From Amycolatopsis jejuensis (GTDB lineage: Bacteria; Actinomycetota; Actinomycetes; Mycobacteriales; Pseudonocardiaceae): a DNA stretch of 64,000 nucleotides. Positions 1 to 64,000 of this stretch are shown piece by piece; positions within the stretch are counted from its first letter, which is position 1; every line of letters begins with the position of its first letter. The stretch spans positions 1-64,000 of the forward strand of contig NZ_JNYZ01000041.1 in NCBI RefSeq assembly GCF_000717335.1, read 5' to 3'. The notes below the pieces were generated by a model. The model made no database searches and was not told the DNA's origin. It was given only the letters and a program-made list of their open reading frames with translations. The position numbers were made by a program, and so were the translations under genes.

Positions 1-57
1 GACGGCATACGAGATCATGCCTAGTCTCGTGGGCTCGGAGATGTGTATAAGAGACAG
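1..57. other. Untrimmed Illumina Nextera i7 adapter (artefact)
   Basis: Bases 1-15 match the end of the Illumina P7 sequence, 16-23 (CATGCCTA) fit an 8-base i7 index, and 24-57 match the Nextera read-2 primer, ending in the 19-bp Tn5 mosaic end at 39-57. From memory the index corresponds to Nextera N706. This is synthetic sequence left on the contig end. Peptides translated from it, such as SLVGSEMCIRD and LLYTSPSPRD, are known contaminants of protein databases, so any ORF crossing it is an artefact. Confidence 0.98.
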
Positions 58-350
58 GGCTGAGGAAAGGGCGACGGGGAAGGACGGGCGGAAAGAGCGA
101 AGGGGAGGGGCAGAGGAGGGCAGAGTGGAAAGGGCGACGGGAAAGAGCGGGCCAGGGCGAGGGGTCGTGAGGGGAGTGAGGCCGGACGAGTGGAGGCTGA
201 GGTTTGTAGCCGGAACGGATCGGGCCGTGGGAGGGAGTGGAACCGAACCAGCGGAGGCAAAGGTTTGCAGCCGGGTCGGATCGGGCCGCGGGGAAGGCAC
301 CGAACCACCATCCAGCACCCGGAGACGGAGACGGAACCGGGAAGACGAAA
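58..350. repeat. Purine-rich non-coding contig end with a two-copy imperfect repeat
   Basis: No convincing gene is present. The stretch is strongly G/A-rich on the plus strand. A roughly 40-bp segment at 192-231 recurs at 253-292 with a 61-bp period and a few substitutions; both copies share the core CGGATCGGGCCG. The open frames here begin inside the adapter or run antisense to it and have no recognisable domain. Confidence 0.6.
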
Positions 351-385
351 ACGGCCCCGCACCCCCAAGCCAAAGGGGATGCGGG
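351..385 (-). terminator. Probable terminator of the betaine importer operon
   Basis: The arms CCCGCACCCCC (356-366) and GGGGATGCGGG (375-385) pair with one mismatch. Read on the minus strand the hairpin lies 17 bases after the binding-protein stop codon and is followed by GGCCGTTTTCG, a short T tract. Confidence 0.6.
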
Positions 386-401
386 ACCGCCCGCAGAAAG
401 G

Positions 402-1310
402 TCAGATACCCGCGAAAGCCTGGTCCACGAACTGCTTGTGCTGGTCCGCCCACTGCTTTGCCGCGGCCTTTTCCTGGCCTTTCGGGGCCTTCTGGATCGC
501 GTCCTCCAGTGAGCCGAGGTCCTCGTCCGTCATCTTCAGTTTCTTCGACACCCCCGCCAGTGCCGGGAAGTCCTTCTCGAAGCCCTTGCGGCCGATGGCG
601 TGCAGTTGTTCGCCCTTGCCCATGGCGCCCTTCGGGTCCTGCAGGTCCTTCAGCTGGTACCTCGAGTATGCCCAGTGCGGGTGCCACAGCGTGACCACGA
701 TCGGCTTCTTCGCCTTGATCGAGCTGTCCAAAGCGGCGAGCATGGCGGTGGTCGAGGAGCTCTGCAGGGTCATCGTGCCGTTCAGGTCGTACTGGGGGAT
801 CGCGTTCTTCTCCACGATGCCCGTTTCGCCTGCGCTGGCTTCGATTCCGGTGATCTTGCCGCCGAACATGCTCGCCTTCGCCTTGAGGTCGGCGATGCTG
901 TTGACGTCGCTCACGTAATCCGGTACGGCCAGGTTCAGGGTTGCGTTGTCGTACCACACGCCCAGATCCTCGATCTGGTCCTTGTACTGGTCCCAGTACT
1001 GCTTGTGCGTTGCCGGGAGCCAGGAGTCGAGGAACAGGTCGACGTCGCCCTTTGCCAGGCCTGCGTAGATCGGGCCGACGTCGAGCAGCTGTGTCTTGAC
1101 CTGGTATCCCTTCTCCTCCAGTACTGCCTGGTACAGGTTGGTCAGCGCGACGTCCTCGTCCCAGTTGATGTAGCCGATGGTGACGCTCTTCGCCCCCTGG
1201 CTGCCCCCGGACTGGGCCTCCCGCCCGCCGCACGCTGCGGTGAGGCCGATCAGGGCCGTCACGGCGGCGCCTACGGCGAAGATCCGGGTGAAGCGTTTCG
1301 TGATGCGCAC
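402..1310 (-). CDS. opuAC: Glycine betaine/choline-type ABC transporter substrate-binding lipoprotein
   Basis: A 302-residue extracytoplasmic binding protein of the OpuAC/ProX type, which captures quaternary amines and delivers them to the adjacent permease. The N-terminus (MRITKRF then a hydrophobic stretch) ends in LTAAC, a lipobox-like site with Cys27 as the likely lipidated residue. The mature part starts VTIGYINWDEDVA, with the Trp typical of the aromatic ligand cage near the first lobe. The GTG start at 1310 is preceded by AAAGGA. It is the last gene of a three-gene minus-strand operon, 26 bases after the permease. The exact substrate (betaine, choline, proline betaine) cannot be fixed from sequence alone. 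Confidence 0.88.
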   Translation of the reverse strand: MRITKRFTRIFAVGAAVTALIGLTAACGGREAQSGGSQGAKSVTIGYINWDEDVALTNLYQAVLEEKGYQVKTQLLDVGPIYAGLAKGDVDLFLDSWLPATHKQYWDQYKDQIEDLGVWYDNATLNLAVPDYVSDVNSIADLKAKASMFGGKITGIEASAGETGIVEKNAIPQYDLNGTMTLQSSSTTAMLAALDSSIKAKKPIVVTLWHPHWAYSRYQLKDLQDPKGAMGKGEQLHAIGRKGFEKDFPALAGVSKKLKMTDEDLGSLEDAIQKAPKGQEKAAAKQWADQHKQFVDQAFAGI

Positions 1311-1336
1311 TCGTTCGTCCTTTCTGGGTAGGGAGG

Positions 1337-2227
1337 TCAGGCGGCGGCAGTCCGGCGCAGTGCGCGGCCGACTGCCGAACGGGCCCCGAGCGACGAGGTG
1401 AGCCGGTCGAGGTAGATCGCCAGTACCACCACGCCGAGGCCGGCGTTGAAGCCAAGGTCCAGCTTGAGACTCGTGACCGCGGCGTACACCTCGGCGCCGA
1501 GCCCGGGCGCGCCGACCATGCCCGAGATCACGACCATGGACAGCGACAGCATGATGATCTGGTTGATGCCCGCCATGATCGACGGCATCGCGAGCGGGAT
1601 CTGGATCTCGGTCAGGATCCGCCGCGGCGGCGAGCCGAACGCTTCGCCCGCCTCGACCATTTCCGGGTCGACCTGGCGGATGCCGAGCTCGGTGAGCCGT
1701 ACGCCCGGCGGCAGCGAGAACACCACGGTCGCCACCACGCCCGGCACCGGGCCGATCGAGAAGAAGAAAATGACCGGGATCAGGTACACGAACGCGGGCA
1801 GGGTCTGCATGAAGTCCAGTACCGGCTTGACGATCCGGCTCACCGCTTCGCTGCGCGCGGCCGCGATCCCGGTCGGCACCGCGATCACCACCGCCACCAC
1901 CCCGGCCACGAGCACCTGCGACAACGTCTGCATCGCGGACGGGAACTCGCCGAGACTGTCCATCAGCGCGAACCCGATCGCCGACCCGAGCCCGAACTTC
2001 CAGCCGCGCAACCACCAGCCGAGCAGTGCGAAAACCAGCGCGAGGGCCAGCGACGGCGGCCAGGTCAGCGCCGAGGCCAAACCGGTGACCGCGCCGTTCA
2101 CGACCTTGTCGACGAAATCGAAGAACGGGCCGATGTTGCCCTGCAGCCAGTCGACGATCGCCTTGAACCAGCTGCCGACCGGGATCTGGGGCAAATGCCA
2201 GTCCACGGCGAGGACGCTCTCAGGCAT
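1337..2227 (-). CDS. opuAB: Glycine betaine/choline-type ABC transporter permease
   Basis: A 296-residue integral membrane permease of the binding-protein-dependent transport family. Several hydrophobic helices are visible, starting around residue 55 ([14 protein letters not shown]). The EAA-type cytoplasmic loop that docks on the ATPase is seen in [20 protein letters not shown] (roughly residues 190-210). N-terminal residues 1-50 are amphipathic, as in other OpuAB/ProW proteins. Its start overlaps the end of the ATPase gene by 8 bases, so the two are probably translationally coupled. Osmotic-stress uptake of compatible solutes is the likely role, inferred from the family. Confidence 0.9.
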
Positions 2228-3473
2228 GTGCGTCCACCTCCTGTCCCACGCTCAGTGCATTCAGCAGCGCTTCCCGCGTGACCATGCCGAGCAATGCGCC
2301 GTCGCCGTCGACCACCGCGAGCGGCGCGGGCGCGGACGCGGCGTGCCCGAACAGGTCTGCCACCTGGGTTTCCGGACCGGTCTGCGCGGCCGACCGGTCG
2401 ACGACGTCCGCGATCGAACCGGCGTCGCCGTCCGCGGCTTTCGCTACCGCCGCGCGGGTGACAGCTCCGGCGAACCGGCCGTTGTCGGTCACCAGGACCC
2501 CGGAGAGTTCGTTCCGGCGCATCGTTTCGAGCGCTTCGGCAGGCGAAGTGGCCAGGGTGAACGAGATTTCCGCGGGCGCCATGACCGCGGACGCGGTGAG
2601 CACGCGCGTGCGGTCGACGTCGCGGACGAACCTCGTCACGTACTCGTCCGCCGGCGCGGTCAGCATTTCCTGCGCCGTCGCGACCTGGACGATCCGGCCG
2701 TCGCGCATCATCGCGATCCGGTCGCCGAGCCGCATGGCCTCGTTGAGGTCGTGGGTGATGAAGACGATCGTCTTGCCGAGCCGCCGCTGCAGGTTCAGCA
2801 GCTGGTCCTGCATCTCCTTGCGGATCAACGGGTCCAGCGCGCTGAACGCCTCGTCCATCAGCAGGATCTCGGTGTCCGCGGCCAAGGCGCGGGCCAGCCC
2901 GACGCGCTGGCGCATCCCGCCGGACAGCTCACCCGGCAGCCGGTCCTCCCAGCCGGTGAGGCCGACCATCTCGAGCGCTTCGGCGGTGCGCTCCCGCTGC
3001 CGGTCCCGCGGAGCGTTCTGCACACTCAGGCCGTACGCGACGTTCTCCGCGACCGTGCGGTGCGGGAACAGCGCGAAGTGCTGGAATACCATGCTCATCC
3101 GCCGTTGCCGCAGCTCGCGCACCTGTGCGGCGGACATCGCGGTGAGGTCCATGTCGTCCACCAGCACGCGTCCCGCGGTGGCCGGCAGCAGGCCGTTGAG
3201 CATGCGCAGCAAGGTCGATTTGCCGGAGCCGGACAGGCCCATCACGACGAAGATCTCGCCGCGCTCCACGGTGAACGAGGCATCGATCACCGCCGCGGTG
3301 ACGCCCGGAAGGTCCACCTCGGCGCGGTCGGCGCCGTCCTCCAGCCTTCGTACCGCTTCCGGTGCCCGGCGGCCGAACACCTTGTACAGCTTGTCCACAC
3401 GAACTATCGGCACTGTCTTCCCAAGTTCTCGAGCGGGGTCCTTGCCGGGCGACATGATTGCATATACCAACAC
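2220..3473 (-). CDS. opuAA: Glycine betaine/choline-type ABC transporter ATPase with CBS pair
   Basis: The ATPase of the importer, 417 residues from the GTG at 3473. It shows Walker [10 protein letters not shown] (79-87), the ABC signature LSGGM (183-187) and Walker B LLMDEAF (204-210). The insertion before Walker A and the C-terminal tandem CBS region (about 290-415) are typical of OpuAA/ProV; in the family the CBS pair senses ionic strength or c-di-AMP. The start is uncertain: an ATG at 3455 (MSPGKDP) is an equally plausible start, giving 411 residues, and neither has a clear ribosome-binding site, so a leaderless transcript is possible. First gene of the operon. Confidence 0.9.
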
Positions 3474-3945
3474 TTAGCGGTGCTGATTGCGCCACCCTTT
3501 TACCGCCGGAGCTCGGTTTTCGTGGCCTGGCACCCACTTTTCCCGGTGCCTCGGACGGTGCCGCCGGACCTGCCTGCGGTACCCGGGAAAACCGGGTGTG
3601 CGCTGGCGAAACCGGCCGATTTCCGGCGGTTCGCCCGTACCTGTGGCACCCGGCCGCCGGACGCGGTGGTCACGTTCGCATAACAACCCGGAAGTCCGTT
3701 GTGGACAGTGCGCGGCCCGCGTGACGGCCGCCACCCCGCAGGCACCCACTGTGCCGGACCGGGCACCACGGGGCAACCGGCTTGCCCGGCGGATCCTTGT
3801 GAAGCCTTGACGCGAGGATCCGCCGGGAAGTGCCTGTCCCGGGCGATCCGCCGGACGCCGGAGAAGGAAGTCCCTCCACCTCGGCGGGAAATGCCGGTGT
3901 TCCTCGGGATTTCCATGCTCCGGCCAGCCTAGGGTCGGGCGGGTG
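3474..3945. other. Non-coding spacer upstream of the betaine importer
   Basis: About 470 bases separate the cyclase stop from the importer start, both on the minus strand. The open frames here are short and overlap in several frames, with no domain signal. The importer promoter must lie near 3474, where an AT-richer patch (TTGGTATATGCAAT on the minus strand) overlaps the proposed start. I looked for a riboswitch-like fold because osmolyte genes can carry a c-di-AMP leader, but saw nothing I could support. Confidence 0.5.
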
Positions 3946-4821
3946 TCAGAAGATCGCCTGCGGGTTCACCGGCACCCCGGTGAGGCGGTGGATCCGCGGC
4001 GGGGCCACGGACAGCAGGAACGAATACCGGCCCAGTTCCGCGCACACGGCAGCGAGCTCGCCGACGGCTGCGGCGTCGATCAACGGCATCCCGAGCAGCG
4101 GCAGGGCGATCAGGTGCAGCGGTCCGGGGTGGTCCGGTTCGATCGGCGGCTGCGGGTCGCCGCGGTCGCCCGCGTACAGTGAAACCCCGCGCTCGTGCAT
4201 CCACCGCACCGCATCCAGTGTGACCCCGGGCGAAGGGCGCGCCGGATCGGACGTCATCGGCCAGCCGAGGCGCAGGACGAGCGCGTCGCCGGATTCGACG
4301 CGGGTGCCAAAACGCTCTTCCGCCGCTTCGAAATCCGCGGACGTGACCGCGTATCCCGGCGCGAGCGGACCGTCCGCGGCGAGGTCGAGCAGCACCCCGC
4401 GGGTGAGGATCCCGGCGGCGAACGCGGTGGTCGACCCGTGCCCGGCGCCCGCTGCCGTCACGCTTTCGGCCGCCGGGCGGCCCGGGTACACCTTCCCCTC
4501 GCGGCCGATGTGGCACAACGCGTCCAGATGCGTGGCGAGCGGATGGTGGCTGGTGATGGTGAGGAGGTCGGCGGCGGCGTCCGGGAGACCGGTGTACGTC
4601 ATCACTTGCTGCACCGGTGAGTACGGCCCGTCGGCGCGCGCGAACGGGCCGCTGAGCACCGGTGTCGGATCGATCGGCAGGGCCAGGGAAACGACCCGGC
4701 CGAGCCGTACCTCGCCGGCCGCGCGGGCGCGGACCTCTTCGGTGATCAGGTTGAGGGTGCCGAGTTCGTCGTCGGTACCCCATCGTCCCCAGTTGCTCGG
4801 CAGTGCGCCGGTGTCGGGCAT
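3946..4821 (-). CDS. Cyclase family protein (kynurenine formamidase-like metal hydrolase)
   Basis: A 291-residue protein of the cyclase/kynurenine formamidase superfamily. The metal-binding signature is visible as HPLATHLDALCH (residues 93-104), the equivalent of HxGTHxDxPxH. The ATG at 4821 is chosen because homology-like sequence (NWGRWGTDDELGTLNLIT) starts just after it; upstream in-frame residues are arginine/proline-rich and look non-coding. Actinobacterial relatives are often annotated only as cyclase family protein, and substrates range from N-formylkynurenine to isatin, so no substrate is assigned. It stands alone, with a long spacer on its 3' side and the HU terminator on its 5' side. 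Confidence 0.85.
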   Translation of the reverse strand: MPDTGALPSNWGRWGTDDELGTLNLITEEVRARAAGEVRLGRVVSLALPIDPTPVLSGPFARADGPYSPVQQVMTYTGLPDAAADLLTITSHHPLATHLDALCHIGREGKVYPGRPAAESVTAAGAGHGSTTAFAAGILTRGVLLDLAADGPLAPGYAVTSADFEAAEERFGTRVESGDALVLRLGWPMTSDPARPSPGVTLDAVRWMHERGVSLYAGDRGDPQPPIEPDHPGPLHLIALPLLGMPLIDAAAVGELAAVCAELGRYSFLLSVAPPRIHRLTGVPVNPQAIF

Positions 4822-5022
4822 CGTGCTCCGTTCGGTCGATCGGCTGGTCCCTCGATGGTGGCAGGTACCCGGAGCACGCTGCAGGGGGCCGATCGGCCGG
4901 GTGCGCGGGGGAAGGTGTTGTGCCGCACGGGGAAACGGCGGGACCCGCAAGCGTCCGGGGACAGCGCGGTTCTTCCCGATCGTGCCGCAACCGGGGACAA
5001 AACGGGAAGCCCCGGACAAGCA

Positions 5023-5059
5023 ACAGGCCCCGCCCGGGGAGAAGCCGGGCGGGGCCTGT
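5023..5059 (-). terminator. Terminator of the minus-strand HU gene
   Basis: A perfect 15-bp stem (ACAGGCCCCGCCCGG at 5023-5037 with its complement at 5045-5059) and a 7-base loop lie 28 bases after the HU stop codon. The T tract on the minus strand is weak (TGCTTGTC). Confidence 0.75.
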
Positions 5060-5087
5060 CGGTGATGCTTTCCGGAAAATCCGGACG

Positions 5088-5696
5088 TTACTTCTTCTTC
5101 GCGGCCGAGGTGCGCTTGGCCGGTGCCTTCTTTGCGGTCGCCGTGGTCTTCTTGGCGGCCGGCTTGGCAGCGGCCTTCGCGCGGGTGGTGGTGGCCTTGG
5201 CCGCAGTGGCCTTGGCGGGAGCCTTGGCGCGGGTGGTGGTGGCCTTCGCGGCGGTGGCCTTGGCGGGAGCCTTGGCCGCGGTGGCGCGGGTCCGCGTGGC
5301 AGCCGGCTTGGCTGCGGTGCGGGTGCTGCGGGTGGCCGTGGTCGCCGTGGCACGCGTGGCGGTGGCCCGCGTGGTGGTGGCGGTCGCCCGCTTGACAGCG
5401 GTGGCCTTCGGCAGCTTCTTGGAGCCGGAGATCACGTCCTTGAACGTGGTGCCGGCCCGGAATGCGGGCACGTTGGTCTTCTTGACCCGCACGGCTTCAC
5501 CGGTGCGCGGGTTGCGCGCAGTGCGGGCGGCACGAGCGCGCTTCTCGAAAACACCGAAGCCGGTGATGGTGACCTTTTCGCCCTTGTGGACGGTGCGGAT
5601 GATGATGTCGACGAGACCGTCGACGGCTTCCGCGGCTGCCTTCTTGTCGCCGATACGCTCCGACAGAGCTTCGATCAGCTGGGCCTTGTTGGCCAT
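5088..5696 (-). CDS. hupB: HU family DNA-binding protein with Lys/Ala tail (copy 1)
   Basis: A 202-residue nucleoid protein. Residues 1-90 form a canonical HU fold ([16 protein letters not shown] ... [20 protein letters not shown]) with the DNA-contacting arm [11 protein letters not shown]. Residues about 100-202 are a low-complexity Ala/Lys/Arg/Thr tail with repeated [15 protein letters not shown] units, as in mycobacterial HupB, where the tail adds H1-like binding. The start is supported by GGAGGAACTGGA before ATG. A second HU gene at 9251 on the opposite strand shares nearly the whole HU domain (I count seven differences over the first 105 residues) and the same TTGGAGGA...CTGGA leader, so the two are recent paralogues. 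Which copy is the housekeeping one is unclear. Confidence 0.95.
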
Positions 5697-5770
5697 TCCA
5701 GTTCCTCCAACCAGAACTTGTCTTATACGGCCAATACAGGCCGAACGAGGCCATTATCACCTATGAGCTC

Positions 5771-5799
5771 GGCAAGTCCAATCGGGACCTGCCTTTTTT
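5771..5799 (+). terminator. Orphan plus-strand terminator-like hairpin
   Basis: GGCAAGTCC (5771-5779) pairs with GGACCTGCC (5785-5793) with one mismatch and is followed directly by six T residues (5794-5799). No plus-strand gene precedes it: the HU gene just to the left runs the other way. The rest of the spacer, 5697-6027, holds the HU promoter region but no recognisable gene. Confidence 0.4.
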
Positions 5800-6027
5800 C
5801 GTTGGAGAGCCCTGATCGCGCGACCCCGGCCGAAGCCGTCCGGGCCGGATTCTTTCACTGGCCGGAAGACTCGCGAGAGTGCTTGCGGCACCGGCATTGT
5901 CGCATGTAGACACCCCGTGTACTGGGGTTTTGTCCCGGGTGCGGCTTCGCGTGATGGTTCGCGGACGGCCCTTCCGGCGACCACGGAAGCGTCGCGACGG
6001 TCTACTGAGGACGATCGAAAACCGTAC

Positions 6028-6067
6028 TGAAAAGGCCGCCCCCCCACCGGCGTGGCGGGAGGCGGCC
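6028..6067 (-). terminator. Terminator of the IclR-type regulator
   Basis: GGCCGCC (6034-6040) pairs with GGCGGCC (6061-6067); the inner bases add partial pairing. On the minus strand the stem follows the regulator stop codon by about 40 bases and is followed by TTTTC. Confidence 0.6.
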
Positions 6068-6105
6068 CGAGGCGTTTCGCGGTGGGAGCAGTGGGGTCAG
6101 GTGGG

Positions 6106-6807
6106 TCAGAGACGTTCCTGAAGGGCGTCCGCGGCGGCGAGGAGGTCGGCCGCCCAGCGCGCACCGGGCTTGCGGCCGATGCGCTCGATCGGACCGGACA
6201 CCGACACCGCGGCCACGACCGCACCGGAGGAATCGCGCACGGGTGCCGAAACGCTCGCGACCCCCGGCTCCCGTTCGGCGACGCTCTGCGCCCATCCGCG
6301 GCGGCGCACCTCGAGCAGTGTGCGCTCGCCGTACACCGCGTCGGCGAGGATCGTGCGCTGCGTGTGCGGATCCGACCAGGCGGCAAGGACCTTCGCGCCC
6401 GAGCCCGCGGTCATCGGCAGCCGCGAACCGATCGGAACCGTGTCGCGCAGCCCGCTCGGCGGCTCGGCGGTGGAAACGCACACGCGCTGCACGCCGTCGC
6501 GACGGTAGAGCTGCACGCTTTCGCCGGTGATGTCGCGAAGTTTCGGCAGCACCGAACTCGCCGCGTCGAGCAACGGGTCGGTCGATCCGCCCGCGAGTTC
6601 CGCCAGTGCCGTACCCGGCCGCCAGCGCCCGTCCGGCCCGCGCCGCAACAGGCGATGCACCTCGAGCCCGACCGCGAGCCGGTGCGCCGTCGCTCGCGGC
6701 AGGCCGGTACGCGTGCAGAGTTCCGCGAGCCCGCACGGGTCCTCGGCGACCGCCTGCAGTACGGCCACGGCTTTGTCCAGTACTCCGATACCGCTATGCT
6801 GTCCCAC
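6106..6807 (-). CDS. ndgR: IclR-family regulator of leucine biosynthesis (NdgR/LtbR type)
   Basis: A 233-residue IclR-family regulator. Residues about 8-60 form the winged helix-turn-helix ([14 protein letters not shown] ... [20 protein letters not shown]) and residues 75-230 the effector-binding domain. It is transcribed divergently from leuCD across a 141-bp spacer. This exact arrangement is that of NdgR in Streptomyces and LtbR in Corynebacterium, which control leuCD and other amino-acid genes, so the functional name rests on family plus position. The start codon is GTG at 6807. Confidence 0.9.
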
Positions 6808-6948
6808 GACGCGATACTATCTTCCCGCACTGTGGGAAGTCCAGATTCTGGGAAAAACGAACCCGGGCTGCGCCACGGGCGTGGCTCGCCCCGCCTCGGA
6901 CGTACCCGAGTTCCGTGCTCCCGGCCGATCCCCTGGAAGGAGCCGGAG
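6808..6948. promoter_or_regulatory. Divergent ndgR-leuC control region with inverted repeat
   Basis: The 141-bp spacer between the regulator and leuC must hold both promoters. An inverted repeat CTTCCC (6821-6826) and GGGAAG (6834-6839) with a 7-base gap sits close to the regulator start, next to an AT-rich patch GATACTAT (6813-6820). This is a reasonable candidate for the IclR operator. No leucine-rich attenuator peptide was found. Confidence 0.45.
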
Positions 6949-8373
6949 ATGACCAGCCCGACCGGCAAAGCCCGTACGCTGGCGGAGAAGGTGTGGGACA
7001 GCCACCTGGTGCGCCGAGGCGAAGGCGCCGAACCGGATCTGCTCTACATCGACCTCCACCTCGTGCACGAAGTCACCAGCCCGCAAGCCTTCGACGGCCT
7101 GCGGCTGGCCGGGCGGCAGGTGCGCCGCCCCGACCTCACCATCGCCACCGAGGACCACAACGTCCCCACCGTCGACATCGACCTGCCCATCGCGGACCCG
7201 GTGTCCCGCACGCAGGTGGACACCCTTCGCCGCAACTGCAAGGAGTTCGGCGTCCGGCTGCATCCGATGGGCGATGCCGAACAGGGCATCGTGCACGTGA
7301 TCGGACCGCAGCTCGGCCTGACCCAGCCGGGAACCACCGTGGTGTGCGGTGACAGTCACACTTCCACCCACGGCGCGTTCGGTGCGATGGCGTTCGGCAT
7401 CGGCACTTCGGAGGTCGAGCACGTGCTCGCCACCCAGACGCTGCCGTTGCGCCCGTTCAAGACGATGGCGATCAACGTCGACGGCGCGCTGCAGCCGGGC
7501 GTCACCGCGAAGGACGTGATCCTTGCGGTGATCGCCAAGATCGGCACCGGCGGCGGGCAGGGGTACGTCCTGGAGTACCGCGGCAAGGCGATCGAAGCCC
7601 TGTCCATGGAAGCCCGGATGACCATCTGCAACATGTCGATCGAGGCGGGCGCGCGCGCCGGGATGATCGCGCCGGACGAAACGACGTTCGAGTACCTCAA
7701 GGGCCGTCCGCACGCGCCGAAGGGCGCGGACTGGGACGCCGCGGTCGCCGACTGGCGCGAGCTTCGTACCGACGAGGGCGCGAAGTTCGACGAAGAAGTG
7801 CACCTCGATGCAGACCGGCTGACGCCGTTCGTGACGTGGGGCACGAACCCGGGACAGGGCCTGCCGCTGGGTGATTCGGTGCCGGACCCGGCCGCGATCG
7901 CGGACGAGAACGAGCGCTTCGCCGCCGAGAAGGCGCTGACGTACATGGATCTGGCGCCGGGTACGCCGCTGCGCGAGATCGCGGTGGACACGGTGTTCCT
8001 CGGCTCGTGCACGAACGGCCGGATCGAGGATCTGCGTGCCGCGGCGGAGGTGCTGCGCGGGCGCAAGGTGGCCGATTCGGTGCGGATGCTCGTGGTGCCC
8101 GGTTCGATGCGGGTGCGCAAGTCCGCCGAAGAGGAAGGGCTGGACAAGGTCTTCACCGCGGCCGGCGCCGAATGGCGGCAGGCGGGATGCTCGATGTGCC
8201 TCGGCATGAACCCGGACCAGCTCGCCCCCGGCGAGCGCAGCGCGTCCACGTCCAACCGCAACTTCGAAGGACGGCAGGGCAAGGGCGGGCGCACGCATCT
8301 GGTGTCGCCGCTCGTCGCCGCCGCCACGGCCGTGCGGGGGACGCTCTCGTCCCCGGCCGACCTTCCCGCCTGA
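6949..8373 (+). CDS. leuC: 3-isopropylmalate dehydratase large subunit
   Basis: A 474-residue aconitase-family subunit that with LeuD isomerises 2-isopropylmalate to 3-isopropylmalate in leucine synthesis. The three cysteines that hold the 4Fe-4S cluster are present: Cys354 in GSCTNGR, and Cys414 and Cys417 in [22 protein letters not shown] and [10 protein letters not shown] are further family hallmarks. ATG at 6949 follows GGAAGGAGCCGGAG. It lies 32 bases upstream of leuD in the same operon. Confidence 0.98.
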
Positions 8374-8405
8374 CCCCGCCGCCCGATCGGAGAGGAGCTC
8401 CCACC

Positions 8406-9008
8406 ATGGAACCGTTCACCCAGCACACCGGCATCGGGGTGCCGCTGCGCAGGTCCAACGTGGACACTGACCAGATCATCCCCGCCGTCTACCTGAAGCG
8501 CGTCACCCGCACCGGATTCGAGGACGGGCTGTTCGCGGCCTGGCGCGGACAGGACGACTTCATCCTCAACCAGGAGCCGTTCTCCCGCGGCTCGGTCCTC
8601 GTCGCGGGCCCGGACTTCGGCACCGGCTCGTCCCGCGAGCATGCCGTGTGGGCATTGATGGACTACGGCTTCCGCGCCGTGATCTCCTCGCGGTTCGCCG
8701 ACATCTTCCGCGGCAACTCCGGCAAGGGCGGTCTCGTGGCCGCGCAGTGCGATCAGCAGGACGTCGAACTGCTGTGGAAGCTGCTGGAGAACGAGCCCGG
8801 CACCGAGGTGACCGTCGACCTCCAGGACAAGACAGTGCGGGCCAAGGACTTCACCGCGCCCTTCGAGATCGACGACTACGTCCGCTGGCGGCTGCTCGAA
8901 GGACTCGACGACATCGCGCTCACCTTGCGCCACGCGGGGGACATCGGCGAGTTCGAGTCCGCCCGCCCTTCGTGGAAGCCGCTGACGCTGCCCGCGATCC
9001 CCTCCTGA
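8406..9008 (+). CDS. leuD: 3-isopropylmalate dehydratase small subunit
   Basis: A 200-residue swivel-domain subunit partnering LeuC. It begins [20 protein letters not shown] and contains the conserved [17 protein letters not shown] substrate loop. Length is normal for bacterial LeuD. The ATG at 8406 follows GGAGAGGAGCTCCACC. The gene ends in a strong hairpin before the second HU gene, so leuCD is probably its own transcription unit. Confidence 0.97.
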
Positions 9009-9014
9009 CCGGCA

Positions 9015-9063
9015 GCGGCGGGGTACGGATTCCCTGCTCGGAAAGGGAATCCGGACCCGCCGC
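9015..9063 (+). terminator. Terminator of leuCD
   Basis: A long stem pairs 9015-9035 with 9044-9063, including the perfect inner part CGGATTCCCT/AGGGAATCCG, with one bulge and one mismatch. It begins 7 bases after the leuD stop. There is no T tract. Confidence 0.6.
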
Positions 9064-9165
9064 GCCCCCTCTTCATCCACGCCGGACGGCACCTTTCGAA
9101 GGCCCGGAAAGGGTCCCTCGGGAGGCGGAACTGTTCCCTTCGCCGGGTCCATTTCCGCGTGCCGT

Positions 9166-9195
9166 TTGGAATTTGTGCTGCATTGGTAATACCGT
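9166..9195 (+). promoter_or_regulatory. Candidate promoter of HU copy 2
   Basis: TTGGAA (9166-9171) and TACCGT (9190-9195) are separated by 18 bases, or TAATAC (9187-9192) by 15. The patch is AT-rich for this genome and lies 56-85 bases before the HU start. Assigned by eye only. Confidence 0.35.
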
Positions 9196-9250
9196 ATGCA
9201 TCAGTCGGCCGACGTGGCCGTGGACGAAGAGTTCTTCTTGGAGGACTGGA

Positions 9251-9883
9251 ATGGCCAACAAGGCCCAGCTGATCGAGGCGCTGTCGGAGCGTCTGGGCGA
9301 CAAAAAAGTTGCTTCGGAGGCCGTCGACGGTCTCGTCGACATCATCATCCGGACGGTCAACAAGGGCGAGAAGGTGAACATCACCGGATTCGGGGTGTTC
9401 GAAAAGCGCGCCAGGGCCGCCCGTACCGCGCGCAACCCGCGTACCGGTGAAGCCGTCCGCGTGAAGAAGACGAACGTGCCGGCCTTCCGCGCGGGCACCA
9501 CCTTCAAGGACGTGATCTCCGGAACGAAGAAGCTGCCGAAGGCGGCGGCGGTCAAGCGGGCCACCGGCACCGCAACGCGGACGACCACCACGCGCGCTGC
9601 GGCATCGCGTCCGGCTGCCACCCGCAGCACGACCACGCGCACCCGCGCCACCGCGGCAAAGGCTCCGGCCAAGGCCACGGCAACCCGGGCGGCCAAGGCG
9701 GCGCCGAAGACCACCACGCGCGCCAAGGCAACCGCGGCAAAGGCGGCCCCGAAGGCCACCACCACCCGCGCGAAGGCAGCCGCGAAGCCGGCCGCGAAGC
9801 GCACCACTGCGGCAGCGAAGAAGACGTCGGCTGCGGCCAAGAAGGCCCCGGCGAAGCGCGCTTCGGCGGCGAAGAAGAAGTAA
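9251..9883 (+). CDS. hupB: HU family DNA-binding protein with Lys/Ala tail (copy 2)
   Basis: A 210-residue HU protein with the same design as copy 1: an HU domain (1-90) and an Ala/Lys/Arg/Thr tail with [20 protein letters not shown] units. The HU domains are nearly identical, but the tails differ in length and repeat order. ATG at 9251 follows TTGGAGGACTGGA. Its position right after leuD is the conserved actinobacterial place for hupB, so this is the likely ancestral copy; the minus-strand gene at 5088 would then be the duplicate. That ranking is inference. Confidence 0.95.
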
Positions 9884-9902
9884 CGTCGATTCGACTGCTT
9901 CA

Positions 9903-9943
9903 CGGCAGGGCCCCGACCCCGTTACCGGGTCGGGGCCCTGCCG
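9903..9943 (+). terminator. Terminator of HU copy 2
   Basis: A perfect 17-bp stem (9903-9919 with 9927-9943) and a 7-base loop begin 20 bases after the stop codon and are followed by CGTTTCGG. Confidence 0.85.
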
Positions 9944-10448
9944 CGTTTCGGCTCGGGTGGTGGGCTTGATCCGCCGATCGGGCGGGATTTCGGGGTGGTC
10001 AGGGAACGGGGGAGAGGCGTTGGTGGGCAAGCTTGGTGGGGTGGGGGTTTCGGGCTGGCCGGGGAGCCGTGGGGGAAGCGTTGCCGGGCGAGGGTTGGTG
10101 TGCATGAGTGCCGCAAAGCCGCGGGAGAGGCGTTGACAGGCAAGCGTTGGCGGGGCTCAAACGGCACGAGAGCGCCGTTGGCCGGACAAAGGAACAGGGC
10201 AGCAGGGAAGCGCCCCGGAGCCACTGCGGCAGTTTGCGAGCCACCCCAGCACCCCGCGAGGGATACCCGGGCGAAACCGCAAAACAGCTGGCCGGAATGC
10301 TTACCCGGGCATTGCCGAAGCCGGGTAATCCGCGCGTACCAAAGCGGTGTCGGCACCCGAAAGGCGGCACTCTATAGAATCCCGGACCCGGACAATATCC
10401 GCGGCAATACCCATCCGCGCGGGTTGCTTGCGGTAGCTAACCAAAATA
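9944..10448. other. Non-coding spacer with degenerate short repeats
   Basis: About 500 bases lie between two terminators with no supported gene. The first part is G/T-rich and repeats variants of GGGAGAGGCGTTG...GGCAAGC at about 10010, 10075 and 10120. Several frames are open by composition only. This spacer marks the boundary where the murF-ddl block interrupts the conserved hupB-mutT1 order. Confidence 0.5.
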
Positions 10449-10482
10449 GGTGTTCTGCGCCGGAATTCCGGCGCAGAACACC
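10449..10482 (-). terminator. Perfect 34-bp palindrome terminating murF
   Basis: Bases 10449-10465 are exactly complementary to 10466-10482. On the minus strand it begins 5 bases after the murF stop codon and is followed by TATTTTGG, a T-rich tract. It contains a central GGAATTCC. Confidence 0.85.
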
Positions 10483-10486
10483 AGTG

Positions 10487-11860
10487 TCAGGAATTCGCCA
10501 GTTCGCGTGCGCAGCCGAAGAGGCTCGAATCGCTCGACGACTTCACGAACACCACGTCTCCCGATGCGATCAGTTCGTTTGCCACCAGCGCAGCCTCGGC
10601 CGCGTCCTGTACCGGGTGCACCGCGACCGCCGCGCCGGATGCTCCCCGCGCCATTGCTCGCGGGTCGCCTTCGCCTACGGCGATCAGGATGTCGATGCCC
10701 AGTTCGGCCACCAGACGGCCCATTTTCTCGTGCTGCGCCTCCGACGCATCGCCCTGCTGGCCCATTGCACCGAGTACCGCGATGGTGCGGCGGGCTCCGG
10801 CCAGCGCGTGGAAGGCGTGCAGCCCCGCGCGCATGGACTCCGGGTTCGCGTTGTACGCGTCATTGATCACAGTGACGCCGTCAGGCCGCTCGGTGATTTC
10901 GAAACGACCCGACGAGCGGCGCCTTGCCGCATTGAGCCCGGCGGCGATTTCCTCGGTGGACAGCCCCAGCGTGCCTGCCGCGGCCGCGGCGCCAAGGGCA
11001 TTGGCCACCTGGTGTTCGCCGATGAGTTCGAGTTCCACCCTGGCCCGGCCGGTCGGCATGACGAGATCGAACGAGGGCCGGACCCGGTCGTCGAGGCGGA
11101 TGTTCTCGGCTCGTACGCTCGCGTCCGGCGTCCGGCCGTACAGCACGATCTTGCCCTTGGTCCGGTCCGCCATCCCCATGACGTACGGGTCGGCGGCGTT
11201 GAGCAACGCGTACCCGTCCGGCGCGAGCGCCTCCACCAGTTCGCCCTTGGCCTCGGCCACATCCGCCAGCCCGCCGCCCATCCGCGACACGTGCGCGGCG
11301 CCGACGTTGAGCACCAGGCTCACGTGCGGCGGCGCGATATCGGTCAGGTATGTCAGGTCGCCCTTCCGTCCGGCGCCCATTTCCAGCACCAGGTAACGGG
11401 TTCCGGGGCCGGCCTGCAACACCGTGAGCGGCAGCCCGAGCTCGTTGTTGAATGAGCGGTCAGTGGAGATCGTCGGTGCGAACGGTTCGAGGATCTGGGC
11501 GAGCAGGTCCTTGGTTGTGGTCTTGCCGACGGAACCCGTCAGCGCGAGGACCGTGCAGTCGAGGTGGGTGAGCACGTGCCGGGCGAGTACGCCGATTGCC
11601 GCCTGGACGTCGTCCACCAGTATTGCCGGTGCCGCAACAGGGCGGGAGGCCAGCACGGCCACGGCGCCGCCGGCAACGGCCTTGTCCGCATAGTCATGTC
11701 CGTCGACGCGTTCGCCGACCGTTGCGACGAACAGGCCACCGGCCGCCACCTCGCGCGAATCGACGGCCGCCGGTCCGGTCACGACCACCTGCGGGTCCGG
11801 GACGTTGTCCAGCCTCGCGTCCAGGACTTCGGCGATCTCGGCCAGTGTCATCGGGATCAT
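10487..11860 (-). CDS. murF: UDP-MurNAc-tripeptide:D-alanyl-D-alanine ligase (second-locus MurF)
   Basis: A 457-residue Mur ligase that adds the terminal D-Ala-D-Ala dipeptide to the muropeptide precursor in the cytoplasm. Domains: N-terminal UDP-binding region (1-100), ATP loop TGSVGKTTT (108-116), central domain with NNELGLPLT, and C-terminal domain starting near FEITERPDG. The start overlaps the end of the upstream ddl by 4 bases (ATGA), so both are translated together. It is not in a dcw cluster, where actinobacteria keep the housekeeping murF. It is therefore probably an accessory copy, paired with a Ddl paralogue and near an amino-acid racemase. Confidence 0.92.
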   Translation of the reverse strand: MIPMTLAEIAEVLDARLDNVPDPQVVVTGPAAVDSREVAAGGLFVATVGERVDGHDYADKAVAGGAVAVLASRPVAAPAILVDDVQAAIGVLARHVLTHLDCTVLALTGSVGKTTTKDLLAQILEPFAPTISTDRSFNNELGLPLTVLQAGPGTRYLVLEMGAGRKGDLTYLTDIAPPHVSLVLNVGAAHVSRMGGGLADVAEAKGELVEALAPDGYALLNAADPYVMGMADRTKGKIVLYGRTPDASVRAENIRLDDRVRPSFDLVMPTGRARVELELIGEHQVANALGAAAAAGTLGLSTEEIAAGLNAARRRSSGRFEITERPDGVTVINDAYNANPESMRAGLHAFHALAGARRTIAVLGAMGQQGDASEAQHEKMGRLVAELGIDILIAVGEGDPRAMARGASGAAVAVHPVQDAAEAALVANELIASGDVVFVKSSSDSSLFGCARELANS

Positions 11861-12813
11861 GCGGCGCTCCGGGCAAGGGCGAGTTCGATGAGCCGGTCAA
11901 GCAGCTGCGGGTACGGAAGGCCGCTCGCCGCCCAGCCCCTGGCGTAGACGGAATGCGAGGTGAAGCCCGGCATCGTGTTGACCTCCAGCACGTACAGCCG
12001 GCCCGTCTGCTCCTCGTAGAGGAAATCGACCCGGGACAGGCCATAGCCGCCGATCGCCCGGTACGCCTGCAGCGACAGCTCGCGGACCTCTTCGGCGATC
12101 GGATCGGGGATCGGGGCGGGAATCGTGGCGAAGTCGGTGTCGCCGTGGTACTTCGCCTCGTAGTCGAACCACACGCCGTCGACGTTGAGCTCGACGATCG
12201 CCGACGCCTCGGCGGTGTCGTAGTCGCCGAGCACACCGCAGGCCAGCTCGCGGGCGGCAATGCCTTGCTCGACCACGATGACCCGGTCGTACCCGAGGGC
12301 CAGCTCGACGGCCGCGTCCAGTTCCGCCATGGAGGTGACGCGGGAAATGCCGATGGAGGAGCCGAGGTTGGCCGGTTTGACGAACATCGGCCAGGCGAGC
12401 GACTTCACCAGCCCCCAGCGGTCGGTCGTGGTGCGCCAGCCGTGTTCGGTGAACCAGACGTGCGGCGTGACCGGAAGGTCCTCGGCCACGAACGCCCGCC
12501 GCATGGCGGCTTTGTCCATCCCCACGGCCGACGCCAGTACGCCACATCCCACGTACGGCAGGCCCAGCGTCTCCAGATGCCCTTGGACGACGCCGCTTTC
12601 GCCGTACGGACCGTGCAGCGCGGGGAAGACGACGTCCACCGTGTCGCGGTGCAGGTTCTGCGACCAGGTGCCCTGCCGGTCGATGACGACGAGGACCGGG
12701 TCGTACCGGTCCTTGGACAGCTGGTCGAGCACCGCCTGGCCCGATTCGAGCGAAACCTCGTGCTCGGCAGAGGGCCCGCCTGCCAGCACGGCCACGCGCA
12801 GGCGTTCAGTCAT
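11857..12813 (-). CDS. ddl: D-alanine-D-alanine ligase paralogue paired with MurF
   Basis: A 318-residue ATP-grasp ligase that joins two D-amino acids. The N-terminal AGGPSAEHEVSLESG, ATP-grasp KPANLGSSIGISRV (146-159) and C-terminal [12 protein letters not shown] are all present. The omega-loop reads FDYEAKY with Tyr222, the residue equivalent to E. coli Tyr216, and the partner Ser is retained, so it looks like a D-Ala-D-Ala rather than a VanA-type D-Ala-D-Lac enzyme. The position matching E. coli Tyr210 is Phe216. A second ddl lies at 32193. AAAGG precedes the ATG. First gene of a two-gene operon with murF. Confidence 0.93.
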   Translation of the reverse strand: MTERLRVAVLAGGPSAEHEVSLESGQAVLDQLSKDRYDPVLVVIDRQGTWSQNLHRDTVDVVFPALHGPYGESGVVQGHLETLGLPYVGCGVLASAVGMDKAAMRRAFVAEDLPVTPHVWFTEHGWRTTTDRWGLVKSLAWPMFVKPANLGSSIGISRVTSMAELDAAVELALGYDRVIVVEQGIAARELACGVLGDYDTAEASAIVELNVDGVWFDYEAKYHGDTDFATIPAPIPDPIAEEVRELSLQAYRAIGGYGLSRVDFLYEEQTGRLYVLEVNTMPGFTSHSVYARGWAASGLPYPQLLDRLIELALARSAA

Positions 12814-13018
12814 GATCGTTCAGCCTTTCTTGCCTAAGCCAACCCGGAAGTCGGCGCAGTGTCGGGGATCCGCCCGTCCGGTTGCCAGAGCATTCCCTGC
12901 CCACTTTCTGGTCACCTGCCCCACCGGGCGCTCCGCCGCGGCGAATGGACAGTTTTTGGTCTGCGAAATGAGCATGGTCTCGCTCTAGCCTTGCCGGGAC
13001 GGTGACGAACGGAGTGCC

Positions 13019-13717
13019 ATGCGGACGATCGGGCTGATCGGTGGATTGAGCTGGGAATCGACGGTCATCTATTACCAGGCCGTCAACCAGCGGGTACGCG
13101 AGCGGCTCGGCGGCAGCCATTCCGCTGACACGCTGGTGTGGTCCGGGGACTTCCAGCCCGTCGAGGACATGCTCTTCACCGGTAAGTGGGACGAGCTCGG
13201 TGAGCTGCTCGCCGGTGCGGGCCAGAAGCTCGAAGGCATGGGCGCCGAGCTGCTGCTCATCTGCAGCAACAGCTGCAGCCGGGTGAACGACGCGCTGGAG
13301 CGCGTCGCGAACGTGCCGGTGCTGCACATCGCCGACGCCGTGGGTACCGAGATCAGCGCCCGGGGAATGCGCAAGGTCGGCCTGCTCGGCACCTTGTACA
13401 CCATGGACCTCGAGGAGTCCTTCTACCCGGAGATGCTGGCGAAGTACGGCGTCGACGTGATCGTCCCGGAGTTAGAGGACCGCGAAGAGGTCCACCAGGT
13501 GATCTTCGAGGAGCTCGTGCGCGGGGTGCTGAGCCCTTCGTCCCGGGACGCGTTCGTGCGCACGATCGACAAGCTCGCGGCCGCCGGGGCGGAGGCCGTC
13601 ATCCTCGGCTGCACCGAAATCGAGCTGCTGATCACCGACAAGGACACCGCGATCCCGTTGCTACCGAGTGCCCGGCTGCACGCGGAGGCCGCGGCCGCGT
13701 TCGCACTGGCCGACTGA
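13019..13717 (+). CDS. Aspartate/glutamate racemase family protein
   Basis: A 232-residue cofactor-independent racemase. The two catalytic cysteines are present: Cys82 in ICSNSCSRV, equivalent to the CNT motif, and Cys198 in LGCTEIELL. The start MRTIGLIGGLSWEST is typical of the family. The HxH-type end of the first motif is altered (SCS instead of TMH), which may affect specificity. It is divergent from the ddl-murF pair across 205 bases. D-glutamate or D-aspartate supply for the cell wall is an attractive role given the neighbours but is inference. Confidence 0.88.
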   Translation: MRTIGLIGGLSWESTVIYYQAVNQRVRERLGGSHSADTLVWSGDFQPVEDMLFTGKWDELGELLAGAGQKLEGMGAELLLICSNSCSRVNDALERVANVPVLHIADAVGTEISARGMRKVGLLGTLYTMDLEESFYPEMLAKYGVDVIVPELEDREEVHQVIFEELVRGVLSPSSRDAFVRTIDKLAAAGAEAVILGCTEIELLITDKDTAIPLLPSARLHAEAAAAFALAD

Positions 13718-13723
13718 CCGCAG

Positions 13724-15736
13724 TCAGGCCGACCCGGAAAGCTCGCGGCGCCACAGGTCTTCGCAAAGCCGTTCGATCCCGGTGATCAGGTGTCGCCGGT
13801 AGGTGGTGAACGGCAGGCCGAGCCGTTCGGCGGCGGCTTCCTGGGTCGGGGCGCCACGCAGGTAGGTGACGTCGAGCGCGCGATGCAGCTTGCCTGCACG
13901 CGGATCCCCGCCCAGGTCGCGGATGCCTTCTTCGAGCACCTCGCGCAGGGCTCTCGCCGGATCCTCCCGCCCGGCCAGCAATCTGCTGCGGGTCAGGGGA
14001 TTCGCGGCCAATTCCCCGTATCTGGACAGGTGCCGCAACGCTTTCCGGACCGCGTCGGTGAATTCCTCCTGAGACAGCACGGCCAGGGCCGGCTCTTGCG
14101 GTACCGGCGTTTCCGGCGCACCGGCGGTCAGCAATCGGTCGAGCCAGGACTGCGCCGGAACGGCCCGCCAGTCGTGGGCGTACAGGACGTACTCGACGTC
14201 GCCCTCCCGCGCCGGTTCCCCGAGATCGTGCAGGCCGTAGTACGGATAGCGGCCCCGCAAGGGATCGTCACTGCGGATTGCGACGAACGACCAGGCCAGG
14301 CGTTCCGAGCGAAGGAACGAACCCACCGCCCGCCACTGGATCAGGTTCATCACCGGCGACGTGCCGCGATGCCGTTTGCGTACCCAGCTCCGGTAGACCG
14401 CGAGGTGTTCGCCGGGCCGCAACGGCGCGGTGGCGTGCGCGGCGGCCCAAGCAGCAGCAGTGACCGGGTCCGCCTGCGCCGCTGCCGCCGAATCCAGGCG
14501 CAGCCAGGCGGAGGCCCCGGCGAGTTCGCCGTTCGCCGTGCGCCGGTAGAGGCGAAACGACTGTGGCTGCCGGGCCATCCAGTGGGCGAGACCGGTCACC
14601 GAGTCCGCTTCTTCGGTGGCCAGCCGAAGCAGGTCCTCGCTGTCTTCGGGACGGAAGACGTCCTCGTACACCTCGTCCGTACCGCGCCAGACGTGCGGTT
14701 TCGGTACCCGGCCTTGATCGCGGTGCAGGTGCAGCAGCGAACCGACGGCGCCGAGCACGTCCGCGTCGTCGGCGGTGCGGATCTGATGGGTCAGGTGGGC
14801 CTTGACCTGCCGGTGCAGTTCGGCGTACCCCTGCGGATCGCGCCAGCGCAGGTCGGCTTCCAGTGCCGCGCGGACGACGTCGTGCGGATACACGCCGAAC
14901 GGGCTCGACTCGACGAACGGCAGCCGCCGCAGCCAGGCGAACAGCTCCGGCACGTCCGCGCCGGGCAGCACTGCCCGCAGAATGTCCTGTGTGGACATAT
15001 AGGTGTGCGCGCAGACCTCCAGCGCGTGCCGGTGCGCCGGACTGGGCACCTCGCCGACGAGCTGGTCGAGCAGCATGGCGACCATGTCGGGTGGCGGGGC
15101 CCAGCGGGAGTCGGGGGCGCTGTCGCCGATCGTGGCGGCGAGCGAAAGGGCGAGCGGGTGTCCACCGGCGAAGGCGAGCAGCGGATCGTGCAGCTCACCG
15201 GCGACCCCGCGGGAGTACAGCAGCGCGGCGGCTTCCGCCGGCTCCAGGTCGCGCAGCCCGAGTACCTGCACGAGACCGGCCCATCCCGGATCGGCCTGCC
15301 ACATCAGGTCCGGGGGAGTCCGCCCGGCCAGTACGACCAGCGCGCCGACCGGCAGCGCCGGCAGGAACCGCTCGCGCAGCCAGCCCTGCAGGCCGTGGAT
15401 GTGCTCGGCGGCGTCGACGAGCAGCACCGCCCGCTCGTCGGCGACCATCGGACCGGTCTGGACCAGGAAGGCCGCGGGGGACGGGTCGAGCATCCGCCCG
15501 TCGAGCATCGTCACGGTGCGCCCGGCGCCGGTGGCCCGCTGGGCGAACTGCCCGAGGAGCGCCGACTTGCCGATGCCGCCCGGACCGTGCACGAACAGCA
15601 CCCCGCCACTGCCCATCGCCTCGTCGAAAGTGGCGAGCTCCTCCTTCCGCCCGACGAAGGCACGGTGCCTCGCGGCCTGCAGCCGCTCTTCCACTAGCCC
15701 CGGATGTGGTCCCTCGGGGGGTATGCCCATGAGCAC
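13724..15736 (-). CDS. Large ATPase with C-terminal helix-turn-helix (regulator-like)
   Basis: A 670-residue protein. Walker A is GPGGIGKS (51-58) and Walker B VLLVDAAE (104-111); LAGRTPPD near 137 looks like a sensor segment, so residues 25-300 form a STAND/AAA-type ATPase. The middle (about 370-520) contains RLYRRTANGELAGASAWL, a GNAT-like strand pattern, but the acetyl-CoA loop is not clear. The last 45 residues, TQEAAAERLGLPFTTYRRHL, look like a sigma-region-4 or LuxR-type helix-turn-helix. GTG at 15736 or ATG at 15730 could be the start; no ribosome site decides. Probably a single-protein signalling regulator of unknown input. It converges with the racemase gene. Confidence 0.7.
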   Translation of the reverse strand: MLMGIPPEGPHPGLVEERLQAARHRAFVGRKEELATFDEAMGSGGVLFVHGPGGIGKSALLGQFAQRATGAGRTVTMLDGRMLDPSPAAFLVQTGPMVADERAVLLVDAAEHIHGLQGWLRERFLPALPVGALVVLAGRTPPDLMWQADPGWAGLVQVLGLRDLEPAEAAALLYSRGVAGELHDPLLAFAGGHPLALSLAATIGDSAPDSRWAPPPDMVAMLLDQLVGEVPSPAHRHALEVCAHTYMSTQDILRAVLPGADVPELFAWLRRLPFVESSPFGVYPHDVVRAALEADLRWRDPQGYAELHRQVKAHLTHQIRTADDADVLGAVGSLLHLHRDQGRVPKPHVWRGTDEVYEDVFRPEDSEDLLRLATEEADSVTGLAHWMARQPQSFRLYRRTANGELAGASAWLRLDSAAAAQADPVTAAAWAAAHATAPLRPGEHLAVYRSWVRKRHRGTSPVMNLIQWRAVGSFLRSERLAWSFVAIRSDDPLRGRYPYYGLHDLGEPAREGDVEYVLYAHDWRAVPAQSWLDRLLTAGAPETPVPQEPALAVLSQEEFTDAVRKALRHLSRYGELAANPLTRSRLLAGREDPARALREVLEEGIRDLGGDPRAGKLHRALDVTYLRGAPTQEAAAERLGLPFTTYRRHLITGIERLCEDLWRRELSGSA

Positions 15737-15874
15737 TGGCTACCACCGGATGGGTGACCCTCACCAGTTACGAGGGACATGAGGGCACTACCTTCGCCCG
15801 GTTGCAACGGGAGAAAAGGCACAAAGTCACAGCCCGTGTCGCTCCGAGCAGCACCGGGTAACGCCACCGGGAAT

Positions 15875-16822
15875 TCAGGACACCGACGGGACCGGGGCGG
15901 GCAGCGGGCTCGGGTAGTAGTCGGCGCCGACGAGGATCGGGCCGTCCGGGCCGGGGTGGAACGACAGCACCCAGAACGATCCCTTCTTGCTCGGCACCAC
16001 GCCGTCACGCGCGGCGGGCAGTTCCAGGCCGTCGCGGTCGGCGAGCGCGCTCACCAGGTCCGGGATCACGCCGCCCTGGCTGCTGACCAGCGGCGTGCCG
16101 CCCTCGGCCACGATGGCCAGCAACCGGCGGATGCCCAGCAGCGGATCGGGCCAGTACCCCTCTTCCGACAGCAACGGCTCGTGCCGCACCTCGACGCCGA
16201 GCGCGTCCGCGATCCCGCCGACCGTCTGCACGCACCGCAGCCGCGGCGCGGAAAACACCCGGTCCGGGCCGAAAAGCGGCAGCAGTTCCCGCAGGGCCGC
16301 CGCCTGGCGCTGGCCGGCTTCGGAAAGCGGGCGGAGATCGTCGTCGCCGATCCAGTCCTCGCGTTTGCCCGCTTTGGCATGGCGGACCAGCAACACCGTG
16401 GCCGGGGCGGGCGGCAGCGCGCAGAATTCGCGCAGCACCTGCACATCCGCCGGTCGCGTGAGCAGCCGTTCGGCCGCCACCGGGTCGAGCCAGCGAAGTT
16501 CGTCGACCTCGTCGTTGGGGACGAAGGCGCCGGAAACGGCTTCGCCGCTGAAGTAGTCGACGCTCTTGCGCAGCAGCCGCCCGTTGTCCTTGGCCGGGAC
16601 CTGGTACGTCGTCTGCCCGACATAGCGGCCCAGCACCGCGCGGAACCCGGTCTCCTCGGCGATCTCGCGGACCGCGGTGGCCACGATCGTCTCGCCGGGG
16701 TCGACTTTTCCCTTCGGCAGGGACCAATCGTCGTAGCGGGGCCGGTGCACGAGAGCGATCTCGATCCCGGCGCCCGCCCGGCGCCACAGCACCGCCCCCG
16801 CGGCACGGACGTCCACGCTCAT
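15875..16822 (-). CDS. mutT1: MutT1-type Nudix hydrolase fused to a histidine phosphatase domain
   Basis: A 315-residue two-domain protein. Residues about 5-135 are a Nudix domain with the box GKVDPGE...REIAEETGF. Residues 140-300 are a histidine phosphatase domain with the catalytic LLVRHAKAG. In mycobacterial MutT1 the first domain cleans 8-oxo-dGTP and related (di)nucleotides. The ATG at 16822 overlaps the ppk stop by 4 bases (ATGA), so it is translationally coupled to polyphosphate kinase, as in mycobacteria. Confidence 0.93.
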
Positions 16823-19221
16823 CCGACGGCTCCGTGCAGCTTCGCGAGTTCGACCTGGTGATCGCGCACTTGCGAACCGGCGGCCGGGAACGGCTGCCAT
16901 TCGCCGGACGCGGTGAGCACCCAGCAGCGCGTGGCCGGGTCGAGCGCCGAATCGAACACGGCGTCCAGCTGCCGCGTGAGCTTCGCATCCTTCACCCGCA
17001 CCAGTGCCTCGATCCGCCGGTCCAGGTTGCGGTGCATCATGTCCGCGCTGCCGATCCAGTGCGTGCCGCCCGCCCGGAAGTGGAACACGCGCGAATGTTC
17101 GAGGAACCGGCCGAGGATCGAGCGGACCCGGATGTTCTCGCTCAGCCCCTCCACGCCCGGCTTCAGCGAGCAGATCCCGCGGACCACCACGTCGACCGGA
17201 ACCCCGGCCTGCGAAGCGTGGTACAACGCGTCGATCACCTGCTCGTCGACGAGCGAGTTGCACTTGATCCGGATCCCGGCTTCCAGCCCGGCCCGCGCCA
17301 GCTCGATCTCCTCGCCGATCGCGCGCACGATGCCGCGGCGGATCCCGTGCGGCGACGTGAGGATCGTGCGGTAGGTGTCCTGGCGCGAGTAGCCGGTGAG
17401 GACGTTGAAGAGGTCGGTGACGTCCGCGCCGATGCTCGGATCCGCCGTGAGCAGGCCGAGATCCTCGTACAGCCGCGCGGTTTTGGGGTTGTAGTTGCCG
17501 GTGCCGATGTGGCAGTAGCGGCGGATGGTGGACCCCTCCTGCCGCACCACCATCGACACCTTGCAGTGCGTTTTGAGGCCCACCAAGCCGTACACCACAT
17601 GCACGCCCGCGCGTTCCAGTGTGCGCGCCCAGGTGATGTTGGCCTGTTCGTCGAAGCGCGCCTTGATCTCCACCAGCGCCACGACCTGCTTACCCGCTTC
17701 GGCCGCGTCGATCAGCGCATCGACGATCGGCGAATCACCCGACGTGCGATACAGCGTCTGCTTGATCGCGAGCACCTTCGAATCGGCCGCGGCCTGCTCG
17801 ATGAACCGCTGCACGCTCGTCGAGAACGAATCGTATGGATGGTGCACCAGGACGTCGCCCTCGCGCAGCGTCGCGAACACGCTCTTGGGCGTCTCGCGTT
17901 CGCCGAAGGCCGGATGCGTTGCCGGGACGAACGGCCGGTCCTTCAGCTCCTTGCGGTCGACCGCGGAAAGCTGGTGCAGACAGGTCAGATCGAGCAGCCC
18001 GGGTACCTCGACGACGTCCGCCGGGTCCACCTCCAGCTCGCGCAGCAGCAGTTCGAGCATGTGCTCGCTCATGTCCTGCGCCACTTCGAGCCGCACCGGC
18101 GGGCCGAACCGGCGTTGCGCCAGTTCGCGTTCGAGCGCCTGCAGGAGGTCCTCGTCGCGGTCTTCCTCGACCTCGAAATCGGCGTTGCGGGTGACCCGGA
18201 ACACGTGGTGCTCGGTCACTTCCATGCCGGTGAACAGTTCGCCCAGATGTGCGGATATGAGCTCCTCGAGCGGAAGGAAAGTGGCCGACCGGCTGGCCCG
18301 CTCGGTTTCCACGCGCATCAGCCGCGGCACGTTGCTCGGCACCTTCACCCGCGCGAACCGCTCGGTACCGCCTTGCGGATCCCGCACGGTGACCGCGAGG
18401 TTGAGCGACAGCCCCGAGATGTACGGGAACGGGTGCGCCGGGTCCACCGCGAGCGGCGTGAGCACCGGGAAGATCTGCTCGGAGAAGTAACTCGACAGCC
18501 GCAGCTGGTCGGCGCCGGCCAGGTCGGCCCAGCCGACGAGCCGGATGTCCTGCTCGGCCAGCTGCGGACGCAGGTGCTCCTCGAACGCGACAGTGTGCCG
18601 CTCGACCAGGTCCTGGTTGCGCTTGGCGATGTAGTCCAGCTGTTCGCGCGGGGTGAGCCCGTCCGCGCTGCGCACCGAGAGGCCGGTGTCGTCGCGGCGC
18701 TTCAGCCCGGCGACGCGGACCATGTAGAACTCGTCCAAATTGGACGCGAAGATGGCGAGGAACTTGGCGCGCTCGAGCAGCGGCTGCGACTCGTCCTCGG
18801 CCAGCGCGAGCACCCGCGCGTTGAAGTCGAGCCAGGACAGCTCACGGTTGAAATAACGGTCGTCCGGCAATGTTTCGACGGCCGTGGGCGCCGAGGTGAC
18901 GGCAGGCGGCGCCGACGGGACCGCGCGGAACTCCTCGCCGGTTTCCGTGGTGGTGCGGCGTCGCACGGTGGCTGACGGTGGTGGCGGCGAGGCGGCCTTC
19001 TTCGCCGACGCCGGAGTGCGCAACGGGCTCGACGCGCGCTTCGCGCCTTCTGTCTTGCTTTTTGTCCTACGGGCCACTGTGCCGTCGGCATTCCCGCGCG
19101 CGGTCGTCTTCCCGGCCCCGGTGGTACGCCGGGCCGGGGACGCACCGGTTTCGGACTTTGCCGTACCGGCCCTGCGCCGTCGTGCAGGAGTGCTGCCGTC
19201 GTCTGTGCTCACGGAGCCCAT
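16819..19221 (-). CDS. ppk: Polyphosphate kinase 1 with long basic N-terminal extension
   Basis: An 800-residue enzyme that reversibly polymerises the ATP gamma-phosphate into polyphosphate. The conserved core starts near residue 118 ([20 protein letters not shown]). The active-site segments GLKTHCKV (about 550) and [18 protein letters not shown] carry the autophosphorylated His and nucleotide contacts. Residues 1-117 are unusual: a low-complexity Ala/Arg/Lys/Thr/Pro segment resembling the HU tails, absent from shorter family members of about 690-740 residues. The ATG at 19221 is the furthest start; an internal start cannot be excluded. Confidence 0.95.
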
Positions 19222-19276
19222 TGTTCACTACGAAGCTGCTGTTTGCGCAGACCACGATGAAGGTCGAGTGAACACG

Positions 19277-19909
19277 TCAGCGCTTTTGTGCTTGCCCTGC
19301 TGGGTACAACGCCGCAGTGCGCTTGCCGAGACCGAGCGATGCGGCGTGGCGGAGATCATCCTCGGTGTCCACGTCACTGCGAAGGGATGGCAGTTCACGT
19401 TTCAGCGGGACCGCGCCGGACGCTGTGTGCCGCGCCGCGGAGCCTTCGCCGAACTGCGGGTCAAGCGGTTCACCCGGTGCCGACAGCAGCAGCGTGGTGC
19501 CGGTGCCTTGCCGATCGACGACCACGGCGCGTCGGCCCGCTGCTTCCGTCAACGCCTGCTCGAGGTCGACCGCGCGCAGTGCGGGGAGGTCTGCCTGGAG
19601 CGCGCCGACCACGCCCGGTGGCGCGTCTGCGCGTAGCAACTGCTCGCCGTATCGGAGCGCCGCGTTGAGCCCGCCGTCGGACGGCTCGGGTACCAGTTCC
19701 ACGCCGAGACCGGCCAAATCGGACAGTGCGGCCGGTTCGGCAGTGACGACGAGCACTCGCCGGACCCGGGCGACCGACGTCACCGCGGCCAAGGTGTCGC
19801 AGGCCAGCGCCAGTACCAGGTCGGCATGCCGGTGTGCGGCGACCGCGCCCCGCAGCCGCGACTTGCCCGCGCGCGGGTGCTTGAGGGGCACGACCAGGTC
19901 AACGTCCAC
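19277..19909 (-). CDS. fbiD: Phosphoenolpyruvate/2-phospho-L-lactate guanylyltransferase
   Basis: A 210-residue CofC/FbiD-family nucleotidyltransferase for coenzyme F420 synthesis. It starts VDVDLVVPLKHPRAGKSRL, the family N-terminus that binds GTP, and has LQADLPAL, the metal-binding acidic motif. GTG at 19909 is the start; a nearby ATG is out of frame. It lies between ppk and plsC as in mycobacteria, with 55 bases to ppk. It implies that this organism makes F420; other fbi genes are outside the window. Confidence 0.92.
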   Translation of the reverse strand: MDVDLVVPLKHPRAGKSRLRGAVAAHRHADLVLALACDTLAAVTSVARVRRVLVVTAEPAALSDLAGLGVELVPEPSDGGLNAALRYGEQLLRADAPPGVVGALQADLPALRAVDLEQALTEAAGRRAVVVDRQGTGTTLLLSAPGEPLDPQFGEGSAARHTASGAVPLKRELPSLRSDVDTEDDLRHAASLGLGKRTAALYPAGQAQKR

Positions 19910-20021
19910 CCGTCCATGATGACCGAAACCGCTGTTGCGGGTGATGTGCGCACCCTCCCTGGACTGCGTGAACCGGCGCGCGGCAGGATCAGGCCGAGCA
20001 GATGCGATCCGAGGAGGAGTC

Positions 20022-20726
20022 TTGGCACGGCGTGAGAAGGGCGGCTTCTGGGTGGGGCTGGCCGCCGCTGCGTTCTACCCGCTCACCGCGATCGGCAAGC
20101 GGGTGTACCTCGGCGCGGAGAAGATCCCGCGGCAGGGTCCCGCGGTGCTGGTGATGAACCACATCTCGCACCTCGACCCGGCGGTCGACGCGGTGTTCGT
20201 GCACCGGCAGAAGCGGGTGCCGCGGTTCTTCCTCAAGGACAGCCTGAAGGGGGTGCCGATCTTCGGCCGGATCGTCACCGGGTCCGGGCAGATCCCGGTG
20301 TCGCGCGGGTCGAGCGCGGCGGGCGACAGCCTGAAGGCCGCGCACCAGGCGCTGGACGAGGGCAAGATCATCGTGATCTACCCCGAGGGAACCATCACCA
20401 AGGACCCGGCGGGCTGGCCGAAGGACGCGTACACCGGCGCCGCGCGGCTGGCGATGCAGAACGATGTGCCGGTGATCCCGATCGCCAGGTGGGGCACCAA
20501 CTACATCTTCAACGGGTACACGAAGAAGTTCACGCCGTTCCCGCGCAAGACGGTCACGCACCTGGTCGGCGACCCGATCGACCTGACGGCGTACCGCGGC
20601 GGCAACCCGCGCAGCGCGTCGACCTTGCGCGAGGTCACCGCGGTGATGATGGACGAGGTCACCCGGCTGCTGGCGGAGATCCGGCACGAGGAGCCGCCCG
20701 TCAAGAAGCAGGAGGACGGCGCCTGA
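20022..20726 (+). CDS. plsC: 1-acyl-sn-glycerol-3-phosphate acyltransferase (PlsC-like)
   Basis: A 234-residue membrane-associated acyltransferase that makes phosphatidic acid. The HX4D catalytic motif is visible as NHISHLD and the glycerophosphate site as YPEGT. The TTG at 20022 is chosen because GGAGG sits six bases upstream and homology begins there ([20 protein letters not shown]); a longer frame back to 19935 overlaps the fbiD promoter region. Its stop overlaps the gpsA start by one base (TGATG), tying two steps of phospholipid synthesis together. Confidence 0.92.
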
Positions 20727-21745
20727 TGTCCGCTGCCGATGTTCAGCGGGTCACCGTGCTGGGCGCGGGCTCGTGGGGCACCGCGTTCGCGAAGGTGCTC
20801 GGCGACGCCGGCCGCGACGTCACGCTGTGGGCGCGCCGGGAAAGCGTGGCCGAGGAGATCCGGACGCGGCACACCAACGAGTCGTACCTCCCGGGCACCC
20901 AGCTGCCGGACCGCATCACGGCGACGGCCGACGCCGCGGCGGCGCTGGACGGCGCGCAGGCCGTGGTGCTCGGGGTACCGAGCCAGAGCCTGCGCGCGAA
21001 CCTCACCGGCTGGCGGCCGCTGCTGCCCCGCGACGCGATCCTGGTTAGCCTCGCCAAGGGCGTGGAGCTGGGCACGCTCAAGCGGATGAGCGAGGTGATC
21101 GCCGAGCTCGCCGAGGTGGACCCGGGCGAGATCGTGGTGGTGTCCGGGCCGAACCTGGCACTGGAAATCGCCGCCGGACAGCCCGCGGCGGCGGTGCTCG
21201 CGTGCACCGACCACTTGCGCGCGATGGCGGTGCAGCGGGCGACGTCGAACCAGTACTTCCGGCCGTACACCAACACCGACGTGGTCGGCTGCGAGCTGGG
21301 CGGCGCGTGCAAGAACGTGATCGCGCTGAGCTGCGGAATGGCGGCCGGAATGGGCCTGGGCGCAAACACGATGGCGACGCTCATCACCCGCGGCCTCGCC
21401 GAAATGGCCCGGCTGGGCGCAAAACTAGGCGCCGACCCGCTGACCTTCGCCGGACTCGCCGGACTGGGCGACTTGGTGGCGACGTGCTCGTCGCCGCTGT
21501 CGCGCAACCGCACCTTCGGCGAGCGTCTCGGCCGCGGCGAAACGCTGGCCGAGGCCCAGGCGGCGGGCGGCGGCCAGGTCGCGGAGGGGGTGGCGTCGTG
21601 CTCGTCGATCCGCGCGCTGGCGCAGCGGCACGGAGTGGACATGCCGATCACGGACGCGATGCACCGCGTGTGCCACGAGGGCGTCGACCCGCGACAGGCG
21701 GGGGCGGAGCTGCTGGGCCGGTCGCAGAAGCACGAGTGGAGCTGA
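20726..21745 (+). CDS. gpsA: NAD(P)-dependent glycerol-3-phosphate dehydrogenase
   Basis: A 339-residue cytosolic enzyme that reduces dihydroxyacetone phosphate to sn-glycerol-3-phosphate. The Rossmann motif [15 protein letters not shown] begins at residue 11. [16 protein letters not shown] and the C-terminal [20 protein letters not shown] signature are all present. Its ATG overlaps the plsC stop by one base. A 38-bp copy of its 3' end, 35 of 38 bases identical, reappears exactly 400 bp downstream. Confidence 0.97.
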
Positions 21746-21774
21746 GTGCTGGGCCTGGCGGGGTGGGGTTGCCG

Positions 21775-21847
21775 GGCCGCTCGCGGGAGCTTGGGTGGCC
21801 GGTTTGGCGGGGTGGGGTCGCTTGGCCGCTCGCGGGAGCTTGGGTGG
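21775..21847. repeat. 24-bp direct repeat downstream of gpsA
   Basis: Identical 24-base segments at 21775-21798 and 21824-21847, each containing GCTCGCGGGAGCTTGGG, with partly repeated GGCGGGGTGGGGT between them. They open the 810-bp repeat-rich spacer 21746-22556, which contains no supported gene. Confidence 0.75.
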
Positions 21848-21990
21848 GGTTGAGCGGTCGGTTCGGCGGGGGCATGAGTGGAGTTCACCGGCCGGTCCAG
21901 CTGGGCGGGGATGCTTGGCCGCTCGCTGAAGCGTAAGCAGAGTCGCGCGCCGGTTGCGTGGCTGCGTGGCTGGTCGCGGTGCGGTTCGTT

Positions 21991-22045
21991 GTCCGTGAAG
22001 GGAACCTTCACGGAATCAGATTCCCTCATGGTTCCCTTCACGGAC
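21991..22045. repeat. Dispersed palindromic element, copy 1
   Basis: Perfect 16-bp arms at 21991-22006 and 22030-22045 (GTCCGTGAAGGGAACC and complement), loop 23 bases including CACGGAATCAGATTCCC. Two more copies occur at 36355 and 61958. Confidence 0.88.
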
Positions 22046-22100
22046 TTCACGGGACTTCTGGGGTGCACGCCGTGCCAGCGGAGTTGCGTGGCCGTCGCCG

Positions 22101-22138
22101 GGGGCGGAGCTGCTCGGCTGGTCGCAGAAGCACGTGTG
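22101..22138 (+). repeat. Duplicated 3' end of gpsA
   Basis: This 38-base segment matches the end of gpsA (21701-21738) at 35 positions, including AGCTGCT and GGTCGCAGAAGCACG. The spacing between copies is exactly 400 bases. It lacks the rest of the gene and is not an expressed remnant. Confidence 0.85.
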
Positions 22139-22159
22139 CCGCCGAACACCGGCCCCGCC

Positions 22160-22362
22160 GGGGTCCGGCAGGGCATTCCGGCTGGCCCCGCCGAGGTACG
22201 CTGGGGTCCGGCAGGGCATTCCGGCTGGCCCCGCCGAGGTCCGCTGGGGTCCGGCAGGGCATTCCGGCTGGCCCCGCCGAGGTCCGCCGGGGTCCGGCAA
22301 GGGCATTCCGGCTGGCCCCGCCGAGGTCCGCCGGGGTCCGGCGGGGCATTCCGGCTGGCCGC
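22160..22362. repeat. 43-bp tandem repeat array
   Basis: Copies start at 22160, 22203, 22246, 22289 and 22333; the last is truncated and the fourth has one inserted base. Each unit contains GGGGTCCGGCAGGGCATTCC followed by GGCTGGCCCCGCCGAGGTCC. Units are nearly identical, which suggests recent expansion. There are no unique spacers, so it is not a CRISPR array. Confidence 0.92.
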
Positions 22363-22556
22363 GAGGGCGGTCCACGGGCTGGGAAGGCTTGACCGCAGCG
22401 CCGGGGGCTGGTTCGCTGTGCCGCATGCTGACGTGCGAGATGACTGTGCGGCCGGGGTCGTGTGACCTCCGCCCGGTCATGGGCATGTCGTGTTGCTGTT
22501 GTCGGTGAACCCAGCCCCGGCCCAGCTCACCCTCTTCCTCAAGGACCCGTTTCGTC

Positions 22557-23036
22557 ATGTTCGCCGTCCCGGACAACACCCTGCTGCGTCCCGAGAACCC
22601 CGCCCTGCGCCATCCCGTGCGCGTCGCCATCGACGTGGCGGCCGATCGCGAGCGGTGGGGCAGCCTCCTTCGCTACGACCCCGACGAGCGGTTTTCCGCC
22701 CTCGTCGAGCGTACCGAGGGCCAGGAGGTCTGGCTGCTCAGCTGGCTCCCCGGCCAGTACACCGACCTGCACGACCACGCTTTCGCCACCGGGGCGTTCA
22801 CCGTCGTGTCGGGGCGGCTCACCGAGACCGTCTCGCGGAAGGCTCCGGGCGGCCGTGCGGTGACCGAAGTGCACGCGCTGTCCGCTGGCCAGTCCCGGGT
22901 GTTCGGGCCGGGGTACGTGCACGAGGTCCGCAACGACGGCCCGGACCCGGCGGTCAGCGTGCACGTGTACCGCGAAGGCGGTCGCCAGATGCGCTCGTAC
23001 GCGGCGAACCCCGTGGACGGCCCGTACCGCGTGTGA
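22557..23036 (+). CDS. Cysteine dioxygenase family protein (cupin)
   Basis: A 159-residue cupin. The iron-binding signature is visible as LHDHAFATGAFTVVSG, with two His, and FGPGYVHEVRN, with the third. The family oxidises L-cysteine to cysteine sulfinate using one Fe(II). Some bacterial members act on 3-mercaptopropionate, so the substrate is not certain. The short N-terminus fits bacterial CDOs. AAGGA lies about 12 bases before the ATG. It abuts the asparaginase gene tail to tail. Confidence 0.88.
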   Translation: MFAVPDNTLLRPENPALRHPVRVAIDVAADRERWGSLLRYDPDERFSALVERTEGQEVWLLSWLPGQYTDLHDHAFATGAFTVVSGRLTETVSRKAPGGRAVTEVHALSAGQSRVFGPGYVHEVRNDGPDPAVSVHVYREGGRQMRSYAANPVDGPYRV

Positions 23037-24014
23037 TCAATGGTCCAGATCGCCGCGTAAGCGGAATTGCCGTTCGATTTCCTCGCGACCAGTATTCGCG
23101 GCCAGCAGCAATTGCAGCAATACCCGGGATTTCCGCGGACACAGCCAGCCCGCCATCGTCACGCCCATGCGGATGAGGCTCGATTCGGAACCGTGGAAAC
23201 CGTAAGTGCCGCGCAAAGTCGGGCCCGCGCCGGTACGTGATGCGACGACAATCGGCACTTCAGCCGCCGCAATGACATCGGCGGTGGCGGCGGATACGTG
23301 TCCGGCGCCGTTGGCCGCCAGCACGACACCGCGGGCACCATTCTTCAGGACCATGGCGAGCAGTTCACCGGAATCGTCGAGACCGGATTCCAGCAGCGGG
23401 ACCAGTTCGGCGGACAACGTCGGCGGCACCGTGGGCAACCGGGGCGACGACGGGTGGAAGTAATGCACCGTGCCCTCGGAGACCATGCCGAGCGGACCTG
23501 CCGGTCGAGACGAAAACGCTTCCACGTGGCTGGTATGCGTTTTGCGGACCCACCGCGCGGCGTGTACGTCGTCGTTGAATGCCACCAAAGCACCGCGACC
23601 GCGGCTGCGCGGGTCGGCGGCGATGGTGAGCGCGGCGAGGAGGTTGGCCTGCCCGTCGGGGCTGGGCAGGCTCGGGTTGCGCATGGCGCCGGTGATCACG
23701 ACCGGCGTGTCGAAAGGCCAGGTGAGGTCGAAGAAATACGCCGTCTCCTCCAGCGTGTCCGTGCCCTGCGTCACGACGAGACCGTCAGCGTCGGCGTCGA
23801 TGCCCCACTGCCGGGTACGCGCGAGGGTGGCGTAGTCCATGGACGCGCTGGACATCCCGGCGAGCGTCGCCGCGGTGACCTCCATCGGCAGCCGGGCGCC
23901 GAGTTCGCCGAGCAGGTCTTCAGCGCTCAACCGCGGCACCACGCCGTCCTCGGGCGAGCTTCCAGGGGTCATGGAAATGGTGCCGCCGAGTGCGGCGACG
24001 GCAATGCGAGTCAT
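23037..24014 (-). CDS. Asparaginase (L-asparaginase I/II family)
   Basis: A 325-residue amidohydrolase that converts asparagine to aspartate and ammonia. The nucleophilic threonine is Thr12 in ALGGTISM; the second signature is VTQGTDTLEETAYF; the Lys of the triad lies in NPSLPSPDGQAN-type context further on. No signal peptide is seen, so it is probably cytosolic. The ATG at 24014 is chosen because the conserved MTRIAVAALGG starts there. It ends immediately next to the cysteine dioxygenase stop. Confidence 0.9.
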   Translation of the reverse strand: MTRIAVAALGGTISMTPGSSPEDGVVPRLSAEDLLGELGARLPMEVTAATLAGMSSASMDYATLARTRQWGIDADADGLVVTQGTDTLEETAYFFDLTWPFDTPVVITGAMRNPSLPSPDGQANLLAALTIAADPRSRGRGALVAFNDDVHAARWVRKTHTSHVEAFSSRPAGPLGMVSEGTVHYFHPSSPRLPTVPPTLSAELVPLLESGLDDSGELLAMVLKNGARGVVLAANGAGHVSAATADVIAAAEVPIVVASRTGAGPTLRGTYGFHGSESSLIRMGVTMAGWLCPRKSRVLLQLLLAANTGREEIERQFRLRGDLDH

Positions 24015-24024
24015 ACCCCGCACT

Positions 24025-24846
24025 CTATTCGGGGCGCCGCGCCTGCAGGGTGTAGCTCGCGGCCAGCCGCCGCGGGTTCTCGCGCAGCCGCCATTCGCCA
24101 TTGCCGCTCACAGCCATCTCGTGCGGGAGCGCGTTCCACGGCACACTGTCGTGCTCGGTCAGGCCGGTCAGCGCCAAACCCTGGTCCAGCAATGCCGTGA
24201 CGATCTCGCCGAGCGAATGGTTCCAGCTGTGCGACGTGGTGGTACGCAGCGGTTCTTCGGTTTCGACGTACGTGGCCGCGTCGCTGAACACCAGCGGTTC
24301 GGCGTGCTCGAAGTAGTCGTATTTCGGCCACGCGCGCTCGGCTTCGTCGTCGAGACCCCACAACATCGGATGGCCTTCGCGCACGAACAACCGGCCGCCC
24401 GGCCGCAGCAGCCGCGCGACGACCTCCGCCCACTGCGCGATCCGCGGCAGCCAGCACAACGCGCCGACCCCGGTGTACACCAGGTCGAACACCTCCGGGC
24501 CGAAAACGTCGACCGCGTCGTAGACGTTCGCCTCGTGGTAGTCGATGTCCGCGCCGGTGCCGGCGGCGAGCTTGCGTGCCTCGGCGAGGGACGCCGGGGA
24601 AAGGTCCAGACCTGATACCCGGGCGCCGAGCCGGTGCAGCGACAGCGTGTCGGTGCCGATGTGGCACTGCAGATGGACCACGCGCAGCCCGGAAATGTCG
24701 CCGAGCCGCGGCCGGTCGAACTGCACGACCTGGCTCAGGTGCGCCGGATCGGCGTGGAACCGCTCGAATCCGTAATCCGCGGAGCGGGCGTGCACCGGCG
24801 CGAGGCTGTCCCAGTGCTCCCGGTTGACCGCGGACGAATCGGTCAC
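24025..24846 (-). CDS. Class I SAM-dependent methyltransferase
   Basis: A 273-residue methyltransferase. The SAM-binding strand is VVHLQCHIGTDTLSL, a family variant of the GxGxG loop, followed by SGLDLSPASL. The substrate is unknown. The GTG at 24846 overlaps the VOC gene stop (GTGA), so it is the last of five coupled minus-strand genes. Link to flavin chemistry upstream is positional only. Confidence 0.85.
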   Translation of the reverse strand: MTDSSAVNREHWDSLAPVHARSADYGFERFHADPAHLSQVVQFDRPRLGDISGLRVVHLQCHIGTDTLSLHRLGARVSGLDLSPASLAEARKLAAGTGADIDYHEANVYDAVDVFGPEVFDLVYTGVGALCWLPRIAQWAEVVARLLRPGGRLFVREGHPMLWGLDDEAERAWPKYDYFEHAEPLVFSDAATYVETEEPLRTTTSHSWNHSLGEIVTALLDQGLALTGLTEHDSVPWNALPHEMAVSGNGEWRLRENPRRLAASYTLQARRPE

Positions 24847-25214
24847 GCCCGTTCCGCCGCGCTGCGCAGGACGCAGAACTCGTTGCCTTCCGGGTCCTGC
24901 AGCACCGCCCAGCCGCTGCCGTCCGCGCGCCGGTGGTCGGAATGCAGGGTGGCGCCGAGCGCAAGCAGCCGGTCCACCTCGTCCTCGCGCCGGACGTCCG
25001 GCTTGAGGCACAGGTGCAGCCGGTTCTTGCCCGCTTTCGGTTCCGGGACGGCGATGAAGAGCAGCGTGACGCCGGACTCCAGCTCGATGCCGACCTCCTC
25101 GTCACCAGGCTGGTCCTCGTCGCTCACCGGGCGCCCGGTGACCTCGGTCCAGAACTTCGCGAGCTGCCACGGGTCGGCACAGTCGACGGTGATGTTCTCC
25201 ACGACGGACGTCAT
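24843..25214 (-). CDS. VOC (glyoxalase/bleomycin-resistance) family protein
   Basis: A 123-residue vicinal oxygen chelate protein built as two beta-alpha-beta-beta-beta modules: N-terminal ITVDCADPWQLAKFW and C-terminal WAVLQDPEGNEFCVL. Such proteins can be dioxygenases, lyases or binding proteins, so no reaction is assigned. Start and stop overlap the neighbouring genes by 4 bases each (ATGA and GTGA), so it is tightly coupled with the ApbE and methyltransferase genes. Confidence 0.88.
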   Translation of the reverse strand: MTSVVENITVDCADPWQLAKFWTEVTGRPVSDEDQPGDEEVGIELESGVTLLFIAVPEPKAGKNRLHLCLKPDVRREDEVDRLLALGATLHSDHRRADGSGWAVLQDPEGNEFCVLRSAAERA

Positions 25215-25960
25215 CGGGGCAGTCTGCCCGGAATGCCCGCTGCCGCGCGAGAGGTTTTCCGGTGGACCCGGCGCCGGTCGTCGACGATCAGCAGGTCGAC
25301 GTCCGGTTGTCCGGCGGCCCAGGCGATCCCGTCGGCGCCGAGGGCGAAAATCGCGGTCGCCAGTGCGTCGGCGTGGACCAGATTGTCGGTGGCCACCGTT
25401 ACACTCAGCAGATCATTAGCAGGCAAACCAGTGCGACCGTCGAGGATGTGCGCGCCGCGTTCGTAGGTGGCTGACGTGGCGACGGCGCCGTCGAGTGAGT
25501 CGAGCACCGCGCAAACCTCTTGCGGCTGCTCGGGATGCCGGATGCCCACGTGCCATGGCCGTCCGGGCTCCGGCTCGCCGGACGTCACCACGTCCCCACC
25601 CGCGTTGAGGCAGAACCGCTTCGCGCCCGCTGCGTGCAGCAGATCCGCCGCGCGTTGCACCGCCCAGCCTTTGACGATGCCGCACGGATCGAACCCGCGG
25701 CCCGGCAGCCGCGCGGTGAAAGCGCCGCCGGACAGGTCTTCGTAGTACGCGCAGAGCGAAAGGATTTCGTCGAGGTCGTCGCTCAGTTCGGACAAGGTCA
25801 GCTCGCCCCGGCCGTACCGGCTCACCTCACTGTCCACTTTGTACGGACTGAACCGGGCGTCGGCCTCGTGCAGCCACGCGAAGGCCGTGGTGAAGTCGGC
25901 TTCGTCGCGCAGGTCGAGCGAGATCGGCAGCCCCATCGCGTACTCCACGTGGCGGGTCAC
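25211..25960 (-). CDS. apbE: ApbE-type FAD:protein FMN transferase
   Basis: A 249-residue flavin transferase. The motifs DPCGIVKGWAVQRA and CLNAGGDVVTSG match the family's FAD- and Mg-binding segments. ApbE enzymes attach FMN covalently to threonine in D-x-x-(S/T)-G-A-T sequences, exactly the motif found in the next upstream gene product. This version is short and lacks an obvious signal peptide or lipobox, unlike exported proteobacterial ApbE, as in many actinobacterial ones. The GTG at 25960 overlaps the previous stop by 4 bases. Confidence 0.92.
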   Translation of the reverse strand: MTRHVEYAMGLPISLDLRDEADFTTAFAWLHEADARFSPYKVDSEVSRYGRGELTLSELSDDLDEILSLCAYYEDLSGGAFTARLPGRGFDPCGIVKGWAVQRAADLLHAAGAKRFCLNAGGDVVTSGEPEPGRPWHVGIRHPEQPQEVCAVLDSLDGAVATSATYERGAHILDGRTGLPANDLLSVTVATDNLVHADALATAIFALGADGIAWAAGQPDVDLLIVDDRRRVHRKTSRAAAGIPGRLPR

Positions 25961-26337
25961 CGGGCGTCCAGGGCAGCTTGCAGTGAGTGGATGTACGCCT
26001 CGCTGGTCATGGTCGCGCCGGAGACGGTGTCGATCTGCGCACTTTGTGCCTGCAGTGCTTCCTGGTGCAGTTGAGGCAACGCGGCGACTCCGCGGCCGCT
26101 CGTCGGTTCCTGGACGAGCGTGACGTCGGAAATCCGGGTGCCGGTGAACGTCACGCGCACCTGGACCGTGCCGAAGTCGGTGTCCTCCGCGGTGCCGACA
26201 CTCGAATTGCCGGAAACACCCGGCGCGGCGACGGACGCGACCGGCGCGACCGGTGCCGGGGCCCGGCTCGGTTCGAACTGCCACACCCCGATGAACCCGG
26301 CAATCGACAGCGCCACCACGAAAATCGTCTTCTTCAC
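25957..26337 (-). CDS. Membrane-anchored FMN-binding domain protein
   Basis: A 126-residue protein with an N-terminal membrane anchor or signal (KKTIFVVALSIAGFIGVW) and a Pro/Ala-rich linker to about residue 45. The FMN-binding domain ends with DTVSGATMTSEAYIHSL; the Thr in SGAT is the predicted covalent FMN site. The domain would face the outside and take electrons from the adjacent reductase. It lies 10 bases after the reductase gene and overlaps apbE by 4. Confidence 0.92.
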   Translation of the reverse strand: MKKTIFVVALSIAGFIGVWQFEPSRAPAPVAPVASVAAPGVSGNSSVGTAEDTDFGTVQVRVTFTGTRISDVTLVQEPTSGRGVAALPQLHQEALQAQSAQIDTVSGATMTSEAYIHSLQAALDAR

Positions 26338-26347
26338 TGGTCTCTCC

Positions 26348-27673
26348 TCACGCTGCCAGGCTGAACCGCTCGGCGTGCACCCGTGGTCCAGGCACGCCCA
26401 GCTCTCGCACGCTTCGCAGGACCGCGGCCGTCATCCCGGGCGGCCCGCACACGAACACGTCGCGCTCGGCTATGTCGGGTACGAGTGCGTACAGGCTCTC
26501 TGGGCCGAGAACCGGCCCGTGCGCCCCGCGCAGATCCGAAGGACCGCTGAGCACGTAAACGATTGCGCCTCGCGCTTTCGCGATCTCCTGCAGTTCGGGG
26601 AGGAGCACGGCGTCGTCTGGCGTGCGTATGCGATAGAGGACGACAACGTGTCCCGCGATGTCTTCGAGAAGCGCGCGGATCGGCGCAATGCCGACGCCGC
26701 CTGCGATGAGGAGAGCATTGGGCAACTGTTGGTGAAGCGTCGTGAAGGCGCCGTACGGACCTTCGGCAAACACGCGGGTCCCGACAGGCAACGTACGCAG
26801 CTTCGCGCTCGACTCGCCGACGGCTTTCGCGGTAAGCCGAAGCGTCTGGCCGTCAGGCGCGGCGGACAGTGAGAACGGGTTCGCCTGCCACCAGCGGTCA
26901 CGGGTGAGAAATCGCCACAGGAAGAACTGTCCGGCGCGCGCGGGTAACAGGTCGAGGTCGCGGCCGGAGATGTACACCGACACCGTGTCAGCTGACTCCG
27001 GGACCACTGCGACCACTCGAAACTGATGCCGCACGTTACGCCACAACGGCAGCACAACGCGTCCCGCGAGCACCGCAGCACCGGCGCCGAGCCACAGCGT
27101 CCACCAGTAGGTGCGCGCGAGCACAGAGCCCGCGAAGGACTGTCCGACGGCCACCTGATGCGTGAAGGCCAACAGCACCGCCGCGTACGCGTACAGGTGC
27201 ACGAAATGCCAGGTCTCGTACGCCATCCGGCGGCGCGCGAACCGGGCCGAAGCAGCCCCAACCACCAGAATCAGCACGAACGCGACGATCGCGCGGAGGA
27301 TTCCTTCGAGAGTGTTGGCCAGGACGATGATTTCGTCGGCCGGATTGTGGTTCTCCAGCCCGGCGTACCCGAACACCACGAACACGACGTGCGCGACCAG
27401 CAGCCACAGCAGGCCGAAACCGGTCCAGCGGTGCAGCGACGTGAGCCGGTCCATCCCCAGCCGACGGTCCAGCCACGGCAGCCGCGCGACGAGCAGCAGC
27501 TGGAACGCCATCGCCTGCGCGGCGTACAGCCCGGCGAGACGTCCGGCACTGATCAGCGGCCGGTCGGAAACGCCACCGGCGAAGAAGAACACCGTCACGA
27601 GCACGACGTTCGCCGCGAGGAACACCGACAGCCACGTCCTGGCCGCGGCCCGGGGAGGAACGTTCGAGGTCAC
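26348..27673 (-). CDS. Ferric-reductase-like transmembrane flavocytochrome
   Basis: A 441-residue membrane oxidoreductase. The N-terminal half has about six helices with heme-ligand-type histidines (SLHRWTGFG, AHVVFVVFG, TWHFVHLYAY, AFTHQVAVG). The C-terminal half is a ferredoxin-NADP reductase module: NPFSLSAAP for FAD, LIAGGVGIAPIRALL for NAD(P) and VFVCGPPGM near the end. It probably moves electrons from NAD(P)H across the membrane to the flavinylated neighbour. The GTG at 27673 is chosen because upstream residues are low-complexity and run into the divergent regulator. Confidence 0.88.
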   Translation of the reverse strand: MTSNVPPRAAARTWLSVFLAANVVLVTVFFFAGGVSDRPLISAGRLAGLYAAQAMAFQLLLVARLPWLDRRLGMDRLTSLHRWTGFGLLWLLVAHVVFVVFGYAGLENHNPADEIIVLANTLEGILRAIVAFVLILVVGAASARFARRRMAYETWHFVHLYAYAAVLLAFTHQVAVGQSFAGSVLARTYWWTLWLGAGAAVLAGRVVLPLWRNVRHQFRVVAVVPESADTVSVYISGRDLDLLPARAGQFFLWRFLTRDRWWQANPFSLSAAPDGQTLRLTAKAVGESSAKLRTLPVGTRVFAEGPYGAFTTLHQQLPNALLIAGGVGIAPIRALLEDIAGHVVVLYRIRTPDDAVLLPELQEIAKARGAIVYVLSGPSDLRGAHGPVLGPESLYALVPDIAERDVFVCGPPGMTAAVLRSVRELGVPGPRVHAERFSLAA

Positions 27674-27785
27674 GAAGGCCAGCGTCGTCGCGAAACCTGT
27701 GCTGGGTCTGGGCGGAACCTGTCGACTGGCTGTCGGCTCGGGGCTCGGCTCGCGCGCGCCCGCGGGAGTCACGGAGGATGGTGGG

Positions 27786-28487
27786 GTGGAGAACCCGAAC
27801 CCGGTGCGGCTGCTCGTCGTGGACGACGAACCGCACATCGCCGACCTGGTCGCGACCGTCGCCCGCTACGAGGGCTGGCAGGCCGCGACCGCCGGGTCCG
27901 GCGCCGGAGCGCTCGCCCGCGCCGCGGAGTTCGCGCCCGACATCGTGGTCCTCGACCTCATGCTGCCCGATTTCGACGGGTTCACCGTGCTCGACAAACT
28001 CCGTGAGAAGTACGGCACGCTCCCGGTGGTCTTCCTCACCGCGAAGGACGCGACCGCCGACCGCATTGCCGGGCTCACCCGCGGAGGTGACGACTATCTC
28101 GTCAAGCCGTTCTCCGTAGAGGAGCTGATGGCACGCCTGCGCGCGGTGCTGCGGCGGACGTCCGGCGCGGACAAAGACGTCCAGCCGGTGCTGCAGGTCG
28201 GCGACCTCGTGCTCGACGAGGAAACCCACCAGGTCCGCCGCGGCGGACGGCTCGCCGAGCTCACGCCGACCGAGTACGAGCTGCTGCGGTACCTCATGCG
28301 GCGCTCGCCCGCGGTGCTCACGAAGGCGCAGATCCTCGACCACGTGTGGGAGTACGACTTCGGCGGCCGGTCCAATGTGGTCGAGCTCGCGATCTCGCGG
28401 CTGCGGCGCAAGCTCGACACGGAGGACGAACCGTTGATCCACACCGTGCGCGGCGTCGGGTACGTCGTGCGGCAGGCGGGCCGGTGA
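27786..28487 (+). CDS. OmpR-family response regulator
   Basis: A 233-residue regulator: receiver domain (8-120) with phospho-acceptor Asp57 in VVLDLMLPD and Lys in YLVKPF, then a winged-helix DNA-binding domain (about 140-230) ending DTEDEPLIHTVRGVGYVV. The GTG at 27786 follows GGAGG at 27774. It is divergent from the flavin electron-transfer operon across 112 bases and overlaps its kinase gene by 4, so it probably controls that operon. That target is inferred. Confidence 0.93.
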   Translation: MENPNPVRLLVVDDEPHIADLVATVARYEGWQAATAGSGAGALARAAEFAPDIVVLDLMLPDFDGFTVLDKLREKYGTLPVVFLTAKDATADRIAGLTRGGDDYLVKPFSVEELMARLRAVLRRTSGADKDVQPVLQVGDLVLDEETHQVRRGGRLAELTPTEYELLRYLMRRSPAVLTKAQILDHVWEYDFGGRSNVVELAISRLRRKLDTEDEPLIHTVRGVGYVVRQAGR

Positions 28488-29920
28488 GCCGGGCCGGCCG
28501 CTGGGTCCGCCGCTGGTACGGGGCCTGGCGGGCGTCGCGGCTGGGTACCCGGCTGGCGTTCGGCCTCGGCGCGGTGTCGCTGGTGGTGTTCGCGATCGTC
28601 GGCGCGCTCACCGTCGAGCTGATGCACGACTACCTGAACCGGCGCCTCGACGAGCAGCTCAAGACCAGCCAGGTCACGCAGGTACCGCACCTGCGGGAGT
28701 CGAAGGACAACCCGGAGGTCGTGTACTCCTGGTACTCCGCGGTTTTCGAAGTGCGGCAAGGGGTTGCGGTGCCGCAGCCGGGTAGCACCCTGCCCGCCGA
28801 CGTGCGGCCGCTGGCCAAGGTCGCCGAAGAAGCGACGCGCGGCGACGTCTTCCGCACGGTGTACCTGCACGACCAGGGTTCGTACCGCGTGCGGGCCTGC
28901 CCGGTGGACGCCGGGACCGTGCTGCTGAGCGCCGCGCCGCAGGCCGATCTCGACAGCACCGTGCAGCAGCTGGTGCTCATCGAGGTGGTCGCGTTCCTGG
29001 TCGCGCTGGCGATTCTCGTCATCGCCGGGCGGCTGGTGCTGCGGCGCGGGTTGCGGCCGTTGTCGGACATGGCCGGTACCGCGCACGACATCGCGTCGCA
29101 CGACCTCACCGGAACGGCGAACCTGCCGGTGCGCGCGTCCGGTACCGGCGGCGGCGCGGAGGTCGAGGAGCTGCGGACGGCGTTCAACCTGATGCTGAGC
29201 CACATCGAGTCTTCGCTCGCCGCGCGCACCGCCGCGAACGATCGGTTACGCCGGTTTGTCGCCGACGCTTCGCATGAGCTGCGTACGCCGTTGACGTCGA
29301 TCCGGGGCTACGCCGACCTTTTCCGTTACGCCGCCGCGAACGAGCCGGAGGAACGCGAAGCGCACCTGGAGAAAATCCGTGCGGAGACCGCGCGGATGAG
29401 TGTGCTCGTCGACGACCTGCTCCTGCTCGCCCGGCTCGACGCGAACGACGCGGAACCGCCGGTGCGTCCGCAGCGAATGGACCTCACGGAGATCGCCGTG
29501 GCCGCCGCGGACGCCTTCCGCGCGGGCCGCCCCGGCCACCCGCTGACGCTCGAAATCCCGGACGATCCGGTGATGCTGCACGCGGATCCGGTGCGCCTGC
29601 GGCAAGTCCTGGACAACCTGCTGGCGAACGCGGCCGTGCACACTCCCGCGGGAACCCGGGTCGACGTCACGGTGGCGGTGGCCGACGGAATGGCGGTGAC
29701 CCGGGTGACCGATGGCGGTCCGGGGATTTCGCCGGAAGCCCAGGAGCGGATTTTCGACCGGTTCTACCGTGTCGACGATTCGCGTACGCGTGCTGGTGGC
29801 GGTACTGGCCTTGGGTTGGCGGTGGTGCATTCCTTGGTGCTGGAACACGGCGGCACGGTGGCGGTGGAAAGCGAGCCGGGCCGGACGACGTTCACCGTAT
29901 GGTTGCCGCTGTCGGCGTGA
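28484..29920 (+). CDS. Two-component sensor histidine kinase
   Basis: A 478-residue kinase. Two membrane helices (about 25-45 and 160-185) flank a roughly 115-residue extracytoplasmic sensor. HAMP follows, then the H-box FVADASHELRTPLTSIRGY with His264, and the ATPase domain with DNLLANAAVH and GGGTGLGLAVVHSL. The GTG start overlaps the regulator stop by 4 bases. The 3' end overlaps the convergent PPOX gene by 29 bases. Confidence 0.93.
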   Translation: MSRAGRWVRRWYGAWRASRLGTRLAFGLGAVSLVVFAIVGALTVELMHDYLNRRLDEQLKTSQVTQVPHLRESKDNPEVVYSWYSAVFEVRQGVAVPQPGSTLPADVRPLAKVAEEATRGDVFRTVYLHDQGSYRVRACPVDAGTVLLSAAPQADLDSTVQQLVLIEVVAFLVALAILVIAGRLVLRRGLRPLSDMAGTAHDIASHDLTGTANLPVRASGTGGGAEVEELRTAFNLMLSHIESSLAARTAANDRLRRFVADASHELRTPLTSIRGYADLFRYAAANEPEEREAHLEKIRAETARMSVLVDDLLLLARLDANDAEPPVRPQRMDLTEIAVAAADAFRAGRPGHPLTLEIPDDPVMLHADPVRLRQVLDNLLANAAVHTPAGTRVDVTVAVADGMAVTRVTDGGPGISPEAQERIFDRFYRVDDSRTRAGGGTGLGLAVVHSLVLEHGGTVAVESEPGRTTFTVWLPLSA

Positions 29921-30566
29921 CCCGCGCCCGGACGTGCTCAGGTACCGCCCACCCCGAGGGCAGGTCAGCCGACGGTTCCGGCTCGCCGAAGACCGTCCGG
30001 ACCGGCAGCACCCCAGCCCACGCGGCGTCGGCGGCGACGTCCGAGGGCTCGTCGTCCGGACCTTCGGCGCGAAGTTTCACCGACGCCTCCGCCAGGTCGA
30101 GTGCGATCACCGAAACCGCGGCGAACTCCTTGGCGTTCACCCCGCGCGCGTGTTCCCACGAACCGGGGGAGAGGTGGTCGGTGAGCACGTGCAGGCCGTG
30201 CATTTTCTCGTCGCGATCGGTCACTTCCCTCGGCCGGCCGAGGATCACCGCGCTGCGGTAGTTCACCGAATGGTTGTTCACCGAACGGCAGTACACGATC
30301 CCGTCGAGCAGCGTGACCGTGACACACACGTCGATTTCGCCTGCCGCGGTTCGCAAACTCGTCGCGCCCGTGGAACCATGCAGGTAGAGGGTGTCGCCAT
30401 CGCGGCCGTACCCGGTGGGCAGCACGAGCGGCGCACCGTCGCGGAGCACGCCGAGGTGGCAGATCAGGGCCTCGTCGAGCACGGCGTACAGCGTCGCGCG
30501 CTCGGTGGCGGCGCGGTTGCGCTTGCGGCCGAGGGTGGTGCGTGCGGTGGGCGAGAGGCTGGTCAT
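29892..30566 (-). CDS. Pyridoxamine 5'-phosphate oxidase-like flavin-binding protein
   Basis: A 224-residue PPOX-class split-barrel protein, with ALICHLGVLRDGAPLVLPTGY at the start of the barrel and the conserved NYRSAVILGRPREV near residue 103. These proteins bind FMN, F420 or heme. It is not PdxH itself. It is divergent from a MocR-type regulator, a common pairing in actinobacteria, with a shared inverted repeat between them, so it is probably that regulator's target. Confidence 0.88.
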   Translation of the reverse strand: MTSLSPTARTTLGRKRNRAATERATLYAVLDEALICHLGVLRDGAPLVLPTGYGRDGDTLYLHGSTGATSLRTAAGEIDVCVTVTLLDGIVYCRSVNNHSVNYRSAVILGRPREVTDRDEKMHGLHVLTDHLSPGSWEHARGVNAKEFAAVSVIALDLAEASVKLRAEGPDDEPSDVAADAAWAGVLPVRTVFGEPEPSADLPSGWAVPEHVRARVTPTAATIR

Positions 30567-30583
30567 GCGCTCAGTGTGCCGCC

Positions 30584-30638
30584 GGAAAGTGGACCTGTTG
30601 AACGGCCACTTCTTCTACACTTGAGAAGTCCACTTTCC
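30584..30638. promoter_or_regulatory. Inverted repeat between PPOX and MocR genes (candidate operator)
   Basis: GGAAAGTGGAC (30584-30594) and GTCCACTTTCC (30628-30638) are perfect 11-bp complements separated by 33 bases. A third half-site-like GGCCACTTCT lies between them. The span sits in the 87-bp divergent spacer and covers the expected promoters of both genes. Confidence 0.6.
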
Positions 30639-30653
30639 TGACGGAGGTCTCCT

Positions 30654-32024
30654 GTGTCCTACGCCGACACCGCGCTGCCGGTGCGCCTCGACCGCGAAAC
30701 GGCCACGCCACTGGCCGTGCAGCTGGCCGATGCGCTGCGCGAGGCCGCCGCCGGGGGACACCTCCGCGGCGGCGACCGGCTGCCGTCCACCCGCGCACTG
30801 GCCGAGCGGCTGGGCGTGTCCCGCACGGTGACGTCCGCCGCGTACGAACAGCTGCACGCGGAGGGCTGGATCGCCGGGCGGCACGGGTCCGGCACCTATG
30901 TCACCACGCCGCCGACCCGCGCCGCGACCTCCGTTTCCGCCCCGGGCTCGCTCCTCGCCGAAGCCGAAACGGCGCCGATGCTCGACCTCACGCCGGGCGC
31001 GCCGTGGGCCGCTGGTCTGGACCGGGCAGCGTGGCGGCGAGCGTGGCGCGCGGCCGCCGACCCGGACCCGCTCACCCGCGCCCACCGCGCCGGGCTGCCC
31101 GAATACCGCGCCACCGTGTCGGAACATCTGCTGCGCCACCGCGGTCTGGCCGCGGGTTCGGTGCTGGCCACCGGCGGGACCACGGCGGCAGTGGTGGAAC
31201 TGGCCGCCGCGGTCGTGCGGCGCGGGTCGGTGGTCGCGTTCGAGGAACCCGGGTACCAGCGCGCGGTGCAAGCGTTCCGGCAGGCGGGGATCACCGTGGT
31301 CGGCGTGCCGGTGGACGAGCAGGGCCTGCGCCCGGACGCCATCCCGGCCGGGGCGCGGGCGGTGTATTGCTCGCCCGCGCACCAGTACCCGATGGGCAGC
31401 CGGATGAGCGCGGCCCGGCGCGTGCAGCTCGTGGAACGGGCTCGCGCCGAGGGAATGCTGGTGATCGAGGACGACTACGACGGCGAGCTGCGTTTCGACG
31501 TCGCCCCGCTGCCGCTGCTGGCCGCGCTCGCCCCGGACGTCGTGGTACACCTCGGGACCACGAGCAAAATCCTCACGCCCACGCTCGGCGCAGGCTGGCT
31601 GGTCGCGCCCGCGGAGGTCGCCGATTCCGTGCTGGCGTACCGCGATCTCACCGGCACCCGCCCGTCCCCGGCAGGCCAGCGGGTCCTCGTGGAACTCGCC
31701 CGGACCGGCGACCTCGGCCGCCACCTGCGGAAGCTGCGCCGGGAAATGGCGGAACGCCGGTCGCTGCTGTCGGCCGCCCTGTCCGGGGCGGGAATCCCCC
31801 TCCTCGGTGACGACGCCGGTGCGCACCTGGTGGTCCCGGCCGATACTGCTGACGCGGAGACGCATTTCCTCACCGCCGCCGAGCGGCACGGCATTCGGCT
31901 GGACGGCCTTTCCCGCCATTTCGCCGGTACGCCGACTGCGTATGGCATCGCGCTGGGGTATGCGGGTTGCTCACGGGAAGCGCTGATTGCCGCGGTGCCG
32001 ACGCTGGTGGAGCTGTTCCGTTGA
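30654..32024 (+). CDS. MocR/PdxR-type PLP-dependent GntR regulator
   Basis: A 456-residue fusion. Residues about 12-80 are a GntR winged helix (PLAVQLADALREAA ... LPSTRALAERLGVSRTVTSAAYEQL). Residues 110-456 are a class I aminotransferase-like domain with the PLP Schiff-base lysine at Lys305 in LGTTSKILTPTLGAG and the Asp of VIEDDYDGELRF. MocR proteins such as PdxR and GabR sense PLP or amino acids. The PPOX neighbour fits vitamin B6 metabolism, but which genes it controls is inferred. GGAGG precedes the start. Confidence 0.93.
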   Translation: MSYADTALPVRLDRETATPLAVQLADALREAAAGGHLRGGDRLPSTRALAERLGVSRTVTSAAYEQLHAEGWIAGRHGSGTYVTTPPTRAATSVSAPGSLLAEAETAPMLDLTPGAPWAAGLDRAAWRRAWRAAADPDPLTRAHRAGLPEYRATVSEHLLRHRGLAAGSVLATGGTTAAVVELAAAVVRRGSVVAFEEPGYQRAVQAFRQAGITVVGVPVDEQGLRPDAIPAGARAVYCSPAHQYPMGSRMSAARRVQLVERARAEGMLVIEDDYDGELRFDVAPLPLLAALAPDVVVHLGTTSKILTPTLGAGWLVAPAEVADSVLAYRDLTGTRPSPAGQRVLVELARTGDLGRHLRKLRREMAERRSLLSAALSGAGIPLLGDDAGAHLVVPADTADAETHFLTAAERHGIRLDGLSRHFAGTPTAYGIALGYAGCSREALIAAVPTLVELFR

Positions 32025-32030
32025 GTACTG

Positions 32031-32109
32031 CCCCAATGTGGCATTCGCTGCATCTGACGCAACCAATGCCGCATTGGGTGCGTCGCATGCACCCAATGCC
32101 ACATTGGGG
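32031..32109. repeat. Nested palindromic repeat after the MocR gene
   Basis: Outer 15-bp arms CCCCAATGTGGCATT (32031-32045) and AATGCCACATTGGGG (32095-32109) are perfect complements. Inside, a second imperfect palindrome pairs GACGCAACCAATGC with GCATTGGGTGCGTC with one mismatch (about 32056-32084). The repeated core CAATGCCRCATTGG gives it a cruciform look. It starts 7 bases after the regulator stop and may also end transcription. Confidence 0.82.
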
Positions 32110-32192
32110 CCGCTTCCGGTCGGCACCGCGAGGCGCCTGCCGACCCCCGGGCGCGCGGCCCGGCCGGTGGCCACCGGGTACCGTGACCGGCT

Positions 32193-33290
32193 ATGAGTGC
32201 TGAGAAGATCCGGGTGGCGGTCGTGTTCGGCGGGCGCAGCAGCGAGCACACCATCTCGTGCCTGTCCGCGGGCAGTGTGATCGCGAACCTGGATCCGGAG
32301 CGCTTCGAGGTGCTCCCGGTCGGCATCACCCCCCAGGGTGGCTGGGTGCTCGGCACCGGCGATCCCGCGCAGCTCAGCATCCAGGGCCGCGAGCTGCCGT
32401 CGGTGGAATCCGGCCGTGCGCTCGTGCTCGCCGGCGACCCGACCACCCGCGAGCTGCGCACGATCGACCCCGGTCAGGCCACCGAGGTGCTCGGCGCCGT
32501 CGACGTCGTCTTCCCGGTCCTGCACGGCGCTTTCGGCGAGGACGGCACCATCCAGGGGCTGCTGGAACTCGCCGACATCCCGTACGTCGGCCCGGGCGTG
32601 TTCGCCAGCGCCGCGGCGATGGACAAGGAGTACGCGAAGAAGCTTCTTGCCGCGGAAGGGCTGCCGGTCGGCAGCTACGCCGCACTGCGCCGCGGACAGT
32701 CCACAGTGGACCAAGCAGACCGGGAACGCTTGGGGCTGCCGGTGTTCGTGAAGCCGTCCCGGGCCGGCTCGTCGGTGGGGATTTCCCGGGTCGCCGAGTG
32801 GTCCGAGCTGGACGACGCGATCGAGCTGGCCCGGCGCACCGATCCGAAGGTGCTCGTGGAGGCCGCGGTGCGCGGACGCGAGGTCGAATGCGGCGTGCTG
32901 GAGTTCCCGGACGGGCGCGTCGAGGCGTCGCTGCCCGCGGAGATCCGCGTGCTCGCCGAGGGCGAGGATGCCTGGTACGACTTCGAAACCAAGTACCTCG
33001 GCGAGGACGCCGAGCTGGACATCCCGGCCAAACTGGACGACGCGCTCACCGAACGCCTTCGCGCGATGGCCGTCGCGGCTTTCCGCGCCCTCGACTGCCA
33101 GGGCCTCGCCCGCGTCGACTTCTTCGTGACCGATACCGGCGACCTGGTGATCAACGAGGTCAACACGATGCCCGGCTTCACCACGAAGTCCGCCTACCCC
33201 AAGATGTGGGAGGTCACCGGCGTGGACTACGCGACGCTGCTGGCCACGCTCGTCGACACGGCGCTCGCCCGCGGCACCGGCCTGCGCTGA
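32193..33290 (+). CDS. ddl: D-alanine-D-alanine ligase (backbone copy)
   Basis: A 365-residue ATP-grasp ligase that makes D-Ala-D-Ala for peptidoglycan. Key segments: [36 protein letters not shown] (both Tyr positions of the omega loop kept) and [13 protein letters not shown]. It carries the usual extra segment of about 45 residues compared with the paralogue at 11857. Its place between gpsA-side genes and DUF3515/thiL is the conserved actinobacterial ddlA locus, so it is the housekeeping enzyme. Confidence 0.96.
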
Positions 33291-33317
33291 CTGCCCTTGC
33301 CACGCAAGGAAACGGCG

Positions 33318-33851
33318 CTACTTGACCGGTTTCACCGGCAGCTGCGCCGCGACCGTGTCCGAGATCGCCTGCAGCGGACCGGTCCCCGCGCTGTCCGGCA
33401 CGGTGAGCGCGGCGTAGACCGGGCGGTCGACGACGTACCAGGTGGCCGAGCCGTCCTGCGTGACCTGCAGCCACTGCACACCGTTCACGACCCGCAGCGG
33501 GGACGTCGGCGTGAGCTCCGGCGGCCGGTCGAGCCCGCAGCGCAGCACGATCGGGTCCGGCGTACCCCAGGCGATGGTCGCCTTCGGCGCCGGTTCGGCG
33601 AGCGTGCGCGGGGAGATTTCCTTGCCGTTGGACGTGAGCGTCGCCGGGACCGCGGAGATCAGCTTCGTGCAGTCGGCCGAGCCGGACTGCGGCGCGGGGA
33701 CGGCAACGAGCGCGAGCGGTCCGTTCGCGTCCTCGCCGGACGAGCGGTTCGTCAGCGCGACGACGGCCACCACGGCCGCGAGCACGGCGACCAGCACGGA
33801 CGCGGTGACGAGGACGACCTTCGGAGGCGCCCCGGTGTCGGTGTCTGCCAC
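33318..33851 (-). CDS. DUF3515 family membrane-anchored protein
   Basis: A 177-residue protein with one N-terminal membrane helix (VVLVTASVLVAVLAAVVAVVAL, from about residue 12) and an extracytoplasmic domain with two cysteines (ADCTKL and VLRCGL) that could form a disulfide. It matches actinobacterial DUF3515 in layout and position next to ddl and the small Lrp gene. Function unknown. It is convergent with ddl. Confidence 0.85.
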   Translation of the reverse strand: MADTDTGAPPKVVLVTASVLVAVLAAVVAVVALTNRSSGEDANGPLALVAVPAPQSGSADCTKLISAVPATLTSNGKEISPRTLAEPAPKATIAWGTPDPIVLRCGLDRPPELTPTSPLRVVNGVQWLQVTQDGSATWYVVDRPVYAALTVPDSAGTGPLQAISDTVAAQLPVKPVK

Positions 33852-33870
33852 CGCACCAGTGGACCACGGG

Positions 33871-34104
33871 TCAGAGGTGGACCACCGGGCAGGTCAGCGT
33901 GCGCGTGATCCCGTCCACGTTCTGCACCCGCGCGACCACGAGCTGCCCCAGCTGGTCCACCGTCTCCGCGGTGGCGCGCACGATCACGTCGTACGGGCCG
34001 GTGACATCCTCGGAGCTGGTCACCCCGGGGACCCCGGCGATCTCCGCAGCCACCGCGGCGGCCTTGCCGACCTCGGTCTGGATGAGGATGTATGCGTGGA
34101 CCAC
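33871..34104 (-). CDS. Stand-alone Lrp/AsnC ligand-binding (RAM) domain protein
   Basis: A 77-residue protein consisting only of the RAM domain of Lrp/AsnC regulators (VVHAYILIQTEVGKAAAVAA ... GPYDVIVRATAETVDQLG). There is no DNA-binding part. GTG at 34104 is chosen because AAAGGG lies seven bases upstream and the domain starts there; longer in-frame sequence upstream is not domain-like. Stand-alone RAM proteins bind amino acids and can form mixed oligomers. Conserved next to thiL and DUF3515. Confidence 0.88.
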   Translation of the reverse strand: MVHAYILIQTEVGKAAAVAAEIAGVPGVTSSEDVTGPYDVIVRATAETVDQLGQLVVARVQNVDGITRTLTCPVVHL

Positions 34105-34249
34105 GGCGTGCCCTTTCGTCGATGGCTTACGAGTCGGGGTAGGAAACGGGTAGGCGGTGTAGGAAACGTAGCGCCGGCCCCGGGAAAAACCTAGGGGATC
34201 CGATTGTCGGGGGCCATCCGGCACAGGTGAGGGAAACGGGAGGTGACCG

Positions 34250-35209
34250 GTGTCACCGGACGAGCACTCGGTGGCCGGGACAGGCGAGTTCGGCCTCATC
34301 CGGCGGATCACGGAAGGACGGCGGCAGCCGCCGTCGACATTGCTGGGCCCCGGCGACGACGCGGCGGTGCTCGCCGCGCCGGACGGCCGCGTGGTCGCCA
34401 CCACCGACGTCCTGGTCCACGGCGTGCATTTCCGGCTCGACTGGTCGAGCCCGGAGCAGGCCGGGCGCAAGGCCGTCGCGGTGAACCTCGCCGACATCGC
34501 GGCCATGGGCGCGAAACCGACGTCGGTGCTCGTCGGGCTGGCCTGTCCGGCCGACACCCCGGCTCAGGTCGTGACCGAGATCATGGACGGGATGTGGGCG
34601 GAGGCGGCCAAGGTCGGCATCGGCGTCTCCGGCGGTGACCTCGTGAGCGCGGACCAGCTCGTGATCAGCGTCACCGCATTGGGTGACCTCGAAGATCGCG
34701 AACCGGTCACGCGGGCGGGCGCGCGACCCGGTGACGTGCTGGCCGTGTGCGGACGGCTCGGCTGGGCCGCGGCCGGTCTCGCCGTGCTGCGCCGCGGGTT
34801 CCGGTCGCCGGTCGGGGTGGTGAACGCGCAGCGCTGCCCGGAACCGCCGTACGCCGCCGGTCCGCAGGCCGCGCTGGCCGGCGCCACGGCGATGATGGAC
34901 GTGTCCGACGGGCTGCTCGCCGATCTCGCGCATCTTGCTGCGGCGTCCGAGGTGGGTCTCGACGTGGACACCGCGTCGGTCGAGGTTTCGTCGCGGCTGC
35001 AGGAGGTCGGCAGCGCACTGGGCGCGGACCCGCTGCGCTGGGTGCTGACCGGCGGCGAGGACCACGCGCTGGTCGCCACGTTCCCGCCGTTCGACGACCT
35101 GCCCGAGGGCTGGCACAAGATCGGCGCGGTCACCATGCCCGGCTCCGGCGTCACGGTCGACGGCAAGGAGTACGGCCACGAGGGTGGCTGGGAACACTGG
35201 CGGCAGTAG
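34250..35209 (+). CDS. thiL: Thiamine-monophosphate kinase
   Basis: A 319-residue kinase that phosphorylates thiamine phosphate to thiamine diphosphate. The metal and substrate segments GPGDDAAVL, TTDVLVHGVHFRLDW, AVNLADIAAMGA, GVSGGDLVSA and MDVSDGLLADL appear in the family order. The GTG at 34250 follows GGGAGGTGACC. Twenty-five bases upstream of a GNAT gene, probably one operon. Confidence 0.95.
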   Translation: MSPDEHSVAGTGEFGLIRRITEGRRQPPSTLLGPGDDAAVLAAPDGRVVATTDVLVHGVHFRLDWSSPEQAGRKAVAVNLADIAAMGAKPTSVLVGLACPADTPAQVVTEIMDGMWAEAAKVGIGVSGGDLVSADQLVISVTALGDLEDREPVTRAGARPGDVLAVCGRLGWAAAGLAVLRRGFRSPVGVVNAQRCPEPPYAAGPQAALAGATAMMDVSDGLLADLAHLAAASEVGLDVDTASVEVSSRLQEVGSALGADPLRWVLTGGEDHALVATFPPFDDLPEGWHKIGAVTMPGSGVTVDGKEYGHEGGWEHWRQ

Positions 35210-35234
35210 GCCGGTCCGCGATTAGGGTGATCGG

Positions 35235-35714
35235 GTGGACATCCGTGCCGTCGCCTTCGACCATCCCGACGCGGCCAAGCTGATGGCCGAGGTCCAGCTG
35301 GAGTATGTGCGCCGCTACGGCAGCGAGGACGTCACCCCGATGGATCCGGCGGAGTTCACGCCGCCGCAAGGGTTGTTCCTGGTCGGCTACCTCGCCGACG
35401 TCCCGGTGGCATCCGGCGCCTGGCGCGCCCACGACGGCCCGGCGCCGTCGTTCCGGCCGGGCGACGCGGAACTGAAGCGGATGTACGTCGCGGAATCCGC
35501 GCGGGGCCGGGGTTTCGCCCGCGCGATGCTCGCGGAACTGGAACGGACGGCGTGGCAGGCGGGCCGCCGTCGCCTCGTACTGGAAACCGGCACCGAACAA
35601 CCGGAGGCAATCGGCCTCTACCGTTCGTCGGGCTACGCGGAGGTCCCCGGTTTCGGGGTCTACGCGGACACGCCCGAAAGCCGGTACTACGGCAAAAATC
35701 TCGCACGCGACTGA
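35235..35714 (+). CDS. GNAT family N-acetyltransferase
   Basis: A 159-residue acetyltransferase. Motif A, which binds acetyl-CoA, is LKRMYVAESARGRGFARAML (around residue 77) and motif B is EQPEAIGLYRSSGYAEV. GTG start. The substrate is unknown. It is followed after 11 bases by the gamma-carbonic-anhydrase reading frame. Confidence 0.88.
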   Translation: MDIRAVAFDHPDAAKLMAEVQLEYVRRYGSEDVTPMDPAEFTPPQGLFLVGYLADVPVASGAWRAHDGPAPSFRPGDAELKRMYVAESARGRGFARAMLAELERTAWQAGRRRLVLETGTEQPEAIGLYRSSGYAEVPGFGVYADTPESRYYGKNLARD

Positions 35715-35725
35715 CGGAGGCGGCT

Positions 35726-36257
35726 TTGGCCCTATACGCGCTGGGCGACCTGGTCCCGACCATCCACCCGGACGCCTACGTACACCCCGACGCAACCATC
35801 ATCGGCGACGTCCGAATCCGGTGCCCGCGCGTCGGTGTGGCCCCAGACCGTCCTCCGCGGCGACCACGGGTACATCGAAATCGGCGAACGCTCGAACGTC
35901 CAGGACGGCTGCATCGTCCACTGCACCTCGCAACACCCGACGATCCTGGGCCCATCGTCCGCAGTAGGCCACGCCGTACACATCGAGGGCGCGAAAATCG
36001 GGTCGGGCTGCCTGATCGCATCCGGCGCAGTGGTACTGAACGGAACCGTGATCGAAGACGGCGGAATGGTCGGCGCAGGCGCGGTACTTTCGTACGAATC
36101 GCACGTCAGCACCGGCGAAATCGCGCTGGGGGTACCGGCAAAGACCCGCCCGAACAATTCCTTCACCCCGGAGCAGATCGCCTCGGTAGTGGACTCCTAC
36201 GTCCGCCGCGGCGCACGTTTCCGCGAATCTCTCCGCCGCATCGACCCACCCATCTGA
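35726..36257 (+). pseudogene. Gamma-carbonic anhydrase family gene with a +1 frameshift
   Basis: A left-handed beta-helix protein split over two frames. Frame 1 from TTG at 35726 (GGAGG at 35716-35720) gives LALYALGDLVPTIHPDAY and runs to VRI; from about 35818 the family sequence continues one base later as GARASVWPQTVLRGDHGYIE, through VHCTSQHPT and VGHAVHIEG, to 36257. Removing one C in the run around 35818-35820 gives a single 176-codon gene of normal length. No other lesion is visible, so it is either a very recent pseudogene, a programmed shift, or an assembly error. Hexapeptide repeats and zinc-site His are kept. Confidence 0.85.
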
Positions 36258-36354
36258 CCCATCCCACCCAGCTGACCGCCACCCGCGCACCCACCCCGGC
36301 CCCGGCACCCAGACCGTAGTCACAATTCCGGCTTCGGGGTGCCCCATCGCAACA

Positions 36355-36408
36355 TTCCGTGAAGGGAACTTCACGGAATCAGATTCCCTCATGGTTCCCT
36401 TCACGGAA
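36355..36408. repeat. Dispersed palindromic element, copy 2
   Basis: Perfect 15-bp arms TTCCGTGAAGGGAAC (36355-36369) and complement (36394-36408), with the same CACGGAATCAGATTCCC interior as copy 1. It lies between the frameshifted carbonic anhydrase and ung. The surrounding spacer 36258-36463 holds no gene. Confidence 0.88.
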
Positions 36409-36463
36409 TCCCCAGCAGGCCCGCCCGGGTGACCTCCCCCACTCCACGCTAGGCTCGCGGCCC

Positions 36464-37141
36464 GTGACCGCACGACCGCTGGCCGACATCGTCGAAGCAG
36501 GCTGGGCGCAAGCCCTCGAACCCGTCGCCCCGCAGGTCTCGGCAATGGGAGAGTTCCTCCGCGCCGAGATCGCCGCAGGCCGCACCTACCTGCCCGCGGG
36601 CGAGCACGTGCTACGGGCCTTCAAACAGCCCTTCCAGGACGTCCGCGTGCTGATCGTCGGCCAGGACCCGTACCCGACCCCCGGCCACGCGGTCGGCCTG
36701 AGCTTCTCCGTCGCACCCGACGTGCGGCCGATCCCCAAGAGCCTGATCAACATCTACCAGGAGTACGCCGACGACCTCGGCCACCCCGCGCCCGCCACCG
36801 GCGACCTCACGCCGTGGGCGGGTCAGGGGGTGCTGCTGCTCAACCGGTCGCTCACCGTGCAGCCGCACAAACCCAACTCCCACCAGGGCAAAGGCTGGGA
36901 GCAGGTGACCGAGCAGGCGATCAAGGCGCTGGCCGCGCGAGGCGGTCCGCTGGTCGCCATCCTGTGGGGCCGCAACGCCCGCAACCTGCGGCCGATGCTC
37001 GGCGAGGTGCCGTGCATCGAGTCGGCGCATCCGAGCCCGCTGTCCGCGCGCAACGGTTTCTTCGGGTCGCGTCCGTTCAGTCGCGCCAACCAGCTGCTCA
37101 CCGAGCAGGGCGCCCAGCCGGTGGAGTGGAAACTGCCCTGA
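36464..37141 (+). CDS. ung: Uracil-DNA glycosylase (family 1)
   Basis: A 225-residue DNA repair enzyme that removes uracil. The catalytic motif [18 protein letters not shown] and the C-terminal [17 protein letters not shown] loop are both intact. GTG at 36464 is the start; the longer frame runs into the repeat upstream. Conserved near thiL and recG in actinobacteria. Confidence 0.97.
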
Positions 37142-37208
37142 CCCGGCGCGTCCGGTCCGGCCGTCCGGCTCCGACCCCGGGGAAACACCGAAACCCCGGA
37201 GGAGAGCC

Positions 37209-38000
37209 ATGACCGCCACCGTCCCGTCCGCCGACGGCACCCCCATCGCGTTCGACACCTACGGCTCCGGCTCGCCGGTCCTGCTGGTCGGCGGCGCAGT
37301 GAACGACCGCACGACCGTCGCCGCCCTCGCCACCGTGCTGGCCGACGCGGGATTCACCGCCGTCGCCTTTGACCGGCGAGGCCGCGGCGACAGCGGCGAC
37401 GCACCCGTCTACTCGGTGGAACGCGAGATCGACGACGTTGCCGCGCTGATCGAGACCGTCGGCGGGCAGGCCGCGGTGTTCGGCCACTCGTCCGGCGCGA
37501 TCCTGTCCCTGGAAGCGGCCGCGCGGGGCCTGCCGATCACGAAAGTCGCGGTGTACGAGCCACCGTTCATCCTCGATGGCGCACGTCCTCGCCCCGCACC
37601 GGACCTCGTGGACCGCGTGAACGCCCGCCTGTCCGCCGACGACCGTGACGGCGCTGTTGAGCTGTTCCTGACCGAGGGCACCGGCGCCCCGGCGGAGATC
37701 GTGGCGGCGATGAAGGCAGCGCCGGTGTGGGGCTGGTTCACCGGCCTGGCGCACACGCTGCCGTACGACCTCACCATCTGCGGCCCGGGCAACCCCTTCC
37801 CGGCCGACCACCTGTCCGCGATCACCGCCCCGGCCCTGTCCCTGTCCGGCGGCGCCGGGGAGGCGTGGATGAAGGCCGCTGCCCAAGCCGTGGCCACCGC
37901 CGTCGCCCATGGCCGGTGGGAGGAGGTCCCAGGTCAGGACCACGGTGTCCTCAACGCGCCGGAGTCCCTGCGGGAAGTCCTGACGACCTTCCTGAAGTGA
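37209..38000 (+). CDS. Alpha/beta hydrolase
   Basis: A 263-residue alpha/beta hydrolase. The nucleophile elbow is GHSSGA, with FDRRGRGDSG before it and the likely catalytic His in PGQDHGVLN near the end. The lid is small. GGAGGAGAGCC precedes the ATG. The substrate is unknown. It is not part of the conserved backbone and ends at a bidirectional hairpin shared with rpmB. Confidence 0.85.
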   Translation: MTATVPSADGTPIAFDTYGSGSPVLLVGGAVNDRTTVAALATVLADAGFTAVAFDRRGRGDSGDAPVYSVEREIDDVAALIETVGGQAAVFGHSSGAILSLEAAARGLPITKVAVYEPPFILDGARPRPAPDLVDRVNARLSADDRDGAVELFLTEGTGAPAEIVAAMKAAPVWGWFTGLAHTLPYDLTICGPGNPFPADHLSAITAPALSLSGGAGEAWMKAAAQAVATAVAHGRWEEVPGQDHGVLNAPESLREVLTTFLK

Positions 38001-38005
38001 CGAAA

Positions 38006-38034
38006 AAGGGCGAGTGCCCTCGGCACTCGCCCTT
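38006..38034 (-). terminator. Terminator shared by rpmB and the hydrolase gene
   Basis: A perfect 13-bp stem AAGGGCGAGTGCC (38006-38018) with GGCACTCGCCCTT (38022-38034) and a 3-base loop. Read on the minus strand it is followed by TTTTTCG, a good T tract, so it mainly ends rpmB. Confidence 0.88.
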
Positions 38035-38051
38035 CGATGAAGCTCGGAAGC

Positions 38052-38243
38052 TCAGCCCCTGACGACCTTGCCCGCCTTGATGCACGACGTGCAGACGTTC
38101 AGGCGCTTGCGCTGGGACACGCCGACCTTGGCGTGCACAGTCTGGATGTTCGGGTTCCACCGGCGGTTGGTACGCCGGTGGGAGTGCGAGACCGACTTGC
38201 CGAAGCCGGGTCCCTTGCCACAGACGTCGCACACGGCAGCCAC
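38052..38243 (-). CDS. rpmB: 50S ribosomal protein bL28, zinc-binding form
   Basis: A 63-residue ribosomal protein. The start GTG at 38243 ([11 protein letters not shown]) follows GAGGAG. Two CxxC pairs, CDVC and CTSC, make it the C+ form that binds zinc; [14 protein letters not shown] and [14 protein letters not shown] are family sequences. Many actinobacteria also have a C- paralogue expressed under zinc starvation; none is in this window. Divergent from the DAK2 gene. Confidence 0.95.
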
Positions 38244-38377
38244 GTCGAACTCCTCTGGATATGGGACAAAGAATGCGCGCCCGAACGTGCCGGGCAACTC
38301 GACCATAGTAACGACTGGTTTCGGGGGGCTCGCCGCGGGGTCGTTACCCTCGCGGGGACCGAGCGGGAGGTTACGGG

Positions 38378-39967
38378 GTGCGGGTGCTGGACGCGGCAGC
38401 GGTGTCGGCCTGGGCGGCGGCCGCCGTGCGCAGCCTTGGCGGGCTGCGCAGAGCGATCGACGGCATCAACGTGTACCCGGTCGCCGACTCCGATACCGGC
38501 TCGAACCTGCTGTACACGATGACCGGCGCGCACGAGGCCCTCGCCGCCACGGAACCGTCCGACGCCGCCGAGGCGCTGGCGATCCTGGCCCGCGGCGCGG
38601 TGGCGCACGCGAGGGGCAACTCGGGCGTGATCCTTTCCCAGGTCGTGCGCGGGATGGCCGACTGGGCGGCAGTCGGCGGAGACCTCGACGGCGCCGGTCT
38701 GGCCGCCGCGCTCGGGCACGCCGACCGGGTCGCCACCGGGGCGGTCAGCAGGCCGGTCGCCGGGACGATGCTCACCGTGCTGCACTCCGTCGCCGCTGCG
38801 GTGCGCGGCGAGACGCGGACGCTGCCGGAGGTCGCGCGCGAGGTCGTCGCCGTGGCCGCGGTAGCGCTGGACGAGACGCCCAAACAGCTGCCCGCCCTGG
38901 CGAAGGCCGGGGTCGTGGACGCCGGGGGCCGCGGGCTCGTCGCGTTCCTCGACGCGCTGGCCGGGGTCATCACCGGGGAGGCCGACGAACCCAGGCACGA
39001 CCTGGAGGTGGCCGTCGCGCCGGTGCTGGAGCAGGCGCCGTACGCGTGGGAGGTCATGTACCTGCTGGACGGCGTCGACGAGGCGCGGCTCCCGGCGCTA
39101 CGCAAGGAGCTGGGTGGCTTCGGCGACAGCGTCACGGTGGCCGGCGACGGTTCGGGCAGCCACGCGGTGCACGTCCACTGCGCGGACATCGGCGCGGCCA
39201 TCGAAGCCGGGCTGCAGCTGGGCCGTCCCCGCAAGATCCGCGTCGAGCCGCTGATCACGCCGACCCCGATCGAACCCGGCGGCGGCCTCGACCGGTCCGT
39301 GGTCGCGGTGGTGCGCGGCGGCGGGCTGGCCGAGCTGCTGCGGGCCGAAGGGGTCGCCGTGCTGGCGGTCCCGGACGGGGAAACACCCAGCGTCGAGGAC
39401 ATGATCGGGCTGTTCAACGAGGCCGCCGGACAGCACTTGAGCGTGCTGCCGGGCGGTCCGGACCTGACCGCTGCCGCCGACGCCGCGGCCGGGCACGCGA
39501 TGGCCGGTGACCGCGACGTCGTGGTGATCCCGTGCGCGTCGCCGGTGCAGGTGCTGGCCGCGCTCGCGGTGCACGATGGGGACCGCCGCGTCAACGACGA
39601 CGTCGTCGCGATGGCCGAAGCCGCTGCCGCGACCAGGCGTGGCGAGCTGCGGATCGCCACCGAGGAGTCGCTAACCTGGGTGGGCCGGGCCCAGTCCGGT
39701 GACGTGATCGGCCTGGTCGACGACGAGGTGGTGCTGATCGAGCCCGCCCCGGCGACGGCGACGAACCTCGTCGCGGCCGCGGTCGGCGTGCTCAACCGGA
39801 TGCTGGCGCTCGGTGGCGAGCTGGTCACCGTCCTGAACGGCGCGGATGCGCCCCCCGGCGTGGCCGCGGAGCTCGCCGGGCAACTGCGGCTGGAGCACCC
39901 CGAGGTGGAGTTGACGAGTTATGCCGGCGGTCAGGCCGACGCCGTGCTGCTGATGGGGGTCGAATAG
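38378..39967 (+). CDS. DAK2-domain protein (FakA-like fatty acid kinase)
   Basis: A 529-residue protein. The N-terminal DAK2/DhaL domain has [18 protein letters not shown] and [16 protein letters not shown] for ATP and Mg binding; the middle and C-terminal parts match the FakA layout, with [16 protein letters not shown] near 315. In Firmicutes FakA phosphorylates fatty acids held by FakB. Mycobacteria carry this as Rv2975c/Rv2974c. GTG at 38378. Two bases upstream of recG, so one operon. Confidence 0.9.
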
Positions 39968-39969
39968 AC

Positions 39970-42123
39970 ATGGCCGGGCTGCGCGACAAGCTTCCGCTCC
40001 TGCTGGGCGCGAAAACGGCGAAGGCACTCGCCGGTGCGCTCGACATCGAGACCGTCTCCGACCTGCTGCGCCATTACCCGCGCCGCTACGCCGAACGCGG
40101 CGAGCTCACCGACATCGCCGGGCTGGAGCTGGGCGAACACGCGACCGTGCTCGCGCGGATCGAGAAGATCAGCAAGCGGCGCATGAAATCCCGTAACGGC
40201 ACCATCCTCGACATGGTGATCACCGACGGCAAACGGCGGCTTGCGTGCGCGTTCTTCAACCAGGCGTGGCGCGAGAAGGAGCTGGCGCCGGGCAAGACCG
40301 GGCTGTTCGCGGGCAAGGTCACCGCCTTCCGCGACACGCTGCAGCTGGCCAACCCGGAGTACGAGCTCCTCGACGCCGAACGCGAAGCCGAGGCTGTCGA
40401 CAACTTCCTCGCCGAGATCATCCCGGTGTACCCGGCAGCGCAAGGCATGCCGACGTGGTCGATCGCGAAATGCGTGCGGCAGGTGCTCGACGTGCTGGAG
40501 GTCGGCGACGACCCGATGCCGGAAGACCTGCGCAAGCGGCACGGCCTGCCCGGTCTGGAGCGGGCGTTGCGCGGTATCCACCGGCCCGAGGACTGGGCGC
40601 ACCTGGAGTCGTCGCGGCACCGGCTCAAGTGGGACGAAGCGATGGCCGTGCAGCTGATTTTCGCGCAGCGAAGGCATTCCGCGGTGTCGCGCCCGGCGAA
40701 ACCGAGCCCGCACACCGACGGCGGCCTCCTCGACGCGTTCGACAAGCGCCTGCCGTTCGACCTCACCGCAGGTCAGCGCGCGATCGGCGACGAGATTTCC
40801 GCGGACCTGTCGTCCGAGCACCCGATGAACCGGCTGCTGCAGGGTGAGGTCGGTTCGGGCAAGACGGTGGTCGCGCTGCGGGCGATGCTGCAGGTCGTCG
40901 ATTCCGGACGGCAGGCAGCCATGCTTGCGCCCACCGAGGTGCTGGCGGCACAGCATGCGCGTTCGCTGCGGGAGATGCTCGGCTCGCTGGGGATGGCAGG
41001 CGAGCTGGGCGCCGCCGACAACGCCACCCGGATCACGTTGCTCACCGGGTCGATGGGCGCGAAGGAGCGCAAGAAAGCGTTGCTGGACACGGTGAGTGGC
41101 GAGTCAGGCATTATTGTCGGTACGCATGCGCTGATCCAGGATACCGTACAGTTCGCCGATCTGGGGCTCGTGGTGGTCGATGAGCAGCACCGATTCGGCG
41201 TCGAGCAGCGGGATGCGTTGCGGTCGCGCGGTTCCGATTCGACGAGCCCGCACGTCCTGGTCATGACGGCCACGCCGATCCCGCGCACGGTCGCGATGAC
41301 GGTGTACGGCGACCTGGAAACGTCGGCGCTGCGCGAAATGCCGGTCGGCCGCTCGCCGATCAAGACGACGGTCGTTCCGGTGGCGGAGAAACCGGCGTGG
41401 CTCGACCGGGTGTGGCAGCGAGTCCGCGAGGAAGTCGGGAAGGGGCACCAGGCTTACGTCGTGTGCCCGCGGATCGGCGACGAACCGCCGTCGGACAAGA
41501 GTGACAAGCGCCCACCGCTCGCGGTGCTGGACATCGCGCCGGATCTGGCCAACGGAGCCTTGCAGGGCTTGAAGATCGCCGCTCTGCACGGCCGGATGCC
41601 GACGGACGAGAAGGACGCCGTCATGCAGGCATTCGGCGCAGGCAAGGTGGAAGTGCTGGTCGCGACGACGGTGGTCGAGGTCGGCGTGAACGTCCCGAAC
41701 GCGACGGCGATGGTCATCCTCGACGCCGACCGGTTCGGCGTGAGCCAGCTGCACCAGCTGCGTGGCCGCGTCGGCCGGGGGAGCGTGCCCGGATTGTGCT
41801 TGCTGGTAACGGAAACCCTGGACGGCACTTCGACTCGCGAACGACTGGCCGCCGTCGAGTCCACCACGGACGGTTTCGAGCTCTCCCGGCTGGACCTGGA
41901 ACTACGCCGCGAGGGCGACATCCTGGGCGCGGCCCAGTCGGGCAAGCGGTCGGGCCTGAAGCTGCTGTCCCTCCTGCGCGACGAGGACGTAATCACCGAA
42001 GCGCGTACGCAAGCACAGGAAATCGTCGTGCGGGACCCGTCGCTCGGTTCTTATCCCGGCCTGGCGCAAATGGTGGCCGACGTCGTCGACCTGGAGCGGG
42101 CCGAGTACCTGGAGAAGAGTTGA
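39970..42123 (+). CDS. recG: ATP-dependent DNA helicase RecG
   Basis: A 717-residue superfamily 2 helicase that remodels stalled forks and Holliday junctions. Residues 1-250 hold the wedge domain; then motif I GEVGSGKTVVALRAML, motif II VVVDEQHRFGVEQR, motif III MTATPIPRTVAM and the C-terminal QLHQLRGRVGRGS. It is a little short compared with the roughly 730-residue mycobacterial protein. The ATG lies two bases after the DAK2 stop. Confidence 0.97.
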   Translation: MAGLRDKLPLLLGAKTAKALAGALDIETVSDLLRHYPRRYAERGELTDIAGLELGEHATVLARIEKISKRRMKSRNGTILDMVITDGKRRLACAFFNQAWREKELAPGKTGLFAGKVTAFRDTLQLANPEYELLDAEREAEAVDNFLAEIIPVYPAAQGMPTWSIAKCVRQVLDVLEVGDDPMPEDLRKRHGLPGLERALRGIHRPEDWAHLESSRHRLKWDEAMAVQLIFAQRRHSAVSRPAKPSPHTDGGLLDAFDKRLPFDLTAGQRAIGDEISADLSSEHPMNRLLQGEVGSGKTVVALRAMLQVVDSGRQAAMLAPTEVLAAQHARSLREMLGSLGMAGELGAADNATRITLLTGSMGAKERKKALLDTVSGESGIIVGTHALIQDTVQFADLGLVVVDEQHRFGVEQRDALRSRGSDSTSPHVLVMTATPIPRTVAMTVYGDLETSALREMPVGRSPIKTTVVPVAEKPAWLDRVWQRVREEVGKGHQAYVVCPRIGDEPPSDKSDKRPPLAVLDIAPDLANGALQGLKIAALHGRMPTDEKDAVMQAFGAGKVEVLVATTVVEVGVNVPNATAMVILDADRFGVSQLHQLRGRVGRGSVPGLCLLVTETLDGTSTRERLAAVESTTDGFELSRLDLELRREGDILGAAQSGKRSGLKLLSLLRDEDVITEARTQAQEIVVRDPSLGSYPGLAQMVADVVDLERAEYLEKS

Positions 42124-42650
42124 TCCGCACTGCTTTGCCGGGTGACGCAGCCGGCATCGCCGCGGTCCACGTAGCTTCCTGGCAAGCGGCTTACGCGGGT
42201 CTGCTACCGGACGATTTCCTGTCCGGCTTGTCGGTGGATTCTCGTACGGATTTCTGGGCTTCTCGCCTGGCCGACCCTTCGGCGCAGCACACAGTCCTGG
42301 TGTCGACCGACCCAGCCGGGCTCATCACGGGATTCGCCGCTTTCGGCCCAAGCCGGGACGAGGATGGTGCCGGTGCTGTTGCTGGTGCTGGTTTGACGGG
42401 CGAACTAGCGTCGCTGTACCTCCTGCCGTCCCACTGGGGCCGCGGAACAGGCCGAATCTTGCACGAACGATGCGTGGAGCTGCTTTCGGAGCGATTTCGC
42501 GAGGCGACGTTGTGGGTCCTGTCGACCAACGCCCGTGCGCGGAGGTTCTACGAACGAGCAGGCTGGATCGCCGACGGGACAACAAAAGTAGAGGCCCTGA
42601 GCACGGTGACTTTGGAAGAGGTCCGGTACCGGCTTGCGTTGCGTGGCTGA
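42120..42650 (+). CDS. GNAT family N-acetyltransferase downstream of recG
   Basis: A 176-residue acetyltransferase with SLYLLPSHWGRGTGRILHERC (acetyl-CoA loop) and NARARRFYERAGWIADG. The TTG start at 42120 overlaps the recG stop (TTGA) and GGAG lies six bases upstream, so translation is coupled. The last 25 bases and stop codon are part of a 28-bp tandem duplication at 42626-42684. Confidence 0.85.
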   Translation: MIRTALPGDAAGIAAVHVASWQAAYAGLLPDDFLSGLSVDSRTDFWASRLADPSAQHTVLVSTDPAGLITGFAAFGPSRDEDGAGAVAGAGLTGELASLYLLPSHWGRGTGRILHERCVELLSERFREATLWVLSTNARARRFYERAGWIADGTTKVEALSTVTLEEVRYRLALRG

Positions 42651-42684
42651 GCTTGAGTACCGGCTTGCATTGCGTGGCTGAGCT
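42626..42684 (+). repeat. Tandem duplication of the GNAT stop-codon region
   Basis: A 28-base segment (42626-42653) that includes the GNAT stop codon is repeated at 42657-42684 with one substitution and a 3-base gap. It opens the non-coding spacer 42651-43107. Confidence 0.9.
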
Positions 42685-43107
42685 GCAGCCTGGCGGGTCC
42701 GCCACCTGGTCGTCGGTGCTCCCCCCCCCGGTGGGATGCTGCGAGGCCGAGCTACGGTCGGCTCGCTTCGGGCAGAGCTGACGAGCGCGCTCCAGCGAGC
42801 ACGATCCGCGGCCCGGTCGGGCGACAATTCGTTTTCGGGAAGCCCGCTGGGTTTCGGGAAGGCCGCGCCGCACTCCACCACTCGCTTCGCCGCTCGCCTT
42901 GCCATCTGCCTCACCCCGCCCCGCGCTCCGCGCCTTGCGTCTCGCACCTCACCCCGCCCCGCGCTCCGTGCCTCGCCCCTCGCACCTCACTTCGCCGTTC
43001 GCCGCTCCGCGCCGCTCGCCTTGCCATCTGCCTCACGCCGCCCGGCTTTATGCCGCCCCGCCCGCGCCTCGCTTCGCCGCTCGCCTCACCCTCAACCCCC
43101 CGCTCCC
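42685..43107. repeat. C-rich non-coding spacer with direct repeats
   Basis: No supported gene. A run of nine C lies at 42721-42729. The 24 bases at 42891-42914 recur at 43013-43036, and CCTCACCCCGCCCCGCGCTCCG-like units repeat around 42909 and 42948. The strong CGC/CTC periodicity makes several frames look open by composition only. Confidence 0.65.
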
Positions 43108-43722
43108 TCAAACCCCCCGCTCCCTCAGCACCCCCGCCCGCGCCGCAATAGCCGCCGCCTCCGCAGCCATTCCCGCACTCTCCTCCGAAACCGGCTCACG
43201 CGACACGAACAGCCGGTAGAAAACCGGCCCACACGCCAAGCGGGTCACCTCGTCCGGATCGGTGTCGGCAGGCACCTCTCCCCGCGCCACCGCCCGCTGC
43301 ACTACCACCGCCGCCCGCGAATGCCGGTCCCGGTAGAACGCACGCAACGCCTCCGCCGCGCGCTCCGACTGGAACCCCGCCAGCACCGCAGCCATCGGCA
43401 GTTCCCGAGACCCCGCGGTCGTGAAGGTCCGCACCACCTCCAGCACCATCTCGCGCAAGTCACCGGCCAATGAACCGGTGTCCGCCGGGCTCCACGGTTC
43501 CTCCGCGCCCAATTCGAGCGCAGCCGCGACCAAGCCCTCCCGCGATTCCCACCGCCGGTACACCGTCGTCTTGTGCACCCCCGACCGCTCGGCCACCGCC
43601 TCGACGCTCAGCTCACCGAACCCGACCTCCGCCAGCAGGTCGAGCGTTGCCCGCAAAACGGCGACGCGCGTGCGTTCCGTCCGGCCGCCCGGTCGGCGCG
43701 TGCCAGGCAATTCGGTTGCCAA
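43108..43722 (-). CDS. TetR family transcriptional regulator
   Basis: A 204-residue repressor-type protein. The helix-turn-helix is VEAVAERSGVHKTTVYRRW (about residues 40-58) and the C-terminal part is a TetR ligand domain of the kind annotated TetR_C. It is divergent from the erythromycin-esterase-like gene with only 31 bases between, and a palindrome covers that gene's start codon, so the esterase gene is its probable target. Confidence 0.9.
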   Translation of the reverse strand: MATELPGTRRPGGRTERTRVAVLRATLDLLAEVGFGELSVEAVAERSGVHKTTVYRRWESREGLVAAALELGAEEPWSPADTGSLAGDLREMVLEVVRTFTTAGSRELPMAAVLAGFQSERAAEALRAFYRDRHSRAAVVVQRAVARGEVPADTDPDEVTRLACGPVFYRLFVSREPVSEESAGMAAEAAAIAARAGVLRERGV

Positions 43723-43740
43723 TCACTACTCCCGTTGCGT

Positions 43741-43762
43741 TAGTGTCGCCAGTATGACACTA
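43741..43762. promoter_or_regulatory. Candidate TetR operator over the esterase start codon
   Basis: TAGTGTC (43741-43747) and GACACTA (43756-43762) are perfect 7-bp complements with an 8-base spacer. The ATG of the downstream gene (43754) lies inside. The spacing is typical for TetR-family operators. Confidence 0.55.
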
Positions 43763-44971
43763 CTCGGCGCCCGTTCGCCGCTGGACGGCGACGTCACCCC
43801 GATCACCGACCTGATCGGCGACGCGCGCATCGTCGCGATCGGCGAGAACAACCACCACATCCGCGAATTCGGTGAGCTCCGCTTCCAGTTGCTGCGCCGG
43901 CTCGTGGAGGACCACGGGTTCACCGTGCTCGGCTTCGAATCGGGCTTCGCCGAGGGCGACCGGGTGGAGCGATGGCTGCGTGGTGGCCCCGGCGACGTCG
44001 CCGAAATCGCGCGAGACGGATTCACCTTCACCCTCGGCGACTCGCCCGAGATGCACGACATGCTCACCTGGCTGCGCAGCCACGGCGGCGTCCGCTACAC
44101 CGGCCTTGACCTGCCGAGCTCGAGTGGCTCTCCGCAACCGGCACTGCAGGCGGTCCGGAGCTTCATCGAGGAGGTGGATCCCGATGTCCTTCCGCTGGTC
44201 GACGCCGCAATCCGGGCGGCCGGGCCGTACTCCGCGGTCAGCAACGCCGTCGCGCCTGGCCGTTACGAGGCAATGGCCGATTCCGAACGCGACGCTGCTA
44301 CCACGGCCTTGACGACGCTCGTTGCCCACCTTCGCTCGCTGTCGCCCATTTATCGGCAACGGAGCGAAGGCCACCGCTACACCATTGCCGAGCATCACGC
44401 GGTCGGCGCGCTTCGCGTTGACATGTACCTGCGAGAGCTGAAGGCGATGATGTCGGGAACAGCGCCGTCGCTACAGAGCTCTTCGCGCGACACGTACATG
44501 GCGTCGACCGTGAAGCTGCTTCGCCGGCTGTACGGCGAAGGCGAGAAGATCGTGGTGATGGTCCACAACGGACACCTGCAGCGCGTACCGTTCGCCGCTT
44601 TACCGACCATGACGTTCCCTTCGGCGGGTACGCACCTCGCGGAGGCCTTCGGTGACGACTATTTCGCTCTCGGTCTCACCGCCGGTACCGGGACCACCAC
44701 CGGTCTCGAGCCGGATGGCGGCGAACGACTCGGCTTCCGCGCCTTTGCGCAAGATTTGCCACCAATCGCCGATGGAAGCGTCGAAGCGGCGTTGACCAGC
44801 GCGGATCCGTGTGTGGTCGATTTTCGGCAACACCGCGCAAGCGGCATCGCGGGACCGTCGAGCATCCGGCACGCGCACATGTTCTCGCCAGTCGACGTCG
44901 CGCAAGCCTTCGACGCGCTCGTCTACCTGCCAACCATGTCGGTCAGCGCGCACCTCGCCTCCGCGAAGTAA
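43754..44971 (+). CDS. Erythromycin esterase family protein
   Basis: A 405-residue protein of the EreA/EreB superfamily. The catalytic region starts IGENNHHIREFGELRFQLL, the equivalent of GExxH, and later VMVHNGHLQR keeps the second conserved His. Characterised members open macrolide lactones, but most actinobacterial members are untested, so resistance is not claimed. A very short spacer to a TetR gene suggests induction by a small ligand. No ribosome-binding site is visible before the ATG, so translation may be leaderless. Confidence 0.85.
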   Translation: MTLLGARSPLDGDVTPITDLIGDARIVAIGENNHHIREFGELRFQLLRRLVEDHGFTVLGFESGFAEGDRVERWLRGGPGDVAEIARDGFTFTLGDSPEMHDMLTWLRSHGGVRYTGLDLPSSSGSPQPALQAVRSFIEEVDPDVLPLVDAAIRAAGPYSAVSNAVAPGRYEAMADSERDAATTALTTLVAHLRSLSPIYRQRSEGHRYTIAEHHAVGALRVDMYLRELKAMMSGTAPSLQSSSRDTYMASTVKLLRRLYGEGEKIVVMVHNGHLQRVPFAALPTMTFPSAGTHLAEAFGDDYFALGLTAGTGTTTGLEPDGGERLGFRAFAQDLPPIADGSVEAALTSADPCVVDFRQHRASGIAGPSSIRHAHMFSPVDVAQAFDALVYLPTMSVSAHLASAK

Positions 44972-44972
44972 C

Positions 44973-45305
44973 TCACTCGGCCAACAGCGGCTCAAACCGG
45001 CGGTACGCGTCGTAGTTGCGGAAGTGCCGGGCGTACAGGTCGGCGTCGCGCGTCAGGTCCTCATCGAGGGCTCGCGCGACGTCGACGATGCGCTTGCACG
45101 TCCACGTGATCACCTCGCCTTCTTCGTTGCGGTAGCTGCCCGTCTCACGCTCAGCGCGGCGACGCACCGCTTCGCGCGCTTCGTCCTCGCTGTCGGCGTA
45201 CACGAGCACGAAGTCTTCGCGATACAGCGCTTCGTACGTCGGCGAAGCGCTCGTTGCCTCGTACAAGACCACGGCGACGTAAACCGTTTCTCCTTGACCG
45301 ATCAT
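44973..45305 (-). CDS. DUF4288-like small protein
   Basis: A 110-residue soluble protein (MIGQGETVYVAVVLYEATS ... GEVITWTCKRIVDV). The pattern resembles DUF4288, a small family of unknown role. It is transcribed toward the esterase gene and ends one base after it. The ATG at 45305 is chosen over a longer frame that overlaps the subtilase promoter. Function unknown. Confidence 0.7.
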   Translation of the reverse strand: MIGQGETVYVAVVLYEATSASPTYEALYREDFVLVYADSEDEAREAVRRRAERETGSYRNEEGEVITWTCKRIVDVARALDEDLTRDADLYARHFRNYDAYRRFEPLLAE

Positions 45306-45444
45306 GCTGAAAACTGTCCCCGGGGTGGGTGCCGCGGGCCAAGCGATTTGCGGACCGGGACCAGCCGATCGGGTGCCCCCATCGAGTGCCCCCATCGTGT
45401 GACGTCGAGTTGCCGTTCGATGGCGACCGGGATACGACGCAGGC

Positions 45445-46377
45445 ATGCGGAACCGAGTGGCGCGTGGTCTTTTTCTGGCAACTCTGACGTTTCTCCTGGT
45501 CATCGGCATGCAACCGGCTGCCCTCGCGGCCGGCGGGACCCAGCTCAACCCGCCGAGCTGGGCACTCGACCGGATCGATCAGCGGACCGGCCTCGACCAG
45601 AAGTACCACTACGACACGGACGGTTCGGGCGTCACCGTTTACGTGATCGACAGCGGCGTCGATGCCAAACATCCCGATCTGCAACACCGCGTTCTTCCGG
45701 GCAAGGATTTCCTCACCAACGGCACGGACACGTCGGACACCAACGGCCACGGCACCCGGGTCGCCGGGATCATCGCCGGGCATAGCTATGGCGTCGCCAA
45801 GGGCGCCCAGATCTTCCCGGTCCGCGTACTCGACAAGGCGGGTGGCGGAGCCACCGACACGATCATCGCGGGCCTGAACTGGGTTGCCGAAAATGCGCAT
45901 CAGCCGGCGGTCGCCGTGCTGGGTATCGGTGGCGTCCCGAACGAGCAGCTCGACAATGCGGTCAGCGGCGTTGCCGCTGTGATGCCGATCGTGGTCCCGG
46001 CGGGGGAGGGCGGCACCGACTCGAGCCAGGTTTCGCCCGCGCGGGTCGCGGCCGCGCTGACCGTGGGCGCGAGCGACGTCCAGGACCAGGTCGCGAGCTT
46101 CTCGAACTTCGGCAGCCCGCTCGACCTGTACGCACCCGGCGTCGACATTCCGGCGCCGATCGCCGGCACCGCGGACGTCGCCACGCTGTCCGGCACCTCG
46201 ATGGCGGCGGCCGTCGCCGCGGGCGCAGTTGCCATTTACCGGTCAGCGCACCCGGATGCGGCGCCCAACGCGGTCGGTGAGGCCATCGTCCGGAATGCGA
46301 CCCCGGACGCGATCAAAAACGTGCCCGCCGGGACGGCGAATCGCCTGCTGTGCACGCTGTCCGCGGAGAAGCCCTGA
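45445..46377 (+). CDS. Secreted S8 (subtilisin-like) peptidase, possibly impaired
   Basis: A 310-residue protein. Signal peptide about 1-29 (FLATLTFLLVIGMQPAALAA). The triad is present: Asp69 in VIDSG, His102 in NGHGT and Ser252 in GTSMAAA. The oxyanion Asn expected in the AAGN motif is replaced: the segment reads VVPAGEGG, with Glu188. There is no I9 propeptide; the mature N-terminus begins close to the catalytic domain. It is either a self-standing protease of unusual chemistry or a pseudoenzyme. Confidence 0.85.
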   Translation: MRNRVARGLFLATLTFLLVIGMQPAALAAGGTQLNPPSWALDRIDQRTGLDQKYHYDTDGSGVTVYVIDSGVDAKHPDLQHRVLPGKDFLTNGTDTSDTNGHGTRVAGIIAGHSYGVAKGAQIFPVRVLDKAGGGATDTIIAGLNWVAENAHQPAVAVLGIGGVPNEQLDNAVSGVAAVMPIVVPAGEGGTDSSQVSPARVAAALTVGASDVQDQVASFSNFGSPLDLYAPGVDIPAPIAGTADVATLSGTSMAAAVAAGAVAIYRSAHPDAAPNAVGEAIVRNATPDAIKNVPAGTANRLLCTLSAEKP

Positions 46378-46520
46378 CGGTTGCGGGACCAGCGCTCGAA
46401 CCAGCATCATGCACGCAGGTCGACGCGCATGATGTCCATCACTTGGACTACGGCTCCCGTACCGCGGGATGAACCGGGTAACGTGCCTTCGATACCGATC
46501 CGAAACGGGAAGGACCGGGC

Positions 46521-49500
46521 ATGTTCCGCAAAGTGCTGGTGGCCAATCGCGGCGAAATCGCGATCCGGGCGTTCCGCGCAGGTTACGAACTGGGCGCGGG
46601 CACAGTTGCCGTGTTTCCGCACGAAGACCGCAACTCGCTGCATCGGCTGAAGGCCGACGAGGCATACGAAATCGGTGAGCCGGGGCATCCGGTCCGCGCA
46701 TATCTTTCGGTCGAGGCGATCGTCGAAGCCGCCAAGAAGGCGGGTGCGGACGCGGTCTATCCGGGCTATGGCTTCCTGTCGGAGAACCCCGACCTGGCCA
46801 AGGCCTGTGAAGAGGCGGGGATCACTTTTGTCGGCCCGAGCGCCGAAATCCTTGAACTGACCGGTAACAAGGCCCGCGCGGTCAAAGCGGCACGCGATGC
46901 CGGTGTCCCGGTACTCGGTTCCTCGCAGCCGTCCAGCAATGTCGACGAGCTGGTGGCCGCAGCCGACGAGCTCGGTTTCCCGGTGTTCGTCAAAGCGGTT
47001 GCCGGAGGTGGTGGCCGCGGCATGCGGCGGGTCGAGGACCCGGCCCTGCTGCGCGAATCGATCGAGGCCGCGGCCCGAGAGGCCGAATCGGCGTTCGGCG
47101 ACCCGACCGTGTTCCTCGAAAAGGCCGTCGTCGAACCGCGGCACATCGAGGTCCAGATCCTCGCCGACGGCGAGGGCAACGTGATTCACCTCTTCGAGCG
47201 TGACTGTTCCGTGCAGCGCCGGCACCAGAAGGTCGTCGAGCTGGCTCCGGCGCCGAATCTCGATCCCGAGCTGCGGGACCGGATTTGTGCCGATGCCGTG
47301 AAATTCGCCCGGCAGATCGGCTACCGCAACGCCGGTACCGTCGAGTTCCTGCTCGACCGGCAGGGCAACCACGTCTTCATCGAGATGAACCCGCGCATCC
47401 AGGTCGAGCACACGGTGACCGAGGAGGTCACCGACGTCGACCTCGTGCAGTCCCAGCTGCGCATCGCGTCCGGGGAAAACCTGGCCGACCTGGGCCTTTC
47501 GCAGGACAAGATCTACCTGCGCGGCGCCGCGCTGCAGTGCCGCATCACCACCGAGGATCCGGCCAACGGCTTCCGTCCGGACACCGGCATGATCAGCGCG
47601 TACCGCTCACCTGGCGGTTCGGGCATCCGGCTCGACGGCGGAACTGCGTTCTCCGGCACGGAAATCAGCGCCCACTTCGACTCGCTTCTGGTCAAACTCA
47701 CCTGCCGCGGCCGCGACTTCCGCACCGCAGTCGGCCGCGCCCGCCGCGCGGTCGCCGAGTTCCGTATCCGCGGAGTGGCGACGAACATCCCGTTCCTCCA
47801 GGCAGTGCTCGACGACCCGGACTTCCGCGAGGGCAACGTAACCACGTCGTTCATCGAGGAACGACCGCACCTGCTCACGGCGCGCCACTCCGCCGACCGC
47901 GGCACGCGGCTGCTCACCTACCTCGCCGACCAGACGGTGAACCGTCCGCACGGCGAACGTCCGCGCACGCCCGAAGCCGCCACGAAGCTGCCGAAGCTCC
48001 CCGCCGACCTCACGCCGCCGGACGGCTCCAAGCAGAAGCTGACCGAACTCGGCCCGGAAGGCTTCGCACGCTGGCTTCGCGAGTCGCCGCTGCTCGGCGT
48101 CACTGACACCACCTTCCGCGACGCGCACCAGTCACTGCTCGCCACCCGGGTGCGCACGAAGGACCTGCTCGCCGTGGCTCCGGTCGTCGCCGCGACCGTG
48201 CCGCAGCTGCTGTCCCTGGAATGCTGGGGCGGCGCGACCTACGACGTCGCCCTCCGCTTCCTCGCCGAGGACCCGTGGGAACGGCTGGCGCAACTGCGCA
48301 AGGCGGTGCCGAACATCTGCTTGCAGATGTTGCTGCGCGGCCGCAACACCGTGGGCTACACGCCCTACCCGACCGAGGTCACCACGGCCTTCGTCGAGGA
48401 GGCCACCGCAACCGGCATCGACATCTTCCGCATCTTCGACGCCCTCAACGACGTCGAGCAGATGCGTCCGGCCATCGAGGCGGTCCGCGGCACCGGTACT
48501 GCGGTCGCCGAGGTCGCACTCTGCTACACCTCCGATCTGTCCGATCCGAACGAAAAGCTGTACACGCTCGACTACTACCTCAAGCTCGCCGAGCAAATCG
48601 TGGGCGCCGGCGCGCACATCCTGGCCATCAAGGACATGGCCGGTCTGCTTCGCGCCCCCGCCGCCGCACGGCTGGTCACCGCGCTGCGCAAGGAGTTCGA
48701 CCTCCCGGTGCACATCCACACGCACGACACCGCAGGCGGCCAGCTGGCCACCTACCTGGCTGCGATCCAGGCCGGTGCCGACGCGGTGGACGGCGCCGTT
48801 TCGTCGATGGCGGGCACTACGTCCCAGCCGTCGCTCGGCTCCATCGTCGCGGCCACCGACCACTCGGACCGCAGCACCGGTCTCGACCTGCACGCGATCG
48901 GCGACCTGGAGCCGTACTGGGAGAGCGTCCGCAAGATCTACGCACCGTTCGAGGCCGGACTCGCATCGCCCACCGGTCGCGTCTACGACCACGAGATCCC
49001 CGGCGGCCAGCTCTCCAACCTGCGCACGCAGGCCATCGCGCTGGGCCTCGGCGACCGGTTCGAGGACATCGAAGCCATGTACGCCGCGGCCGACAAGATC
49101 CTCGGCCACCTCGTGAAGGTCACGCCTTCGTCCAAAGTGGTCGGTGACCTCGCGCTGCACCTCGTCGGCGCCGGCGTGTCCCCGGCGGACTTCGAGGCGG
49201 AGCCGAACAAGTTCGACATCCCGGACTCGGTGATCGGCTTCCTGCGCGGCGAGCTCGGCGACCCGCCCGGCGGCTGGCCGGAACCGTTCCGCACCAAGGC
49301 ACTCGAGGGCCGTTCCGCGGCCAAGCCGGTCGCCGAACTGTCCGAAGAGGACCACAAGGAACTCACCGACGACCGCCGCGCGGCGCTCAACCGGCTGCTG
49401 TTCCCCGGGCCCACCAAGGAATTCCTCGCGCACCGCGACGCCTACGGCGACACCAGCGTGCTCCCGAGCAAAGACTTCTTCTACGGTCTGCGCCCGGGTG

Positions 49501-49898
49501 AGGAGTACCGGGTGGACCTCGAGCCCGGCGTCCGGCTGCTCATCGAGCTGGAAGCCATCGGCGAGGCCGACGAGCGTGGCGTGCGGACCGTCATGTCCAC
49601 GCTCAACGGCCAGCTCCGGCCGATCCAGATCCGCGACCGTTTGATCGCCTCGGACATCCCGGCGACGGAAAAAGCCGAGAAGGGCAACCCGAAGCAGATC
49701 GCCGCGCCGTTCGCGGGCGTGGTGACGCTGCAGGTCGCCGAGGGCGACGAGGTGGCGGCCGGGGCGACCGTGGCGACGATCGAGGCCATGAAGATGGAAG
49801 CGTCCATCACCGCTTCGGTGGCGGGCAAAGTGGGTCGGCTGGCAATCACCTCCGTTCAGCAGGTCGAGGGCGGAGACCTTCTCATCGTGCTCGAATAG
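46521..49898 (+). CDS. pyc: Pyruvate carboxylase
   Basis: An 1125-residue biotin enzyme that carboxylates pyruvate to oxaloacetate. Order: biotin carboxylase (about 1-450; KAVAGGGGRGMRRVED, EMNPRIQVEHTVTEEVT), carboxyltransferase (about 520-820; TFRDAHQSLLATRVRT, THDTAGGQLATY), and C-terminal biotinyl domain with EAMKMEAS, biotin Lys1091. Full length with no gaps. GGAAGGA lies ahead of the ATG. It is monocistronic, ending in a strong hairpin. Confidence 0.98.
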   Translation: MFRKVLVANRGEIAIRAFRAGYELGAGTVAVFPHEDRNSLHRLKADEAYEIGEPGHPVRAYLSVEAIVEAAKKAGADAVYPGYGFLSENPDLAKACEEAGITFVGPSAEILELTGNKARAVKAARDAGVPVLGSSQPSSNVDELVAAADELGFPVFVKAVAGGGGRGMRRVEDPALLRESIEAAAREAESAFGDPTVFLEKAVVEPRHIEVQILADGEGNVIHLFERDCSVQRRHQKVVELAPAPNLDPELRDRICADAVKFARQIGYRNAGTVEFLLDRQGNHVFIEMNPRIQVEHTVTEEVTDVDLVQSQLRIASGENLADLGLSQDKIYLRGAALQCRITTEDPANGFRPDTGMISAYRSPGGSGIRLDGGTAFSGTEISAHFDSLLVKLTCRGRDFRTAVGRARRAVAEFRIRGVATNIPFLQAVLDDPDFREGNVTTSFIEERPHLLTARHSADRGTRLLTYLADQTVNRPHGERPRTPEAATKLPKLPADLTPPDGSKQKLTELGPEGFARWLRESPLLGVTDTTFRDAHQSLLATRVRTKDLLAVAPVVAATVPQLLSLECWGGATYDVALRFLAEDPWERLAQLRKAVPNICLQMLLRGRNTVGYTPYPTEVTTAFVEEATATGIDIFRIFDALNDVEQMRPAIEAVRGTGTAVAEVALCYTSDLSDPNEKLYTLDYYLKLAEQIVGAGAHILAIKDMAGLLRAPAAARLVTALRKEFDLPVHIHTHDTAGGQLATYLAAIQAGADAVDGAVSSMAGTTSQPSLGSIVAATDHSDRSTGLDLHAIGDLEPYWESVRKIYAPFEAGLASPTGRVYDHEIPGGQLSNLRTQAIALGLGDRFEDIEAMYAAADKILGHLVKVTPSSKVVGDLALHLVGAGVSPADFEAEPNKFDIPDSVIGFLRGELGDPPGGWPEPFRTKALEGRSAAKPVAELSEEDHKELTDDRRAALNRLLFPGPTKEFLAHRDAYGDTSVLPSKDFFYGLRPGEEYRVDLEPGVRLLIELEAIGEADERGVRTVMSTLNGQLRPIQIRDRLIASDIPATEKAEKGNPKQIAAPFAGVVTLQVAEGDEVAAGATVATIEAMKMEASITASVAGKVGRLAITSVQQVEGGDLLIVLE

Positions 49899-49925
49899 GC
49901 CGCGGCAGCGCCACTTTTCGGTGCA

Positions 49926-49968
49926 CGAGGGGTCCCTTCGCGCGTATTTGCCGCGAAGGGACCCCTCG
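49926..49968 (+). terminator. Palindromic terminator after pyc
   Basis: A perfect 17-bp stem CGAGGGGTCCCTTCGCG (49926-49942) and complement (49952-49968), extended by a further GTGC/GCAC with a two-base bulge. It begins 28 bases after the stop and is followed by CACCATTTG. The CCCTT core echoes the dispersed element but the sequence is different. Confidence 0.8.
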
Positions 49969-50017
49969 CACCATTTGTTGCTCGCCTTCGACCGCCTGGT
50001 CGCGCTAGCGTCGACGC

Positions 50018-50815
50018 ATGCTGATCAACGCGGTGCCGCAGTGGCAGGGCGCGATCGGTCCACGGGCACGAGGACTGGTCGAGGGCTGCCTCGCGCTTTC
50101 CGAACTCGCCGGGCACGTGCTCGGCAAGCCGGTGCATCACGTCCGCCAGGACCGTGCCACGTCCGGCGTCGTGGCCGGGATCGCCAACCGGGCGGTGCTC
50201 ACGGGCCCGAACCGGCAGGCGCACCTTGCTGCGCTCGAAGCGCCGGAAGGTCCGGTGCTCACCATCGGCGGCGACTGCGGAGTGGAGCTGATCCCGGTCG
50301 GGGTCGCGCGTTTCCGTTACGGCGCAAGGCTCGGAGTCGCGTGGTTCGATGCCCACGCGGATCTGAACACAGCCGAATCATCGCCGTCGGGCGCCTTCCA
50401 CGGCATGGTCCTGCGGTCGTTGCTCGGTGACGGCGACGAGGAATTCGCCGCCAGCCCGGCGCTCGAACGCGGCCGGGTGGCGTTGTTCGGCACCCGCTCG
50501 TTCGACTCGGCGGAGGAGGACGCCATCGCCGCCGGCCTTGCCGTGCGCACCGATGACGTTGCGGCCACGCTGAATGCCGCGGGCGCACACCAGCTTTATC
50601 TCCATCTGGACTTGGACATCCTGGATCCCGGCGAATTCGCCGGGCTCAACTACCCGGAGCCCGGTGGGCTCTCGATCGCCGAATTGGCCGCGGCCATCGA
50701 CGGACTGTCCGGAATGGACGTCGTCGGTGCCGGCATCACGGAGTGCGTCGGAACCGAAGTCGCCGCGCTGGAACCCGTGCTCGCCGCAGTGGGGAGGGTG
50801 CTGATGGAGGGCTGA
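50018..50815 (+). CDS. Arginase/agmatinase family protein with an altered metal site
   Basis: A 265-residue ureohydrolase-fold protein. The binuclear manganese site normally uses GGDH, DAHAD and DxD. Here the first motif is GGDCGVE, with Cys87 in place of His; FDAHADLN (111-115) and LDLDILDP (198-203) are intact. The change could lower the affinity for one metal or mark a subfamily with another substrate. Arginine or agmatine hydrolysis is therefore not assumed. Confidence 0.85.
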   Translation: MLINAVPQWQGAIGPRARGLVEGCLALSELAGHVLGKPVHHVRQDRATSGVVAGIANRAVLTGPNRQAHLAALEAPEGPVLTIGGDCGVELIPVGVARFRYGARLGVAWFDAHADLNTAESSPSGAFHGMVLRSLLGDGDEEFAASPALERGRVALFGTRSFDSAEEDAIAAGLAVRTDDVAATLNAAGAHQLYLHLDLDILDPGEFAGLNYPEPGGLSIAELAAAIDGLSGMDVVGAGITECVGTEVAALEPVLAAVGRVLMEG

Positions 50816-50957
50816 ACCTCCACGTCGAGGCGGAGATCCGCGCCTCATCCGGTAAGTGGACCACGGGACCGCACGGGCAGAAGGAGGTGCCCGCAAGCCG
50901 TGCGGAAGACGGTTCACAGAACGGCGAAAACCGCGCCGGCCGGATGATCGCCCGGAT

Positions 50958-51344
50958 TCAGTGCTCCGGCGTGTCCAGGTTCGCCAGCGCCACGCGTAGG
51001 GCAGCAACGGCTCCGTCCGGCGCGACCCCGAGTTCCCGAGTGTGACGGGCAAATTCGGCGGCCGCGTTGCGGAGCAGCGTGCCCGGGTCCGGTCGGTCGG
51101 CCGGTCCGGTCACGACGGTTCCGCGTGCCCGCGCAGTGGTGACCCAACCGGCGGTCTCGAGCTCGCGGTACACGCGGGCGACGGTCCCGGAGGCGAGCCC
51201 GAGGTCCCTCGACAGCTGACGGATCGGCGGAAGCCGAGCATCCCGCATCAGCGTGCCGGTGGTGATTGCGCGGACTATCTGGTCGTGCACCTGGCGCCAA
51301 GGCGGAACACCACTCGCGGCGTCGACCACTACTCGCAGCGGCAT
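50958..51344 (-). CDS. GntR family regulator, YtrA type
   Basis: A 128-residue regulator with only a winged helix domain (WRQVHDQIVRAITTGTL ... PPIRQLSRDLGLASGTVARVYREL) and a short helical tail for dimerisation. It directly follows the membrane-protein gene with no gap and shares its promoter, where a perfect palindrome probably binds it. YtrA-type regulators often autoregulate an operon with a transporter. Confidence 0.9.
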   Translation of the reverse strand: MPLRVVVDAASGVPPWRQVHDQIVRAITTGTLMRDARLPPIRQLSRDLGLASGTVARVYRELETAGWVTTARARGTVVTGPADRPDPGTLLRNAAAEFARHTRELGVAPDGAVAALRVALANLDTPEH

Positions 51345-52073
51345 CTACCGCGCTGCCGTGGTTGTCGTACGCGGTTTCGGCGGTGGGCCGACAATCGCCA
51401 GAAAAGCGGCAACGGTCACCACGAACGCGAGGAACGACGCCAGGTTGCCGGCGGTCCAGCCGAGCGTGGCGGCCGTCCCGGTGCCGAGCCCGAGTGCGAC
51501 CCGAGCGCTGCGAATGCGTAGCGCCAGGTCGACTTCGGGGTCGCCTGCAGCTGGCCTGCGAACGGCGAGCAGCACGACGAGCCACGAAACCGCGGCCGCA
51601 CCCGCAGTCACCGCGAGCTGGGTCCATTGCCTCGTCGCGGCGAGGTGCGCCACAGCGGCAATCGTGGCAAGCCCTGCGACGATGATCGTCCACAGTGGAA
51701 CGAAATCGAGCACCCCGCGCGGCGCGAGCACGGCTTCCCGTCGTGGTTGCCGCGACGGACGCTGGGCGAAAATCTCGGCGATGAGTCCGCCGAGCAGCAC
51801 TACGACGAGCACGCTCGTGATCGTCGTTTTTTCGCCGACGACTTGCTCCGCGCCGGGAAGAAGAGGCAGGCCGACGAACAGCCACGGATACCAGAACCGC
51901 CGTCGGCGCAGGTAGCGCACGGCCACCGACACCTGGTCGGGGGCCGGGTTCCGCACGCCCCATTTCGTGAGCAGCCGGACGCCTTGCCGTTCCCCCGGCC
52001 ACAACACGACGAGGATGACGAGGCCGAACAGGCCGGTGACCCCGGCGACGGCCAGCGTGGTACCGAAATCCAT
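51345..52073 (-). CDS. Multi-pass membrane protein of unknown function
   Basis: A 242-residue membrane protein with about six hydrophobic segments (LAVAGVTGLFGLVILVVL at 7; ITSVLVVVLLGGLIAEIF; WTIIVAGLATIAAVAHLA; and others to the C-terminus). No catalytic motif is seen. AGGGAG precedes the ATG at 52073. First gene of a two-gene operon with the YtrA-type regulator, which suggests a drug- or envelope-stress-responsive role, but that is inference. Confidence 0.8.
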   Translation of the reverse strand: MDFGTTLAVAGVTGLFGLVILVVLWPGERQGVRLLTKWGVRNPAPDQVSVAVRYLRRRRFWYPWLFVGLPLLPGAEQVVGEKTTITSVLVVVLLGGLIAEIFAQRPSRQPRREAVLAPRGVLDFVPLWTIIVAGLATIAAVAHLAATRQWTQLAVTAGAAAVSWLVVLLAVRRPAAGDPEVDLALRIRSARVALGLGTGTAATLGWTAGNLASFLAFVVTVAAFLAIVGPPPKPRTTTTAAR

Positions 52074-52082
52074 GGCGGCTCC

Positions 52083-52114
52083 CTCCCTCTTGTATCAAGA
52101 GTATGATACAAGAG
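52083..52114. promoter_or_regulatory. GntR operator candidate: perfect 13-bp inverted repeat
   Basis: CCCTCTTGTATCA (52083-52095) and TGATACAAGAGGG (52102-52114) are perfect complements with a 6-base spacer. The left arm touches the ribosome-binding site of the membrane protein gene. Such an AT-centred palindrome is typical for YtrA-family sites. Confidence 0.75.
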
Positions 52115-52340
52115 GGCTGCTTGTCATGCGAACCGGTTCGGTTACCGCGGTTTGGTCATCCGGTGAGTCGTTGTTGTCGCTGAGGGGCTAATGGCTCCGT
52201 GGGCCGGGATGCCGCCTGCACAAGGTGGACTCGAGCAGCGGGATGCCTTCGATACACACCGGGTGGATGCCTGGCCTGCTGATGCGATCGGTGAGCCAGA
52301 CACCCACCCGGCCAGCGGTCGTAGCCAGCGTCGGTTCGCG

Positions 52341-54089
52341 CTACCGCCAGGGCAGCCGTTTTTCGGCAACAGCCTGGACGCGGGCTTCTTTCGACGTCTG
52401 GACGGACGAGGTGCTTCGGCCGGTGTCGTCTTTCGCCGGCGAACCGGCCGGAGGCGCGGCCTTGTCCGCCGGGACCTGGGGCCGTGGCTCGGCGGCACAC
52501 TCCGACCTCGACGACGGCAGGATGCCGTTGATCAGGTAGTTGTCGACCCTCTCCGTGACGCACTTGTTCGTGCCGTAGTGCCCGTGGCTGCCGCTGTCCC
52601 GCACGGAGATCAACTGGTCTGCCAGGGTCGCAGCCATTGCCGGACCACCGTCGTATTGAGTAGCCGGGTCGCCGTCGGCTTGGATGACGATGCCGGTCGG
52701 GTAGCCGTCCCGTTTGAGGGGGACCAGGCTTTCGGGCGGAGTGAACGAGCGGAAGGTGCAGTTGTTCGGCGCGACACCGACGATGCCGCTGCCGTTTCCG
52801 TCCGCGTAGGGCGCGTAGTCCCGGAAGGCGCGCATGTCTTCGTAGTAAGTGCTGAGATCGGTCGGCCAGTCTGCTTCGCACGTGACGGTTTCGTACACGC
52901 CGTCTCGCACGCGGGCGATACCCTTCTGGTGCAGCAAACCGATCGCTTTGCCACTGTCGGGCGAAAGCGCAGTGGACTTCTCGGCTGCCTGCCGGACCTC
53001 GCCGATCACCTCGGCGACCACGTCCCAGATCGGACGCGGCTGGGTGCCTTGGGCGAGGAAGCGGTCCAGCTCGTTTCGGCTGAACTCCTTCGGCCACGAG
53101 ACCGGCCAATCCTCCGGCCGCGGACGGGTGAACGGGACCGATCGGGTCGCGAGCTTGGCGGCCAGCGCCTCCGTGGTCGCGAGCACCTCCGCCTGGGATT
53201 TGCCGAGGTGATAAGTGTTGTCCCGCTCGCCGGTCCAAGCAGCCCACTGCTCGACGTTGAACCGCGCCGCAACGGATTGCTGTTTCGCTTGCTCTCGCCA
53301 CATCCATTGGGGATGGATCGAGGAGTCGAGGACGCTGCGGTTCAGATGTTGCGGGTAGAGGCTGCCGTAGACGGCGCCGAGGTAGGTGCCGTAGGAGTAG
53401 CCCAGGTAGTTGATTTTGCTTTCACCGAGCGCAGTTCGGATGAGGTCCATGTCGCGGGCGGCGTTTGCGGTGTTGATGAACGGGCGGATGCCGCCACCAG
53501 CACGTTGGCACGCGGCCTCCATCGCGCGGGCGTATGCGGTGTACTGGGCGAACTGCTCCTCTGTCGGACGCGTAGTGTCCGGCAGTTTCTCTTTCACCGT
53601 CTCGCATTTGAGCATGTTCGTGCTGCTGGTGCCTCGCGGAGCGAAGCCGATCAGGTCGAAGTGCTTCGCGATCGGCGCTGTGCGAGCGCCGAGCGGCATG
53701 GTCGTCCCGCTACCGCCCGGACCGCCTGGGTTGAGCAGGAGAACGCCTCGGCGTCGGGCCTGGTCGGTGGCTTTGATCCGGGTGACGTCGATGCTGAGTT
53801 TGCCCGCGCTCGGGTTGCGGTAGTCGAGTGGCACCGTGACTTGTGCGCACTCCATCAGTTTCCATTGCCCCTTCCACGGGTCGATGATGACGCCGTCCTC
53901 GGGCAACTCGGACGGGTCCGGCGGGGGCGGGTCCGAGCACTGCTGCCAGGTGAGTTTCTGGTGCTGGAATCCGGCGAGCCCGTCCGCGGCGGTGGCTGGC
54001 GGCGTCAGCCCGGCGGCCAGCAGGAACGCCAGCCCGGCCGTGGTCGCAGCCCGGCGTTTCCGGCTCGGGCGGCAGTTGATGATCTTCAT
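52341..54089 (-). CDS. Secreted tripeptidyl aminopeptidase-like hydrolase (TAP family)
   Basis: A 582-residue exported serine peptidase. A signal peptide occupies about 1-36 (AGLAFLLAAGLTPPATAADG). The alpha/beta hydrolase core has the nucleophile in GYSYGTYLG near residue 231 and oxyanion NPGGPGGSG near 118; the C-terminal TAP-like part holds the Asp in QADGDPATQY and His in SGSHGHYG. The ATG at 54089 gives a proper signal peptide; a further upstream start adds 16 residues. Relatives such as SlpD/E remove tripeptides from secreted proteins. The 3' spacer 52115-52340 shows nothing. Confidence 0.9.
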   Translation of the reverse strand: MKIINCRPSRKRRAATTAGLAFLLAAGLTPPATAADGLAGFQHQKLTWQQCSDPPPPDPSELPEDGVIIDPWKGQWKLMECAQVTVPLDYRNPSAGKLSIDVTRIKATDQARRRGVLLLNPGGPGGSGTTMPLGARTAPIAKHFDLIGFAPRGTSSTNMLKCETVKEKLPDTTRPTEEQFAQYTAYARAMEAACQRAGGGIRPFINTANAARDMDLIRTALGESKINYLGYSYGTYLGAVYGSLYPQHLNRSVLDSSIHPQWMWREQAKQQSVAARFNVEQWAAWTGERDNTYHLGKSQAEVLATTEALAAKLATRSVPFTRPRPEDWPVSWPKEFSRNELDRFLAQGTQPRPIWDVVAEVIGEVRQAAEKSTALSPDSGKAIGLLHQKGIARVRDGVYETVTCEADWPTDLSTYYEDMRAFRDYAPYADGNGSGIVGVAPNNCTFRSFTPPESLVPLKRDGYPTGIVIQADGDPATQYDGGPAMAATLADQLISVRDSGSHGHYGTNKCVTERVDNYLINGILPSSRSECAAEPRPQVPADKAAPPAGSPAKDDTGRSTSSVQTSKEARVQAVAEKRLPWR

Positions 54090-54189
54090 GTCGCACAGGT
54101 GTACCCGTCCGGGCGTTTCCGGCCGGTTGCCGATCATCGAAACACTTCGGAAACGTTCTTGGTGGTACCTTCGAGAGCAGGGAGGAACA

Positions 54190-54849
54190 ATGCGCGTTCT
54201 GGTCGCCGAGGACGAGCGTGCCCTTGCTGATCTGGTGGCGGCCGGGCTGCGGGCGGCGGCGATGGCGGTCGACGTCTGCTACGACGGGCTCGCGGCGCAG
54301 GAGCGGCTGGCCGTGCACGACTACGACGTGCTCGTGCTGGACCGTGACCTGCCCGGGATACACGGCGACGTGCTGTGTCGTGAAGTGGTCGAAAGTGCTT
54401 GCCGCACCAGGGTTTTGATGCTGACTGCAGCAGCGGCTCTCGGCGAGCGAGTCGGTGGCCTCGAACTGGGTGCCGACGACTACGTGACCAAGCCGTTCGA
54501 GTACCCGGAACTCCTGGCTCGCGTGCGCGCGCTCGGCCGGCGGACGCAGGCGGCGCTCCCGCCGGTGCTCACCGCCGCTGACCTCGTGCTGGACCCGGGG
54601 ACGCACTCGGTGACCCGCCGCGGGTTGCCGATTCGCTTGGCTCCGAAGGAATTCGCCGTACTGGAGACGCTGCTGCGGGCAGGCGGCGCGGTCGTCAGCG
54701 CCGAGCAGCTCCTGGAACAAGCGTGGGACGAATGCGCGGACCCGTTCACGGCTGCGGTCCGGGTCGCGATGTCCAAGCTGCGCGGTAAACTCGGAGATCC
54801 GCAGCTCATCGAAACCGTGCCCGGCACGGGATACCGGATCGCGCCGTGA
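54190..54849 (+). CDS. OmpR-family response regulator (second TCS)
   Basis: A 219-residue regulator with receiver Asp51 in LVLDRDLPG, the Lys in YVTKPFEYPE and a winged-helix domain ending IETVPGTGYRI. GGAGGAACA precedes the ATG. It is divergent from the secreted peptidase gene with 100 bases between them, making that gene a possible target. Its stop overlaps the kinase GTG by 4 bases. Confidence 0.92.
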   Translation: MRVLVAEDERALADLVAAGLRAAAMAVDVCYDGLAAQERLAVHDYDVLVLDRDLPGIHGDVLCREVVESACRTRVLMLTAAAALGERVGGLELGADDYVTKPFEYPELLARVRALGRRTQAALPPVLTAADLVLDPGTHSVTRRGLPIRLAPKEFAVLETLLRAGGAVVSAEQLLEQAWDECADPFTAAVRVAMSKLRGKLGDPQLIETVPGTGYRIAP

Positions 54850-56066
54850 GGATCACCGTTCGCGCGAAGCTCACCGCGTGGTACGGGCTGCTGTTCGCCG
54901 CTGGCGGGCTAATCCTGGTGCTGGCGGTCTACCTGCTGGTCGAGAGCGGGTTGGTCGTGGAGCTGTCGGCCGCGGTCGTGAAGGTGACCGACGACGCGGC
55001 CGGACCTGCGGCGCAAGGGACAGGTCCGCCGGCGATCGCCCTTGCCGCTCGCGTCTCGTCCGACACCGTGCTGACCAAACTTCTTGTCGTGTCGGGCATT
55101 TGCCTGCTGGTGCTGGCGGTGATCGCGGTGGCGGTCGGCTGGTGGATGTCCGGACGGGTGCTGCGGCCGTTGCGCCGGATCAGCGCCACTGCGCAGCAAC
55201 TGTCGTCCGAAACCTTGCACGAACGCATCGCGATGTCCGGCCCCCGCGACGAGCTGACCGAACTGGCCGAGACTTTCGACCGGATGCTCGACCGGCTGGA
55301 GGCGTCGTTCGAGAGCCAGCGGCGGTTCGTCGCGAATGCCTCGCACGAGCTGCGGACCCCGCTCGCCATCCAGCGGGCCGCGGTCCAAATCGGACTCGAG
55401 GGCGCCGCCGATCCCGTGCTGGTCGGGCAGTTGCTCGCCGCGAACCGGCGCAGCGAACGGCTCATCGACGGCCTCCTGGTACTCGCCCGCAGTGACCGTG
55501 GCCTGGAGCGCCGGGAGCCGGTGCCGCTGCACGAGGTGGTCCGGCGGGAGCTTGCGCGCTTTGCTGCGGAGATCAGTGTCAGGAACCTGCGGGTGGTCGA
55601 CGACCTGCAGGAATGCTGGGTGTCCGGCGATCGGCTCCTGGTCGGCCAGCTCGCCGGGAACCTGATCGGCAATGCGGTTCAGTACAATGTGGACGGTGGG
55701 GAGCTGCGGCTGGGCGTGAGTCCCGACGGCGGATTCTCGGTCAGCAACGACGGACCGGAGGTGGACCCCGGCAGCGTCGGCGAATTGTTCGAGCCGTTTC
55801 AGCGCGGGGCCGAGCGGATTACGTCGGACTGCGGCGCCGGTCTGGGGCTTTCGATCGTCAAGTCGATCACGGCGGCGCACGGTGGGACAGTCTGCGCGAA
55901 GGCTCGAACCGGTGGTGGGTTGGTTGTCCACGTCGCGCTGCCGGTGGTACCTGCCGAGGCGGCCGATCGCCGGGATCACGTAGTGGGCCGGGGCCAGGCG
56001 ATAGTGGACCTGGGTCAACTAGGAGCGGACCAGGGTCAACCGGTGGAGCATCGGGTCAGCCGGTAG
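54846..56066 (+). CDS. Sensor histidine kinase with a repeat-derived C-terminus
   Basis: A 406-residue kinase. Two membrane helices (12-33 and 80-100) flank a short sensor loop; HAMP and the H-box FVANASHELRTPLAIQR with His167 follow; the ATPase domain has NLIGNAVQYN and GAGLGLSIVKSI. The domain ends near residue 375; the last 30 residues (GQAIVDLGQLGADQGQPVEH) are encoded by the start of the 21-bp minisatellite at 55983, giving a 7-residue periodicity. The tail is therefore probably variable between strains. Confidence 0.92.
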   Translation: MRITVRAKLTAWYGLLFAAGGLILVLAVYLLVESGLVVELSAAVVKVTDDAAGPAAQGTGPPAIALAARVSSDTVLTKLLVVSGICLLVLAVIAVAVGWWMSGRVLRPLRRISATAQQLSSETLHERIAMSGPRDELTELAETFDRMLDRLEASFESQRRFVANASHELRTPLAIQRAAVQIGLEGAADPVLVGQLLAANRRSERLIDGLLVLARSDRGLERREPVPLHEVVRRELARFAAEISVRNLRVVDDLQECWVSGDRLLVGQLAGNLIGNAVQYNVDGGELRLGVSPDGGFSVSNDGPEVDPGSVGELFEPFQRGAERITSDCGAGLGLSIVKSITAAHGGTVCAKARTGGGLVVHVALPVVPAEAADRRDHVVGRGQAIVDLGQLGADQGQPVEHRVSR

Positions 56067-56347
56067 TGGACGCGGGTTAGTGGACCGAGGTCAGCCGTTG
56101 GCGCACCAGGGTGGGCCGGTCGGACCAGGGTAAGCCGGTCGTGGACCGGGGTCGGGTGGTCGTGGGCCAGGGCCAGCCGGTAGTGCACTGAGGTCAGCCG
56201 GTGGCGGACCAGGGTGAGCCGGTCGTGGACCGGGGTCAGCCAGTCGTGGCCAGGGGCAGCCGGTAGCGCACCGAGGTCAGCAGGTCGTGGACTGGGGCCA
56301 GTCGGCAGTGGGCCGGGGTCAGGCGGCAGTGAACTGCGGCCAGCCGG
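55983..56347. repeat. 21-bp minisatellite overlapping the kinase 3' end
   Basis: About 18 degenerate units of 21 bases (some 14, 19 or 20) with consensus GTGGACCRGGGTCAGCCGGT run from inside the kinase gene into the spacer. The first four or so units are translated. The unit length is a multiple of three, so unit gains keep the frame until a stop arises. The rest of the 390-base spacer before 56457 has no gene. Confidence 0.9.
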
Positions 56348-56456
56348 ACGCCACGGTCGACTCGCCGGGAGCCACGTCGGTGCAGGAAACGTCGGCCGGA
56401 TCACGGCGAGTGCACCACTTCCGATAACTGCGGTGAAAGCGCCGCGATGGAACGGT

Positions 56457-57257
56457 TCAGCGAGCCAGCCACCGGTACAGCACGGCGGTGAGCGCCTCCG
56501 GGGCGTCGAGCTGGATCAGGTGCCCGGCTGACCGGACGAGTTCCAGTCCGGCGCCTGGGATCAGACCGGCGAGCCGGTGCGCGCGGTCGACCGGGATCCA
56601 GGTGTCCTCGGTGCCCCACACCACCAGCGTGGGCACGCTGACGGCGCGGTAGCGCGGCTCGATCTCGTCGGTGTACCGCTGATCAGCCTGCGAGATTTGC
56701 CGATAGAAGGCCGCCTGCCCCGTGGAGCCGAGCCACGGGGCGACGAGCATGTCGTGCGCTTCGGCCGACAGCGGGCGGTGTGCTGCGCCCGCGATGTACT
56801 CCCGTACCAATGCCTCGTGCAACGTCGGCGGCAGCTGCGCGAAGACGGATGCGTTTTCCGCCACCAGGCGGAAGAAATCCGACCCCCATGGCGCCAAAGC
56901 GACCACGTCCACCAACGCCAATGAACGGTAAGCCGCGCCGTGCAACAGATACGCTCGCAGGCTGACCGCGCCGCCGTAGTCGTGCGCGATCACGTCCGGT
57001 TCCGATAAACCCCAGTGGTTCAACAGGGCGGCGAAGGTTTCGCCTTGTGCGGCCAGTGAGACGTCCTGGCCATCGGCCATCGTGGACTCGCCGTAGCCTG
57101 GCATGTCCCACAGGTAGACCGTGTGGTCGCGCGCGAACGTCGCCGCGATCGGTTCCCACAGTTTCGACGACCACGGCGTGCCGTGGCAGAACACGAGCGG
57201 TGGCCCCGAACCTTGGCGGGACCACCGGATTTCCTGACCGTGCCAGGTGAATATCAC
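56457..57257 (-). CDS. Alpha/beta hydrolase with an Asp nucleophile (dehalogenase/epoxide hydrolase type)
   Basis: A 266-residue hydrolase. The nucleophile elbow is IAHDYGGAV with Asp93 instead of Ser, as in haloalkane or fluoroacetate dehalogenases and epoxide hydrolases. The acid is Asp218 in WGTEDTWIP and the base His246 in [11 protein letters not shown]; the oxyanion segment is FCHGTPWSS. The GTG start overlaps the oxidoreductase stop (GTGA), so both are co-translated. Substrate unknown. Confidence 0.88.
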
Positions 57258-58249
57258 CGCTTGAGGTCGGCGACGATCTCGTACGACCGCACGCGGTCCT
57301 CATGACCGTGTACCATGGTGGTGATCATCAGTTCATTCGCATCAGTGTCACCCAGTAATTGATCCAGTCCTTTTCGGACGGTTTCCGGTGAGCCGACGAT
57401 GCTCGAACCGAACCGCTCGGCAAGAAATGCGCGGTCCATTTCGGTGTACGGGTAGTCCGCGGCTTCTTCGGGCGTCGGCAGCGCGATCGGACGGCCGCGG
57501 CGCAGGCTGAGGAAGGTCAGGCCGCTCGGTCCGGCAACGAACTGTGCGCGCTCGTCGGTCTCGGCGGCGATCACCTGCACGCCCAGCATCACGTACGGCT
57601 CGGAAAGCACCTCGGACGGGCGGAAGTTCTCGCGGTACAGCCGTACCGCGGGCAGCGTGTTCTCGGCTGCGAAGTGGTGCGCGAAGGAGAACGGCAGGCC
57701 GAGCCGTCCGGCGAGCTGCGCGCTGAAGCCGGACGAACCGAGCAGCCACACCGGCGGCTTGTTCCCCTCGGCGGTCACCGCGTTGACGCCGCGCGCCGGG
57801 TCCGGCTCGAAGTAGGCGATGAGCTCCATCAGGTGCTCGGGGAAGTTGTCCGCGGACAGGCCGCCAGGCCCGCGCAGGGCGAGCGCGGTGCGCTGGTCGG
57901 TGCCCGGCGCGCGGCCGATGCCCAGGTCGATCCGGCCCGGGTGGAACGCTTCCAGCGTGCCGAACTGTTCGGCCACCACGAGCGGCGCGTGGTTCGGCAG
58001 CATGATGCCGCCGGAGCCGACGCGAATGGTGTCGGTGGCATCTGCGACGTGCCCGATCAGCACCGCCGTCGCCGAGCTGGCGATGCCCGGCATGTTGTGG
58101 TGTTCGGCGAGCCAGTACCGGTGGTAGCCCAGCCGTTCGGCGTTACGGGCGAGGTCGAGGGTGTTGCGGAGCGCTTCGCCGACCCCCTTCCCCTCGGATA
58201 CCGGGGACAGGTCGAGCACGGACAGCGGCACGTCAGGCAGGGAGGTCAC
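57254..58249 (-). CDS. LLM class flavin-dependent oxidoreductase (luciferase-like)
   Basis: A 331-residue bacterial luciferase-family protein. N-terminal [37 protein letters not shown] and [17 protein letters not shown] are characteristic of the MsnO8 type LLM group. It uses FMN or F420; the sequence alone does not say which. GTG at 58249 begins where homology begins. It is upstream of and overlaps the Asp-type hydrolase gene, so the pair may degrade one compound together. Confidence 0.88.
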
Positions 58250-58614
58250 GTTCAGCCGTAACGCGCGCGGGCCCGATTCCCTTCCCGCTCCGTCGGCGGT
58301 CGTACCCGGCCCAAAGCCTTCGGCAGCCGAAACCCGGTCCAGATGACGCCAGCGGCGGTGCCGGTCCGATCCCCTCGGCGGCTGCACCGGTCCAAATGCC
58401 GCTGGCGCCTCGTGCAGGTCCGAAAGCCGTCAGCGGTCTTGACGGTCCGATCCCGTTAGCGGCTGCACCGGTCCAAAGCTGTCAGCGGCCGAAACCCGGT
58501 CCAGATGACGCCAGCGGCGGTGCCGGTCCGATCCCCTCGCCGACTGCACCGGCCCGAATGCCGTAGGCGGCCGAAACCCGGTCCAGATGACACCAGCGGC
58601 CGTACCGCAAGTGC
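58250..58614. repeat. Non-coding spacer with 52-bp direct repeats
   Basis: The 52 bases at 58326-58377 recur identically at 58488-58539, and a shorter third copy with one change lies at 58570-58600. Each contains GAAACCCGGTCCAGATGACG. Between them GGCTGCACCGGTCCAAA-type units also repeat. No supported gene; the LLM promoter and the helD 3' end flank it. Confidence 0.88.
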
Positions 58615-60732
58615 TCAGGCAGGCAGCCAGTCCGGATCCGAGGTCAGCACGATCAGCTGCTGCGTCGCCCGCGTAAGCGCGACATACAGCACCCGCCGCC
58701 CGGTGGAGGACTCGGTGACCAGGTCCATTGGCTCGACCAGGGCCACCGCGTCGTACTCGAGGCCCTTCGAATCGAGGCTGCCGACGACCTTGAGCCGCTC
58801 GTCGGAGTGGCCGGTGAGCCAGCCTTCGACCTCCTCGACGCGGGCCATCGCCGTGATCACGCCGACCGTGCCCTCGACGGCGCCGAGCAGCTCCTTCACC
58901 GCGGCCTGCGTCGCGGTGGCCAGCGCCGCTCGGTCGACCGGGCGCACCTCGGGCTCGATTCCCGTGGTGCGCACGGCTTTCGGGAGCTCGTCGGCCTGCG
59001 CGTGCCCGGCTACGACCTTCGCGGCGAGGTCGAAGATCTCGGCCGAGTTGCGGTAGTTCGTGCGCAGCGTGTAGCGGCGGCGCGCGGTCTTGACGCCGAA
59101 TGCCTGGTCACGCGCTTGCGCCGCCTCGGCCGGGTCCGGCCACGAGCTCTGCACCGGGTCGCCGACCACCGTCCAGCTCGCGTATTTGCCGCGCCGCCCG
59201 ACCATTCGCCACTGCATCGGCGAAAGGTCCTGCGATTCGTCGACGACCACGTGCGAGTACTCGTCGTAGTGCTCCGGACGGTGCGGCGCACCGCCACCTC
59301 CGCGCTCGGGCTGCACCTCGACCACGGTCTGCCGGCGACGCCGCTTCGATTCCGGCCCGACCAGCACACGCAGCTCGTCCAGCAACGCGATGTCGGCCAC
59401 CGACCAGCCCCTCGACCGGTCCGCGAAATCCGCCGCCAGCAGGCTGATCTCGGTGCGGCTCAGCACGCCTTTCGCGACCGCGGTCAGACGCTTCTCGTCG
59501 CCGAGCCACTTGAGTACCTGCGCCGGGTACAGCACCGGCCACCACACCACGAGGAAGCGGTGGAAGTCGATGCGCTCGCCGAGGTCGGTGATCAGCTCGG
59601 GGCGGTCGACCTCCTTGCCGTCGGCCTTCGCGTACTCCTCGGCCTTGTCCGCGAGAGCCCCGAGCAGCAGCTCGGCCACGCGTACGCGTGACCGGTTCGG
59701 CGGAGCACCCTGCGTGTGCGCCTTACGCCGTACCTTCTCCAGCTCGCGCGAAGTGAGCTTCAGGACTTCGCCGCGGTACACGATGCGCATCTCCGTAGGC
59801 GCTTCGGGCGGCGTGTCACGTAACGCGCGCAGTAGTACCTTTCGCATCCGCAGTGAACCCTTGACCGCGGCCAGCGCGGCTGTGTCCTGACGCGTCGCTT
59901 CGAGCCCGTCGAGCACTTCGCCGAGCGCGCGCAGCTCTACGTTCGTCTCGCCCATCGACGGCAACACGCGCGAGATGTACGTGGTGAACACGCCGGACGG
60001 CCCGATTACCAGCACGCCGGCGCCGCCCAGCTGACGACGGTGCCGGTACAGCAGGTACGCCGCGCGGTGCAGGGCGACGGCTGTCTTGCCGGTACCCGGT
60101 CCGCCGGTGATCTCCGTGACCCCGCGCCACGGCGCGCGGATGACCTCGTCCTGCTCCTTCTGGATCGTGGCCACGATGTCGCGCATCTTCTCGCCGCGCG
60201 AGCGGCCGAGCGCGGCCATCAGCGCGCCCTCGCCGACGATCTGCATGTCCTCCGGCACGGCGTCGGCGATCAGCACGTCGTCGTCGACGTCGAGCACCGT
60301 CTGCCCGGAGCAGCGGATCACCCGGCGGCGCACGACGTCCATCGGCTCCTCGGCGGTGGCCTGGTAGAACGCGGCGGCGGCCGGGGCACGCCAGTCGGTG
60401 ACGAGGTTGTCGAACTCGGTGTCGCGGATGCCGAGGCGGCCCACGTAGATGTGCTCACGGTCGAGGTGGTCGAGACGGCCGAACACCAGGCCCTCGTACT
60501 CGGCGTCGAGCGTCTGCAGCGTCTGGTTGGCGTGGTAGACCATCATGTCGCGTTCGAAGAGCATCGAGGCCTGTTCGAAGATCGCCTCGCGCTGGGCGCC
60601 CTGGCCGAGTTCGTAGCCCTTCGTCCGCATCGCCTCGGCCTGGGCCCGCAGCTCGGCGAGACGGGTGTAGACCCGGTCGACGTGGGCCTGCTCGACGGCG
60701 ATCTCAGCCCGTCTCACCCGGGGTTCCGACAC
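58615..60732 (-). CDS. helD: HelD-family RNA polymerase recycling helicase
   Basis: A 705-residue UvrD-like superfamily 1 ATPase. The N-terminal 75 residues are an antiparallel coiled coil (EQAHVDRVYTRLAELRAQAE ... SMLFERDMMVYHANQTLQ) as in HelD, which reaches into RNA polymerase. Walker A is GGPGTGKTAVALHRAAYLL (from 210), Walker B VVVDESQDLSPMQWRM. GTG at 60732 follows AAGGGAG. In related actinobacteria HelD/HelR removes rifamycins from polymerase. No rifampicin-associated element was recognised upstream. Confidence 0.92.
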   Translation of the reverse strand: MSEPRVRRAEIAVEQAHVDRVYTRLAELRAQAEAMRTKGYELGQGAQREAIFEQASMLFERDMMVYHANQTLQTLDAEYEGLVFGRLDHLDREHIYVGRLGIRDTEFDNLVTDWRAPAAAAFYQATAEEPMDVVRRRVIRCSGQTVLDVDDDVLIADAVPEDMQIVGEGALMAALGRSRGEKMRDIVATIQKEQDEVIRAPWRGVTEITGGPGTGKTAVALHRAAYLLYRHRRQLGGAGVLVIGPSGVFTTYISRVLPSMGETNVELRALGEVLDGLEATRQDTAALAAVKGSLRMRKVLLRALRDTPPEAPTEMRIVYRGEVLKLTSRELEKVRRKAHTQGAPPNRSRVRVAELLLGALADKAEEYAKADGKEVDRPELITDLGERIDFHRFLVVWWPVLYPAQVLKWLGDEKRLTAVAKGVLSRTEISLLAADFADRSRGWSVADIALLDELRVLVGPESKRRRRQTVVEVQPERGGGGAPHRPEHYDEYSHVVVDESQDLSPMQWRMVGRRGKYASWTVVGDPVQSSWPDPAEAAQARDQAFGVKTARRRYTLRTNYRNSAEIFDLAAKVVAGHAQADELPKAVRTTGIEPEVRPVDRAALATATQAAVKELLGAVEGTVGVITAMARVEEVEGWLTGHSDERLKVVGSLDSKGLEYDAVALVEPMDLVTESSTGRRVLYVALTRATQQLIVLTSDPDWLPA

Positions 60733-60855
60733 GCAACGCTCCCTTGAACAGCTCAGTCGCCTCTGGAGGGCGAAGAACGACTCTACGCGCCCGCGCGCGT
60801 GGGTTCGGCAAGTCCTGCCCAACGCCACGTCGCGACCTTCGGCGAAGATGGCCGG

Positions 60856-61440
60856 GTGACCAGGATCGTGGCGGGGAAGGCGGGCGGGCGGCGGTTGAAG
60901 GTGCCGCCGAAGGGCACTCGCCCGACGTCGGAGCGCGTACGGGAGGCACTCTTCAACGCGCTCGAAGTAGCCGGTGAGCTGGACGGCGCGCGCGTACTCG
61001 ACCTGTACGCGGGCTCCGGCGCGCTCGGTCTCGAAGCGCTTTCGCGCGGCGCGGCCGACGCGTGGTTCGTGGAAGCCGACCGTCGTGCCGCTGATGTGCT
61101 TCGCGGCAACGTCGCCGAGCTGCGGCTGGGTGGCACGGTCCGGCCAGGGCAGGTGGAGACGGTCGTCGCGGCACCGGCGCCTGTGGAGTTCGACCTGGTG
61201 CTCGCAGACCCGCCGTACGCCGTTGACGCCGCTTCGCTGGGCACTGTGCTCGCCGCGCTCGACAGCGGCGGCTGGCTCGCCGACGGCGCACTGGCGGTGA
61301 TCGAACGGGCTTCGCGTGACGGTGCGCCGGACTGGCCTTCGGCGTTTCACCCGCTTCGCGACAAGCGTTACGGCGACACGGCGCTGTATTGGGCCGAGTA
61401 CCGACGCAGTGTGACGCAGTCCGCACGAGAGCGCGCGTAG
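60856..61440 (+). CDS. rsmD: 16S rRNA (guanine966-N2)-methyltransferase
   Basis: A 194-residue RsmD enzyme. It begins RIVAGKAGGRRLKVP, has the SAM motif VLDLYAGSGALGLEALSRGA and the catalytic DPPY in LVLADPPYAVD. The GTG at 60856 is chosen because the conserved start lies there. It precedes coaD, as in most actinobacteria. Confidence 0.96.
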   Translation: MTRIVAGKAGGRRLKVPPKGTRPTSERVREALFNALEVAGELDGARVLDLYAGSGALGLEALSRGAADAWFVEADRRAADVLRGNVAELRLGGTVRPGQVETVVAAPAPVEFDLVLADPPYAVDAASLGTVLAALDSGGWLADGALAVIERASRDGAPDWPSAFHPLRDKRYGDTALYWAEYRRSVTQSARERA

Positions 61441-61466
61441 CGGCTTCGCTTGATAGCGTCCGCGAC

Positions 61467-61949
61467 ATGCGGCGTGCGGTTTGTCCCGGCTCTTACGACC
61501 CGGCCACCAACGGACATCTCGACATCATCGAGCGGGCTTCGGTGCTCTTCGACGAGGTCGTCGTCGCAGTGGGGGTGAACAAGAGCAAGAAGGGCCTGTT
61601 CACGGTCGAGGAACGGATGGACATGCTGCGCGAGATCACCGCGAAGCTGCCCAACGTGCGCGTCGATTCGTGGCACGGCCTGCTCGTGGACTACTGCCGC
61701 GACAACGACATCGCGGCGGTCGCGAAGGGCCTTCGCTCGGTCAGCGACTTCGACTACGAGCTGCAGATGGCGCAGATGAACCGCGAGCTCACCGGCCTCG
61801 AGACGCTCCTGATGGCCAACAACCCGGCGTACGGCTTCGTGTCCAGCTCGCTGGTGAAGGAGGTCGCGGCCCTCGGCGGCGACATCGTGAACCTCGTGCC
61901 GCCGGTGGTGTACGAGCGGCTGACCGAGGTGTACAAGAACCGCGACTGA
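61467..61949 (+). CDS. coaD: Pantetheine-phosphate adenylyltransferase
   Basis: A 160-residue nucleotidyltransferase that makes dephospho-CoA. The ATP site PGSYDPATNGHLDIIERA and the C-terminal FVSSSLVKEVAALGGDI are the family hallmarks; length is standard. It lies 26 bases after rsmD. A palindromic repeat begins 8 bases after its stop and probably ends transcription. Confidence 0.97.
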   Translation: MRRAVCPGSYDPATNGHLDIIERASVLFDEVVVAVGVNKSKKGLFTVEERMDMLREITAKLPNVRVDSWHGLLVDYCRDNDIAAVAKGLRSVSDFDYELQMAQMNRELTGLETLLMANNPAYGFVSSSLVKEVAALGGDIVNLVPPVVYERLTEVYKNRD

Positions 61950-61957
61950 GCCGAAGC

Positions 61958-62008
61958 CCGTGAAGGGAACCATCACGGAATCAGCTGGCCTGATGGTTCC
62001 CTTCACGG
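61958..62008. repeat. Dispersed palindromic element, copy 3
   Basis: Perfect 18-bp arms CCGTGAAGGGAACCATCA (61958-61975) and complement (61991-62008), 15-base loop CGGAATCAGCTGGCC. It is the longest-armed copy and starts 8 bases after the coaD stop codon, so it can act as terminator. Confidence 0.88.
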
Positions 62009-62145
62009 CTTTGTGGCGGGAAGGGCAAGCGGGACGGGCGATTTCGCCTGAACGGCTTCCTACCTTCGTCGGGATTTCGGCCCTGCCACGGGATTGTTCA
62101 ACTCGCGGCATCCTCCTGACCACCCTATCGGGTTACCGTCCGAAA

Positions 62146-62844
62146 ATGACCAACCGTCGCAGCCGCATAGTCGGTGTCCTTTTCGCAGTGCTGGTCGGTT
62201 TCCTGGGGTTCGGCTCGGCCGCGGAGGCCGTCCCGCTCGCCCCGGCGACCGCCCTGCAGAACTCGTGCGGTGACCTGTCCGGCTTCAAGCACACGACGCT
62301 GTCCGCGTTGCCGCCGCAGGCCACGGACACGTACAACCTGATCCAGAAGGGCGGCCCGTACCCGTACCCGAAGAACGACGGCGTGGTGTTCTCGAACCGC
62401 GAAGGGATCCTGCCGTCCTGCGCGTCGAGCTACTACCACGAGTACACGGTGCCTACGCCCGGTTCCAGCAACCGCGGCACCCGCCGGATCGTGACCGGCA
62501 ATGGTGGCGAGTACTTCTACACCGGCGACCACTACGCGTCGTTCCAGGTGATCGACATCAACAGCAGTGGCACGAAGTGCGGTGACCTGTCGAAGCTGCG
62601 CACTGTCGGCTACTCGACGCTGTCTGCCGACGCGAAGAAGGTTGTCGACGGCGTACGCGCGGGCAGTCTCAGCAATGGCAAGACGTACGAGAACCGCGAA
62701 GGCGTGCTGCCGTCGTGCGCGTCTGGCTACTACACGCTGTACGCGGTCGGCGCCGACGACCGGGTGATCTCCGGCAAGGGCGGCGAACTCGCCTACACGC
62801 CGGACCACTACGCGACGTTCGGGAAGGTCGACCTCGGGGGCTGA
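62146..62844 (+). CDS. Secreted protein with two tandem guanyl-specific ribonuclease domains
   Basis: A 232-residue exported protein: signal peptide about 1-28, then two copies of the RNase Sa/N1-type fold. Domain 1 (about 40-137) keeps the residues equivalent to RNase Sa Glu41, Glu54, Arg69 and His85 as Glu86 (NREG), Glu99 (YYHEYTV), Arg114 and His129 (GDHYASF). Domain 2 (about 144-230) keeps the guanine-binding Glu184, Arg206 and His221, but the base Glu54 is replaced: the segment reads YYTLYAV with Leu198. Cys pairs (41/92, 145/191) suggest one disulfide per domain. Domain 2 is probably a degenerate duplicate. No barstar-like inhibitor gene is next to it. Confidence 0.92.
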   Translation: MTNRRSRIVGVLFAVLVGFLGFGSAAEAVPLAPATALQNSCGDLSGFKHTTLSALPPQATDTYNLIQKGGPYPYPKNDGVVFSNREGILPSCASSYYHEYTVPTPGSSNRGTRRIVTGNGGEYFYTGDHYASFQVIDINSSGTKCGDLSKLRTVGYSTLSADAKKVVDGVRAGSLSNGKTYENREGVLPSCASGYYTLYAVGADDRVISGKGGELAYTPDHYATFGKVDLGG

Positions 62845-62998
62845 TCGGCGCGCCGCGGGTACCGCCCCACCAGCGGGTGAAGCGGTACCGGCCCGGCCGG
62901 GTGAGGACACGCCCGGTCGGGTGCGCGTTCACCGGTTCAGGCTGTCCAGCGGGCAGACTGGACGGCAGTGATCGGGGAATCTGCTTGAGGGAGTGGCC

Positions 62999-63724
62999 GT
63001 GTACCGGGTTTTCGAGGCACTCGACGAGCTCGTCACGATCGTCGAAGAGGCCCGCGGGGTGCCCATGACGTCCAGCTGCGTGGTGCCCCGCGGCGACGTT
63101 CTCGAGCTGCTCGACGACGTCCGCGACGCGCTCCCCGGCGAGGTCGACGACGCGCAGGACGTCCTCGACAAACGCGATGACCTGCTGCTGGCCGCGCGCA
63201 AGGAGGCGGGGGAGACCGTCGCCGGCGCCAACGAGGAGGCCGAGAGCACGGTTTCCGACGCGACCTCGGAAGCCGAGCGGATCCTCGCCGACGCGCGCGC
63301 CCGCGCCGAGCAGATGCTGGCCGACGCGCACAACGAGGCCGAGCGCATGGTCGCGGGTGGGCAGGCCGAGTACCAGAACCTGACCGAGCGGTCGCGCGCC
63401 GAAAGCGAGCGGATGATCCAGGCCGGGCGCGACGCGTACGACCGTGCGATCGAGGACGCCCGCGCCGAGCAGGCCCGGCTGGTGTCGCAGACCGAGGTCG
63501 TGCAGGCCGCGCACGCGGAGTCCGCGCGCATCGTCGACGAGGCGCACACCGAAGCCGACCGCCAGCGCGCCGACTGCGACGCGTACGTCGACGGCAAGCT
63601 GGCCGAGTTCTCCGAGCTCCTGGCCACCACGCTGCGTACCGTCGACTCCGGCCGCAACCACCTGCGTGCGCCGACCAACCTCGGCGGCACCGGCCGGTCG
63701 ACGCTGTACGACTACCAGGTCTGA
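62999..63724 (+). CDS. sepIVA: SepIVA-type DivIVA-like septum protein
   Basis: A 241-residue protein. Residues 1-60 are the conserved head (YRVFEALDELVTIVEEA, RGDVLELLDDVRDALPGE); residues 65-215 form a long coiled coil rich in Ala/Glu/Arg (EAERILADARARAEQMLADA). It matches mycobacterial Rv2927c (SepIVA), a septation factor. GTG at 62999 is preferred over GTG at 62993, since it matches the mycobacterial start and leaves eight bases after GAGGGAG. Upstream of yceD, as in mycobacteria. Confidence 0.9.
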   Translation: MYRVFEALDELVTIVEEARGVPMTSSCVVPRGDVLELLDDVRDALPGEVDDAQDVLDKRDDLLLAARKEAGETVAGANEEAESTVSDATSEAERILADARARAEQMLADAHNEAERMVAGGQAEYQNLTERSRAESERMIQAGRDAYDRAIEDARAEQARLVSQTEVVQAAHAESARIVDEAHTEADRQRADCDAYVDGKLAEFSELLATTLRTVDSGRNHLRAPTNLGGTGRSTLYDYQV

Positions 63725-63768
63725 CCACCTCGAAAGAGGCAAGCGAAGGCTGCGTACGCTGGTAGGCG

Positions 63769-64000
63769 ATGTCCGACAACCCTGCCCACAGTTCCCGCCC
63801 CGCGCAGCTCGACGACCGCAGCCCCTGGGTGGTCGACACGCGCGAACTCGGCCGCCGCGCCGGGCTCAGCCGCGACCTTCACCGCACCGCGCCGGTACCG
63901 ACCGCTCTCGGGGTCCCCGGCGTGCTCGAAATCCCGGCGGGCGAGCCGGTGGAGCTCGACCTGCTGCTCGAGTCCGTGGTCGAAGGCGTGCTGGTGACCG
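63769..64000 (+). CDS. YceD family (DUF177) protein, cut by the window end
   Basis: The first 77 residues of a YceD/DUF177 protein (MSDNPAHSSRPAQLDDRSPW ... EPVELDLLLESVVEGVLVT). The start fits the family, and the location after sepIVA is the conserved place before rpmF and rnc. The C-terminal cysteine part lies outside the window. Confidence 0.85.
   Translation, partial: MSDNPAHSSRPAQLDDRSPWVVDTRELGRRAGLSRDLHRTAPVPTALGVPGVLEIPAGEPVELDLLLESVVEGVLVT

Follow-up and report, generated by a model that had tools for sequence, protein, structure and literature searches.

The RNases Sa, Sa2 and Sa3 of Streptomyces (PF00545) are single-domain enzymes, whereas a gene of Amycolatopsis jejuensis encodes a protein with two RNase Sa-type domains, the second of which lacks the general base Glu54. 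The question raised by this locus is what such a second domain contributes to the protein that carries it. The gene is located in a stretch of 64,000 nucleotides of genomic DNA, referred to below as the window. Few small enzymes have been studied as thoroughly as RNase Sa and barnase, and no mention of tandem RNase Sa domains or of a fusion to Endonuclease I was found in the titles and abstract openings of the literature searched.

The tandem RNase gene and its locus

The first domain of the protein is termed D1 and the second D2. The gene, the parts of its product and its conserved neighbours are located in the window as follows.

61467..61949, + strand: coaD, conserved upstream neighbour (TIGR01510 above cut-off; synteny)
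62146..62844, + strand: tandem RNase Sa-type gene, 232 amino acids and stop (open frame; PF00545 twice; M-x-N start aligned in relatives)
62146..62229, + strand: putative Sec signal peptide, residues 1-28, AEA cleavage motif (read by eye; start aligned in relatives)
62266..62559, + strand: D1, residues about 41-138, with a full RNase Sa-type active site
62560..62577, + strand: short linker, residues 139-144, between D1 and Cys145 of D2
62578..62841, + strand: D2, residues about 145-232, a catalytically degenerate RNase Sa-type pseudo-domain
62993..63724, + strand: DivIVA/Wag31-like coiled-coil gene, conserved downstream neighbour (weak Wag31/DivIVA matches below cut-off; synteny)

The PF00545 profile matched both domains within the 232-residue frame, in agreement with the earlier note, which had described two RNase Sa-type domains behind one (putative) signal peptide. 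The whole protein scored 119.5 bits and D1 alone 90.7 bits, at a curated cut-off of 24. Chance or mis-framing was ruled out as the source of the tandem gene by the open frame, the PF00545 matches and the conserved family. D1 and D2 of the window protein were 43% identical (38/88). The identity to RNase Sa was 64% (56/87) for D1 and 38% (29/76) for D2. RNase Sa, Sa2 and Sa3 were the closest solved structures, and the structures retrieved by sequence were those of single-domain RNases. D2 alone was still predicted to adopt the RNase Sa2 fold, and both its profile match and its predicted RNase Sa fold place it in the PF00545 fold family. The structure model of the two-domain protein (pTM 0.61, pLDDT 92) gave no confident relative orientation of D1 and D2. 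In 150 two-domain relatives the linker consists mostly of Gly, Thr, Pro and Ala. With export read from the signal peptide by eye, the protein is probably a secreted RNA-cutting enzyme.

The neighbourhood of related genes was surveyed in the best 80 of 546 named loci. Neighbour genes were identified with TIGR00095 and TIGR01510, and the DivIVA-like gene, which we take to be sepIVA, was identified weakly. Among these 80 loci, 58 adjoined rsmD, coaD and/or the DivIVA-like gene; 25 of the 58 were tandem and 33 single-domain, one of the latter with two adjacent genes. A barstar gene adjoined 18 other loci, all single-domain, and the remaining four had neither type of neighbour, three of them being tandem. 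On account of this survey, the window gene is assigned to a coaD-locus RNase lineage of Pseudonocardiaceae, which is often single-domain and carries D2 in some genera.

A 35-bp palindromic element (GGAACCATCA ... TGATGGTTCC) was observed at 61966-62000, between coaD and the RNase gene. It was found at 46 places in the 10.1-Mb genome, compared to 0 for a reversed control pattern, and looks like a dispersed REP-like repeat.

Active-site residues of D1 and D2

In RNase Sa, Glu41 forms part of the guanine site, and Arg65 and Arg69 belong to the catalytic residues. Glu54 and His85 of the enzyme are described as catalytic, and Gln38 and Tyr86 as RNA-binding (PMC2791442). Equivalent residues in D1 and D2 were assigned by alignment and are listed with their counts in the 150 two-domain relatives.

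62401..62403, + strand: E86 = Glu41, guanine site of D1 (150/150)
62440..62442, + strand: E99 = Glu54, general base of D1 (150/150)
62530..62532, + strand: H129 = His85, general acid of D1 (150/150)
62698..62700, + strand: E185 = Glu41, guanine site retained in D2 (150/150)
62737..62739, + strand: L198, replacing the general base Glu54 in D2 (Leu 146, Phe 2, Ile 1, Val 1 of 150; Glu in none)
62761..62763, + strand: R206 = Arg69, retained in D2 (150/150)
62806..62808, + strand: H221 = His85, present in D2 of the window protein, not conserved in D2 of relatives (His 41/150)

The family set contained 166 proteins, namely the 150 intact two-domain proteins, 15 single-domain proteins and P0069, which has an internal deletion and was excluded from every count of 150. 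One source of the set was the best 120 of 2496 matches, and close relatives are therefore over-represented in it. Besides the residues listed, Arg65, Arg69 and Asn39 of D1 were each present in all 150 proteins. D1 would accordingly be described as cutting RNA by the standard RNase Sa mechanism, with Glu54 as base and His85 as acid, and guanine-specific cleavage is predicted. Six of the 74 occupied columns of D2 were invariant (Asn39, Glu41, Tyr52, Arg69, Gly73 and Phe89; 150/150), and the guanine-recognition loop Asn39-Arg40-Glu41 was retained. D2 also has a signature of its own, consisting of Tyr37 (149/150), Leu54 (146/150) and Pro83 (144/150). Position 85 of D2 was Arg in 78, His in 41, Asp in 14, Lys in 9, Ser in 3, Asn in 3 and Gly in 2, so that the general acid was absent in 109 of the 150. 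Two loops are gone in the Amycolatopsis-type D2s.

The earlier note had read D1 as keeping the complete RNase Sa active site, and D2 as keeping the guanine-site Glu, the Arg and the His while Glu54 had become Leu198. Both readings were borne out, and the change to Leu proved to be typical of the second domain. A different acidic residue in the role of base, raised in the same note, was looked for as well: a candidate such as Asp at position 68 (Asp 85/150, Arg 62/150) was ruled out by alignment. The note had also allowed for tandem relatives with Glu54 in D2, and none was seen among the 150 two-domain proteins; a rare exception may exist, as the searches covered the best 120 of 2496 matches, the best 120 of 4076 matches and the best 80 of 546 loci.

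It is very unlikely that D2 is still an RNase, acting through a different base or with weak activity. The window protein does have His221 and Arg206, and other residues serve in some RNases of the same fold, RelE and MqsR being described as having the RNase fold without the Glu/His pair (PMC2791442). However, the base is gone in 150/150 and the acid in 109/150 of the D2s, no conserved replacement acid was found by alignment, and the Arg65 loop is missing in 85/150, the window's group included.

Glu54 and His85 were kept in all 15 single-domain proteins of the family set. A search with a D2 profile (best 120 of 4076 matches, 121 domains) returned Glu54 in 111 domains, and Leu in nine and Val in one of the other ten. 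Among the ten, P0169 corresponds to the latter half of an incomplete tandem protein. Six others (P0170, P0173, P0174, P0176, P0196 and P0221) are short gene models of 65-90 amino acids, which by their appearance are pieces of D2. The single-domain matches P0171 and P0172 resemble collapsed hybrids of D1 and D2, either real or artefacts of assembly, as does a further single-domain match, P0219. The tenth, P0194 (144 amino acids), is a single-domain, apparently secreted relative of RNase Sa with Val54 and Tyr37, in which His85 is kept; the loss of Glu54 is thus not limited to second domains.

At the coaD locus of Kutzneria viridogrisea (L063:4908-5790) two neighbouring single-domain RNase genes were observed, both with Glu54 and His85. 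This pair is the nearest approach to a tandem relative with Glu in the second copy, and is a possible picture of the stage preceding domain fusion.

Selection on D2 and its fusion to Endonuclease I

Pairwise dN/dS values were calculated by NG86 for 28 loci, with 376 usable of 378 pairs. The median was 0.37 for D1 and 0.46 for D2, and D2 exceeded 1 in 16 of the 376 pairs. The mean column entropy was 1.15 for D2 and 0.80 for D1. D2 is under purifying selection that is somewhat relaxed, and evolves faster than D1. The faster evolution of D2 and the loss of two loops from its Amycolatopsis-type members would fit a structural or evolutionary leftover, serving as a ligand-free spacer or stabiliser. 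This is highly improbable and the last of the explanations we would choose, as opposed by purifying selection on both tandem and fused D2s, by the invariance of the guanine-site residues, and by the transfer of D2 to another enzyme described below. Since the guanine site is kept in 150/150, a signature of its own is present and the domain has moved to another enzyme, D2 is a selected pseudo-domain and not a decaying copy.

Two-domain proteins were also found outside the family, in Actinocatenispora and Flexivirga. In a tree of the domains based on all columns, D2 formed a single clade (99/93), and with the trait columns removed it was split by a branch with support of 97/89. In the AU test neither a single D2 clade (p 0.093) nor the grouping of Actinocatenispora-type D1 and D2 as one clade (p 0.308) was rejected.

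A match to D2 only was found in genome G033 with the tandem profile. The corresponding protein of 361 amino acids (L145:1672-2757) contains an Endonuclease_1 domain (PF04231) at residues 44-252 (E 1.3e-42), and, beyond a linker rich in Pro and Glu, D2 at residues 276-357 (E 1.7e-8). Endonuclease I with a C-terminal D2 is also present at the loci L149, L150, L152, L153, L154 and L156. With the L145 fusion protein as query, the endonuclease part was matched in 118 of 249 family genomes (119 matches, at least 285 bits), and the full-length fusion (1-361) in six of them (G033, G067, G095, G133, G149 and G164). These are six of the seven genomes of the Prauserella-type group g33; in the remaining one, G116, the endonuclease lacks D2. 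As the fusion is found in 6 of 118 endonuclease genomes, all in one genus group, it may go back to one event. The genomes of P. aidingensis (L055) and P. salsuginis (L056) gave matches at the positions already recorded for G149 and G133 and were not counted twice. In P. endophytica (L068) the endonuclease is present but D2 is not, and P. muralis (L075) gave RNase-domain matches only. The public gene models P0176 (Prauserella aidingensis, 72 amino acids) and P0173 (Saccharomonospora sp. CUA-673, 77 amino acids) are, by their sequences, shortened versions of fusion genes, being identical after the first Met to the fused D2s of G149 and G164.

Leu54, Asn-Arg-Glu and Arg69 were present in all six fused D2s, and position 85 was Tyr in four, His in one and Leu in one. 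Their median dN/dS was 0.28 (15 pairs). The six grouped together (97/97) within a clade of Amycolatopsis- and Prauserella-type tandem D2s of the loop-lost kind (100/99), and one tandem D2 branched outside the fused clade at 91/71 (midpoint root). Because the fused D2s nest within the tandem D2s, the module was probably passed from the tandem RNase to Endonuclease I. D2 is thereby attached to more than one catalytic type, RNase D1 and Endonuclease I. In G067, G095 and G164 the fused D2 is present without a tandem D2, and in both G067 and G095 the remaining PF00545 match is of the barstar-linked type.

The distribution of D2 was narrow. The D2 profile gave 31 matches of at least 116 bits in the 249 family genomes: 15 tandem proteins in the window's genus group (17 genomes), four tandem and six fusion proteins in g33 (seven genomes) and six tandem proteins in g31 (six genomes). 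The next match, at 107 bits, was a single-domain RNase. In a class survey of 394 genomes, 67 matched the tandem profile at E 1e-20, at full length only G000 and G033. Among 396 phylum genomes the window's own D2 was the only match of D2 strength, the best elsewhere reaching 78.9 bits.

Function of D2 and protection of the cell

The explanation that we somewhat prefer is that D1 cuts RNA and that D2 arose as a duplicate of the RNase Sa fold and became an accessory module without catalysis, which in Prauserella-type relatives was moved onto a secreted Endonuclease I. Having dropped the general base and, in most relatives, the general acid, while retaining the guanine loop and Arg69, D2 would grip guanine-containing RNA or another guanine ligand and hold the enzyme on its substrate, to the presumed benefit of the attached nuclease. 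Binding of substrate is suggested by the conservation of these residues; as a counterpoint, Glu41 and Asn39 of D2 might be kept for folding instead. The median net charge was -8 for loop-kept D2s (62/150) and +1 for loop-lost D2s, the two being separated by a simple text rule, and does not suggest electrostatic binding of RNA. RNase Sa is itself acidic, and the charge of D2 therefore decides little.

Carbohydrate-binding modules and pseudoenzyme binding domains are non-catalytic, linker-joined and movable on secreted hydrolases. The proposed role of D2 would resemble that of a carbohydrate-binding module serving a glycosidase, and D2 is likewise non-catalytic by prediction, linker-joined, movable and found on apparently secreted hydrolases. 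In contrast to those modules, it derives from a catalytic domain by degeneration and has a base-specific site. The window protein, for its part, lacks a PF04231 domain and belongs to a different catalytic family than Endonuclease I.

The earlier note had offered two roles for D2, substrate holding and an inhibitory module that tunes D1. The evidence favours the former. For the latter, D2 would dock on D1 or hold its product and so quiet the enzyme before or after export, and in line with this it follows a catalytically intact D1 in all 150 tandem proteins. A nearby barstar gene was also absent from the 58 coaD-locus loci among the best 80 of 546 (0/58), as judged by blastp with the barstar of A. 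jejuensis only, which a distant barstar could escape. Regulation of D1 is nevertheless quite unlikely. D2 occurs on an unrelated nuclease, in three genomes without any tandem RNase, which would not be expected of a dedicated inhibitor of D1; together with the mobility of D2 this favours a guanine/RNA-binding accessory module. Furthermore, the 33 single-domain loci among those 58 manage without D2, the two-domain model gives no confident docking orientation, and barstar is encoded elsewhere in the genome of A. jejuensis and in 227 of the 249 family genomes.

It is unlikely, too, that D2 binds something other than substrate RNA, be it free guanine nucleotides, a partner outside the cell, or barstar, for which D2 would act as a decoy. 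Given its guanine loop and Arg69, D2 could accommodate free guanine nucleotides besides RNA. The active-site arginines of RNase Sa-type enzymes are contacted by barstar. Corresponding contacts with Arg59, Arg83 and Arg87 of barnase are described (PMC8837141) and speak for the decoy. On the other hand, to propose any guanine ligand that is not a nucleic acid is speculative. The module is also apparently exported and joined to Endonuclease I, for which we know of no role of barstar.

The presence of the same dead copy on a different secreted nuclease in a few relatives suggests that D2 is a reusable nucleic-acid-binding part. A family that keeps the guanine site and loses the catalytic pair would be a natural case of recognition split from cleavage over long evolutionary time. 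The transfer suggests that extracellular nucleases can bear base-specific binding modules, as glycosidases bear sugar-binding ones. If true, D2 would be usable directly as a guanine-binding protein scaffold, and it would provide a model on which the way secreted nucleases choose or hold RNA could be tested. A wider class of guanine-reading modules can be proposed tentatively, in which dead RNase Sa domains serve secreted nucleases as mobile units for nucleic-acid binding. Such modules might have originated twice, in Pseudonocardiaceae and in Actinocatenispora/Flexivirga, through an identical Glu-to-Leu change, with later transfer to Endonuclease I.

The note had further pointed to the lack of an adjacent inhibitor gene and asked how the cell protects itself before export. 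The first point held: no barstar gene was linked to the window RNase gene, and the only barstar match of the genome was on contig C11. The second is less puzzling than it had seemed, given the barstar encoded there and the single-domain orthologs at the coaD locus that lack D2. The genome of A. jejuensis has two PF00545 genes and one barstar gene (PF01337). On contig C11 (L002:1118-1920) the end of a single-domain guanyl RNase gene overlaps the start of the barstar gene by four bases, an arrangement of the barnase/barstar type; the window gene differs from it in being two-domain, without a linked barstar, and placed between coaD and the DivIVA-like gene. PF00545 was found in 211 of the 249 family genomes. 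Of 20 listed family genomes without barstar, 19 were outside these 211, the exception being G087; two further barstar-less genomes were absent from that list. G018, G029 and G056 each have a single PF00545 match, located at the coaD locus, and carry barstar on a different contig, which is consistent with protection in trans. Barstar genes were also observed in genomes without a PF00545 match, for instance G024, G035 and G039, and barstar may therefore have other partners in such genomes.
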